This document shows positions 1 to 41,126 of a DNA stretch of 41,126 nt, piece after piece. The position numbers and the translations under genes were made by a program. Below the pieces are notes generated by a model. The model did no database searches. It saw only the letters and a list, made by a program, of their open reading frames with translations, and was not told the DNA's origin. The stretch is taken from the IMG/VR virus record IMGVR_UViG_3300032134_000127, positions 1-41,126 of that record; one strand, given 5' to 3'. The stretch is from a virus. Position 1 is the stretch's first letter. Every line of letters begins with the position of its first letter.

Positions 1-249
1 TTCGCCGATATCTACTTCGTCTTCGCGCGCGATATCACCGGTCGAGTGGTGCATAGCGCGCTTCATACCAACCTGCTCATAGAGCTTGAGCGCTTCCCGG
101 TACTCCTTCTCCTCCGCTGAAATCTGGAAGATATACCAGAGAATCCAGAGGACAAAGAGGACGATGACCATCAGCCATTCCATACCTTCGCCAGGATACA
201 ACGCCCCGATGTCCTGGGGATTGCTATAAGAGCTTAGTCCTGTAGACAT
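1..249 (-). CDS. Small single-span membrane protein (C-terminus outside window)
   Basis: The ATG at 249-247 opens a frame that stays open to the window edge, giving at least 83 residues. Residues about 23-42 form one hydrophobic transmembrane segment (MEWLMVIVLFVLWILWYIF). A charged, probably cytosolic tail follows, beginning EEKEYREALKLYEQVGMKRA. The gene starts 12 nt after the amt stop codon on the same strand, so it is probably co-transcribed with the ammonium transporter. I do not recognise the family. It could be an accessory of the transporter, but that rests only on position. The start is supported by a GGGGAG-like stretch just upstream. Confidence 0.6.
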   Translation of the reverse strand, partial: MSTGLSSYSNPQDIGALYPGEGMEWLMVIVLFVLWILWYIFQISAEEKEYREALKLYEQVGMKRAMHHSTGDIAREDEVDIGE

Positions 250-261
250 TGTATTCTCCCC

Positions 262-1662
262 TTAATCTTTGGCGTAGGTGCGTTCGATGGTTTCGAACTC
301 GGTTTCCTGCGGCGCATCGTAAGGATAGGCATCGCCTAGATCGTGTGTGTCGAGCCCAGCCAATTCCACTTTCTCCGGAATGCGCAGCATATTGAAGGCT
401 TTGAGTATGCGGGCGACGATGTAGCACGGTATAAAGCCCAGTACCCAAAACATGATGATTGCACCAAGGAAGTTGCCAAGTGGGTTGATCATTGGTTTGC
501 CATCCGCTGTGTCGAACAAGCCAATTGAGACTTCGCGCGCCGAATAATCACCATGCATCGGGTCGGCTGCGGGATAGCCCCACAACATGAAGCCGGCCAC
601 AACCACACCGAAAAAGCCGGCGTAGCCATGCACCGCTATGGCGCCCACCGCATCGTCGATCTTGAAGCGTTTCTCGACCCAGTGATGGATGACATACATG
701 AAGACAACGCCGACGCCGCCGATCACGAAAGCCTGGATCGGGTGGTATAGATCGTTGCCCGCTGAGGCCGCAATGATGCCGCCCAGACCGCCAGAGTAAG
801 TCCAGAACGGGTTGCCCTTGCTGACCAAATAGGCCGCCATCAATCCGCCCGAGAAGGACAGCAGGAAATTCAGCGTAATACCTGAAAGCGTTGTCGGCGT
901 CAGATAAATACTAGTTGCTGAGAAAAACGTGCCGTCGCCGCTGAGATCCAGGATCGGCGCATTGCAGGCGGCGTAAAATCCCCAGAAGCCGGTAAAGATG
1001 AGGAATAACCCGATCGTCACCAGCCACGGATTGTGCGGTTTGATGGTGCGGACTTCACCGTTCGGCCCGAATTTGCCGATGCGCGGGCCGAGTACCTTAA
1101 CAATGGCAAGCGCTGAACCGCCGGCGATGGCGTGCACGACACCTGAAGCGTAGGCATCATGATAGCCCAGGATTTGAACCATCCAGCCGCCCGGGTGCCA
1201 GCCCCAGGCTGCGTCAAGGATCCAGGTGAATGAGCCGATGATGACGGCAAATATGAGAAACGCACTGGTTTTGATGCGCTCAATCACAGCGCCTGAGACG
1301 ATCGATGCCGTAGTCCAGGAGAACAGCAGGAATGCAGCCCAGAATACGCCCAGAATGTGGTCCTGCATATTCGGGCCCATTTCCGCGGCCCAGGGCAGAG
1401 CCCACCCGGCATCGGAGAAGTCGCCGCCGAAGGGCACATTGGGGAGGGCGAAATAAATCCACCAGCCGAAGAGGTAGAAGGTCACCGTCACCACCGGTAT
1501 CAGCATGGTGTTCTTCATCAACGTATGAAGGACGTTCTTACGCCGGGATGCACCCACCTCGTAGGTACAGAACCCAGCGTGTATAAGGAACATCAATACC
1601 ACCGTGATCCAATAGTAGGTCTCGGTGAAAATGGTGGTTAGGGCTGATAAGCCATCACCCAT
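262..1662 (-). CDS. amt: Ammonium transporter (Amt/MEP/Rh family)
   Basis: This 466-residue, very hydrophobic protein has the length and roughly 11 membrane segments of Amt channels, which move ammonium across the inner membrane for nitrogen assimilation. The functional residues of E. coli AmtB can be placed. DAYASGVVH holds the conserved Asp and the first pore histidine eight residues later, and VHGYAGFFG holds the second pore histidine. The C-terminal tail is extended and acidic (DTHDLGDAYPYDAPQETEFE). The start has a strong GGGGAGG ribosome binding site five bases upstream. No glnK/PII gene is adjacent in the window. Instead a one-span membrane protein gene follows. Expression is likely nitrogen-controlled, which is family knowledge and not shown here. 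Confidence 0.93.
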   Translation of the reverse strand: MGDGLSALTTIFTETYYWITVVLMFLIHAGFCTYEVGASRRKNVLHTLMKNTMLIPVVTVTFYLFGWWIYFALPNVPFGGDFSDAGWALPWAAEMGPNMQDHILGVFWAAFLLFSWTTASIVSGAVIERIKTSAFLIFAVIIGSFTWILDAAWGWHPGGWMVQILGYHDAYASGVVHAIAGGSALAIVKVLGPRIGKFGPNGEVRTIKPHNPWLVTIGLFLIFTGFWGFYAACNAPILDLSGDGTFFSATSIYLTPTTLSGITLNFLLSFSGGLMAAYLVSKGNPFWTYSGGLGGIIAASAGNDLYHPIQAFVIGGVGVVFMYVIHHWVEKRFKIDDAVGAIAVHGYAGFFGVVVAGFMLWGYPAADPMHGDYSAREVSIGLFDTADGKPMINPLGNFLGAIIMFWVLGFIPCYIVARILKAFNMLRIPEKVELAGLDTHDLGDAYPYDAPQETEFETIERTYAKD

Positions 1663-2070
1663 GCTAGCCTCCCCTGATTTTATTGCCTACGCACAAAATC
1701 CTAGTTTTTGGCGGATTGGCTTATTTAACCTTATTATCCCGCAGAATTAATTGTGCGGGCCTTTAAATATGATGTCCAGTTAATATTTAGCGAATAGTGA
1801 CGGAGCAGCGTATAATTTGAATTTATCAGGACAAATTAATTAGAGAAAAATAAAACAATTACAGTGACTTGATAGCCATAAATTATGAATTACATGCAAG
1901 TTTACAAAGTTATAGAAGTGGCTGTTTCATATCGTTATTTGCAGCCGCGTGACCGGAGATGTGGTGGATTATCCCGATATTAATCTGATTTGTCTCAAGG
2001 AGGCGAGAATTTTTACTAATAAGCGCGGCAAATTCTAGTAATTATTATAAATTATTAAATTAAATAATTA
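1663..2070. other. AT-rich intergenic region between amt and rlmB
   Basis: This stretch of about 400 bp has no convincing gene. It must contain the amt promoter and the end of the rlmB transcript. On the minus strand a GG-N10-GC arrangement (GGTCACGCGGCTGCAAA, about 1939-1955) has the spacing of a sigma-54 promoter, but it matches poorly beyond the GG and GC dinucleotides. A CCCGCA/TGCGGG inverted repeat lies near 1739-1760. The imperfect direct repeat TAATTATTATAAA occurs twice near 2037-2078, just past the rlmB stop. Confidence 0.4.
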
Positions 2071-2952
2071 TTATAAAGTATTTAGTGTTAATTGGTAAAG
2101 AGATACCGCGGCGGCGTTTGAGACGTTCAGGCTGTGCATGGAACCGCCCAGTTTGATTGCTGCCAAGCTGTCGCAATTCTCCCGTGTGAGGCGGCGCAGA
2201 CCGCTACCTTCGGCGCCGAGCACCAACGCTACTGGTTGTTTTAAGGCGTCGTTGCCGAGCGTCATATCGGCGCCCGAATCTAGGCCGGTTAGCCAATAGC
2301 CCATACCTTTTAATTGGCCCATCGCGCGTACCAGGTTCGTGACACGTACCAAGGGCACGTTTTCGAGTGCGCCGGATGCGGATTTAGCCAATACGCCGGT
2401 TGCGCTCGGCGAGTGGCGCTCGGGTATGATGACCGCACGCGCGCCAAAGGCGGCGGCAGAACGCAGGATCGCGCCAACATTGTGCGGATCACTAACCTGA
2501 TCGAGTAGCACGACCGGCATGTTACTGCCGTCCGGCGCACAGCATTCCTCCAAATCGATTGCCGACAGGGGTGCGCATTGCAAGAGAAAACCTTGATGAA
2601 CGGCGCCTTTAGGTAGTGCCAAATCGATTTCGCTGCGTGCGACCACATGGCTGGTAGCTAGCGCCTCGGCAATATCGCCTGCTTGTCTCGCCAAGGCAGC
2701 GTCTGCCGCGACCTCATTGGTGAGGGATTTCTTCGCCTCTTTAGTGAGCATTAGACGTTGTTTACGCCGCACCGGGTTGCCAAGAGCGGCCATAACGGGA
2801 TGGAACCCATATATCAGCTCGGATTTGGCGCGCTTGGACGCGCCTTTGCCCTTGCTTTTCGGGGTATTTCGGGCGCTTCTGTCAGCGCCGTTTCGCGGCG
2901 CTTTCGGGGGGGGGCGATTTATTCGACTATTGCGGCTCATGGCAGGCGCCAC
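2071..2952 (-). CDS. rlmB: 23S rRNA 2'-O-methyltransferase RlmB-like (SpoU/TrmH family)
   Basis: This 293-residue protein has the three SPOUT-methyltransferase motifs of the TrmH/SpoU branch in order: DPHNVGAILRSA (motif 1, with the Asn and Arg), ALVLGAEGSGLRRL (motif 2) and SLNVSNAAAVSLYQL (motif 3), which together form the trefoil-knot S-adenosylmethionine site. The N-terminal section after a basic Arg/Lys/Pro-rich leader reads YGFHPVMAALGNP, typical of the RlmB substrate-binding domain. RlmB methylates G2251 in the peptidyl-transferase P loop of 23S rRNA. TrmL-like relatives modify tRNA, but the N-terminal domain favours RlmB. The gene is divergent from tRNA-Tyr. The basic leader of about 45 residues makes the exact start uncertain. 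Confidence 0.9.
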   Translation of the reverse strand: MAPAMSRNSRINRPPPKAPRNGADRSARNTPKSKGKGASKRAKSELIYGFHPVMAALGNPVRRKQRLMLTKEAKKSLTNEVAADAALARQAGDIAEALATSHVVARSEIDLALPKGAVHQGFLLQCAPLSAIDLEECCAPDGSNMPVVLLDQVSDPHNVGAILRSAAAFGARAVIIPERHSPSATGVLAKSASGALENVPLVRVTNLVRAMGQLKGMGYWLTGLDSGADMTLGNDALKQPVALVLGAEGSGLRRLTRENCDSLAAIKLGGSMHSLNVSNAAAVSLYQLTLNTL

Positions 2953-3039
2953 TATATTGATAAATGGGTTATCAATCTAATGATTCCGAAGCGTTGAAAC
3001 GACGGGCGAACGACATATTGCGTTCGCCCTGATTGTGCG

Positions 3040-3067
3040 TTGACAAACTTAAGTTTCTGCCCATTAT
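3040..3067 (+). promoter_or_regulatory. Sigma-70 promoter of tRNA-Tyr
   Basis: A perfect -35 box TTGACA (3040-3045) is followed after 16 bp by CATTAT (3062-3067), a 4/6 match to the -10 box. Transcription would begin about 30 nt before the tRNA at 3104. Before the prophage arrived, this promoter presumably also served tRNA-Gly and tuf, which now lie 37 kb away. Confidence 0.65.
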
Positions 3068-3103
3068 GCGCTGTTCCGGACTCAGGAAATTCTGCGCTTT
3101 CGC

Positions 3104-3189
3104 GGAGGGGTGGCCGAGTGGTTAAAGGCAGCAGACTGTAAATCTGCCCTCATTAGAGTACGAAGGTTCGAATCCTTCCCCCTCCACCA
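3104..3189 (+). tRNA. tRNA-Tyr (GTA anticodon)
   Basis: This 86-nt class II tRNA has acceptor strands GGAGGGG and CCCCTCC followed by A and an encoded CCA. The anticodon arm AGACTGTAAATCT places GTA in the loop. A long variable arm is present, and the T arm reads GAAGGTTCGAATCCTTC. The 3' part of the gene from 3134 is identical to the prophage attachment core, so in the lysogen its 3' half is supplied by phage DNA and the tRNA stays intact. Confidence 0.97.
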
Positions 3190-3190
3190 G
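3134..3190 (+). repeat. attL core (57-bp direct repeat, tRNA-Tyr 3' part)
   Basis: The sequence from GACTGTAAATCTG to CCACCAG is identical to 40662-40718. The flanking bases differ immediately outside on both sides (A versus G before it, CCG versus GCG after it), so the core length is exact. It spans the anticodon stem, variable arm, T arm, acceptor strand and one base beyond CCA. Confidence 0.95.
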
Positions 3191-3273
3191 CCGAAAAAAT
3201 CATTCAACATCAAGTAGTTAATCGCTGACGATCGGGTCCGCGGAGAACTATTTTTGTGTCCAAATTTTGGCGT

Positions 3274-3294
3274 CAGTCGCAAGCTAGTCGCAAG
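3274..3294 (+). repeat. Probable left integrase arm-type sites
   Basis: There are two direct copies of the 9-mer AGTCGCAAG (3275-3283 and 3286-3294), spaced 11 bp, about one helical turn. They lie 85 bp inside attL. The same AGTCGCAA word recurs in a cluster 120-160 bp inside attR. Paired, helically phased repeats flanking both cores are what the N-terminal domain of a lambda-type integrase binds. The assignment is inference from the pattern. Confidence 0.55.
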
Positions 3295-3344
3295 AATCTT
3301 TTTGCCGGTGCAGAAAATATTTTGTGAAATCTGCCGACGAGCCC

Positions 3345-3383
3345 TTGATAATATAACTGTAAAGGCATATATATGTAGTTATA
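3345..3383 (+). promoter_or_regulatory. Integrase promoter with overlapping inverted repeat
   Basis: TTGATA (3345-3350) and TATATA (3368-3373) are 17 bp apart and point at the integrase start at 3410. A perfect inverted repeat TATAACT (3352-3358) / AGTTATA (3377-3383) overlaps the spacer and -10 region and could be an operator for a repressor or excisionase. Confidence 0.45.
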
Positions 3384-3409
3384 GGCACACATAAACAACG
3401 GAGAAGATC

Positions 3410-4699
3410 ATGTCAGTACACAAACAGGTTACACCGAAATGGCGCCCGAGCCGTAAACGCTGGGTCGTCGACACGCGCAGCCGCGGCGTCGTCAAGCATG
3501 ACGGCAATGCCAAGGGCGGCGTCGAGTTCTTCGAGACGAAGGACGCGGCGCTTGCCGCAGCTGCTTTGGTCAATGCTGCCCAGGCGACCGGCGGCGTCAT
3601 CACCGACGCCGAGTCCGGCACGCTCGAGGCGGCGTTTGTAATTTTCAAGGCGCGCGTCGAAGCACGGCGTGACGAGAAGAAGTCGATCTGCCCGCGCTAC
3701 GCCCGCACCCTGATCAACGACGCTCGCGTCTGGCTGTTTGATGGCGACGAGCCGCGCGACACTGCCAAGCTAAAATGCAAGTCGATCACCTCGGCCGACT
3801 TGATTGCGATCATCGAGGATGCCGGCTGGAGCGTCGACAACGCCCGCAAGAAGCGCGCTGCACTGCGCGGCGTGTTTCAAGCGGCCGAGGATCAGAAGTG
3901 GTGCTTGCCGGCGAATCGTCCGACCGAGTCCGTTCACCTGGAGAATTCCAAGTACGACAAGACCGAGTTGGAAATCGAGGACGATGCCGCGGCCGAGCGG
4001 CAGATGATCGCGGCGTTCGAGCCGGCTAACATCCGCAGCATTTACGAGCACGCGATCGCGACACATGACGTGCCAGTCGTCGATAAGGATGGCAGCGTGC
4101 TGCGTCAGGCCGGCTGTATAGGGCTCACTATGATGTTCGCGGCGCTCACCGGCCTGCGCTGGGGCGAGCAGGCAGCGCTCAAATGGAAAAACGTCGACCT
4201 CGACCGCCGCCGTGTCAATGTTATGACCAGCATGCGCTGGGCCGACGGCGGCAGTTGGGAAGTCAATGTGCCGAAGCGCACCGCCAGCGTGCGTACAGTG
4301 CCGCTGACGCATGATCTCGTCGCTGCGCTCAAGGCGTGGAAGCTGCGCAGCCCGGCATCAGCTGCCGAGGATCGTGTGTTCATGGGGGCTCGCGGTGAAC
4401 CTCTCACCAGCAGCAGTTATCATTTGCGCCTGCTGCACCACTCCTGCGATGCGGTGGACAGCATCCGCATTCGCTGGCACTGGCTGCGCCACTTTTATGC
4501 CAGTGTTCTGGTCGACGCCTACCGGCCGTCATCGGACAAAAATGATCTGAGCAATGACCGTACCTGGAACAAAATTTCTCGCCTCATGGGTCACGCCAAC
4601 GTGCAGATCACGTTCAAGCATTATGTCCATTACCTGGATGATTGCGAGGCCGATGAGGAGCTCGCCGACGTGCTCGAGGCGCAGATGAACCGTCGATAG
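3410..4699 (+). CDS. int: Phage tyrosine recombinase (integrase)
   Basis: This 429-residue site-specific recombinase catalyses integration at tRNA-Tyr and, with a directionality factor, excision. Catalytic residues are visible: Arg250 in ALTGLRWGE, Lys279 in NVPKRTASVRTVPL, the H-x-L-R-H box WHWLRH (His357, Arg360, His361), the MGH box (His395), and the probable nucleophile Tyr405 in TFKHYVHYL. The N-terminal region (about 1-80) would bind arm-type DNA, and residues about 65-170 form the core-binding domain. The start is fixed by GGAGAAG just before ATG. It sits 220 bp from attL, the usual place for a tRNA-targeting integrase, and reads into the prophage. Confidence 0.95.
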   Translation: MSVHKQVTPKWRPSRKRWVVDTRSRGVVKHDGNAKGGVEFFETKDAALAAAALVNAAQATGGVITDAESGTLEAAFVIFKARVEARRDEKKSICPRYARTLINDARVWLFDGDEPRDTAKLKCKSITSADLIAIIEDAGWSVDNARKKRAALRGVFQAAEDQKWCLPANRPTESVHLENSKYDKTELEIEDDAAAERQMIAAFEPANIRSIYEHAIATHDVPVVDKDGSVLRQAGCIGLTMMFAALTGLRWGEQAALKWKNVDLDRRRVNVMTSMRWADGGSWEVNVPKRTASVRTVPLTHDLVAALKAWKLRSPASAAEDRVFMGARGEPLTSSSYHLRLLHHSCDAVDSIRIRWHWLRHFYASVLVDAYRPSSDKNDLSNDRTWNKISRLMGHANVQITFKHYVHYLDDCEADEELADVLEAQMNRR

Positions 4700-4862
4700 C
4701 CGCGCGCCAGAATGCGTCGAAGCAGAGATCGAGGTGAAGGAGATCGCCGGCGCCGTTCACAACCCAGCCATCCTGGGCGAGCGGTTTGCCACAATAAGCG
4801 CAAGGGTCAGTCGGGATTGCCGGCTGAACCTTGCGCTTCTTTTTCTTTTTGCGGGGCGGCAG
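4614..4862 (-). CDS. Possible small zinc-ribbon protein directly behind the AIPR-like gene
   Basis: On the minus strand the base after the TAG stop of the AIPR-like gene begins an 82-codon open frame in the same reading frame. It encodes a Lys/Arg-rich start (PPRKKKKKRK), then PCAYCGKPLAQDGW and LLHLDLCFDAFW, a CxxC...HxxxC pattern like the small zinc-finger proteins common in phages. No ATG, GTG or TTG lies before the finger. The only starts are CTG at 4862-4860, preceded by a GAGG at a workable distance, or read-through of the amber codon. The C-terminal third overlaps the end of the convergent integrase gene and is Arg-rich and low-complexity. The conserved-looking finger argues for a real gene, and the start problem argues for caution. 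Confidence 0.42.
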   Translation of the reverse strand: MPPRKKKKKRKVQPAIPTDPCAYCGKPLAQDGWVVNGAGDLLHLDLCFDAFWRAAIDGSSAPRARRRAPHRPRNHPGNGHNA

Positions 4863-6059
4863 CTAGACCTCTACGCCCTTTGAACGCAGAATGTGAAGCT
4901 CAACCGCCTGGTGAAGAGTTGTCCAGTGGCCGCGGGCCTTGCCGATCTGGTCAGGCTTGCGGCCGTAGATCGCTACGGCGTCCTTCGTCTGCCGGGCGCA
5001 TTCGGGGCCGACACTGCGCCAAAGCTCCAGCACCGAGTCAAAGCCGTCAATCCATTCTGCCTGCTGGGTCTTGCGGTTGATCCGCACCTTGTTGCGAAAC
5101 GCCGCCAGAATTGGATAGGTCGCGCCCTTGGTCAGCTGATAACTTGAGCCGGGAAGCGCGGCAAACGGGAAGCTGTAGCGGCCCTTCCGCTTCCAGCGAA
5201 TGATGTCAAGAGCGCCGGCTTTGCCGAGCGCAGCCGTGTTGTAGACATCGCGAAAATTATGCTTGATGTAGTCGTGAAGGACTAGGGCGCCACGCAGCAG
5301 CGGCCGCAGCTTATGATAAGTTGAATCGTCGAGATTGTCTTTGTGGAAGTCGAAATCCGCCGCAAACTTGTTTGTTGCCGTCGAAATTTTCTCGTAAGCA
5401 TGCACCGGGTGACGGCCCGAGTCGTTTGGATAGTCGATGATATTCACCGCCTCGAGAATGCAGATCACCTCGCGCACATCGACGAACCCCCGATCGCTTT
5501 CGTTCCAGGCAATCAAATTAAAATACATCTCGTTTCGAAGCTCGTCTTTTATCCAATCGAACTTGCCGTCGAGGTTTGCAAGGCTATGCGCCTTGACCTG
5601 GATGCCGGTGTTAAGCCCGCGCGACATATCTGTTCGGAGTGTTTGGCACACACCCGTGCGAACCTGGAACTCGACATACTGGTGATCGGGCAGCGCCTCG
5701 CCCTGCGCTTCGCAAATGATTGCATATGTGTGCGCGCCGTCGGCGATGCCTTCATCATCGGCGCAGTGGATCTCATAGTTGTGACTGTTGATCCTCCGCA
5801 CCTTATTTGCCAAGCAAATGATGCCTCGGTTCATCAAGTCGAAGGAGCCGTCAACTGACCGATCGCGGCCCATCAGACTGTCTTGAACCTCCCGATAAAC
5901 GCGCCGGTTTAAATTATTTGGATCGCGCGCGTTGGCGCCAACCGGAATGCCGGGCGGCAAATCCTTTGCACGCACGGTGAAGTGATGCTTGGTTATTTCT
6001 TTGTGAACTGGATGTTTCGAACTATAGGCCGTTTGAACAGTCAACCTAATTACGGTCAT
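4863..6059 (-). CDS. AIPR-like protein (abortive infection phage resistance family)
   Basis: This 398-residue protein has the hallmark pattern of AIPR proteins (PF10592) near residues 70-115. DLMNRGIICLANKV is followed by a short strand and then EGIADGAHTYAII, corresponding to the family's 'NNGI...NGxQT' segments. Related folds occur in DGQHR/DndB-like proteins. Named members act in abortive infection, though the biochemical activity is poorly known and relatives occur in many phages. The ribosome binding site GGAGGAG lies seven bases before ATG. The start overlaps the end of the DUF6378-like gene by 14 bp, so it is the last long gene of the leftward operon. It could protect the lysogen against other phages or serve the phage itself. 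The sequence does not decide. Confidence 0.6.
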   Translation of the reverse strand: MTVIRLTVQTAYSSKHPVHKEITKHHFTVRAKDLPPGIPVGANARDPNNLNRRVYREVQDSLMGRDRSVDGSFDLMNRGIICLANKVRRINSHNYEIHCADDEGIADGAHTYAIICEAQGEALPDHQYVEFQVRTGVCQTLRTDMSRGLNTGIQVKAHSLANLDGKFDWIKDELRNEMYFNLIAWNESDRGFVDVREVICILEAVNIIDYPNDSGRHPVHAYEKISTATNKFAADFDFHKDNLDDSTYHKLRPLLRGALVLHDYIKHNFRDVYNTAALGKAGALDIIRWKRKGRYSFPFAALPGSSYQLTKGATYPILAAFRNKVRINRKTQQAEWIDGFDSVLELWRSVGPECARQTKDAVAIYGRKPDQIGKARGHWTTLHQAVELHILRSKGVEV

Positions 6060-6354
6060 GTTTCTTCTCCTCCGATGTCAAATTGTGTAATCGCTCTGCG
6101 ATCGAACCACCAATCGCGAGATAACCGACGGCGTCTAAATAATTATCAAGATTATGGACGCCGCCGTTCTTCCTGCGGGCAATCTTAACGAGTGCTAGAT
6201 TGACCGCGACATCATCCGCCGAGAACTCGGCAGCGTTTGAATTCGCATTCCACAAATGTGAAATGGTTGTCATGTTCTCAAAATAATTGCCGTGATGTTT
6301 GCCGCGCTCTTTGAGAATTTCAGCGACCTGTATGAGCAAATCACTCGGCGTCAT
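6046..6354 (-). CDS. DUF6378-like phage protein
   Basis: This 102-residue protein matches the layout of DUF6378: HHGNYFENMTTISHLWNAN near the N-terminus, then DDVAVNLALVKIARRKNG and LDNYLDAVGYLAIGG. The His, Glu/Asn and Asp positions in helical segments recall all-alpha NTP pyrophosphohydrolase-like folds, but no catalytic role is established for the family. It overlaps the genes on both sides by about 14 bp in the leftward operon, which indicates translational coupling. It is found almost only in phages and prophages, consistent with its place here. Confidence 0.65.
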   Translation of the reverse strand: MTPSDLLIQVAEILKERGKHHGNYFENMTTISHLWNANSNAAEFSADDVAVNLALVKIARRKNGGVHNLDNYLDAVGYLAIGGSIAERLHNLTSEEKKHDRN

Positions 6355-6544
6355 AGTTGCCCAGCCCCTCCAATTCTTTGCGGGTGAAATACCAGGCGCC
6401 GCCGAGCTTCACCGGGTTGAGCTCACCGCGATCGCGCATGCGATAGAGCTTGTAATAATTTGAACGCTTGGGGTTGCCGAATAGAAACAGCGCGGCTTCG
6501 CGCACCCCCAGCAGCTTGCCGGTTGAGTGGATTTCCTCGCGCAT
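6341..6544 (-). CDS. Small winged-helix DNA-binding protein (AlpA/excisionase-like)
   Basis: This 67-residue protein is consistent with one MerR/AlpA-type winged helix. LLGVREAALFLFG gives helices 1-2, NPKRSNYYKLYRMRDRGE the recognition helix region, and PVKLGGAWYFTRKELEGL the wing and final helix. Proteins of this size and type near an integrase commonly serve as directionality factors (Xis) or as activators of the integrase gene. The ATG overlaps the stop of the preceding gene as TAATG. The Xis role is inferred from size, fold and the leftward early operon. It could instead be a transcription regulator only. Confidence 0.6.
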   Translation of the reverse strand: MREEIHSTGKLLGVREAALFLFGNPKRSNYYKLYRMRDRGELNPVKLGGAWYFTRKELEGLGNYDAE

Positions 6545-6777
6545 TATCTGAATTCTCCCCCATCATCATTGTCGTCCACCTCGGTGATCCGCTGGATATC
6601 GATCGACAGGTTGCCTGAGTCTTCCCATTCCCATACGCCGATGGAGTAGCGGCCCGCGGCGAGCTCAGCCCCGATGGTTACAGTGCCGTTCGACCACTTG
6701 GGCTTTTTGGAGCCAGGCGGGTTTGTGTTTTTGTGCAGGGTGATCGCCTTCTCGGTTACACTTTCGTAGTGTTTCAT
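6544..6777 (-). CDS. Hypothetical early phage protein
   Basis: This protein of about 77 residues starts at ATG 6777 (KHYESVTEK), four bases after the previous stop and with an AGAGAGAG ribosome binding site inside the end of that gene. A longer frame from 6822 would overlap the annealing-protein gene by 41 bp and is less likely. The protein is mostly predicted beta-strand with an acidic tail (EVDDNDDGGEF). Its central SNGTVTIGAELAAGRYSIG has no recognisable motif. It lies in the recombination operon. I do not recognise the family. Confidence 0.6.
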   Translation of the reverse strand: MKHYESVTEKAITLHKNTNPPGSKKPKWSNGTVTIGAELAAGRYSIGVWEWEDSGNLSIDIQRITEVDDNDDGGEFR

Positions 6778-6781
6778 ATCT

Positions 6782-7450
6782 TTAACTCTCTCTTTTGTTG
6801 AGCATTTCGTTTTTACGCCCATAATAGGCGGCAGATAATCGGTCCCATTGTTTTAAATCGGCTTCTTTCAACTCATCCCGCAGCTTCTGTGTTGTGGTTA
6901 TCCATTCCGCGTGCTCAGCCACATGGCGGTGCTTTTGCATGCCCTCAATTTGATCTTTGACCCAGGAAGCCCAGTCGGGCTTGGCGTCGGATTTGTCGAA
7001 CGGGATATCCTCGGCGACCAGTATTGGCTGATCGACTCGCGGTTTTTGATCGATCGCTACAGATGACCGGCGGTCGCTTTCGATCTCGTCGGCTGTCGGG
7101 TATTCGCCGCCATGTAAGCCAAGGCTGGCCAGCGCGCGGCCGATGGCGGATGATTCGCAGTTCTCAAGCGCCGACGCTTTATTGACCCCAAAGCCGCGCA
7201 TCTCCTCGGCCAGCCCGGAGCCGATCGTGCGACCAGCGTCGTCGGTGACCAGCGCCTGGACCTGGACGCGCAGGTCGTCACTTGCCACCAGCGCTGTGGA
7301 TATGCCGAATTTTAGACCGTAGGCGCGGCGAAAAAACGTCATGCGGTCTTTGACCATCATGTATTTTTTGCCACCTTTCTGGGCAACACCCACATGCTCA
7401 AGCTGCTCCTCGCACATCGTCATCAAATTTGCGTGATCAGAGATCGTCAT
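6782..7450 (-). CDS. Probable single-strand DNA annealing protein (ERF/Rad52-like)
   Basis: From ATG 7450 this is a 222-residue protein with a conserved core typical of phage annealing proteins: YMMVKDRMTFFRRAYGLKFGI, a beta-rich stretch with GRTIGSGLAEE, then ALENCESSAIGRALASLGLHGG and PTADEIE. The 'E-x-x-E/S-SAIGRALA-x-LG' helix followed by a 'SADE' turn is shared by ERF-superfamily and related recombinases. The role would be annealing single strands produced by an exonuclease, and a PD-(D/E)XK nuclease is encoded three genes upstream in the same operon. The C-terminal 80 residues are charged and helical. The start at 7450 is preferred over 7483 because it has GGAAT upstream and a shorter overlap with the upstream gene. 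Confidence 0.55.
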   Translation of the reverse strand: MTISDHANLMTMCEEQLEHVGVAQKGGKKYMMVKDRMTFFRRAYGLKFGISTALVASDDLRVQVQALVTDDAGRTIGSGLAEEMRGFGVNKASALENCESSAIGRALASLGLHGGEYPTADEIESDRRSSVAIDQKPRVDQPILVAEDIPFDKSDAKPDWASWVKDQIEGMQKHRHVAEHAEWITTTQKLRDELKEADLKQWDRLSAAYYGRKNEMLNKRES

Positions 7451-7625
7451 TTTTATTCCATTCCCCCAACTGGCCAGGCACAAGGTTGTGCATTAATTTG
7501 TTTGATTCCAGCCGCACGTCATAGCGGCTGGGGTCTGAAAAACTTCTGCCGACGACCACGGCCTTGCCGTGTCCGATCACAATTACCTGATCGTGCAACT
7601 CGTAAACGGGGCCGGCCGGCATCAT
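7437..7625 (-). CDS. Small hypothetical phage protein
   Basis: This 62-residue protein is coupled to the gene before it through an ATGA overlap (start 7625, upstream stop 7622-7624). It is largely beta: YELHDQVIVIGHGKAVVVGR suggests a small barrel, followed by a polar tail (NLVPGQLGEWNKNDDL). The 'HDQVIVIGHGKAVVVGRSF' stretch resembles KOW/SH3-like small barrels, but the match is only impressionistic. No function is assigned. Confidence 0.5.
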   Translation of the reverse strand: MMPAGPVYELHDQVIVIGHGKAVVVGRSFSDPSRYDVRLESNKLMHNLVPGQLGEWNKNDDL

Positions 7626-7861
7626 TTTTCAACGCCCCATTCGATTTCGTATGCGCTTATAAGTTGTTTTTGGACACGTTTTTGCTGCACATTAACGGCT
7701 AGTTGGTCGTCGCTGAGCTCAACCACTCGCGGCCATTTTTTGTTTGTCGCCGCGAAGTCGTCGCCGCATTCGATTTTCATGCGTGCGTTATAAAGTTTTT
7801 CCTGTTCCGCACTCAGCCAGCGCTGCACTATATGAAGTTCGTCAGTTGAGAAATTAGTCAT
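7622..7861 (-). CDS. Small hypothetical phage protein
   Basis: This 79-residue, mainly helical protein (STDELHIVQRWLSAEQEKLYN, then VVELSDDQLAVNVQQKRVQK) lies between the exonuclease gene and the small barrel-like gene. Its ATG overlaps the exonuclease stop by eight bases. The compact overlaps on both sides support translation. No family is recognised. Its place in the operon suggests an accessory to recombination or early takeover, which is inference. Confidence 0.55.
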   Translation of the reverse strand: MTNFSTDELHIVQRWLSAEQEKLYNARMKIECGDDFAATNKKWPRVVELSDDQLAVNVQQKRVQKQLISAYEIEWGVEK

Positions 7862-8762
7862 TCATCCCCCACAGTTTTTTTGCTGCGATAAAAAATTCAG
7901 GGCTCGAATCTTTCCACATGAATGACGAAAAATCCGGCGATAACAGGGCGAAAAGTTCGTCTCGGTTTTCCGCCACTTGCATCAGCTTTTCGCGCTTGCG
8001 TGCGATCAGGCGCATACGTTCGAGCGCCGATCGTAGCCGTGCTTCGCTCAGTTCCTCGCAGTCGGTGCTGCTGAATACTCTGAAGTTTTTGCAGTTGGCA
8101 TAGACCAGCTTGATGTCGACATGCTCGCGGGCTTCTCTGAGCCATGACCAATAGAATGCGACCTGAAGGACGTGCGCCTGATCGGGCTTGGCAGGAACGC
8201 TATTGATTTTCCAGCCGCGTTCGGTGGTCGAAGAGAGTTGCGGCCACTTTGTCTTTATCTCGATGACATCGCCGGTCTCGAGATCGATCTGCCCGATCGC
8301 CGGTAGCTCGCAGTCCGGTAGCTCGACACTGCACCATCGGCCCTCGGTGATCTGGTTGGCGCCGGCGGTGGCTTCACGCACGCCTTCAAGCGTGTTGGCG
8401 CAGGTCAACTCGAAGATCGTGCCAGTTACATCCGTTTTGGGTATTTGGTACTCAGCGTTGCGGATAATACGCGTTTTCTCTGCATCGGCAGGGATGTGCG
8501 CGACCGGCTCGTGTTCATCATAGCGAGCGAGGGCATGGCGGTATGCTTCGCCTTGCGGCACATCTTTGGCGACGACGTCGGTGACATAGTCATGCACGCA
8601 GATGCCGGCGTGCGGCGCCACAGGCCAGGGGTTGCGTATTTTGTTCGGACGCGCGAATGACTTCTCAAAAAATTCAAGGCAGTCTGGGCGATTTGTTCCC
8701 GAAGGCGAGTGCGCTGTGAAATTAAAGAGCGCTGCCCATTCGGGCGTTTTATCAAAAGACAC
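7854..8762 (-). CDS. PD-(D/E)XK exonuclease (RecB/Cas4/YqaJ-like)
   Basis: This is a protein of about 302 residues. The nuclease core is visible in the middle: PAIGQIDLETGDVIEIKTK supplies the Asp (IGQID) and the E-x-K pair (IEIKTK), followed by the Gln/Tyr helix DQAHVLQVAFYWSWLRE that characterises RecB-like nucleases. The N-terminal part has AHAGICVHDYV and a Glu-rich helix. The role would be to resect duplex ends for the downstream annealing protein, as in lambda-type Red/RecET pairs. GTG 8762 is chosen because GGGAGG lies six bases upstream. The longer TTG at 8789 has no such site. It is the first gene of the leftward operon. Confidence 0.7.
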   Translation of the reverse strand: MSFDKTPEWAALFNFTAHSPSGTNRPDCLEFFEKSFARPNKIRNPWPVAPHAGICVHDYVTDVVAKDVPQGEAYRHALARYDEHEPVAHIPADAEKTRIIRNAEYQIPKTDVTGTIFELTCANTLEGVREATAGANQITEGRWCSVELPDCELPAIGQIDLETGDVIEIKTKWPQLSSTTERGWKINSVPAKPDQAHVLQVAFYWSWLREAREHVDIKLVYANCKNFRVFSSTDCEELSEARLRSALERMRLIARKREKLMQVAENRDELFALLSPDFSSFMWKDSSPEFFIAAKKLWGMND

Positions 8763-8791
8763 TGCTATCCTCCCTGCCGATCCCGGCAAAG

Positions 8792-8833
8792 AAGATAGCC
8801 TACCTAATCAAAATATGTCAAATTTGTTACAAA
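8792..8833 (-). promoter_or_regulatory. Leftward early promoter with palindromic operator candidate
   Basis: On the minus strand TTGACA (8821-8816) is followed after 18 bp by TATCTT (8797-8792, 4/6), directed at the exonuclease operon. Immediately upstream of the -35 box is the 11-bp palindrome TTTGTTACAAA (8823-8833), a plausible binding site for the repressor encoded just upstream. The 110-bp gap it sits in holds no gene. Confidence 0.5.
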
Positions 8834-8872
8834 AATAAACTTAATAAGGCACATTTATCTTTTATTCTGGAT

Positions 8873-9295
8873 TTAACTAGCTTCCTGATGGTCATGTCCG
8901 ACGGGCGTTTTGCCGTTTTTCTTTTTCCGCAGCGCGGGTTCGTGCGGCACATTATCAGAATCAGAGGTTATGCCCAGGTCAGCCGCGCTAACCGTTATGT
9001 GAATATTAAGATCACCGGCAGTTCCGCGCGCGACTTTGACTGCACCCGTATTGATTTCACTGGCGGTTGGCCTGCCGCCGTTTAAGATGAGGTCGTCGAG
9101 TGTACATTTATAAAGTTTGGCCAACTGTTTTATTCGGTCGATGCCAGGCATTGTTTCGTCACGCTCATAGCGGCGGTACGCCGGCGCGCTGAGTCCAATT
9201 TGTGCCGCAACGTGATCGCCGGTCATGTTAGACGCCGTGCGTGCCATTCTGAGGCTCGCGCCAATCGTGTATTCTGCTGAGTGTTTTTTAGTCAT
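8873..9295 (-). CDS. cI-like HTH (XRE) repressor
   Basis: This 140-residue protein has an XRE-family helix-turn-helix at residues about 12-65: IGASLRMARTASNMTGDHVAAQ, IGLSAPAYRRYERDETMPG, then IDRIKQLAKLYKCTLDDLI. Its C-terminal half lacks the Ser/Lys dyad of LexA-type self-cleaving repressors and ends in a basic KKKNGK tail, so induction would not follow simple RecA-stimulated autocleavage. The ATG at 9295 has AAGGG seven bases upstream. The longer frame from 9433 runs into the preceding gene and is rejected. Genes for recombination lie downstream on the same strand and replication genes diverge on the other side, so this is the best candidate for the lysogeny regulator. Confidence 0.72.
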   Translation of the reverse strand: MTKKHSAEYTIGASLRMARTASNMTGDHVAAQIGLSAPAYRRYERDETMPGIDRIKQLAKLYKCTLDDLILNGGRPTASEINTGAVKVARGTAGDLNIHITVSAADLGITSDSDNVPHEPALRKKKNGKTPVGHDHQEAS

Positions 9296-9314
9296 AATAA
9301 ACCCTTGTTTAAAA

Positions 9315-10079
9315 CTATTTAGGGATGGGGGTGTTGGAGTTTTCCCACTTTCCAGTGGAGAGGCGTCCCAAGACGGCCGCGTGCTGTGCTTGAATGTCCC
9401 CTGCCTCCTGGACCAACCAGCTAATGAGCTCAAGAAATCTATAAATCGCCACTCGCGTCGGCAGCAAAAGATCGGGGAACATAAGCTCCGGCTGATGGGG
9501 CTTGGAGGAAGGTAGGTTGTTGGAGAAGCCCAACGCCGGCTCCGTATTTTCTTGTCGGCGTGACCCGCCGCCGGCCTGCCGCTCGGCGAGGCCGTAATTT
9601 ACGAGCGTCTGCACATGTTGGTCGAGCGTTATCGTTCCGTAGTTACTTTGGAAATAGTCTGGTTTTTGGCTTATGCGGACGTGCATCCCCTGATATTCTG
9701 GAACCTGACCGACCAGTAATTCCACCAACTTGTCGGTCGAAAGCGCGGTCCCCCAGCACCAACTTGACGTGATCATTTGACAGACAATCACCGTTTGCAG
9801 GGACGCAACTTCCATTAACACCGCGGTTCCAGTTCGCGCGTAGTTCAAGTTGTCCTGTGTCTGCTGATGGGAGAAATTATAAAAGTAGGCGGCTGGAAAT
9901 CGCGACAGCTCTGCCTGCCTCTGATCGACATACGGGTTTCGGGCGTATCGGTTATGAAAGCAAAAGTAGCTTTGAAGCAGTGATTTTACAGCGGGGTCAG
10001 CTAGTGGGTCGGTTGTTACTTGGCCAGCTGTTTCTGAAGTAGGCGTCGAATATGCGCTAAATGGTATTACGTTAGACAA
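9315..10079 (-). CDS. Unknown protein encoded upstream of the repressor
   Basis: About 254 residues from TTG 10079, which has a GGGGG ribosome binding site nine bases upstream (GTG 10088 is possible but sits on that site). It ends 19 bp before the repressor start, so the two genes are probably one transcript. Two clusters are Tyr/Phe/Asn-rich (LLQSYFCFHNRYARNPY, AAYFYNFSH). Near residues 160-195 the stretch QSNYGTITLDQHVQTLVNYGLAER reads like a winged helix. The C-terminal part has a helix VAIYRFLELISWLVQEAGD. I do not recognise the family. A role in the lysis/lysogeny decision is suggested only by position. Confidence 0.5.
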   Translation of the reverse strand: MSNVIPFSAYSTPTSETAGQVTTDPLADPAVKSLLQSYFCFHNRYARNPYVDQRQAELSRFPAAYFYNFSHQQTQDNLNYARTGTAVLMEVASLQTVIVCQMITSSWCWGTALSTDKLVELLVGQVPEYQGMHVRISQKPDYFQSNYGTITLDQHVQTLVNYGLAERQAGGGSRRQENTEPALGFSNNLPSSKPHQPELMFPDLLLPTRVAIYRFLELISWLVQEAGDIQAQHAAVLGRLSTGKWENSNTPIPK

Positions 10080-10125
10080 TGTGATCACCCCCCTATTTAT
10101 GCCGAATGTTACGCGGTTGTGACCT

Positions 10126-10154
10126 GTTGTACCTCCGTGTTGGTATAAGTGCAA
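10126..10154 (-). promoter_or_regulatory. Candidate promoter for the repressor transcript
   Basis: On the minus strand TTGCAC (10154-10149) and TACAAC (10131-10126) are spaced 17 bp and point to the start at 10079. The region up to 10196 must also hold the rightward early promoter. GATAAT (10175-10180) and GCTAAT (10183-10188) are possible -10 boxes, but no good -35 box is visible. Confidence 0.35.
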
Positions 10155-10196
10155 CTGAGATGTTGTTTGCGGCTGATAATGTGCTAATTCGTATTG

Positions 10197-10565
10197 ATGC
10201 TCGAAGCTGAAATTCAGATGGGTATTTGCCAGTGGCTGGCGGTTGCGCTGCCTGCAAATGCGCTCGTGCATCACAGCCCCAACGAAGGCCGTCATAGCGT
10301 GCAATATCGCGTTAAGCAGAAAAGGCTGGGCATGACTCCTGGCTGGCCGGACCTGGAGATATTTGTGCCGGCCGCCGCCTGGTTCAACCCGCCTGCCTGG
10401 GCGCCGATCTTCTTCGAAGTGAAGACGGCAAAAGGCGTGATCAGCAAGAATCAAGGCAGGGTCATCAAAGGCTTAGCGGCGATCGGTTGTTATGTGTCTG
10501 TCGTCCGATCGATCGACGAGGCGAGAGACGTGTTGGTAGATTTGGTAAAGCTCAATGCCAGCTGA
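10197..10565 (+). CDS. VRR-NUC domain nuclease
   Basis: This 122-residue stand-alone VRR-NUC protein belongs to the PD-(D/E)XK superfamily. Readable motifs are the N-terminal EAEIQMGICQWL helix with its Glu, ALVHHSPNEGRHS, the catalytic GMTPGWPDLEIF (Asp), FFEVKTAKGVISKNQG (E-x-K), and the closing VVRSIDEARDVL helix. Phage members of this type have been shown or proposed to cut Holliday or flap structures, so a role in phage recombination or replication fits. ATG at 10197 is chosen over TTG at 10194. It is the first gene of the rightward early operon and overlaps the next gene by 11 bp. Confidence 0.8.
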   Translation: MLEAEIQMGICQWLAVALPANALVHHSPNEGRHSVQYRVKQKRLGMTPGWPDLEIFVPAAAWFNPPAWAPIFFEVKTAKGVISKNQGRVIKGLAAIGCYVSVVRSIDEARDVLVDLVKLNAS

Positions 10566-11067
10566 TCCGCGGCCGCATCCCAACTCGATAGTAAAGTTCC
10601 GCATGCGCGCCGGCTGGAGCGTCCGCGAGGCTGCGATGGCTGCGAAGATGGATGCGTTCACTTTTGCCGGCGTCGAACGTGGCGAGATCAACCTACATGA
10701 CGGCCGTGCCGTGACGCTGGCCGAACTGTTCAAGTGTACAATCGATGAACTGCGGGCGCCGTGCATTGCGCCTGGCATTGCACCTCGCCCGGTGGTCAAG
10801 GCTGAATCGCGAAAGAATCATAAAGGAGGCCGCGGCCGCTGGGCCGGCCGGCTGAAGATACCGGCCAAAGCGCATCCTCTAGTGCGCGAGATGTTCGAAT
10901 TACTTAATGATCAGCGCATGGTGATCTCCGACATTGCCGACAAATCAGGTGTGCGCGCCGGCACGATCAGCGACTGGCGCTATAGGCGATCGCCGACCGT
11001 CGTCACCTTCGAGGCGGCGTTGAATGCCTTGGGCTTCGAGTTGGTTATTAGGCGCCGGAAAGAATAG
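10555..11067 (+). CDS. Two-domain HTH transcription regulator
   Basis: This 170-residue protein appears to have two helix-turn-helix domains. The first (residues about 12-66) is XRE-like: FRMRAGWSVREAAMAAKMDAF, TFAGVERGEINLHDG, LAELFKCTIDEL. A basic linker follows (SRKNHKGGRGRWAGR). The second (about 107-168) reads LVREMFELLNDQRMVISDIA, DKSGVRAGTISDWRYRRSP, then FEAALNALGFELVI. The paired architecture resembles Cro/CII-type or Rha-like early regulators. It overlaps the nuclease gene by 11 bp. It may oppose the repressor encoded on the other strand, which is inference from its divergent position. Confidence 0.65.
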   Translation: MPADPRPHPNSIVKFRMRAGWSVREAAMAAKMDAFTFAGVERGEINLHDGRAVTLAELFKCTIDELRAPCIAPGIAPRPVVKAESRKNHKGGRGRWAGRLKIPAKAHPLVREMFELLNDQRMVISDIADKSGVRAGTISDWRYRRSPTVVTFEAALNALGFELVIRRRKE

Positions 11068-11209
11068 GGCGTGCATGTGTCATAGCGTAGAACGGCCATA
11101 CAGCCGCGTCAGCGCGTGTAACTGTAACGGTAGGTGTTGTAACCAAAATGGTAGAAACGTCCCTGGTCTCGCCTCTGGCGGCGTTCTAGGGCTAACCAAG
11201 GGCGGTAGA

Positions 11210-11434
11210 ATGGAAATAGACGACAAGCAAGCCTTAATCCTCAAAGCAGTGTCAGATCATTGGGAGTTGTACGGCCAAGGGCCGACACACGACGATATGT
11301 CACGATCGCTGAACGCTAGTAAGTCGATGGTCGAGTGGCATATGCGTAAATTGCTTGCGGCCGGCATGCTCACTCGGGTGCCTGGCAGGCATTACGATTT
11401 GCGGGTGACCGAGACTGGAGCGGCGGCGCTTTGA
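11210..11434 (+). CDS. LexA-like winged-helix DNA-binding protein
   Basis: From ATG 11210 this is a 74-residue protein resembling the N-terminal DNA-binding domain of LexA without its protease part: KQALILKAVSDHWELYGQGP, THDDMSRSLNASKSMVEWHMRKLLAAGML, then a basic wing RVPGRHYDLRVTETG. AAGGGCGG precedes the start. The frame extends upstream to 11024, but that stretch is Cys-rich and unlike coding sequence. It may regulate early or late transcription. The following gene starts inside its stop codon as TTGA. The 140 bp before it (11068-11209) contain no gene I can support. Confidence 0.6.
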   Translation: MEIDDKQALILKAVSDHWELYGQGPTHDDMSRSLNASKSMVEWHMRKLLAAGMLTRVPGRHYDLRVTETGAAAL

Positions 11435-12243
11435 CCCTCCAAGTGCTTTCCCTTGGCGCTGGAGTGCAAAGCACCGTGATGGCGCTGATGGCGGCTCATG
11501 GCGAGATCAAGCCGATGCCTGACTGCGCGATCTTTGCCGACACGCAGTTTGAGCCTGGGAGCGTTTACGCGCATCTCGACTGGCTTGAAACCCAACTACC
11601 GTACCCCGTCTACCGTGTGACTGAAGGTGATTTACGGGAAGAAACTTTGCGCGGCGAGAACAAGTCGCTAAAGAACTTTCAGCCAATCCCATTTTTTACA
11701 GTGAGAGACGGTAGCCGAGGAATAGGTCGCCGCGAATGCACCAACCATTACAAGATCAAGCCTATTCGCAAGAAAATGCGGGAGCTGCTTGGTTTGCAAA
11801 AGGGCGAGCGAGCCAAGGGTGTGGTTGCTTATTCTTGGTTAGGAATTAGCACTGACGAGGCGGCGCGGATGAAGCCGTCGCGTGATGCGTGGATGCAAAA
11901 TATCTGGCCGTTAATTGATGCCGGAATGTCCCGTCAGGACTGTGTTCGCTGGTTTGAAAAGCGTTATCCGCTGCGTCCCTTGGCTAAGTCAGCGTGTATT
12001 GGATGCCCGTTTCACAATGATTCGCAATGGCGCGATATGAAAATGAATGACCCGCAGGCGTTTGAAGAGGCAACTACGTTTGATGCGGAAATTAGAGACG
12101 GAAAAGATAAAGACGGCGTTTATGTTGCGCGGTTTTTACATCGGTCATGCAAGCCGCTGGACGAAGTTGATTTCCGCAACCTGGAGGATATGGGGCAGAT
12201 AAATATGTTTAACGAAGAGTGCGAAGGGATGTGCGGGGTCTAG
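11431..12243 (+). CDS. PP-loop / PAPS-reductase-like adenine nucleotide alpha hydrolase
   Basis: This 270-residue phage member of the PAPS-reductase/PP-loop ATPase superfamily has a modified N-terminal PP-loop, SLGAGVQSTVMALMA, followed by DCAIFADTQFEP and LDWLETQLPYPVYRV as in this group. Later come RRECTNHYKIKPIRKKM and a Cys pair CIGCPFHNDSQW that may bind metal or take part in redox. Superfamily members reduce PAPS, load sulfur (DndC, IbrA, TtcA) or make queuosine precursors. Without the neighbouring genes of those pathways the substrate is unknown. The TTG start overlaps the upstream TGA (TTGA), with GGAG upstream. Many phages carry similar genes in early operons. Confidence 0.65.
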   Translation: MTLQVLSLGAGVQSTVMALMAAHGEIKPMPDCAIFADTQFEPGSVYAHLDWLETQLPYPVYRVTEGDLREETLRGENKSLKNFQPIPFFTVRDGSRGIGRRECTNHYKIKPIRKKMRELLGLQKGERAKGVVAYSWLGISTDEAARMKPSRDAWMQNIWPLIDAGMSRQDCVRWFEKRYPLRPLAKSACIGCPFHNDSQWRDMKMNDPQAFEEATTFDAEIRDGKDKDGVYVARFLHRSCKPLDEVDFRNLEDMGQINMFNEECEGMCGV

Positions 12244-12248
12244 GCGGC

Positions 12249-12776
12249 ATGTGGCTTAGTCACGATGCCACGTTACTGAGGTACGAGCTTGTCATAGCGA
12301 TTGACAACGAGCTCCCCGAGGCGCTGCTCGAGGAGCGTGTCGCCGATCGGCTTACTGGCACGTTTAGGTCAGCTGTGGATAACTTAATTGCGTGTGGTTT
12401 TGCAAAACGTGAGCGGCGCATAGAAGCTGCTAATTCAGAAGCTTCTAATAGAAGCTTCTATATATGTGCAGCAATAGAAGCTTCTATTAGAAGCGTACAC
12501 CCCGAAACTACTAAAACTAAAAGAAGCTTAGAAGCTTCCACTTCTAGAAGCGCATTTATTCGAAGCGCAATCGATCGCCGCAATTTTAACGGCGATTACC
12601 AAGCGGTGGTGAGCGGCAACAAGCCGCGACGTGATCCGTTGCAGCAATTTGCTGCCACGCTGTCACGCTCCAATGCCGCGGACTTTTTCGCACAGGTATC
12701 AAGGCTTGATGATAGACAGATCGCCGATCTCAAACGTCGAATTACACCAGCTGCTCTTAGAGGCCGCAGAAACTGA
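12249..12776 (+). CDS. Candidate replication initiator with origin repeats inside the gene
   Basis: This 175-residue protein starts at ATG 12249. Residues about 8-60 resemble a winged-helix segment (ELVIAIDNELPEALLEERVADRL, TFRSAVDNLIACGFAKRERR). Residues 60-110 are encoded by a DNA repeat array and read as alternating EAS and RS units. The C-terminal part is helical (DPLQQFAATLSRSNAADFFAQVSRLDDRQIADLKRR). The design of a DNA-binding N-terminus followed by repeats within the coding sequence is that of the lambda O gene with ori lambda. Sequence similarity to O proteins is not obvious, so the function rests on the repeat array and on position just before the late genes. Confidence 0.5.
   Translation: MWLSHDATLLRYELVIAIDNELPEALLEERVADRLTGTFRSAVDNLIACGFAKRERRIEAANSEASNRSFYICAAIEASIRSVHPETTKTKRSLEASTSRSAFIRSAIDRRNFNGDYQAVVSGNKPRRDPLQQFAATLSRSNAADFFAQVSRLDDRQIADLKRRITPAALRGRRN
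12423..12566 (+). repeat. GAAGC/AAGCTT iteron array, probable phage origin of replication
   Basis: Eight copies of GAAGC start at 12423, 12438, 12451, 12477, 12490, 12523, 12531 and 12547, with a ninth CGAAGC at 12562. Three form the 10-bp palindrome AGAAGCTTCT (12437-12446, 12450-12459, 12476-12485), and five AAGCTT hexamers occur in about 100 bp. Starts at 12438, 12451, 12477 and 12490 fall on a 13-bp grid. An AT-rich gap (TCTATATATG) lies inside. The motif is read in two different codon frames of the gene (as EAS and as RS), so it is conserved as DNA and not as a peptide repeat. This fits iterons bound by the protein that contains them. Confidence 0.6.
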
Positions 12777-13116
12777 GCGGCGCCTACCAGCAGCGATGAT
12801 GAAGCCGCAGGGCTGTTATTGGCCCGAGGTGCTGCCCGACTGGTTGGCATATGCCGATGATTCGGAGCCACGCTTGTCGCCGGCTAATGTTCGCCAGGTC
12901 GATGACTACGATCTCACGTTGCGCATCGTGCTGAGCCAGCCCGACAACGATCGAAGGCGGCTGATGTGGGCCGCTGCTCATAGTGCCGTGTTCCGACAGC
13001 GGGGCATTGCATGGCGAAGGATTGCCAAGATCAGGCATTGTCATCCAGCCAAGGTCAAAAGAGATTACGAAGCAGCGCTGGTCGACACTGTGCTCAGATG
13101 GAATGGCGATCGATGA
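12709..13116 (+). CDS. DUF6362-like phage protein
   Basis: About 135 residues from ATG 12709, which has AAGG just upstream and overlaps the previous gene by 68 bp. A start at ATG 12796 (KPQGCYWPEVLPDWL) is possible. The pattern ERRLPAAMMKPQGCYWPEVL, a mid-section DYDLTLRIVLSQPDNDRRRLMWAAA, and RGIAWRRIAKIRHCHPAKVKRDYEAAL (a helix-turn-helix-like end) resembles DUF6362 proteins, found in phages between early genes and terminase. Such a position often belongs to late-gene regulators, but no activity is shown for the family. It couples to the next gene through ATGA. Confidence 0.55.
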   Translation: MIDRSPISNVELHQLLLEAAETERRLPAAMMKPQGCYWPEVLPDWLAYADDSEPRLSPANVRQVDDYDLTLRIVLSQPDNDRRRLMWAAAHSAVFRQRGIAWRRIAKIRHCHPAKVKRDYEAALVDTVLRWNGDR

Positions 13117-13316
13117 CCTCGAGCGCAGAGCGGTGCGGAGCATACGCCAGGTCTACCGGCAAGCCCTGCCAAGCTCCCGTTGTTGAAGGCAAGAGACGCT
13201 GCAAATTGCATGGTGGGCTTTCGACAGGGCCACGCACGGCAGAGGGTAGGAAGCGAATTAGTGAAGCGCAAAAGCTGCGCTGGAACGCTGAGCAAATTAA
13301 CTTGGCATCAAATTAG
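13113..13316 (+). CDS. HGG-motif small phage protein
   Basis: This 67-residue protein starts inside the preceding stop codon (ATGA). It contains AERCGAYARSTGKPCQAPVVEGK followed by RRCKLHGGLSTGPRTAEG, the Cys and His spacing and the HGGxSTGPRT signature of a widespread small phage family just before terminase genes. The four Cys/His residues suggest a zinc-stabilised fold. The helix RISEAQKLRWNAEQ closes it. Function is unknown. Its location at the junction of early and late regions is typical for the family. Confidence 0.7.
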   Translation: MTSSAERCGAYARSTGKPCQAPVVEGKRRCKLHGGLSTGPRTAEGRKRISEAQKLRWNAEQINLASN

Positions 13317-13443
13317 TCATGTACTTTTGCCGCACCTTGTGCAGTTCCGGTTGCGAACGTCACCAAATGGGGCATTCTTTTTGCACGCTGCCATTGTGGT
13401 CCTCCGAGCCCGGCAGCTGACATTGAGACTTCTCCCTCCCTGC

Positions 13444-13470
13444 GGGGCGCCGACTCACCATCGGCGCCCC
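13444..13470 (+). terminator. Strong hairpin between early and late regions
   Basis: A perfect 10-bp stem GGGGCGCCGA (13444-13453) / TCGGCGCCCC (13461-13470) has a 7-nt loop. It is followed by GTTCTCTT, which is only moderately U-rich. It lies in the 173-bp gap before the small terminase gene and probably ends early transcription or controls its read-through. The gap holds no gene. Confidence 0.55.
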
Positions 13471-13489
13471 GTTCTCTTGAGGATATATT

Positions 13490-13954
13490 ATGGCCCGCAT
13501 GATTGATAAGCCGCGGATGCTGCTGATTTGCGACGAGCTCGCGAAGGGCAAGTCGCTGCGGAGTATCTGCGACAATAACAAGGCGCAGCCTCATTGGGTG
13601 ACTGTCTTGCAGGCTGTACAACGTGATGATGATCTCTACGAAATGTACGCCAAAGCTCGTGCGATCGGCGCCGAGGTACTGGCTGATGAGATGCACGACC
13701 TTGCCAGGCAACCGCTGCCGGACGATCTAGAGTCGAAGCATATGAATGCTGAAGTGCAGCGCCGTCGCCTCGAGGTGGACACGTTGAAGTGGACGTTCGC
13801 CAGGCAACAGCCTCGCGGCGTGAGGCATAAAGCGGCCGACGTTGATGCGCCTAGCCAGGTGACGTTGGTCTGGCAGGTGGATAACGAAGACGAGCCAGCC
13901 AAGCCCGGTGAGGTTGTCAAGCTGGTGACCAGCGAAGGCGACGAGGTGTCATAG
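13490..13954 (+). CDS. terS: Terminase small subunit
   Basis: This 154-residue protein has the phage small-terminase layout. The N-terminal helix-turn-helix reads LLICDELAKGKSLRSICDNN and PHWVTVLQAVQRDDDLYEMYAKARAIGAEVLADEMHDLA, then a helical section NAEVQRRRLEVDTLKWTFARQQPRGVRHK, as in the Sf6 gp1-like family. TerS forms a ring that recognises the packaging site and regulates the large subunit. The C-terminal acidic tail would contact TerL. The ribosome binding site is TTGAGGA, seven to ten bases before ATG. It is the first gene of the rightward late region. Confidence 0.82.
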   Translation: MARMIDKPRMLLICDELAKGKSLRSICDNNKAQPHWVTVLQAVQRDDDLYEMYAKARAIGAEVLADEMHDLARQPLPDDLESKHMNAEVQRRRLEVDTLKWTFARQQPRGVRHKAADVDAPSQVTLVWQVDNEDEPAKPGEVVKLVTSEGDEVS

Positions 13955-13989
13955 TTTGTTCCTGTTGTGTTCTTTATTGGAGAACGAAG

Positions 13990-14037
13990 ATGAGTGAGTG
14001 CAAGTGCAAGGAGTGCGGCTGCGGCCGGCGTAAGTGA
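13990..14037 (+). CDS. 15-residue cysteine-rich micropeptide
   Basis: The frame encodes MSECKCKECGCGRRK. GGAGAAC lies six bases before the ATG, and the stop codon overlaps the next start as TGATG, so ribosomes almost certainly pass through it. Four cysteines (CKCKECGC) in such a short basic peptide could bind a metal. It may also act only as a leader for translation of the next gene. Confidence 0.5.
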   Translation: MSECKCKECGCGRRK

Positions 14038-14279
14038 TGCCGAAGCTTGGTGACTACAGCAGCAGTGCGAAGCCGCGCAGCAAGTATCAGCGGAAGTACA
14101 ACAGCAAGCATAGGCCGGACAATGCCAGCCGCAAACGTGCACGGCGTATGCTGGAGAGCTCAGGTTCTGCTAAGCCTGGTGACGGCAAGGATGTTGACCA
14201 TCGTGACGGCAACCCAAAGAACAACAGCCGCAAGAACTTGAGGATGCGCAGCAAGTCAGCCAATCGCGGTAGCTACTGA
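14037..14279 (+). CDS. Small HNH-like protein
   Basis: This 80-residue, highly basic protein carries at its C-terminus GKDVDHRDGNPKNNSRKNLR, then SANRG, the 'vDHxdGnxxNNsxxNLrxxtxxxN' pattern of phage HNH nucleases. It lacks the usual zinc-binding cysteines and the first His of the pair is replaced by the DH dipeptide only. The N-terminal half is Ser/Lys/Arg-rich (KPRSKYQRKYNSKHRPDN). HNH proteins near terminase genes often assist DNA packaging by nicking. It begins and ends in TGATG overlaps with its neighbours. Confidence 0.62.
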   Translation: MPKLGDYSSSAKPRSKYQRKYNSKHRPDNASRKRARRMLESSGSAKPGDGKDVDHRDGNPKNNSRKNLRMRSKSANRGSY

Positions 14280-14488
14280 TGCCGGCGATACGGGACAGGC
14301 TGGTCAGGCAGCTTAACGCCAAGGGTCATAGCAACGACGCAGCGTATGCGATCGCTACTGCCAGCTTGCAGAAGTCAGGCAACTTGAAGCCAGGCAGCAG
14401 TAAGGCAACAGCTCAAGGCAAGCGGCGTGGCAAGCAGTCACCGGAGCAGAGAGCCAAGGCCAGACGTAAGAGAGCGATGCTGAGTTGA
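14279..14488 (+). CDS. Small basic phage protein of the packaging region
   Basis: This 69-residue protein starts at ATG 14279 inside the preceding stop (TGATG). An N-terminal helical part (RDRLVRQLNAKGHSNDAAYAIATASLQKSG) is followed by a Lys/Arg-rich, probably disordered tail (GKRRGKQSPEQRAKARRKRA). The 'RLVxQLxAKG...AYAIATASLQKSGNLKxGS' arrangement is common in small phage proteins near portal or terminase genes, but no function is known. The base composition is rich in AAG and AGC, as in the preceding gene. Confidence 0.6.
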   Translation: MPAIRDRLVRQLNAKGHSNDAAYAIATASLQKSGNLKPGSSKATAQGKRRGKQSPEQRAKARRKRAMLS

Positions 14489-14802
14489 TGGTGATCAAGC
14501 AGAGTTTAAGAGACACATCATGCATAGCAACACGCGCGACTTAGATACTTAGCAACCTAATCATTAGCATGCTAAGTATATCAACCAGTACGAACCAAGA
14601 ACATAGGCACCCCGCCGGAACTTTTGAAATTGTTTGGCGACTGGGCTGCGACTGATCGAGGCTAAGTCATTGATATTGCAGGGCTGGTCGGCAGACTTAG
14701 CATCTGCACCGCCAGAAAATAAATGTTTCTTTTCCCTGGCCGGACCCCCCGTACCCCCAAGCGACCGGGCGCCGGCTTATAGAACGTATACATAGGCAAA
14801 GC
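14489..14802 (+). other. Non-coding stretch with nested inverted repeats
   Basis: No gene is supported in these 314 bp. A perfect 10-bp inverted repeat ATACTTAGCA (14545-14554) / TGCTAAGTAT (14570-14579) encloses 15 nt, and its right part overlaps the 12-bp palindrome TTAGCATGCTAA (14564-14575). The CTTAGCA/CTAAGT word recurs near 14663 and 14696. This may be a regulatory RNA structure, a protein-binding site or the packaging (pac/cos) region just before the large terminase gene. Confidence 0.4.
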
Positions 14803-14979
14803 ATGGAGCCGCTCGCACACACACACCTCCGCTACGCAGCATGGAGCGTCGACCTGCCGCCGCATGGCACCGGCTTGTCCATCCTGATCGACGGCTTCCG
14901 CAGCGATGAAGACGCGCAGGCGTTCCTGCAATTCCTGCTGCCGGACGCGGCATCGCCCGACTTCACGGTGCTGCATTGA
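14803..14979 (+). CDS. Small protein upstream of the large terminase
   Basis: This 58-residue protein runs from ATG 14803 (EPLAHTHLRYAAWSVDLPP) and contains GTGLSILIDGFRSDEDAQAFLQFLL, a beta-strand plus helix arrangement. Its TGA overlaps the TTG start of the terminase gene as TTGA, which supports real translation and coupling. No strong ribosome binding site is visible (AGGCAAAGC). No family is recognised. Confidence 0.55.
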   Translation: MEPLAHTHLRYAAWSVDLPPHGTGLSILIDGFRSDEDAQAFLQFLLPDAASPDFTVLH

Positions 14980-16274
14980 AAATAGCCATACCCTACAAAC
15001 CGCGCCCTGGACAGGCGCAGCTGCACGCTGAGCTTGCCAAGCACCGCTGGGCGGTCGTTGTCTGTCACCGCCGCTGGGGCAAGACGGTAATGGCGATAAA
15101 CCATCTGCTGCGCGATGCAATCATGTGTCAGCGCAGCCGGCCGCGGTTCCACTACATATCGCCCACCTATCGCCAGGCCAAGATGATCTCCTGGGATTAT
15201 GTGAAGGAATTTGCCAGCAAGATACCCGGCGTCAAGTTCAACGAGACCGAGCTCCGCTGCGACCTACCCAACGGCGCCAGGATCACCCTCCTGGGCGGTG
15301 ACGACCCCTCCAGGCTGCGCGGCATCTATTCCGATGGTGTGGTCATGGATGAGGTCGCTGACATGCCTGAGAGCGTGTTTCCCGAGGTCATACGGCCGGC
15401 GCTCGCCGATCGCGGCGGTTACGCCATATTTATTGGCACACCGCGGGGCCATAACGCCTTTTGGGACTTGTGGCAGCTGGGGCAAACGGAAAAGGGCTGG
15501 TATCGCGCCATGTTCAAGGCGTCGGAGACCAACATCCTGGCCGAGGAAGAGCTCACGGCCGCTCGCGGCGCGATGACACAGGAGCAGTATGAGCAAGAAT
15601 TCGAATGCTCGTTCATCGCGGCTGTACCCGGTGCGATATTCGGTCGCGAATTACAGAAGATCGAGGAAAAGGGCCAGATTTGCCATGTGCCATACGACCC
15701 AGGACTCAGGGTCGACACGCACTTCGATCTCGGAATTTCGGACGCGACCAGCATTTGGTGGACACAGTCGGCAGGCAAAGGCGCCATACACGTTATTGAT
15801 TTCTTTGAAGCGCGTGGCGAAGGCCTGCCGTTCTACGCCCGCATACTGGACGAGAGAGGCTATCTCTATGGTACGCACCATGCCCCGCACGATATCGAGG
15901 TGCGCGAAATGGGCTCTGGAAAGAGCCGCCGAGAGATTGCGTATGATCTGGGTATCAATTTTCGGGTAGTGCCAAAGCTACCGCTTGAAGATGGCTTACA
16001 TGCCGCCAAGCTGATGATTTCGCGCTGCTGGTTCGATCGCGATAATTGCGACAAGGGTCTCGAGGCGCTGAGATTTTACCATCGCAAATATGACGAGCGT
16101 AACCGGACCTTCAGAACATCGGTCACGCATGACTGGTCGAGCCACGCCGCAGATGCGTTCAGATACGCCTCGATCGCGCTGCGCGACAATGACCGCAGCG
16201 GCCCGCCGCCGCAGAATTTCGCCAATAATTCATACAACCCACTGGAAAATTACGAACAGCAGGCCGCGATATGA
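14976..16274 (+). CDS. terL: Terminase large subunit
   Basis: This 432-residue DNA-packaging motor has an ATPase and a nuclease domain. The Walker A variant is CHRRWGKT (residues 30-37), Walker B is GVVMDEVADM (Asp125, Glu126), and the coupling motif lies near IFIGTPRG (152-159). The RNase-H-like nuclease has Asp251 in HFDLGISDATSIWW, a second acidic site near HHAPHDIEV (Asp305), and Asp393 in SSHAADAFRYA. It translocates DNA into the prohead through the portal and cuts the concatemer. The TTG start lies in the preceding TGA. The next gene overlaps its end by four bases. Confidence 0.93.
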   Translation: MKIAIPYKPRPGQAQLHAELAKHRWAVVVCHRRWGKTVMAINHLLRDAIMCQRSRPRFHYISPTYRQAKMISWDYVKEFASKIPGVKFNETELRCDLPNGARITLLGGDDPSRLRGIYSDGVVMDEVADMPESVFPEVIRPALADRGGYAIFIGTPRGHNAFWDLWQLGQTEKGWYRAMFKASETNILAEEELTAARGAMTQEQYEQEFECSFIAAVPGAIFGRELQKIEEKGQICHVPYDPGLRVDTHFDLGISDATSIWWTQSAGKGAIHVIDFFEARGEGLPFYARILDERGYLYGTHHAPHDIEVREMGSGKSRREIAYDLGINFRVVPKLPLEDGLHAAKLMISRCWFDRDNCDKGLEALRFYHRKYDERNRTFRTSVTHDWSSHAADAFRYASIALRDNDRSGPPPQNFANNSYNPLENYEQQAAI

Positions 16275-16501
16275 GTACATTATTTAGCAGTCCGAAAATG
16301 CCGGCACCCCCGCCGATTCCACCACCACCGCCGGCAGCGCCTTTCAAGCCGGTCGAGGCGGAAAGCAGCGAGTCCGCGGCAGAAAAAGAGCGGATGAAGC
16401 GGCGCAAGGGCATTAGTTCGACGATCTTGACCGGGCCGCAAGGTTTGCTGCCGGAACAAATGCCGGTGAGCGCGCCGGGCCTATTGGGAGGGTCTGAGTA
16501 G
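16271..16501 (+). CDS. Proline-rich small virion-region protein
   Basis: This 76-residue protein starts with a proline run (PKMPAPPPIPPPPPAAPFKP), then an acidic/basic helix (EKERMKRRKG), then SSTILTGPQGLLPEQ. The 'RRRxGxxSTILTGPQGLL' end is shared by many small phage proteins coded next to terminase or portal genes. Function is unknown. It overlaps the terminase stop by four bases and its stop overlaps the next start by one base, so the three genes form one translational unit. Confidence 0.65.
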   Translation: MSTLFSSPKMPAPPPIPPPPPAAPFKPVEAESSESAAEKERMKRRKGISSTILTGPQGLLPEQMPVSAPGLLGGSE

Positions 16502-16950
16502 TGCCTGCCAACAATCCCAGCGGTAAGCCCTCGCCATCCTCGATCTTGCGGAAACAGGCGATTGCGGCGGGCTGGAAGGTTACCGACCATCCCATCGCCG
16601 GAACCATTTATAATAATCCAAAGACAGGCGAACGCCGCACGTCACCGCCGCTGCCGTCTGGCTGGAAAACGGTCGAGACGCCAGCCGGCAGCCGCTATGT
16701 AGGCGCGGACGGAACAACTTCTGCTTCCATGCCAACAACACCATCCATCGCTACGGCGGCTGCTGGCGCCGATTCCGACGCCGCCGGCAAACCGACGGGA
16801 AGCGTTAAACCCAGGCCGGTCGTCTCGGCCAGGGGGCTCTTGGGGACTAATGAAACCCCCGCGGCGTCTGGCGGCGCGCAGATGTTGACCACGCCGTTCG
16901 GCGTTATCAACGGGACGCCGGTGAAAAAGAAAAAGTTGTTAGGGAGCTAA
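16501..16950 (+). CDS. Hypothetical virion-region protein
   Basis: This 149-residue protein starts with GTG at 16501, using the last base of the preceding stop. Residues about 12-75 contain ILRKQAIAAGWKVTDHP, PKTGERRTSPPLPSGWKTV and SRYVGADGTT. The second half is Ala/Pro/Thr-rich and probably disordered. It ends in ARGLLGTNETPA and TTPFGVINGTPVKKKKLLG, whose GLLG elements echo the end of the previous protein. No function is recognised. A terminator follows it. Confidence 0.55.
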   Translation: MPANNPSGKPSPSSILRKQAIAAGWKVTDHPIAGTIYNNPKTGERRTSPPLPSGWKTVETPAGSRYVGADGTTSASMPTTPSIATAAAGADSDAAGKPTGSVKPRPVVSARGLLGTNETPAASGGAQMLTTPFGVINGTPVKKKKLLGS

Positions 16951-16985
16951 CCGCACCCCCGCGAAACAACCCGCATTCGAATTGC

Positions 16986-17010
16986 AACCCGCCTTTTGGC
17001 GGGTTTTTTA
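16986..17010 (+). terminator. Intrinsic terminator in front of the portal gene
   Basis: The stem AACCCGCC (16986-16993) / GGCGGGTT (16998-17005) has a TTTT loop and is followed by a T run. The portal ATG is only 17 bp further on. Almost the same sequence, including the TTTTTTATTGGGAAAA trailer, recurs at 30845-30876. Confidence 0.82.
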
Positions 17011-17026
17011 TTGGGAAAAAACACAC

Positions 17027-18688
17027 ATGGCAGCTGACAAAACAGCGTTGATGGTTCTGCGCCGGCTCGATCGGCTGAAGAAACAGCGCAAGACCTGGGA
17101 AAGCCATTGGCAAGAGATTGCCGACTATATGCGGCCCAGGAAAGCCGACATCACCAAAAAATCGCAGACGCCTGGCAACAAACGCAGCGAGCTCATCTTC
17201 GACGGCACCGCGATCAACGCGGCCGAGCTCCTGTCGGCAAGCTTGCACGGCATGCTCACCAATATGTCGACGCCGTGGTTCTCGCTAAGATTTACCGATC
17301 CGGCGATCAACCAAGAGGACGAGGCCAAAGAATGGCTCGAGGCGACAGAAGACGTGCTCTATGCCGCGTTTCATCGCAGTAATTTTCAAGAGCAGATACA
17401 CGAGCTCTACGATGACCTGATCCTCTTTGGCACCGCCGTGATGCTGATCGAGCCTGATAAGGAGGAATCGTTCCGCTTTTCGACGCGTCACATCGCGGAG
17501 TGCTATTTGGCCGAGGATGAAAACGGCCGCGTCGATACGGTGTACCGCCAGTTCCGCATGTTCGCCCGCGCAGCTATAAGCCAGTTCGGCGCCGCTAAAG
17601 TGGGCGACACAATACTAAAAACCGCCGAGCGCGATCCGTACGAGCAGGTCACCATCCTGCACGTCGTTATGCCGCGCGACGATCGCGACGTTCGCAAGAT
17701 CAATAAAACAAACAAGCCGTTCGCGTCGTTCTACATCGAGCCCGAGGAAAAGATCGTGCTCAGCGAGAGCGGCTATGACGAAATGCCGTACGTTGTGCCG
17801 CGTTGGCTCAAGAGCAGCTACGAGCTTGGCTACGGAAGATCGCCTTCCATGAACGCGCTGGCGGATACCAAGGTGCTCTCAAAGATGTCGGAGATCACCC
17901 TGCGTGCCGCGCAGAAACAAGTCGACCCGCCGCTGATGGTGCCTGACGATGGCTTCATGCTGCCGGTTCGCACCGTGCCGGGCGGGCTTAACTTCTATCG
18001 ATCGGGAACCCGCGATCGTCTCGAGCCGCTCAACATCGGCGCCAACAATCCCTTGGGCCTGCAAATGGAAGAGCAGCGCCGCCAGGCGATCCGCGCAGCC
18101 TTCTATGTGGATCACCTTGTGCTCTCTCAGGGACCACAGATGACCGCTACAGAGGTGTTGAGTCGCACCGAATCGGCAATGCGAATTCTTGGCCCTTCTC
18201 TCGGCAGATTGCAAGCAGAGCTTCTCCAACCGCTGATCGGCAGATGCTGGAACATCATGCTGAGAGGTAAAAATCTACCCGTCGCGCCGCCGATGCTCAA
18301 CGCCGCTTCAGTCGAGATTGAATATGTGTCTCCGCTCGCCAAGGCGCAAAAGCAGACCGAGGTGCAGGCGATGGTCCGTATGCTCGAACTGCTCCAGCCG
18401 CTCATGGGGCTCGATCCGGGGATCGTCGATCACATTGATTCCGACGGCCTTGCCAAGCACGTCATCAAGGTGCTCGGTATTCCCGCCAGCGTCACCCGCG
18501 GCGAGCGTGAGGTCGCTGATATCCGAGCGCAGCGCCAACAGCAGCAGCAAGAGCAAGCCGAGATGCAGCAGGCTATGCAGGCAGCGGAAGCTGCCGGCAA
18601 TGCAGCGCCAGCAGTCAAGGCGGTCGACGGCATGTCTGACGAGACCGGCATGGCGTTGCAGGCGATTGCCGGCGGCGCAGCTGCATGA
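17027..18688 (+). CDS. Portal protein (T7 gp8-like head-tail connector)
   Basis: This 553-residue protein forms the dodecameric ring at the unique capsid vertex in podoviruses. The opening LDRLKKQRKTWESHWQEIADYMRPRK is the classical start of T7-type head-to-tail connectors, followed by LIFDGTAINAAELLSASLHGML and TNMSTPWFSLRF. The wing and stem contain PRWLKSSYELGYGRSPSMNAL and MSEITLRAAQKQVDPPLMVP, then VLSQGPQMTATEVLSRTE. The C-terminal crown is Gln/Ala-rich (QRQQQQQEQAEMQQAMQAAEAA). ATG 17027 is used. The frame upstream of it is the terminator sequence and is not coding. Confidence 0.92.
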   Translation: MAADKTALMVLRRLDRLKKQRKTWESHWQEIADYMRPRKADITKKSQTPGNKRSELIFDGTAINAAELLSASLHGMLTNMSTPWFSLRFTDPAINQEDEAKEWLEATEDVLYAAFHRSNFQEQIHELYDDLILFGTAVMLIEPDKEESFRFSTRHIAECYLAEDENGRVDTVYRQFRMFARAAISQFGAAKVGDTILKTAERDPYEQVTILHVVMPRDDRDVRKINKTNKPFASFYIEPEEKIVLSESGYDEMPYVVPRWLKSSYELGYGRSPSMNALADTKVLSKMSEITLRAAQKQVDPPLMVPDDGFMLPVRTVPGGLNFYRSGTRDRLEPLNIGANNPLGLQMEEQRRQAIRAAFYVDHLVLSQGPQMTATEVLSRTESAMRILGPSLGRLQAELLQPLIGRCWNIMLRGKNLPVAPPMLNAASVEIEYVSPLAKAQKQTEVQAMVRMLELLQPLMGLDPGIVDHIDSDGLAKHVIKVLGIPASVTRGEREVADIRAQRQQQQQEQAEMQQAMQAAEAAGNAAPAVKAVDGMSDETGMALQAIAGGAAA

Positions 18689-18903
18689 TCAGCCCCGAGG
18701 ATTTAAGGGCAACTTACAAGGCGCTGTTCAATACGGATGACGGGCAGATCGTCTTGGATGATTTACAGCGGCGGTTTCACATTCACACTCTGGTGCATGC
18801 CGAGCGGTGTTGTGATTCCGCCTTCAATGATGGGCAGCGATCAGCAGTGCTGCTCATTCAAAACTTAATGCGCGACGTAAAGGAGATTGATTACGATGGC
18901 TGA
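18685..18903 (+). CDS. Bbp19-like phage protein
   Basis: This 72-residue protein overlaps the portal stop by four bases. The order YKALFNTDDGQIVLDDLQRRF, HAERCCDSAFNDGQRSAVLLIQNLM fits the Bbp19-like phage domain named after Bordetella phage BPP-1, in which a 'F-x-T/S-x-DGQxVLxDLxxRF' start is followed by an 'EGQRxxVLxI' helix. It is always found between portal and scaffold/capsid genes, as here. Its molecular role is unknown. It overlaps the scaffold gene by eight bases. Confidence 0.75.
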   Translation: MISPEDLRATYKALFNTDDGQIVLDDLQRRFHIHTLVHAERCCDSAFNDGQRSAVLLIQNLMRDVKEIDYDG

Positions 18904-19741
18904 CGAACAGGTAGCGGTTGCTCCGGTTGAGACCGGGGAGGCACCGTCTGATGCAGTAGTTACATGGAAAGATGATCTGCCCGAGGACATCCGCGGGCAT
19001 CAAAGCCTCGAGACGTTCACCGACGTGGGCGCGCTCGCTAAATCTTACGTTCACGCGCAGAGCATGATCGGTGCCGACAAGGTGCCGGTGCCGGGCAAGT
19101 GGGCGGACGAGAGCGATTGGAACGAGGTCTATGATCGCCTCGGCCGTCCGAAGGAAAGCGACGGCTACGAGCTCGACTTCTCAAAGACGCCGGAAGGCGC
19201 CGACGTTAATGATGACTTTGTTGCCTGGTTCAGAGACGCGGCGCACGGCGTCGGTCTCAACAACAGTCAGGCGCAACAACTCAGTCAAGCTTATGTCGAA
19301 TTTGCCGCCAACATGATGGACGGCTCGACGGTCGATGTCGAAGGCGCCAAAGCGCAAACGGTGACCGAGCTCAAAAAAGAGTTTGGCAACGCCTACGATG
19401 AGCGTCTCGGCCGCGGCAATAATTTTCTCACCGAGTTCGGCGAAGATGGCCTGACCGATCTGGTGCTCGAAGGCGGCATACCGCTTCGCGATCACCCGTC
19501 GTTCGTCAAAACGCTGATCAACGCGGCGAGTTGGATACACGACAACGTGTCTGAAGACAAAGTCATCGGCACAGGCGAGAGTAATGCGATGACGCCGGCC
19601 GAGGCACAGTCCGAGATCAACGAATTACAGCGTCCCGATTCACCATACTGGGACCGCAGTCACCCGCAGCACGCCGATTATGTGCAGAAGGTGCAGAGAT
19701 TAATGCAGGAGATTTTTCCAGAGGAGGAATCTGCCGCTTAA
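18896..19741 (+). CDS. Capsid scaffold/assembly protein
   Basis: This 281-residue acidic protein has AAAGGAG upstream of ATG 18896. It contains WKDDLPEDIRGHQSLETFTDVGALAKSYVHA near residues 25-60, then VPGKWADESDWNEVYDRLGRP and DGYELDFSKTPEG, the typical signature of podovirus scaffold proteins that line the prohead during assembly. The rest is helical and charged, with a C-terminal NELQRPDSPYWDRSHPQH and KVQRLMQEIFPEEE helix that would contact the capsid protein. It lies directly before the major capsid gene. Confidence 0.85.
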   Translation: MADEQVAVAPVETGEAPSDAVVTWKDDLPEDIRGHQSLETFTDVGALAKSYVHAQSMIGADKVPVPGKWADESDWNEVYDRLGRPKESDGYELDFSKTPEGADVNDDFVAWFRDAAHGVGLNNSQAQQLSQAYVEFAANMMDGSTVDVEGAKAQTVTELKKEFGNAYDERLGRGNNFLTEFGEDGLTDLVLEGGIPLRDHPSFVKTLINAASWIHDNVSEDKVIGTGESNAMTPAEAQSEINELQRPDSPYWDRSHPQHADYVQKVQRLMQEIFPEEESAA

Positions 19742-19900
19742 TTGTCATAGCGAGGCGTCTGCCGGCAACCGACATTTGTCGACCGGCGGGCAAATCGACA
19801 TGACACAAAGCCGAGACAAGCATGTAGCCCTCGCAAATCCAATGCACAGGTCCGTCATGTGACGGGTAGCCGCTGAACCACTCGTGAAAGGAGGTACTCC
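19742..19900 (+). promoter_or_regulatory. Structured leader before the major capsid gene
   Basis: These 159 bp hold no gene but two clear hairpins. GCCGG (19761-19765) and CCGGC (19783-19787) enclose CGACATTTGTCG. Further on CCGTCA (19852-19857) and TGACGG (19860-19865) pair around two bases. A perfect ribosome binding site AAAGGAGGT follows, six bases before the capsid ATG. The layout suits mRNA processing, stabilisation or translation control of the most abundant virion protein. Confidence 0.45.
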
Positions 19901-21012
19901 ATGAGTACTGCAATCACGACTGCCTTCGTTCAGCAATTTAGCGCTAACGTGCAAATGCTGTCACAACAGAAAGGTAGTCTCCTTCGACGAGCTGTCCGCG
20001 AAGAGTCCGTAACTGGCGAAAAAGCATTTTTCGACCAGGTCGGCTCGGCGGTGGCTCAAAAAAAGACCAGCAGGCACGGGGACACCCCGCTTGCTGAAAC
20101 GCCTCACAGTCGCCGGATGGTGACAATGGACCACTGGGAATATGCTGACCTTAACTTTAGGGCCGCTGCATAGAAATATGCAGGCAACAACTGGGTGAAT
20201 TGCTGGGAACTCTCTCCGAGACAATCAGCAGCCAAGCCGCGAGAGCGGAAGGTTCAACGACTATTCCGAAAGGAAGTAGGGCCGAGCGGCCCGAAGCGCC
20301 CAGCACCCGAAAGGGTGAAGATATAGTCTCATCTATGCGGTGACGTATAGCAGCCGAAAGGCGGGGCTGAACTCGCGACTCAGCTTGAAGATCATGTATC
20401 GACGATTCCGATAAGGTCCAAATGCTCATCGATCCGACAAGCTCGTATGCAAACGCAGCCGCGTTTGCGATCGGGCGGGCCGTCGACGACGCCATTATTG
20501 ACGCCGCCGATGGTACATCACTAACAGGCAAAGCCGGTGCGACTTCCACCAGCTTGCCAGCAGGTCAAATCGTTGGTGTTGGGTCGCCAGCAGCTGGCCT
20601 TTCAATAGCGAAACTGGTCAATGCCAAGAAAATTCTTGACCAGAACAATGTAGACCCGTCGATCAAGCGGTTCATCGCTGTTCATCCCGAGCAGATCGAA
20701 GACCTCTTGAACGATTCAACCGTGACCTCTGCCGACTTCAATACTGTGAAGGCATTGGTACAGGGCGAGATCAACACGTTTATGGGTTTTGAGTTCATCA
20801 CTTCAACCCGGTTGAATACCAACGCTTCATCTCAGCGCCAGGTTCTGGCGTGGGCCGAAGACGGTATTACGCTGGCGATGGGCAAAGACCTGATGACTGA
20901 GATCGGCCCCAGAGCAGATAAGAGCTACAGCACACAAGTTTATGTGTGTTCTTCATTCGGCGCCACGCGCATGGAAGAAGAAAAAGTAGTTCAGATTCTG
21001 TGTTCGGAATAG
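19901..21012 (+). CDS. Major capsid protein, gene split by a group I intron
   Basis: The coding exons are 19901-20151 and 20397-21012, together 867 nt for 288 residues. The first exon encodes SANVQMLSQQKGSLLRRAV, VTGEKAFFDQVG and TPHSRRMVTMDHWEYAD, the conserved start of BPP-1-like podovirus capsid proteins with the HK97 fold. The second encodes DDSDKVQMLIDPTSSYANAA, the E-loop/A-domain part, and ends in FGATRMEEEKVVQI. Joining U20151 to T20397 gives the codon CTT and the sequence YADLIDDSDKVQ without loss. Unspliced RNA would stop at codon 91 (TAG in the intron). A strong AAAGGAGG site precedes ATG. Confidence 0.9.
20152..20396 (+). ncRNA. Group I self-splicing intron (subgroup IA-like), no ORF
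   Basis: The 245-nt intron follows exon ...GACCU and ends in G20396. P1 pairs exon CCU with GGG at 20160-20162, giving the U-G pair at the splice site. P2 is CTGCATA-GAAA-TATGCAG (20166-20183). P3 pairs CTGGGTG (20191-20197) with CGCCCAG (20297-20303). P4 pairs TGCTG (20201-20205) with CAGCA (20226-20230) inside AATCAGCAGCCAAG. P6 is CCGC-GAGA-GCGG. P7 pairs GACTA (20259-20263) with TAGTC (20324-20328) in AAGATATAGTC. P7.1 and P7.2 are TTCC-GAAA-GGAA and GGGCC-GAGC-GGCCC. P8 is CACCC-GAAA-GGGTG. P9 hairpins follow. P7.1/P7.2 indicate subgroup IA. No homing endonuclease is encoded. Confidence 0.93.
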
Positions 21013-21022
21013 GGGAAATGAC

Positions 21023-21526
21023 ATGGCAAATGTAAATCAAGACTTAGTCACGAATTTCCTCGCCAACCCACAGGTAATGAACCCTAGCCGTACTTTGCAC
21101 GGCCGGATGCGCGTTGCCTGCGGCACGATTGCACTGGCAGCGGGCGATCTATCCGCTGGCGATACGATCATGTTGGCTCCGATTTCAACCAATGCAGCTG
21201 TTGTGAGCATCAAAATCTACAATGATGATCTCGACAGCGGCTCAACCGTGACAATGCACGTCGGTTTATATACTGCCGATGGAAATGTTACGGCAAAAGA
21301 TGTTGACTGTTATTGCAGTGCAGATACGAGCTTACGGGCTGCGGTGGTAACAGGTACGGAAGTCGGGTTTGAAGCCCGCAACATCAACCTGATGGGACAA
21401 CGTGTCTGGCAAGACGCTGGGGATACCAGCGATCCAGGCGGTCACTATCTGATAGGTGTCGAGACCGATGCTGCTGGCGATACCGGCGGCGACCTTTCGT
21501 TTTTGATTACCTACGTTGTTGACTAG
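21023..21526 (+). CDS. Capsid cement/decoration-like protein (Bbp16-like position)
   Basis: This 167-residue, almost entirely beta-rich protein follows the capsid gene by 10 bp with a GGGGAAATGAC start region. Phrases such as RTLHGRMRVACGTIALAAGDLSAGD, IKIYNDDLDSGSTVTMHVGLY and GGHYLIGVETDAAG suggest a jelly-roll. In BPP-1 the gene after the capsid gene encodes the cement protein that stabilises the shell, and the size and position agree. The assignment is from synteny and composition. A small fibre-base or head-completion protein is the alternative. Confidence 0.6.
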   Translation: MANVNQDLVTNFLANPQVMNPSRTLHGRMRVACGTIALAAGDLSAGDTIMLAPISTNAAVVSIKIYNDDLDSGSTVTMHVGLYTADGNVTAKDVDCYCSADTSLRAAVVTGTEVGFEARNINLMGQRVWQDAGDTSDPGGHYLIGVETDAAGDTGGDLSFLITYVVD

Positions 21527-21536
21527 TTAAGGAGTT

Positions 21537-21563
21537 GGGGAGAGGCACTTGGCGCCTCTCCCC
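21537..21563 (+). terminator. Hairpin after the cement gene
   Basis: A perfect 10-bp stem GGGGAGAGGC (21537-21546) / GCCTCTCCCC (21554-21563) with a 7-nt loop is followed by ATCGACTTTTG. The short T run suggests partial termination, which would lower expression of tail genes relative to capsid genes. The next gene starts with TTG right after it. Confidence 0.6.
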
Positions 21564-21571
21564 ATCGACTT

Positions 21572-22009
21572 TTGAGAAAGAGAATAGAAAAGATATTTTC
21601 AACGGCAGAGGCCAACGAGCTCACGACCACGCTCGCTGGCAAGCTCGGCCGTTTGCCGTTCGACGCCGGCAGCATCCCGAAGATTGTCGTCGAAATGTTA
21701 AGCCTCGGCGCCGCGGTCACACCAAAGAGCTACGCGACGATCGAGCGTAATGCAGGCGGCCACGACTGGCACTTTGACACCGGCGACAGCAATCACATGC
21801 CCTGGTGCCGGATGTCGGCCTCGGTCGGATTGACGCCGCCAAGTGAATTTGTCGGCGGCGAGTTTCAGTTTAACGACCCGTTTGAAGAGATTCGAACCCA
21901 TTACCTCGATGCGCTGATCTATACCAACGATCAGATGCATCGCGTCCTGCCCCATGAGGGCAACCGAATTGTTTTGCTTATATTTCTAGGAGAGAACGAT
22001 GGCGAGTGA
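21572..22009 (+). CDS. 2OG-Fe(II) dioxygenase-like protein
   Basis: This 145-residue protein has the facial triad and co-substrate residue of 2-oxoglutarate/Fe(II) oxygenases: His67-x-Asp69 in GGHDWHFDTGDSNH, distal His123 in NDQMHRVLPHEGNR, and Arg132 for 2-oxoglutarate. The double-stranded beta-helix core reads RMSASVGLTPPSEFVGGEFQFND and YLDALIYT...RIVLLIFLGE. The N-terminal 45 residues are helical. Such enzymes hydroxylate proteins or nucleic acids. The target here is unknown. The only usable start is TTG 21572, immediately behind a hairpin, so expression may be low. It overlaps the tail tubular A gene by 11 bp inside the virion operon. Confidence 0.75.
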   Translation: MRKRIEKIFSTAEANELTTTLAGKLGRLPFDAGSIPKIVVEMLSLGAAVTPKSYATIERNAGGHDWHFDTGDSNHMPWCRMSASVGLTPPSEFVGGEFQFNDPFEEIRTHYLDALIYTNDQMHRVLPHEGNRIVLLIFLGENDGE

Positions 22010-22589
22010 AGTCGACATCATAAACAGCGCGCTCAACATGGTTGGCGCGACGAACATCATAGCGCGAAGCGAAGACAGTAAGTCGGCGCGGGTCACCAAC
22101 CAGCGTTTCGATTATGTTAGAGATGCCGTGTGCCGGGCTCACCCGTGGAATTGCCTGATCACCCGCCGCACCCTGGCGTCAGATGCTGCCAGCCCGACAT
22201 TTGGCTTTACGAATCAATACACTCTTCCGACCGATCCTTATTGTCTGCGCGTTCTTCGCCTTGATTATCTCGATGTCGACTTTCGGGTTGAGGGTCGCAA
22301 GATTCATTGCGATGAAGATACGCTGAATTTGATTTACCTGGCGAGGATCACCGACCCGAATGAGTGGGACCAGCTGCTCATTGAGTCGATCGCGGCACGT
22401 CTTGCCGCTGACACGGCGTTCGCCTTGGTGCAGTCGACCTCGTTGGTCGCCACGCTTTATTCGCTGTACGAAACCAAGCTATCGGAAGCGCGATTTGTTG
22501 ATGCCACTGAAGGCACGCCAGGCGCGATTCAAAACGTGACGGTCAGCGGTTCTATTCAGACCGACACTTTGGTTAACGCAAGGCTTTAA
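21999..22589 (+). CDS. Tail tubular protein A (T7 gp11-like)
   Basis: This 196-residue protein has the family start EVDIINSALNMVGA and RVTNQRFDYVRDAVCRAHPWNCLITRRTLA, where the 'HPWNxxxxR' box is characteristic of podovirus gatekeeper/adaptor proteins. The middle reads NQYTLPTDPYCLRVLRLD, a beta domain, and DLLIESIAARLAADTAFAL begins the C-terminal helices. It forms the ring between portal and nozzle. AGGAGAG precedes ATG, which overlaps the end of the oxygenase gene. Confidence 0.87.
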   Translation: MASEVDIINSALNMVGATNIIARSEDSKSARVTNQRFDYVRDAVCRAHPWNCLITRRTLASDAASPTFGFTNQYTLPTDPYCLRVLRLDYLDVDFRVEGRKIHCDEDTLNLIYLARITDPNEWDQLLIESIAARLAADTAFALVQSTSLVATLYSLYETKLSEARFVDATEGTPGAIQNVTVSGSIQTDTLVNARL

Positions 22590-22592
22590 GAG

Positions 22593-25199
22593 ATGGCGCG
22601 CGCTAATTTTGCCTTCTCGGCGTTCACGGCTGGAGAGCTCTCGACTCGCCTGACCGGCCGGGTTGATCTGAAAAAGTATTTTACGGGGTGCGAGACCCTC
22701 GAAAACTTTCTGCTGCACCCGCACGGCGGTGCGTCACGCCGTCCCGGCACAACCTATATAGCCGATGCCAAGTCGGACGCAGCGGTCTCCCGCTTAGTCG
22801 GATTCGAATTTAATGTTACCCAGGCTTATTGCCTGGAATTCTATAATAACGGCTTTCGCATATTTAAGGACGGCGGGCAGGTGGTTGCGGGATCGCCGGC
22901 GGCGGCGGTCGAGGTGACGACGACATATACCACTGCGCAGCTGAGTGCATTGAAATTTGCGCAATCGGCCGATGTCATGTACGTCGCGCATCCAAGCCAT
23001 CCTGTGCGCAAGATTGCTCGCACCAGTCATACCGCCTGGACAATTACGGATGTCGACTTTGCCCGCGGCCCGTTTCTCGATGCCAACACAACGACGACCA
23101 CGCTGACGGCGAATGGTCGGACTGGCAGCGGCGTGACCGTGACAGCAAGCGCATCAACAGGCATTAACAGCGGCACTGGCTTCACCACAAACGATGTCGG
23201 CCGCTTGGTTAAACTGCATCACGGTTATGCCGAAATCACCGCACGGGCGAGCGCTACCAGCGTCACGGTGACTGTACAGGAAAACGATCTATACACCGCT
23301 GAGATCGAGCCGGCCTATGCGGCGACGACACTGAGCTTTGTCGAGGGCGACCCATCAGCAACGGGCCTGGAACACAATGACCGCATCGTCGATACGGCAA
23401 AGGGTTTCATTAAGCAGGGCTTCCTCGACAATATGACCATCACGGCCAGTGGAACGAGCTCCAACAACGGCGATTATCTCATCGTCAAGGTTACCGAGGA
23501 CACGCTGCTAGTAAGCCCGTCGGATGATGTGGCCGCGGAAAGCGCCGGCTCAAGCTTCACGTTAGTTGGCAAACTTGTTGCGGACGATGAATGGGCGCTC
23601 GGCGCCTTCTCGCCGCAGACCGGCTATCCCAGTTCGATCACGTTTTATGAGCAGCGCCTGGTGCTCGCCGGCACAAGTGATCAGCCGCAGACGGTCTACT
23701 TTTCGGTCACGGCGGATTTTGAAAACTTTAGCGCCGGCACTGACGACGATTCCGCGCTGATTTACACGCTGGGTTCTTCAGAAGTAAATGTCATTCGATA
23801 TCTGTCGAGCTCCCGATCGCTTTTGGTTGGAACCAGTGGGGGCGAGTTTGCCGTCCGCGCCGGTGGTGCCGACGAGCCGATCACACCGACGAATATTCAA
23901 ATCAAACGGCAGTCCGCTTTTGGCTCGGCTGATATCCAGCCGGTGCAGGTCGGATCAATGGTGCTGTTTTTGCAACGCGCCTCGCGGAAAATCCGAGAGC
24001 TTGCCTATAATTTTAATTCGGACAGCTACGTTGCGCCGGACCTGACCATCCTGGCAGAACATATAACCGAAGGCGGCATCACCGAGCTCGCCTATCAACA
24101 GGAGCCGGACTCGATCGTCTGGGCGGTACGCTCCGATGGCGTGATGCTCGGCATGACCTACCGCCGCGAAGAGGAGGTTGTCGGCTGGCATCGCCATATC
24201 ATTGGCGGCGTGAGTGGTGCCGCAACCGTGACTGTGGCCGACTATGCAAACATCGTCGTTGGCACCGAATTGGTGCTGACGAAGTCGGACGGCACGACGG
24301 TGACGTTCACCTCGGAAGCATCCAGCGGCGCTGCGCCGGCAAGCTCTCTGGGCTTCCGGCCTCACTCGTCGAATAATACGACGGCCGACAACATTTTTAC
24401 TGCGATCAACGCACATGCGGACTTCACCGTCTCGAACCCGCCAGCTGCCGTGGTCACGATCAAAGAGACGGCACGCGCCGGCACAGGTTTTCTCAGCATC
24501 TCGTCGAGCGACACGACGCGGCTCGCCGTAACCAGCCAGAGCCATGCCCTGGTTGAATCGATCGCGACGATTCCCGGCGCTAGTGAAGACGAACTGTGGA
24601 TGACCGTGCAGCGGACGATCAATGGAACGACCAAGCGCACCATCGAATATATTAAGAATTTTGAGTTTGGCTCTGATATTGAGAACGCATTCTTTGTCGA
24701 CTGCGGCCTGTCATATGACGGCAGTTCCGCAACAACGCTCAGCGGGCTAAGTCATCTAGAGGCCGAGAATGTTGCGATCAACGGCAACGGCGCCACGCAG
24801 ACTTCGAAAACAGTCGCCTCGGGTGCCATCAGTCTGGACGAAGCTGTAACCAAGGCGCATGTCGGAATCAACTATGCCTCAACTCTCAAGACCATGCGAA
24901 TTGAAGCCGGCGCAACCGACGGCACGGCGCAGGGCAAGATCAAACGCATCGACGACGTAAACCTGCGTTTGTATCGGAGCGTCAACGCGAAGGTTGGTCC
25001 GACGTTAAGCACTCTTGATCGAATACCGTTTCGATCGGGTGCCGATTTGATGGACACGGCAATCCCGATGTTCACAGGGGACAAAGAGATCGAGATGGCG
25101 GGCGGCTACGATCAAGACGGGTATATCATTGTCCAACAGGATTTGCCGCTGCCAATGACGCTGCTCGCTATTTTTGCTCGTGTCCAGACATACGATTGA
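22593..25199 (+). CDS. Tail tubular protein B / nozzle (T7 gp12-like)
   Basis: This 868-residue nozzle protein starts three bases after the preceding gene. The opening FSAFTAGELSTRLTGRVDLKKYFTGCETLENFLLHPHGG and ASRRPGTTYI is diagnostic of the family, followed by FEFNVTQAYCLEFYNNGFRIF. The mid-section includes WALGAFSPQTGYPSSITFYEQRL and RASRKIRELAYNF. Residues about 540-650 form a Ser/Thr/Ala-rich beta domain (ATVTVADYANIVVGTELVLT ... NNTTADNIFTAINAHADF) that looks like an insertion relative to shorter relatives. T7 gp12 itself is about 794 residues. It forms the tip of the short tail. Confidence 0.88.
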   Translation: MARANFAFSAFTAGELSTRLTGRVDLKKYFTGCETLENFLLHPHGGASRRPGTTYIADAKSDAAVSRLVGFEFNVTQAYCLEFYNNGFRIFKDGGQVVAGSPAAAVEVTTTYTTAQLSALKFAQSADVMYVAHPSHPVRKIARTSHTAWTITDVDFARGPFLDANTTTTTLTANGRTGSGVTVTASASTGINSGTGFTTNDVGRLVKLHHGYAEITARASATSVTVTVQENDLYTAEIEPAYAATTLSFVEGDPSATGLEHNDRIVDTAKGFIKQGFLDNMTITASGTSSNNGDYLIVKVTEDTLLVSPSDDVAAESAGSSFTLVGKLVADDEWALGAFSPQTGYPSSITFYEQRLVLAGTSDQPQTVYFSVTADFENFSAGTDDDSALIYTLGSSEVNVIRYLSSSRSLLVGTSGGEFAVRAGGADEPITPTNIQIKRQSAFGSADIQPVQVGSMVLFLQRASRKIRELAYNFNSDSYVAPDLTILAEHITEGGITELAYQQEPDSIVWAVRSDGVMLGMTYRREEEVVGWHRHIIGGVSGAATVTVADYANIVVGTELVLTKSDGTTVTFTSEASSGAAPASSLGFRPHSSNNTTADNIFTAINAHADFTVSNPPAAVVTIKETARAGTGFLSISSSDTTRLAVTSQSHALVESIATIPGASEDELWMTVQRTINGTTKRTIEYIKNFEFGSDIENAFFVDCGLSYDGSSATTLSGLSHLEAENVAINGNGATQTSKTVASGAISLDEAVTKAHVGINYASTLKTMRIEAGATDGTAQGKIKRIDDVNLRLYRSVNAKVGPTLSTLDRIPFRSGADLMDTAIPMFTGDKEIEMAGGYDQDGYIIVQQDLPLPMTLLAIFARVQTYD

Positions 25200-25665
25200 G
25201 TTCAAATCAATTCCGTTTGAGCCGGGGCATGCGGAAGATTTGATTGGGCAAGTAGGGGTTACCGAGGCGGAAAAAAAGTATTTGCGCAGCGCGCTGTCGG
25301 GCAGGATTTTGGTGAACAGCGCGGCGCATCCGGTAGTACATTATAGCGTCTCGGTGATTAGAAACGGACATTTGCTCGGTGCCGGCGGTATCTTTCCGAT
25401 CTGGGACGGCGTGGGCGAGGCGTGGGTCTTGCCGGCCGCGCTTGTGCAGAAGCATAAAAGAATGTTCGTTAAATTGATCCGCGAAAATATGGCGCAGATG
25501 ACAAACGAATTTAATTTTCGTCGAGTGCAAGCGACGGCCCGTGCCGATGCTCCAAAAGCACGGCGGTTTCTAGAGTTCCTGGGGTTTGAGCGCGAAGGCT
25601 TTCTTCGAGCCTACGGCCCAGACGGCGCAGATCATGTTTTGTATGCAAAATTAAGTGGAAGATAA
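25180..25665 (+). CDS. GNAT-fold protein, possible gp13-like internal virion component
   Basis: About 161 residues from GTG 25180 (TTG 25174 is also possible; both lie in the end of the nozzle gene and neither has a clear ribosome binding site). The core reads VIRNGHLLGAGGIFPIWDGVGEAW, then RRVQATARADAPKARRFLEFLGFEREGFLR and the terminal strand HVLYAKL. These are the strands and helices of an acetyltransferase-like (GNAT) fold with a degenerate acetyl-CoA loop. In T7-type phages the gene between the nozzle and gp14 encodes gp13 or a small GNAT-like protein, which fits this position. Confidence 0.65.
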   Translation: MSRHTIEFKSIPFEPGHAEDLIGQVGVTEAEKKYLRSALSGRILVNSAAHPVVHYSVSVIRNGHLLGAGGIFPIWDGVGEAWVLPAALVQKHKRMFVKLIRENMAQMTNEFNFRRVQATARADAPKARRFLEFLGFEREGFLRAYGPDGADHVLYAKLSGR

Positions 25666-25668
25666 GTT

Positions 25669-26160
25669 ATGCCTTATGTAGCAGCAGGAATCGCCATTCT
25701 AGGTGCAGTTCAAGCGTCTAAGGGAGCCAAAGCTCAAGCTAAAGGACAAGCTCAAGCCGCACGGTTTAACGCGGCGGTTTCCGACCGAAATGCACTGATG
25801 ATGGAAGAACAGGCTAGGCAGCGCCTGCTGATCGGTAAAGTCGAGTTGCAAACTCAACAGGAAAGATTTGGTGAATTACAGGCCGGAACTCGGGTCGCCT
25901 ATTCCAAGGGCGGTGTCGATCTAACAGGTACGGCGCGGCTTGTTATGGAAAAAAATGCGGCCGAGTTCGACGATAATGCCGCGGCATACATGATGGGGGT
26001 CGAAAACGAGGCCCAGGAGCAGCGCGAACTGGCCGTCAACGCGCGCATGCAAGGTCAATTGCAGAGAATCTATGCGCGGAACTACATCACGGCCGGCAAG
26101 TACAAGTCCGACGCCGCACTGCTTGCGGGTGCTGGGCAGGCCGCTGGGTATTTCGCGTAA
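25669..26160 (+). CDS. Internal virion protein (T7 gp14-like)
   Basis: This 163-residue protein has a short hydrophobic N-terminus (YVAAGIAILGAVQASKGAKAQ) followed by long Ala/Gln/Glu-rich helices. RVAYSKGGVDLTGTARLVM in the middle matches the 'GVDLxxGSAxxV' turn typical of podovirus gp14-like proteins. These are stored inside the head and ejected into the host outer membrane to extend the tail channel. The start has GGAAGATAAG upstream, and the stop overlaps the next start as TAATG. Confidence 0.75.
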   Translation: MPYVAAGIAILGAVQASKGAKAQAKGQAQAARFNAAVSDRNALMMEEQARQRLLIGKVELQTQQERFGELQAGTRVAYSKGGVDLTGTARLVMEKNAAEFDDNAAAYMMGVENEAQEQRELAVNARMQGQLQRIYARNYITAGKYKSDAALLAGAGQAAGYFA

Positions 26161-28256
26161 TGAAGATTCCGACTTATAGACGACAGACCGCGTTTCCCAC
26201 GGGAACCGGCGCTAGAGCCCTTACCGCGCAGGCCAATCCTGGTGCCTTTGGCCTACCCGGCGCCGCGCAACAGCAGATGGGCCAAACGATCGCTGCCCAA
26301 GGGGACCGTGTGTTTCAATGGGTTGAAAAAGAGCGCAAGAAGGAAGAGGCCACGCAGCAGGCAACGAGCGAAAATAATTTTAATGAAAAGTTTGCAACGC
26401 TGCGCGCTGATTTGCTCGATGAAGACCCAGCAGTCTGGACAAATACAGACGGCACCCGGCTTTCAGCGCGTGAGCGTGCAAATAAATTTGAGAAGGCCGC
26501 GCTGTTTGAAGCGGATAAAATTGCGCAGGGTATTTCTGACCCAAATGTTCGCGCTCGTGCGCTCAGTAACATTCGCAATAAAATCTATGCAGCGATGCCG
26601 ACGATCCATCAGAATGTTCGCGGGCAGTACACAGATTATTCAACATCTGAGTTCCTCAAATACACAGAGAGCGAAGAGAAAAGATTGGCTAACTTGCCAT
26701 TTGGGTCACCGGCGACCGAACGCGCGATTGAAGACCACAAGAATACGATCGCTTATATGGGAGACCTCGGGGAATGGGATCAGAAAACTCTCACTAAAAT
26801 GGAACTCGATAGTCTTGAGCGCATCGACCTGTACCGCTTCCATAAACGCTTTGGTCAAGTCACGAACTCAATTGACGCACGCAGCGTGATTAACGAATTA
26901 AATTCCAACATTTATCCAAACATCGGCATCGATAAACTCGATTCCATTGCCGGCACGGCGGAACGCAAAGTCAATTCTCTCCTCGAAAAGGAGCAGAACG
27001 CTCTTTTGAGAGAACAGCGCGAAGACGCGGCGAAACAGACAAAAGATGAAGAGGTTGAGTACAACCGATTATATAACGAAATCACAATAGGCCGGGATCA
27101 GCTTTTAAGACGAGCGCAGGGAGAGGAACTTGGGACCGACGAAATGGCGGTGGACGTTCCGACCGTTATGGAAATTCGACAGATTTCCGAGCGCAAAATG
27201 AGCGTCGAGCGTAAAAAGAAATTAATCGATGCTATTGAAGGCCGTGACGCTGTCCAAAACGAACGAGCGATCGCCTACCTTGAAAAACAGATTCTCGAGT
27301 CCGTTGCGCCGCAAGACCATGAGGCGCTGAAAAGGCAAATTGATCAGCTGTATTTTAATGACCGAGGCATAGGCGCTAAAGGTTACGATCGGCTACGGCA
27401 GACTTTGAAAGACACAAAAGACGGTCTTCCGTTTGTTGAGCAGCGGAAACGCTACCTTGGCATGCTGAATCGCATATTAACAAAAGCCTCTGTTATGCAC
27501 GGCCCGTCTGGCGCGGCAAACAACCCTTCATTTGTGGATGTTAATGAAATACAAAAAGCAGCGGCCGAGGAATTCTTTTTAAAACAACTTTACGACGGCG
27601 TCCGGCCGCACCGAGCGTTCTATGAAGCAATCGATCGCTTTGTCATTGATTCGCGCCAAAAGGAAATATGGCAGGCGGCAATTAACGGCTTGCCCAGAGA
27701 CCTGCTTGACGCGATCGGCGGGGTGCGTGGACAAGACTTTAAAGTTAGCCAAGAGCAAATAAGCGCAGCATGGGCGGTGTGGGGAGCGCGGTTTGATACG
27801 GAGATTCCAAGCGCAGTTGATGTGAAAGCTGGCGCCGAGCCCTTGAGCATTGATGAGCTCGGCGCGTTGCAGCGGAAAAAAGGCGGCATTACCCAGCGAG
27901 AGCGTTTAAACATTAATCAGCTGTATGAAGAAGAGCGGATTCTCAACGGGATTACAGAGAACTTTAACAAGAACCGAACGATGGATGCAGTAAACGATGG
28001 CTTGTTATCCGCAGATTATCGCGTCGGTGAAACGCCGGCCCCATTAACTGACCCAATGGATAGTGCCGAGCAAGAAGCGGCGGTGGTTGCGGCAACAAGG
28101 GAAATTGAGAGCAACCTCGAAGAGTCCGGCGGTATACTCGAAAATGTTCAACGTAATTTTGAACGGCTTCGCGATTCCATCGCGGGTGGCTCAAGCGACG
28201 ATGGGCCTGATGCCATTGAACGGGCGAACAATCGCTCGAGCCGGGGAGAAAAGTAA
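26160..28256 (+). CDS. Internal virion/ejection protein (gp15-like position)
   Basis: This 698-residue, highly charged, mostly helical protein begins YRRQTAFPTGTGARALTAQANPGAFG and GQTIAAQGDRVFQWVEKERKK, a common N-terminal form of podovirus ejection proteins. Long coiled-coil-like stretches follow (NSLLEKEQNALLREQREDAAKQ, QISERKMSVERKKKLIDAIEGRD). There is no enzymatic motif I can see. The position between gp14-like and larger ejection proteins suggests a periplasmic tunnel component. It is coupled at both ends by one-base (TAATG) overlaps. Confidence 0.68.
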   Translation: MKIPTYRRQTAFPTGTGARALTAQANPGAFGLPGAAQQQMGQTIAAQGDRVFQWVEKERKKEEATQQATSENNFNEKFATLRADLLDEDPAVWTNTDGTRLSARERANKFEKAALFEADKIAQGISDPNVRARALSNIRNKIYAAMPTIHQNVRGQYTDYSTSEFLKYTESEEKRLANLPFGSPATERAIEDHKNTIAYMGDLGEWDQKTLTKMELDSLERIDLYRFHKRFGQVTNSIDARSVINELNSNIYPNIGIDKLDSIAGTAERKVNSLLEKEQNALLREQREDAAKQTKDEEVEYNRLYNEITIGRDQLLRRAQGEELGTDEMAVDVPTVMEIRQISERKMSVERKKKLIDAIEGRDAVQNERAIAYLEKQILESVAPQDHEALKRQIDQLYFNDRGIGAKGYDRLRQTLKDTKDGLPFVEQRKRYLGMLNRILTKASVMHGPSGAANNPSFVDVNEIQKAAAEEFFLKQLYDGVRPHRAFYEAIDRFVIDSRQKEIWQAAINGLPRDLLDAIGGVRGQDFKVSQEQISAAWAVWGARFDTEIPSAVDVKAGAEPLSIDELGALQRKKGGITQRERLNINQLYEEERILNGITENFNKNRTMDAVNDGLLSADYRVGETPAPLTDPMDSAEQEAAVVAATREIESNLEESGGILENVQRNFERLRDSIAGGSSDDGPDAIERANNRSSRGEK

Positions 28257-30676
28257 TGCTTACCGTTTTGCCAGAAGGAGCCTACACCCAAGGCGGCGCA
28301 TCCGAATCCGATGTGTTCGATAAGGTACAGCAGCAAAAGGACGATCGTGGCTTTATGGCAAGCCGCACGGCTGCTGTGTTTATGGAGCGCGGCCAAGACC
28401 CAGGGATGGCTAGAAAAGCCGACATGCCGCTTCTCGAAAAGGATGCTCCTAAGAATTACGCGGTCGAGGAAAACGAGCTCGTCGCTGACAACAAGCTCCA
28501 AGATGTTGATTTGAACACAATGACGGCCGAGGAATTGGCGAGCCGGCCCGGCTTGCTGCTCAACATGGCCGCGCGGACGCTTCACGGATACAAACATCAA
28601 ACCGGACACTATGCACCAGGGTCGTCATCGAGCAAATTGGCGTTGCCAGTCGCTCCCGATCCCTCTGGCATGGCTGACCCATTTCGCGCATCAGAGCCAG
28701 GCGCCACTGATCGGCCAAGGTTTGAAGCGGACATGGCCGAGCTCGCGATCGCCAAGGATCAGATGGATGCCGGCCAATTGCATCAGGAGCAAAAGCAAAC
28801 AGCTGCCGATGCTATGACAGATGACGATTTTTCGCAGCTTGGTATTGATATCGGCGGACATCTTTATTGGAACGATGTGGCGCAGGGGCTGGCTGTTGCA
28901 AACATCGGACAGGTTCCGCCCGAAGTCGACTGGGCGCGACTGTATATTATGCAGCTTTATTCTTCACTGCCTGACGGCACCTGGAAAGGCACCGGCCGCG
29001 CCCTCGAAAACATTTTCAGCAGTCCGCTTTCATATGTTGGGCTCGGCAGCGTGGGTGCAATTCGCAACTTGCTCCGCGGTGCGACAACAAAAAGCGTCAC
29101 CGGCGCGTTGAAAGAAAAGCTTCTCAAGGGTCTTATGGGCAGTGCGTGGAGTGCGACCATCGGTGTTGAGGGTGCTTCCTATGGGGCGATGGCGAGTTAC
29201 CTCCACCAGCGCCTATTATGGGACGACGAGAGCCAAGGGCCGTTCCAACTCGATGTCGAGCAGATGAAAAACGCAGCCCTTGTGGGCGGCGGTCTTGGCG
29301 CTGGTCTTGGCGTTGGAGTAGTAGGCGCCGTTAAAGGTGCGCAGGCTCTTCAAAGAGGAGCAGAGATGTTTTCTACAAGGCAGCGCGTGGGCGCGATGGC
29401 TGGTGGTGATGGTAGCGTCACAATGGGGGCCGGCTACCCGTTTGCCGGGGTCGAACACGTTATCCCCACCGAGGCTAACAATGACTTGAGCATGATCCCC
29501 ATGCTGTACAATTCGGATGTTGCCCCGGTGCCGCCGAAGGGCCAGGCCAAATGGACAAAGGGCGTGTTCGCGACAGACATCGAGCGCCGCGCTAAAGCGT
29601 CCGGCCGCTATGTAAAAAAATATGACGATGCGTCTCGGGAGATGATCTCCGATACGATCGTCGATGAAGCCGTTGCCGCGCTCGGCCGCGAAGGCAATTC
29701 GGGCAACTGGTACAATGAAAAGATCACCGCTGCCGCTCAGATCATGGAACAAATCCACCCAGAAATGACGCCGGGAAGCACACCGGAGGGTCTGTTCAAA
29801 CTGGGGTTGGCAATCACCAGCAACGGCTCGAAGGTCGATTATAATTTACGGGCGGCAGAACATATCTACAGCGTTTTCAAAGATACCGGCCATTTTCCAG
29901 ATGACTTAAAATCATTGGAAGCCGCGGTCGGTGGATTTGGTAAAGAGGGACCAACTTTGGGGCTTCAGATGAGGCGCGCCAATGGCTTGATTGATGACCT
30001 GGAATCAGACGGTTTTGTGCAGTTTCTAAATATGCCAATATCTGTTCGCGACCTTAAAAAGCTGGGGTTTGATATTAGTGGCGAAGGTCAAGACTACATG
30101 ACCCACGGCTCGGCTATATTTGGGCCGAAGATCGGTGGCGGGTTTTACCAGAACCTGATCGGCAATTTTGAGCCAGTCACATTTGACCGCTGGTGGATGG
30201 GTTCATGGGGTCGTTGGACCGGCCGTGCGGCGGAAACAGCGACAAAAGCAACCAAGGCCAAACAGGTCGTTAGATTTAGAGCGGCTCTTGGTGACAAAGC
30301 GCCCAAGACCGACAGGGCTGTTATTGCTGCCGCCAAGCGGAATCATAAAATATATGTGAAAAACGGTTTCCAGCCGCGCACCGAATTCAACAAGGCTGCG
30401 CAGCGTGTCGCTGAGTCTCACACGCTACGGATGCGCGAGATATCGAACCTTACGACAGAGCGCGCTTTCATGCGTGAAACAACTAGAAGCGCTGTTGAAA
30501 AAATGCGCGCTTTAGGGCATGATGTCACCCCTGCTGATCTCCAAGCTACGGTCTGGTATCCAGAAAAAGAACTGCATGGACACCTCGGAATCGGCAAGGG
30601 TAGGCCGGATATTGATGATTACGAAGCAGCCGCATTAAAACTGTTTGAGGAGTTGCAAAGTGCCGGAGGACGTTGA
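28256..30676 (+). CDS. Large internal virion protein
   Basis: This 806-residue protein's start reads LTVLPEGAYTQGGASESDVFD and its body is helical. Residues about 250-365 are Gly/Ala-rich and hydrophobic (SSPLSYVGLGSVGAIRNLLRG; GGGLGAGLGVGVVGAVKGAQ), suggesting membrane-interacting helices used during DNA ejection. No lysozyme or transglycosylase motif is visible. The C-terminal part carries ESHTLRMREISNLTTERAFMRETTR. The family is not recognised by sequence, and the ejection role is inferred from order and size. The 51-residue gene behind it starts inside its end. Confidence 0.62.
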   Translation: MLTVLPEGAYTQGGASESDVFDKVQQQKDDRGFMASRTAAVFMERGQDPGMARKADMPLLEKDAPKNYAVEENELVADNKLQDVDLNTMTAEELASRPGLLLNMAARTLHGYKHQTGHYAPGSSSSKLALPVAPDPSGMADPFRASEPGATDRPRFEADMAELAIAKDQMDAGQLHQEQKQTAADAMTDDDFSQLGIDIGGHLYWNDVAQGLAVANIGQVPPEVDWARLYIMQLYSSLPDGTWKGTGRALENIFSSPLSYVGLGSVGAIRNLLRGATTKSVTGALKEKLLKGLMGSAWSATIGVEGASYGAMASYLHQRLLWDDESQGPFQLDVEQMKNAALVGGGLGAGLGVGVVGAVKGAQALQRGAEMFSTRQRVGAMAGGDGSVTMGAGYPFAGVEHVIPTEANNDLSMIPMLYNSDVAPVPPKGQAKWTKGVFATDIERRAKASGRYVKKYDDASREMISDTIVDEAVAALGREGNSGNWYNEKITAAAQIMEQIHPEMTPGSTPEGLFKLGLAITSNGSKVDYNLRAAEHIYSVFKDTGHFPDDLKSLEAAVGGFGKEGPTLGLQMRRANGLIDDLESDGFVQFLNMPISVRDLKKLGFDISGEGQDYMTHGSAIFGPKIGGGFYQNLIGNFEPVTFDRWWMGSWGRWTGRAAETATKATKAKQVVRFRAALGDKAPKTDRAVIAAAKRNHKIYVKNGFQPRTEFNKAAQRVAESHTLRMREISNLTTERAFMRETTRSAVEKMRALGHDVTPADLQATVWYPEKELHGHLGIGKGRPDIDDYEAAALKLFEELQSAGGR

Positions 30677-30815
30677 AGAGCAAGACGGGAGCATGCCGCA
30701 TGAGGAGCATCCCGATGAAAATACCCTTGCCACCATGTCGGACGCCGAGTTTGAGGCATTCCGCGTGAACCTTAAAGCCTTCCTCAACAAGGGCGGGTCA
30801 AACGCCGCGAACTAA
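30660..30815 (+). CDS. Small acidic protein
   Basis: This 51-residue protein starts at GTG 30660 with GAGGAG seven bases upstream and overlaps the preceding gene by 17 bp. Its first half is strongly acidic (PEDVEEQDGS, EEHPDENT). The second half forms one amphipathic helix (MSDAEFEAFRVNLKAFLNKGG). The good ribosome binding site and the overlap support expression. A terminator follows 30 bp later, so it ends this transcript segment. No family is recognised. Confidence 0.55.
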   Translation: MPEDVEEQDGSMPHEEHPDENTLATMSDAEFEAFRVNLKAFLNKGGSNAAN

Positions 30816-30844
30816 ACGAATAACCTACATATTGAAGATTGAAG

Positions 30845-30866
30845 CCCGCCTTTCGGCGGGTTTTTT
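30845..30866 (+). terminator. Intrinsic terminator, duplicate of the pre-portal terminator
   Basis: CCCGCC (30845-30850), loop TTTC, GGCGGG (30855-30860) and a run of six T. The trailer TTTTTTATTGGGAAAA is shared with the copy before the portal gene, and here too a virion gene starts about 15 bp later (ATG 30881). Confidence 0.85.
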
Positions 30867-30880
30867 ATTGGGAAAATTGC

Positions 30881-33800
30881 ATGTCCTTGAAATCTAATCC
30901 AGAAGCGCTGTCGAACATCTATACGGTGGAACCGGCTGCGTCAGACCCTTTCACCGCGCCGAGCGTGGCGCAAGGCGGGGAGGAGTTTGATGTCGCTGGA
31001 GGGTGGGGCCAATTTGCTGGCGATGCCGCATCGCTCATCGTTTCGCCGCTTAACAGACGCACCGGCAAAGCACTCGCGACGGCTTCTGAGCGTTACGCAG
31101 CAAAGATCAAACGGCAGGCTGAGCTCGAAAAGACCATTGAAGCGGCCGGTACGGACAAGGCTGGAAAATTACAAGCTGAATTAAATATCGAGACCCGCTA
31201 TGACATCCACCAGGTTGATGATGGTTTTGATGTTGTCGATGTTGCGACCAACACCGTTTTAGCCAAATACACGACCGAAGCAGAGGCGCGCAAATTCCTT
31301 GTGAGCACGCAAGGCGAGGCTATGGATTTGGGGCCGCAACAAGCGCGCCGCGCTGAAGTCGAGGAACCCGCTGCCCAGCCAGGCCCGCTGCCTGCCTCAC
31401 CCGAGGACATCCCGGCCGGTCAGAGAATGGGACCGGAGCGCGACCCGATCGATCTGCCTGGAGAAGAGGCTGCGACGGTAGCGGAAGCCGCCGCCCGCCG
31501 GCAACCCGTCAAAGACGACCCTTATGCCCAATGGGTAAGTCTCGACGACGATGCGATCAACATTGCAGCTGAAGGCATTTTCAACAGGCCGGAAGCAGTT
31601 GACGGCATGATCGGCAATGTGCGTGTCGTCGGCAAGCTGGGCGATACCAAGATTGTTGACGAGGGCCATGTTTACGGCCTGATTGAAAGCACCGGCGCCG
31701 CCATGAAAGCGCGGCTTGATAAGCTTGGCGTTGAAGATGTGCAGCGAATATCCAATCAGGAAACGGAGCGCCTTGCCAACATCCTGGGTCAAAACCCAAA
31801 CAAATTGGTCGAAAAACTTATGCAAGGCCGGTTTAATCTGGGCGTGGCAAACCAAGGCCAAATTGCCGCTACCATGCATGCCGCAAAGTCTCTTTTGGTT
31901 GCCGAGATACGCAAGCTCGATGAGCTCTCGGAGACCGCGCTCGGCCTCAAGGGCGCGCATCTCGTTTCCGACCAGGCGCGCTACGCTTGGGTGCGTCAAA
32001 ACGAATTGGTTGCAAATCTGAAACGCCATTACCTTGGTGTGCGATCGGACATTGCGCGTGCGCAGCAAATCAATCGCATGCCTGTTGCCGATGCTCGTCT
32101 GACTGTTGCAGAACAGGAGCAGATGATTGCCCGGAACTTCAACCATCACGTCGATGAACTCGGCGGCGCTGACGTTGTTGACGAAGCAATACAAAATTAT
32201 CACGCGCTCAAAGACAATTTGCCTGCCCGCCTCGCCTACGGCACGCAGCTTACCCGATTGCAAAAGTGGGCCGATGCCGCCCATGAGGTGTTCATTATGA
32301 ACCTCCTCTCGGGTTGGTTTACACACGTCAAAAACATGGCCGGCGGCGTTGCGGTCGTGGTTGGAGACATCGGCGAGACAGCTGGAGCCGCAACGCTGCA
32401 ACTGCCGCAGGGCGCGCTGGGCCGGCCACGCAGTGTGACATATGGTGATGTGTCGGCAAAATTGTTCGGTCAGATTATGTCTGCGCGTGAGGCACTGGTC
32501 GCTGGGGCTCGTTCGTTCTGGCTGCGCGAGGAGCCTCGAGGCATGGAAATGACTATCACTGGTGAGACCAAGCACAACTTTGGCCCAATCCGGCAAGATG
32601 CTTTTTCTGCTCAAGCGATGGAGCTAACGGGTTTTTGGGGTGAGGTTGTTGATTGGGCGGGTCAGGTGCTGACGCTGGGTCGAGCGCCGACCCGGATGTT
32701 GATGGCCGGTGACACAGTTATGAAGACCGTCGCGTATAAAGGGGCTTTGTATGAAGAAGCCTACCGCCAGGCGCGGCTCAAGAATTTGCAGGGCGATGCT
32801 TTAGGGGAGTTTATCGCCGAGTTTGTTTTCAATCCCTCTCTCGAGGCAGCAACAGCGGCGAAGGATTTTGGTAAGTACGTTACCCTGCAAACAGATATGC
32901 ACGGCGCTTTAAAGAACCTTCAAAAAGTCGCCAGCAACCGTTTTGTCCGCCTTATCATCCCGTTCTTCAAGACACCAACTAACGCAGTTATATTCAACTT
33001 CGAGCGCTCGCCGGCGGCTCTCATCTTAAAGCGCTACCAGGACGCCCAGCGTGAAGGCGGCGCGGCCGCAGCAAAAGCAAATTCGCGTGCTGCGCTTGGC
33101 ACTGCGCTGATGATGTATATGGCGCTGGAGTGGGACAAAGACAGCTTTACCGGCAACTTGTCTTCAAACCCTGGCGTGCTTGCGGCTTACCGTCGGATGG
33201 GCAAGGAGCGCAACTCGCTGCGCATCGGAGATTACCACTACAACCTCAAATTTTTCGAACCCTGGTCGACAGCCCCGACACTCGTGGCGAGCACGATGGA
33301 GATTGTGTCTCATCCCGATGTCAGTGATGATGATGCGTTCGAGATTTTGGGTACAGTAGCCGGCGCGCTCGGGCAGAGCGTTACCAACAACACGTTTATG
33401 TCCGGCCTCTCCATGCTGATCAATGTGATGGAGAATCCCGATCGCCACGGTGAGCGCTTTGCGTATAACTATATGCGCGCGGCCATCCCCGGCTCGTCAG
33501 CGCTCAACGAGTTCCGGCGTGCGATCGATCCTCTCAAGCGTTTAAAGACCGACTACCTCGATGTGCTGAGAGCTCGCCTTCCGGGTTTATCGGAAGATTT
33601 GCCGCCGGAAAGAAACCTGTGGGGGCAGGAGCAAATTCCGCACAGATGGCGCACGGCGCATAAACCGAATCCGGTTGATCTCGAGGTCGTGCGTCTAAAT
33701 TTGAACTTGCCGAGGCAGCACCCGACGGTCATTGGCGAAATCAGACTTTTGCCAGACGAGCTTGATTGGTTTCACAAGAAAGCCGGCGAACTCGCATATG

Positions 33801-34132
33801 ATATGCTCGAGGCGCTGATTAACCCAAAAAGCAAAAAGGCACCCTACGTCGATGGAAGAAACGTAGGCATAAAGACGTGGAACAAGTGGCGGCGCGATTA
33901 CGCGCAGAGCAAGGCGCTCTCGGAAGCCGGCGACGATATTGCAGAAGAGGAATGCAAAAGCATGATCCGCGCCCATTTGCTGCTGGCGCAGAAAATTACT
34001 GTCGGCGAATTGCTTGTCCACCCCAAATTTGGACCGAATATTGCGAAGCACAAACGTGATGTCGAAGCGCATGTAGATGCACAGAGGATGCAACGATTGC
34101 TGAACGCTGGATCGATTGGAGTAAGTGAATAA
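30881..34132 (+). CDS. Giant internal virion/ejection protein (gp16-like position)
   Basis: This 1083-residue protein starts at ATG 30881 behind the terminator. The frame upstream of it is terminator sequence. Residues 1-200 are polar and Pro/Ala-rich. The centre contains mixed amphipathic and hydrophobic helices (AAHEVFIMNLLSGWFTHVK, GVAVVVGDIGETAGAATLQL). Around residues 690-710 is RLIIPFFKTPTNAVIFNFER, found in large phage 'polyvalent' virion proteins. No peptidoglycan hydrolase motif is seen. As the largest protein before the tail fibre it probably forms the inner-membrane channel for DNA entry. Its end overlaps the tail fibre start by one base. Confidence 0.7.
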   Translation: MSLKSNPEALSNIYTVEPAASDPFTAPSVAQGGEEFDVAGGWGQFAGDAASLIVSPLNRRTGKALATASERYAAKIKRQAELEKTIEAAGTDKAGKLQAELNIETRYDIHQVDDGFDVVDVATNTVLAKYTTEAEARKFLVSTQGEAMDLGPQQARRAEVEEPAAQPGPLPASPEDIPAGQRMGPERDPIDLPGEEAATVAEAAARRQPVKDDPYAQWVSLDDDAINIAAEGIFNRPEAVDGMIGNVRVVGKLGDTKIVDEGHVYGLIESTGAAMKARLDKLGVEDVQRISNQETERLANILGQNPNKLVEKLMQGRFNLGVANQGQIAATMHAAKSLLVAEIRKLDELSETALGLKGAHLVSDQARYAWVRQNELVANLKRHYLGVRSDIARAQQINRMPVADARLTVAEQEQMIARNFNHHVDELGGADVVDEAIQNYHALKDNLPARLAYGTQLTRLQKWADAAHEVFIMNLLSGWFTHVKNMAGGVAVVVGDIGETAGAATLQLPQGALGRPRSVTYGDVSAKLFGQIMSAREALVAGARSFWLREEPRGMEMTITGETKHNFGPIRQDAFSAQAMELTGFWGEVVDWAGQVLTLGRAPTRMLMAGDTVMKTVAYKGALYEEAYRQARLKNLQGDALGEFIAEFVFNPSLEAATAAKDFGKYVTLQTDMHGALKNLQKVASNRFVRLIIPFFKTPTNAVIFNFERSPAALILKRYQDAQREGGAAAAKANSRAALGTALMMYMALEWDKDSFTGNLSSNPGVLAAYRRMGKERNSLRIGDYHYNLKFFEPWSTAPTLVASTMEIVSHPDVSDDDAFEILGTVAGALGQSVTNNTFMSGLSMLINVMENPDRHGERFAYNYMRAAIPGSSALNEFRRAIDPLKRLKTDYLDVLRARLPGLSEDLPPERNLWGQEQIPHRWRTAHKPNPVDLEVVRLNLNLPRQHPTVIGEIRLLPDELDWFHKKAGELAYDMLEALINPKSKKAPYVDGRNVGIKTWNKWRRDYAQSKALSEAGDDIAEEECKSMIRAHLLLAQKITVGELLVHPKFGPNIAKHKRDVEAHVDAQRMQRLLNAGSIGVSE

Positions 34133-36834
34133 TGACCGTATCAACCACCACACTGAAGGCGACATTTTCCGGCAATGGCTCGACCACCGCCTTCGCCTAT
34201 TCATGGAAAGTCTTCGCCGAGACTGAGCTTACTGTCATAGTGCGAACGACCGCGACAGGTACTGAAAGCGTGCGCACGATCGGCACCGGCAGTACAAATT
34301 ACGCTGTCAGCGGCGTTGGCGAAACCAGCGGCGGTAACGTCACCTTTGTGACGGCGCCGACCAGCGCAGAAACCATCGTGATCTTGAGAAGCACGGGGCT
34401 CAGTCAAGGGACCGATTATCAGCCCGCGACGACCTTCCCGGCGCTCAGCCACGAGGACGCGCTCGACAAGCTCACCCACATCACTCAAGAGATCGATGAG
34501 GAGCTCGGCCGTAGTTTCAAAGTTTCGCGATCGGTGACCGATTTAACGACGCCGGAATTTACCGACGACGCGGATACCCGCAAGCTCAAGCTGCTTGGCT
34601 TTAACAGCGACGGCACCGCCCTAGAGGCGACGACAGGCCGCGTGAGCACGGTTACCGTGTCCAACGTCGCGACATCCTCTGGCGCGCCTGGAACGGCTAC
34701 AGCGGCCTTCACGACGGCATCTGGCGCTTTGGCACTGGGCATCCCGATCGGCCAGACCGGCATGGCTGGCGGCATCTCGATGCAGTACAGCACGACCACC
34801 GCCGACGCCGATCCTGGCGCCGGCATTATCAGGCTAAACAATACCAGCCTAAATTCGGCGACGATCATGTATGTCGACGATTCGGATGGCACCACCGACA
34901 TTTCTGCCTGGGTGCAAAGCTGGGATGACAGCGATGGCGCCAACCGGGGCATCATTACGATCGCCGGCAATCCAAATACGGCATCGCCAATCGTGACGTT
35001 CAAAGTAACGGGCGCTGTGACCGATGCCAGCGGCTATACGAAAATCCCCGTGGCCTATCTCGCCGGCAGCACGTCCATCAGCAACACCGCCGAGATATCG
35101 CTGGCGTTCAGCCCCGCTGGTAGCTCGGGCGTGCCGGGTGGCTTGGGCCTTAAATATTCCACCACTACGACCGATGCCGACCCTGGCGCCGGGTATATAC
35201 GTTTCAATAATGGCACCCTGTCGAGCGCATCAATTTGTTACATCGACGACGCTGACCTTGCTGGTGCGGATATTTCCGGGCTCGTGCAAAGCTGGGACGA
35301 TAGCACCAATACGTCGTTGCGCGGCACGATTACGCTCACCAAAGAAACCAACACAGCAGTTTGGGCGACCTGGAACATCACCGGCGCCGCGACGAACGCT
35401 TCCGGCTATACCAAGCAGGCTTTAACTTATGTAACAGGCACGGGCTCGTTCTCGAATGACGATCTCGTGCGCCTGACGTTTAGCCGCACCGGAGATCTGG
35501 GCGCGACCGGATCGACAGGATCGACTGGCTCGACCGGATCGACCGGCGCCACGGGCAACAGCGCTGGCCTGCTTATGGCCTTTGAGACGACGACCACAGA
35601 CACAGATCAGGGTGCCGGGAAGGTATGGCTCAATCATGGCACGCCTAGCTCGGCCACCGTCGTTTATATGGATGATGTCGAGGCAGGCGGCGCCAGCATC
35701 AACACCCAGGTAGACAGTTGGGACGACAGCACCACGACAAGCCTTCGCGGCACGATCTCAATTTACAAGAACGCCGCGCCGGAAAACTTTATGATCTACA
35801 ACGTGACCGGCGCAGTTACATCGGCTTCGACGTACTCGAAAATTGCCTCAACATTCGTTCAATCGGCCGGCACGATATCCGACGGCGACGCCGTCAGCGT
35901 CCAATTCGTTCGCACGGGAAATGCCGGCGGCGGCATGTCGTCCTTCACAATGAGCGACGGCTCGACGACGCAAGATGTCGAGAACGGAGAGACGCAGACT
36001 TTCGCGGCTGGAGAGGCTTTAGACGTGGCGGTAAGCAGCACCAACACAGTCACCTACACCGCCGAGGACGCCAGCGTCACAAATAAGGGCGTTGCGGAAT
36101 TAGCTACCATAGCCGAGACGGTGACCGGAACCGACTCTGGACGGGTTGTCACGCCCGCCGGTTTGCATGGTGCGCTGGCTGGCTTAACGGATACAACAAT
36201 TACAGCAAGCGATGCCATCATATTTTCCGATGCCACAGACAGCGGAAATCTCAAGGAAGATACAGTCCAAGGTATCCTTGATCTGGCTGGTGGGGGAGCT
36301 ACTGTTTTAATTGCGTCCATCACTGCGTCCAATGCTGCGAGCGTTGATTTCGATAGTGGTCTGAGTTCTACATACAAAAACTATCTGGTTGTTGGAACAG
36401 ACATCAGACCTGCCACGAATGGCTCTTATTTGTGGGCGCGCGTCAGCACCGATGATGGCTCAAACTGGGACGATGGAGCGAGTGATTACCAATGGCAGAT
36501 TTCTGGTTATGCCTCCGGTGCAGCCAGACCAGTGTATGATTTTGCAGACAATCAGATGGTTATGGGTCCAACGGCGGCTTACACAGGAATGGGCAACGCC
36601 GCCGCATCAAGCTCGCTCTTACAATTCTGGATTGGCAACCCAAGCAGTACAGCTAATTACAAAACCTGCGTTTGGCAACACGGCGGCCAAGCCTTCAGCA
36701 CAGGCGATGAGCCGTTTTTCATGCATGGTGCTGGCTACCGCGACGCCACCGCAGCAATAAACTCCGTTCAGTTTCTAGCAAGTTCAGGAAACATCAGCGG
36801 CACATTTAATCTCTACGGATGGAAGGACAGCTAA
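34132..36834 (+). CDS. Tail fibre with three tandem repeats and a collagen-like linker
   Basis: This 900-residue protein's N-terminal 140 residues (ATFSGNGSTTAFAYSWKVF, LSHEDALDKLTHITQEIDEELGRS) form the virion-attachment domain of T7-like fibres. Three homologous repeats follow, starting near residues 212, 336 and 477. Each reads about 'YSTTTxDADPGAGxIRxNN', 'VQSWDDS', 'GxITI', 'VTGAxTxASGYTK', 'LTFSRTG'. Between repeats 2 and 3 is a Gly-X-Thr run GATGSTGSTGSTGSTGATG (residues 457-475), which should form a triple-helical collagen-like rod. The last 170 residues (ASITASNAASVDFDSGL to GTFNLYGWKDS) are a receptor-binding head type found in many fibres. It recognises the host surface. Confidence 0.85.
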   Translation: MTVSTTTLKATFSGNGSTTAFAYSWKVFAETELTVIVRTTATGTESVRTIGTGSTNYAVSGVGETSGGNVTFVTAPTSAETIVILRSTGLSQGTDYQPATTFPALSHEDALDKLTHITQEIDEELGRSFKVSRSVTDLTTPEFTDDADTRKLKLLGFNSDGTALEATTGRVSTVTVSNVATSSGAPGTATAAFTTASGALALGIPIGQTGMAGGISMQYSTTTADADPGAGIIRLNNTSLNSATIMYVDDSDGTTDISAWVQSWDDSDGANRGIITIAGNPNTASPIVTFKVTGAVTDASGYTKIPVAYLAGSTSISNTAEISLAFSPAGSSGVPGGLGLKYSTTTTDADPGAGYIRFNNGTLSSASICYIDDADLAGADISGLVQSWDDSTNTSLRGTITLTKETNTAVWATWNITGAATNASGYTKQALTYVTGTGSFSNDDLVRLTFSRTGDLGATGSTGSTGSTGSTGATGNSAGLLMAFETTTTDTDQGAGKVWLNHGTPSSATVVYMDDVEAGGASINTQVDSWDDSTTTSLRGTISIYKNAAPENFMIYNVTGAVTSASTYSKIASTFVQSAGTISDGDAVSVQFVRTGNAGGGMSSFTMSDGSTTQDVENGETQTFAAGEALDVAVSSTNTVTYTAEDASVTNKGVAELATIAETVTGTDSGRVVTPAGLHGALAGLTDTTITASDAIIFSDATDSGNLKEDTVQGILDLAGGGATVLIASITASNAASVDFDSGLSSTYKNYLVVGTDIRPATNGSYLWARVSTDDGSNWDDGASDYQWQISGYASGAARPVYDFADNQMVMGPTAAYTGMGNAAASSSLLQFWIGNPSSTANYKTCVWQHGGQAFSTGDEPFFMHGAGYRDATAAINSVQFLASSGNISGTFNLYGWKDS

Positions 36835-36835
36835 T

Positions 36836-37114
36836 ATGGCACGACATGCAGCAACCATGACCGGCAATGTTGCTCTCTCCGACGCGCGCGAGGCTATTCG
36901 TGACGCTGAAGAAGCGGCGTGGACTGCCGGTGTAAATGATAGGGCGATGGCGGCTCTCCGCAATAAGCGCACTAGGCTGCTGACTGAGACTGACTTTTGG
37001 GTTTTGCGTGGTTCGCCCACGGATGCACAGACGGCTTACCGCGCAGCACTGCGAGACCTACCGGCGAACACGGCTGACCCAACCAATATCAGCTGGCCGA
37101 CGCCGCCCGAATGA
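36836..37114 (+). CDS. Tail fibre assembly chaperone-like protein
   Basis: This 92-residue protein has RAMAALRNKRTRLLTETDFWVLRGSPTDAQTAYRAALRDLPAN and a final WPTPPE. The 'RNxLLxxTDWxxLxD...YRxxLRDLPxxxxxxxxxxWPxxP' pattern is that of the phage tail assembly chaperone family (PF16778), which assists fibre trimerisation. It begins one base after the fibre stop (TAATATGG), the usual position for a fibre chaperone. A terminator follows. Confidence 0.8.
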   Translation: MARHAATMTGNVALSDAREAIRDAEEAAWTAGVNDRAMAALRNKRTRLLTETDFWVLRGSPTDAQTAYRAALRDLPANTADPTNISWPTPPE

Positions 37115-37136
37115 TGACTAATTTTTGCTAACCCAC

Positions 37137-37159
37137 AGGCCGCGCAAGCGGCCTTTTTT
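37137..37159 (+). terminator. Intrinsic terminator before the lysis block
   Basis: AGGCCGC (37137-37143), loop GCAA, GCGGCCT (37148-37154) and a T run. The ribosome binding site ATGGAGAA of the next gene follows within six bases, as at the other two late terminators. Confidence 0.85.
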
Positions 37160-37171
37160 AATGGAGAAATT

Positions 37172-37342
37172 ATGAGAATTTTCAACTGGATCAAAGACCG
37201 TGCGATCGAACCGTCTACCTGGGCGGCTGGCGCCGTCGCGTGTGTGGCGGTCGCATTTTTGGTAAATAATTTCTGGGTGGCCGTGGCCGGCCTCGTAGCC
37301 TCGGCCGGCGCCGTAATCCTGCGGGAAAAAGGGATCATTTAA
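37172..37342 (+). CDS. Small two-span membrane protein, holin-like
   Basis: This 56-residue protein has GGAGAAATT upstream of ATG 37172. After a short amphipathic start (RIFNWIKDRAIEPS) come two hydrophobic segments, about WAAGAVACVAVAFLVNNF and WVAVAGLVASAGAVIL, with a basic end (REKGII). Size and topology fit a class II holin or an antiholin. It opens the lysis block between the fibre genes and the secreted protease. A second holin-like protein is encoded two genes further on. Confidence 0.6.
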   Translation: MRIFNWIKDRAIEPSTWAAGAVACVAVAFLVNNFWVAVAGLVASAGAVILREKGII

Positions 37343-37353
37343 GGAGATCAACC

Positions 37354-38193
37354 ATGAAAGCCGTCAGCTTTATTGCAGCGCTAATTCTGCTGCTGCCAAC
37401 CATCGCCTTCGCGGGCGATATCTCAGCGCCACAGCACGTCCAGCAGAAGCACGAGGAAATGCTCTATAGTACAGTCCTTGTGCGATTGGGCGGCGGCTCT
37501 GGTTCTGGCACGGTTATTCATTCCGCGCAGAATGAAGAGCGCGCATATGAGAGTTTCATTCTGACGAATTGGCATGTGATCCAGAGTTACGTCAAAATTA
37601 CGAAGGTTTGGAACTCAGAGAAAAACGAACACGTCGAGACCGAGAGTAGACGGCCGGTCAATGTCGATCTCTGGGAATACAACGATTACTCGACGGCAGT
37701 CGGAACGATAGGCCGGTTGGCCGACATCGTGGCCTACGACAAATCCCGTGACCTCGCGCTGCTCAAGGTGCAAGACGAAGAGCGGCCAATGCCCTACGTC
37801 GCGACGATGTACCCGGAGGACGCAGATGATGGCCCCTGGATATTTCAGACTGTCTATGCCGTGGGTGCTGGATTGGGGAAGCCGCCCTTTCCAACAATGG
37901 GCCTACTCGCAGGGTTTGGCAGGGATCAAACCGGCAACGCGCTTTATTTGTCCAGCAGTCCAATTATCTACGGAAATTCTGGTGGCTCCCTTTTCGTTCT
38001 CTCCTCCCGAAACCAGTACGAGCTTATCGGTGTGCCTTCGATGGTGAGCGCATATGGCTGGGGCAGCGTTGTATCGCATATGGCGTGGTCGAGGCCGATT
38101 TCGGAGATCAGACTGTTTCTCAGACAGGCTGGGTATGGAACACAAATTCTTGGTGATCCAATCGAGGAACCGGAAGCGGTGGAGGATAACTAA
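37354..38193 (+). CDS. Secreted trypsin-like serine protease
   Basis: This 279-residue protein starts with a cleavable signal peptide (AVSFIAALILLLPTIAFA, cut after Ala20). The chymotrypsin-fold catalytic residues are clear: His74 in ILTNWHVI, Asp133 in SRDLALLKV and Ser209 in YGNSGGSLF. GGGSGSGTVIHS near residue 46 is the usual first strand of DegP/S1C-type proteases. No PDZ domain follows. It would act in the periplasm or outside the cell. The gene lies between two holin-like genes and starts with GGAG 12 bp after the first, so it may help lysis, alter the envelope of the lysogen or be shed at lysis. I cannot choose among these. Confidence 0.82.
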   Translation: MKAVSFIAALILLLPTIAFAGDISAPQHVQQKHEEMLYSTVLVRLGGGSGSGTVIHSAQNEERAYESFILTNWHVIQSYVKITKVWNSEKNEHVETESRRPVNVDLWEYNDYSTAVGTIGRLADIVAYDKSRDLALLKVQDEERPMPYVATMYPEDADDGPWIFQTVYAVGAGLGKPPFPTMGLLAGFGRDQTGNALYLSSSPIIYGNSGGSLFVLSSRNQYELIGVPSMVSAYGWGSVVSHMAWSRPISEIRLFLRQAGYGTQILGDPIEEPEAVEDN

Positions 38194-38600
38194 TGCTTGG
38201 TGCTTTGATCCCCAGCCTGTTGCCCATCATCGGCGATGTCATCGGCCGCTTTTTGCCCGAGGACAAAGAGGCCGCGGCCAAGGCTAAGCAAGAGATCGAG
38301 CAGCAACTCACTACGCACCTGGCGCAGATTGACCTGGCGCAGCTTGAGATCAATAAGGCCGAGGCGTCTCACCGCTCCATCTTTGTGGCCGGCTGGCGCC
38401 CGTTCATCGGTTGGTCATGTGGCTTTGCTTTAGCCTACACATACGTCATCCAGCCGATCGCCGTTTTTGCCTTGGCGCAAAGCGGCTACCTCATCGACCT
38501 CCCCACGCTCTCCATGAGCGAGATGATGCCGGTACTGATGGGCATGCTCGGACTCGGAGGCCTCAGAACCTTCGAAAAATTCAAGCACGTTTCGAAATGA
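38193..38600 (+). CDS. Holin of the 3TM family
   Basis: This 135-residue protein begins LGALIPSLLPIIGDVIGRFLP, has a charged helix of about 40 residues (KAKQEIEQQLTTHLAQIDLAQLEINKAEA), and then HRSIFVAGWRPFIGWSCGFALAYTY and MMPVLMGMLGLGGLRTFEKF. The 'GWRPxIGWxxxxxLxY' box and closing 'LGLGGLRTxEK' are the signature of the 3TM holin family (PF11351) that also occurs in gene transfer agents. It makes lesions in the inner membrane that release the endolysin. The ATG overlaps the protease stop (TAATG). Confidence 0.88.
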   Translation: MLGALIPSLLPIIGDVIGRFLPEDKEAAAKAKQEIEQQLTTHLAQIDLAQLEINKAEASHRSIFVAGWRPFIGWSCGFALAYTYVIQPIAVFALAQSGYLIDLPTLSMSEMMPVLMGMLGLGGLRTFEKFKHVSK

Positions 38601-38603
38601 CCT

Positions 38604-38918
38604 ATGGATTTAACAATCCTCAAAAGTCTAATTCCTCTAGTTTTGGCCTGCACCGGAGGGTTGATTGCACTCGTTCGGTTGCAATCCCGGTCGGCTGAAA
38701 ATTCAAAGCAGCTCGACATGCTGACCAAGGACGTGCACCGCCTCGAGAAGGAAAGTGACGTGGTCATTACACTGAGTGCCAAGATGGACGTCGCCGAACG
38801 CCAATGGGCAGAATTGTGGGTGAAGTTTGACACACTGGACAAAAATTTTAACGCAACGATGGAACGCCACCGCGATCGGCTCGATACATTGCGAGACAAG
38901 ATAAACGGAGTGAAATGA
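38604..38918 (+). CDS. Inner-membrane spanin-like coiled-coil protein
   Basis: This 104-residue protein has one N-terminal membrane segment (LKSLIPLVLACTGGLIALVRL) followed by a long periplasmic coiled coil (LDMLTKDVHRLEKESDVVI; FNATMERHRDRLDTLRDKI). This is the topology of Rz-type i-spanins or of haemolysin-XhlA-like accessory proteins. No lipoprotein o-spanin partner (Rz1) with a lipobox is visible inside or after it, which weakens the spanin call. It starts three bases after the holin and overlaps the endolysin start by four. Confidence 0.55.
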   Translation: MDLTILKSLIPLVLACTGGLIALVRLQSRSAENSKQLDMLTKDVHRLEKESDVVITLSAKMDVAERQWAELWVKFDTLDKNFNATMERHRDRLDTLRDKINGVK

Positions 38919-39346
38919 GTATACAATTTCCAATCGAGGGAATCCTCGACAACCTCAAAATTGAGGAGGGTTACCGCACCCGGCCATATGTCTGCACGGC
39001 GGGTTATTTAACCATAGGGTATGGGCGGAACATCGATCAGGCCGGTCTCGGCATCAGCGAGGAAGAGGCAGCCTATTTATTGAAGAACGACGTGATCCGC
39101 ACGATCGACGAAGTACGCAGAAAATACCCCTGGTTTGACGATTTGAGTAAGGCCGCGCGCGAGGTAACCGTCGAACTCGCCTTCCAGCTGGGCGCGCCTC
39201 GTCTCGCCTTATTTAAGAAGATGCTGGCCGGGCTCCAGGCTCACGACTATGACGCGGCGGCTTCTGAGCTCCTCGACAGCAAGTTTGCGCGGCAAGTGCC
39301 GGCACGCGCCAATCGACTGTTTGAACGACTAAAGGCGGGTTCGTGA
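38915..39346 (+). CDS. Endolysin, T4-type lysozyme (GH24)
   Basis: This 143-residue muramidase has the GH24 catalytic motif E-x8-(D/C)-x5-T: Glu18 in NLKIEEGYR, Cys27 in RPYVCTAG and Thr33 in YLTIGYGR. The Asp position of T4 lysozyme is Cys here, as in several other phage endolysins. The following VELAFQLGAPRLALFKKML and VPARANRLFERLKAG are the usual C-terminal lobe. There is no signal peptide or membrane anchor, so export depends on the holin. It overlaps the preceding gene by four bases and the next by four. Confidence 0.92.
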   Translation: MSIQFPIEGILDNLKIEEGYRTRPYVCTAGYLTIGYGRNIDQAGLGISEEEAAYLLKNDVIRTIDEVRRKYPWFDDLSKAAREVTVELAFQLGAPRLALFKKMLAGLQAHDYDAAASELLDSKFARQVPARANRLFERLKAGS

Positions 39347-40377
39347 AGAGGCTATCGTCGGACGAGTTACGCGAAGCTCTCAAGGCGGTCTCCGCTTATG
39401 GGAGTATCACCGCAGCCGCGGAAGCGCTTGGCGTGCCGCGTAGGACGTTGTCGAGCCGTCTGTCAGCGGCAAAATTGCGCGATGATGAGCAGTCAACTGA
39501 CGCCGCGGCCGAGCTACCCGAGTTCCCCGACGACGATATATCGGTCAGCGAAATTCTCGACAACATGGAGCGGCGCTTCGAAAAGCGGATCGCCGCCCAA
39601 TCCGCCCGCGATTGGTATGAAGTCAAGATCAAGGGGAACGAGCCGATCGGACTCTGCTTTGTTGGCGATCCACATATTGATAGCAATGGTTGCAACATCC
39701 CGCTGCTACGCCGTGATTTGGAGATCATGTCCAGGTCTGGCATGTTCGGCGTCAATATCGGCGACACGACCGATGGCGACTGGCCGGGACGGTTGATGCG
39801 ATTGCATAGCCAGAGTGACACCAGCCTCGACACCGCTCGGCGCCTAGCCAACTATTTGCTAAACGACAGCGGCGTCAACTGGCTCGCGTGGATTATGGGG
39901 AACCACGACAGCTGGGGCGCGGATGCCGATTTGATGCGTGCTAGAAACATCAAGCAGATTCCCATGTCCGATTGGATGGCGCGCTGGCAGCTTGTCTTCC
40001 CCAACGGCCGCCGCTGCAAGATCATCTCGAGCCACAGTTTCAAGGGCCACAGTATGTGGAACCTGCTGCATTCAAATCAGCGCGCAGCGACAACCACGGC
40101 CGAGGCTCATATATATGCGTCGGGCCATTTGCATAACTGGGCGATCCATCAGGAAGAGAATGCGCACCGCGAATTCATTTACTGGCTGGTGCGGAGCCGC
40201 GGATACAAATATATCGACGAGTATGCCGATCGCCTCGGCCATGCTCAGCAGCAACACGGCGCGACAATCTGTGCCGTGATCGACCCCCAAACCGATAGCG
40301 AGACGCGCTTTGTTCAGTGCTTTGCCGACCTGGCAGAAGCCGCAGAGTACCTGGAATGGAAACGGTCACGCTCCTAA
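39343..40377 (+). CDS. HTH-metallophosphoesterase fusion
   Basis: This 344-residue protein starts with GTG at 39343, overlapping the endolysin stop. Residues about 15-46 form a Fis/HTH-like segment (YGSITAAAEALGVPRRTLSSRL). From residue 95 a calcineurin-type phosphoesterase follows with all metal ligands: Asp109-x-His111 (FVGDPHID), Asp141 (NIGDTTDGDW), Asn187-His188-Asp189 (MGNHDS), His231 (ISSHSF) and His262-x-His264 (ASGHLHNW). It could hydrolyse nucleotides, nucleic acids or phosphoproteins. Placing a DNA-binding helix on it suggests action on DNA or RNA. The gene lies after the lysis block at the right end of the prophage. Confidence 0.8.
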   Translation: MKRLSSDELREALKAVSAYGSITAAAEALGVPRRTLSSRLSAAKLRDDEQSTDAAAELPEFPDDDISVSEILDNMERRFEKRIAAQSARDWYEVKIKGNEPIGLCFVGDPHIDSNGCNIPLLRRDLEIMSRSGMFGVNIGDTTDGDWPGRLMRLHSQSDTSLDTARRLANYLLNDSGVNWLAWIMGNHDSWGADADLMRARNIKQIPMSDWMARWQLVFPNGRRCKIISSHSFKGHSMWNLLHSNQRAATTTAEAHIYASGHLHNWAIHQEENAHREFIYWLVRSRGYKYIDEYADRLGHAQQQHGATICAVIDPQTDSETRFVQCFADLAEAAEYLEWKRSRS

Positions 40378-40565
40378 AGTATCATCCGATCGGCAGTCTG
40401 ATCCCAGCGGGCTGGCAAGTCGTCCAGCCGGTGCTCCAAACGCACCATAGCCGGCATGCGATTCTGATCGAGAAATGTTTTTGCGACAGCTTGGCAGACG
40501 AACAGTCGCAAAACCAGTCGCAACCTGGTCGCGAAACAGTTGCAATCCCACAAGATCAAGTGTAG
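40356..40565 (+). CDS. Small hypothetical protein at the right prophage end
   Basis: About 69 residues from ATG 40356, overlapping the phosphoesterase gene by 22 bp, with CTGGA upstream. The stretch LLKYHPIGSLIPAGWQVVQP and THHSRHAILIEK looks like folded protein. The Gln/Ser-rich tail (DEQSQNQSQPGRET) is encoded by the repeat cluster proposed as integrase arm sites and may have no structural role. No function is recognised. Confidence 0.5.
   Translation: METVTLLKYHPIGSLIPAGWQVVQPVLQTHHSRHAILIEKCFCDSLADEQSQNQSQPGRETVAIPQDQV
40481..40545 (+). repeat. Probable right integrase arm-type sites
   Basis: AGTCGCAA occurs at 40504-40511 and 40516-40523, with variants GGTCGCGA at 40528-40535 and AGTTGCAA at 40538-40545, spaced 10-12 bp. 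An inverted copy TTGCGACAG lies at 40481-40489. The same word occurs twice near attL. The cluster ends about 115 bp before the attR core. Confidence 0.55.
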
Positions 40566-40661
40566 TCACTCGCTTGCACGTTTTGGCAGCACCGAATTGA
40601 TGCGCTTGATTTAATGGATATGCAGGGTCATATTGCGGTATGCTAAATCATTGATTTAGTG

Positions 40662-40718
40662 GACTGTAAATCTGCCCTCATTAGAGTACGAAGGTTCGAA
40701 TCCTTCCCCCTCCACCAG
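40662..40718 (+). repeat. attR core (57-bp direct repeat, orphan tRNA-Tyr 3' part)
   Basis: Identical to 3134-3190. Here it lacks the 5' half of the tRNA, so no functional tRNA can form. It marks the right boundary of the prophage, and the following GCGCTAATTG is host DNA that originally lay directly behind tRNA-Tyr. Confidence 0.95.
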
Positions 40719-40791
40719 GCGCTAATTGCCGGCTGGCGGGTGGATAATTCGGCCGCTAATGGTGAAATAGGGGGCTGAACGAGATTTTTCG

Positions 40792-40865
<74 letters not shown>

Positions 40866-40999
40866 GTTACGCTGGATTAAGCCTTTTAAGAGAGGCGGTT
40901 CCGGTGAAAAAATAGGCGGCGCGGCTCCTTGAGCGGCGACGTCAACGACTTGTTGGAATATAGCTCCGTATAAGAGAGCGCTATTTAGGACGTAATGAA

Positions 41000-41126
41000 A
41001 TGGCCAAAGTAAAGTTTGAACGCACCAAGCCGCATTGCAACGTTGGCACGGTTGGGCATGTTGATCATGGTAAGACGACACTGACGGCGGCGATCACCAG
41101 GGTTTTAGGTGAGGCTGGCGGTGCGG
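41000..41126 (+). CDS. tuf: Elongation factor Tu, N-terminal part
   Basis: The first 42 codons are present and the rest lies outside the window. [22 protein letters not shown] contains the GHVDHGKT P-loop of EF-Tu, followed by [17 protein letters not shown]-Tu delivers aminoacyl-tRNA to the ribosome. TAGGACG lies upstream of ATG 41000. The tRNA-Tyr, tRNA-Gly, tuf order resembles the tRNA-tufB operon known in many proteobacteria. Here the prophage separates the first tRNA from the rest. TATAAG near 40970 may be part of a gene-proximal promoter. Confidence 0.96.

Follow-up and report, generated by a model that had tools for sequence, protein, structure and literature searches.

The window analysed here, 41,126 nucleotides long, is an IMG/VR virus record (IMGVR_UViG_3300032134_000127) that holds a complete marine prophage together with its host flanks. 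The prophage is bounded by a 57-bp exact repeat and measures about 37.5 kb between the two copies; the window phage is an intact 37.5-kb temperate phage. On its right side come a tRNA-Gly and then the beginning of an EF-Tu-like gene. The integrase gene lies at 3410-4699, and next to it, on the minus strand at 4863-6059, a protein of the AIPR family (PF10592, linked to abortive infection) is encoded, possibly a prophage-borne defence gene. A 379-aa open frame with no family match (9315-10454, minus strand) occupies the place where early promoters would be expected and may be an antisense chance frame. The terminase genes lie at 13490 and 14976; the portal gene, of podovirus type, is at 16982.

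The gene of interest, here called the array gene, belongs to a rightward early operon, in which it stands between a PAPS-reductase-like gene and a gene of the DUF6362 family; Cro/CI-type proteins are encoded nearby, and terS, whose product is Sf6-like, follows about 0.9 kb downstream of the array. The slot directly 5' of the array gene, PAPS-reductase-like in the window (11431-12243), carries variable cargo in relatives, with methyltransferase-like genes in others (slots compared: L004:119-613, L162:6760-8003 and L012:3442-4359). The main features are:

3134..3190, attachment repeat at the left prophage end, at tRNA-Tyr (57-bp exact repeat)
12249..12776, plus strand, array gene, 175 aa (P0001), proposed initiator (open reading frame; nine-member alignment A6; AlphaFold)
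12249..12470, plus strand, codons of the predicted winged helix-turn-helix, residues 1-74 (AlphaFold block with pLDDT 56-88 and the helix/strand order of a wHTH)
12374..12382, minus strand, perfect DnaA box TTATCCACA, 37 bp before the array; no other perfect box occurs in the window
12420..12566, palindromic iteron array with nine GAAGC units, codons 58-106 of the array gene
12591..12773, plus strand, codons of the predicted helical C-terminal domain, residues 115-175 (alignment and AlphaFold)
12715..13116, plus strand, DUF6362 gene (PF19889, phrog_6836), its provisional start placed within the 3' part of the array gene
40662..40718, attachment repeat at the right prophage end (57-bp exact repeat)

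The array-gene protein, for which an alternative upstream GTG start at 12219 is possible, has no sequence match in Pfam, PHROG or the PDB, and its family likewise has none in Pfam or PHROG. AlphaFold with nine sequences reached a mean pLDDT of 73, against only 52 with four sequences, and the model has the order alpha-beta-alpha-alpha-beta-beta at residues 5-74, low confidence at about 81-111 and helices from 115 onwards. Winged helices of the MarR/MecI type align with residues 1-87 (VIA-align Z about 9), and the N-terminus is thus predicted to be a winged helix, by fold class only, since this is a widespread fold that shows no kinship. Foldseek gave no match at E < 0.001, hence we claim only the class; replication protein O and replisome organizer entries in its viral list (E 0.04-0.09) were too weak to be used. 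The C-terminal domain is the best conserved part of the family, with the motif YxxVVxGK..RR.PL. This layout implies that the array codons 58-106 would encode the wing loop and a disordered linker. The earlier note had spoken of a replication gene; no profile library names the gene, and the label stands as a probable function.

A palindromic array selected as DNA

All nine plus-strand GAAGC units described earlier are present (12423, 12438, 12451, 12477, 12490, 12523, 12531, 12547 and 12562), as are the three exact AGAAGCTTCT palindromes at 12437, 12450 and 12476. A fourth GAAGCTTC lies at 12531, and all four GAAGCTTC of the window fall inside the array. The 13-bp grid noted for several of the units is only partly there, the steps between successive GAAGC being 15, 13, 26, 13, 33, 8, 16 and 15, and the unit is better described as a 14-bp palindrome, TTAGAAGCTTCTAA, which is clearest in the relative L004. 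The five window sites that match it in at least 12 of 14 positions are all in the array, and one chance-level site (11/14) lies elsewhere. The sites and the inverted repeat that spans some of them are:

12420..12433, site 1, ATAGAAGCTGCTAA, 12/14 to TTAGAAGCTTCTAA
12435..12448, site 2, TCAGAAGCTTCTAA, 13/14
12448..12461, site 3, ATAGAAGCTTCTAT, 12/14, perfect palindrome
12474..12487, site 4, ATAGAAGCTTCTAT, 12/14, perfect palindrome
12487..12500, site 5, half-site TTAGAAGC-GTACAC
12528..12541, site 6, TTAGAAGCTTCCAC, 12/14
12441..12461 and 12474..12494, left and right arms of a 21-bp perfect inverted repeat

The 21-bp inverted repeat, which folds with z = -5.7, and the DnaA box are both additions to the earlier description.

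That selection acts on the DNA, as had been suggested from the reading of the unit in two codon frames (EAS and RS(F)), is borne out by recoding. Recoding the unchanged peptide 10,000 times never produced four GAAGCTTC or 13 half-sites, whether within-gene or phage-wide codon use was applied. A motif-free test, in which repeated 8-mers on the two strands are counted and compared with synonymous permutations within the gene, put the array gene at z = 19 among the 36 window genes and the other 35 at 2.8 or less. As a control, lambda O, which holds a proven origin, was matched by 0 of 1000 permutations with 7-mers and also by 0 with 8-mers, and lambda P by 558 of 1000 (693 with 8-mers). The full-length family members beat synonymous permutation in nine cases out of nine (0-3 of 1000), and the ten DUF6362 genes taken as controls fail the test (51-982 of 1000).

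The array is 63% AT against 45% for the window, which places it within the top 0.7% of windows, and in 12 of 13 loci the array coincides with a local AT maximum that ranks in the top 2% of 100-bp windows. GC skew has no clear turn at the array.

The codons of the DnaA box read Ala-Val-Asp-Asn and belong to helix 3 of the window protein. A perfect box is also found in L004, L151 and L177, at the matching place, and in L159; L012, L029 and L155 have a box with one mismatch, and no DnaA-like box was found within the gene in L150 and L153. In the window, L004, L151 and L177 the perfect box lies in the alpha-3 codons and in L159 in those of alpha-2; the helix-2 box of L159 and L012 is displaced by 13 residues when the SHDA motif, which the proteins share, is taken as reference. 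Perfect boxes thus recur at two non-homologous positions of the protein. Given the peptide AVDN, codon use alone would yield the box with a probability of 0.029. The box was sought after the sequences had been seen, which makes L177, a later find, the less biased test. The lambda origin is known to have DnaA-box-like sequences nearby (PMC3985674), and the origins of iteron plasmids commonly contain DnaA boxes (PMC3155836).

Relatives with their own repeat types

Protein search alone brought up one relative, L004 (76% identity in the best segment), and a protein search of the genome contigs and phages collection found no array-gene relative. The L004 array has six GAAGCTTC palindromes and three sites that are perfect 14-mers, and it differs from that of the window by in-frame indels that add or drop units. 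A DNA pattern search led to L012 (with its sister L021), which has the same palindrome at the same gene position and a protein only about 20-25% identical to that of the window; L029 is a close relative of L012. A looser GAAGC pattern scan gave matches that were mostly chance, and L010, with four sites, proved to be an unrelated repeat block and no relative of the array gene. The block itself (L010:1637-1760, in an unrelated viral contig) is a dense noncoding cluster of TTAGACGGCTCTAA-like and TTAGAAGCTTCTAA palindromes.

The downstream DUF6362 gene, a constant neighbour in relatives, was then used as an anchor and gave 13 loci. The gene before it is an array-gene homologue in L150, L151/L152, L153, L155 and L159, each with linker-codon repeats of its own: CGAAGCTTCG with an 8-bp tandem step, AGCTATATATAGCT, three copies of AGCTACATGAAGCTA spaced 15 bp, AAGCTCTTATAAGCA with the same 15-bp spacing, and repeats of a TATAAGCTTATA type, which are weak. 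A final scan with a four-member alignment, in which arrays were not a criterion, added L177 and L179, both with a DUF6362 frame next. In L177 the repeats are of the AGCTAATAGC kind and the DnaA box is perfect; L179, which is truncated at the 5' side, has about eleven copies of the 15-bp TCAGCTAAGCTAGAT in a linker whose peptide is itself repetitive. Both gave 0 of 1000 in permutation. The array lies upstream of the DUF6362 gene in all eleven linker-bearing members, and the eleven arrays have a common core: AGCT is enriched in ten of them and AAGC in all eleven, with low counts in some. A CCCC-AAAA stretch common to several arrays was dropped, because a Pro-Lys peptide that these members have in common is encoded there, in one frame throughout.

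The search for the same repeats in related phages, which the earlier note had recommended, therefore finds arrays, though with a repeat sequence that varies by lineage. The outcome that the note had named as telling against an origin, a peptide kept while the repeats are lost, is reversed here: the repeats persist where the peptide has fallen to about 20-30% identity.

In four shorter relatives (L157, L161, L158 and L160) this gene encodes no winged helix. The AGC-type repeats of L157 and L161 lie 5' of an ORF of 59-62 residues, and L158 and L160 have a short ORF in which the in-gene repeat count is not significant. At L157:4600-4800 and L161:4600-4810 the AGC-type repeats are AT-rich and lie outside any clear gene, with a terminator-like hairpin mid-way, followed by the short ORF and DUF6362. 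These four relatives imply either that the winged helix is not the reader in every lineage or that the system has changed there. Repeat type does not track winged-helix similarity: the winged helix of the window protein is at least as close to that of L151, which has another repeat, as to that of L012, which has the same one, on short alignments that are unreliable in detail.

A probable replication origin and its known counterparts

Classically, an iteron origin is made up of iterons, AT-rich DNA and a DnaA box, as found here. We therefore consider it probable that the array and the adjoining DnaA box form the lytic replication origin of this phage, located inside the gene of its initiator, and the phage origin proposed in the earlier note gains in support. 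The absence of the usual replication parts from the records tested points the same way: four of the usual replication families gave no match (DnaB, IstB/DnaC and Phage_rep_O, in 13 records, some of them fragments), and none of the window proteins scanned belongs to a replication family. Weighing against this reading are the GC skew, with no clear turn at the array, the four relatives whose gene has no winged helix, the poor fit between repeat type and winged-helix similarity, and the two members (L150 and L153) with no DnaA-like box in the gene.

Such an origin might work as follows. Transcription would yield the 175-aa protein, whose N-terminal winged-helix dimers would bind palindromic half-sites with an (A/T)AGC core. 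Several dimers would assemble with host DnaA, bound 37 bp away, into a nucleoprotein complex, and this would open the AT-rich array; the C-terminal domain, perhaps also the DUF6362 protein, would recruit the host helicase. As the repeats are codons of a putatively disordered linker, they could grow, shrink and change sequence in frame.

The array may instead be an origin read by another protein, be it that of DUF6362, a different HTH protein of the phage or a host factor. We regard this as possible if doubtful; it overlaps with the reading of an origin within its own initiator gene, the two are not exclusive and our confidences do not sum to one. It is favoured by the four relatives that keep AGC-type repeats without the winged helix, by the independence of iteron type from winged-helix similarity and by DUF6362 being always adjacent. 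Yet the DUF6362 protein is conserved (44-59% identity) across lineages whose repeats differ, and a winged helix adjoins the array in every strong-array lineage. DUF6362 is a possible partner of the array-gene protein; a literature search returned no mention of the family. In an unrelated gut phage, L171 (MT837927.1, 3498-4527), DUF6362 directly follows a DUF6291/primosomal-like gene whose linker has AAGCAAA-type repeats, a neighbour that hints weakly at a replication role for DUF6362.

A bolder and rather unlikely model, which we offer as speculation, has a rapidly diversifying array in the disordered linker of a fast-evolving protein, which a winged-helix initiator from a new family would open in concert with host DnaA and the DUF6362 protein, its repeat type serving as an incompatibility tag between co-resident prophages, with the winged helix lost in some lineages and the array there read by another protein.

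It is unlikely that the array is a pac-type packaging start read by the small terminase. Packaging sites may lie within genes, terS is close by, and an Sf6-like TerS comes after DUF6362 in the members checked. TerS, however, is well conserved (56-84% identity to that of the window) between lineages whose repeats have been replaced wholesale, and its conservation, like that of DUF6362, while repeats and array gene change argues against TerS as the reader. The sites, moreover, sit in the array gene with none in terS, and a DnaA box beside an AT-rich array suits an origin better. A cluster of operators for the protein itself or for a phage repressor, with no role in replication, is quite improbable: repressor-operator pairs are usually built from a winged helix and palindromes such as these 14-bp ones, and Cro/CI-type proteins are encoded nearby, but the sites lie deep in the gene, a promoter scan of the array region gave no match, and no TTAGAAGCTTCTAA site of at least 11/14 occurs upstream of the operon or between divergent genes. 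That the repeats merely follow from a low-complexity EAS/SAKLD linker is highly improbable, for all the predicted disorder of that linker and the repetitive peptide of L179, as permutation with a fixed peptide abolishes the signal, the unit is read in two frames and lineages that share the DNA unit differ in peptide.

With the origin most probably lying within the array gene, the family gains a likely function for its unannotated protein, and DUF6362, adjacent in all these phages, gains a lead. The one homologous place is occupied by at least seven repeat types, a natural series that would allow one to study how initiator and site change together.

A close parallel is lambda O, whose design, as had been claimed, is recognisable here: a predicted winged helix is followed by iterons in the linker codons and then by the C-terminal domain, in AT-rich DNA. 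Lambda likewise has a winged-helix-type initiator with inverted-repeat iterons in the linker (codons 117-145 of 299) and an AT-rich origin that lies between the immunity region and the terminase genes. In the O proteins of Stx phages two extra iterons add 13 residues (PMC7466680), an in-frame gain like the indels between the window and L004. Here, in contrast, the iterons differ and change fast, the gene in the downstream place, DUF6362, does not resemble lambda P, and the array has a perfect DnaA box at a distance of 37 bp. Nor is there sequence or profile similarity to O, in agreement with the earlier impression: PF04492 has no match in six frames of 13 records or by hmmscan of the members, and hhalign to lambda O gave a probability of 0.1. 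The suggestion that the pair of initiator and iterons may be new thus holds at the level of sequence, the initiator being a putative one.

The repABC plasmids also have an origin within an initiator gene, as proposed here, and it is likewise AT-rich. In p42d of Rhizobium etli, oriV lies inside repC, where the AT-rich part is essential and silent mutations destroy the origin; this repC has neither iterons nor DnaA boxes (PMC3155836), unlike the array gene, and no member of our family matches a Pfam Rep family. In the iteron plasmids P1, F, pSC101, RK2 and R6K the origin usually lies beside the rep gene rather than inside it, and our units are palindromes, again with no Rep-family match; what these plasmids share with the array is that iterons, a DnaA box and AT-rich DNA adjoin one another. 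By the evidence of sequence, then, an unrelated family would join the short list of initiators with the origin in their own gene (lambda O and RepC), and such a shared design would be convergence.
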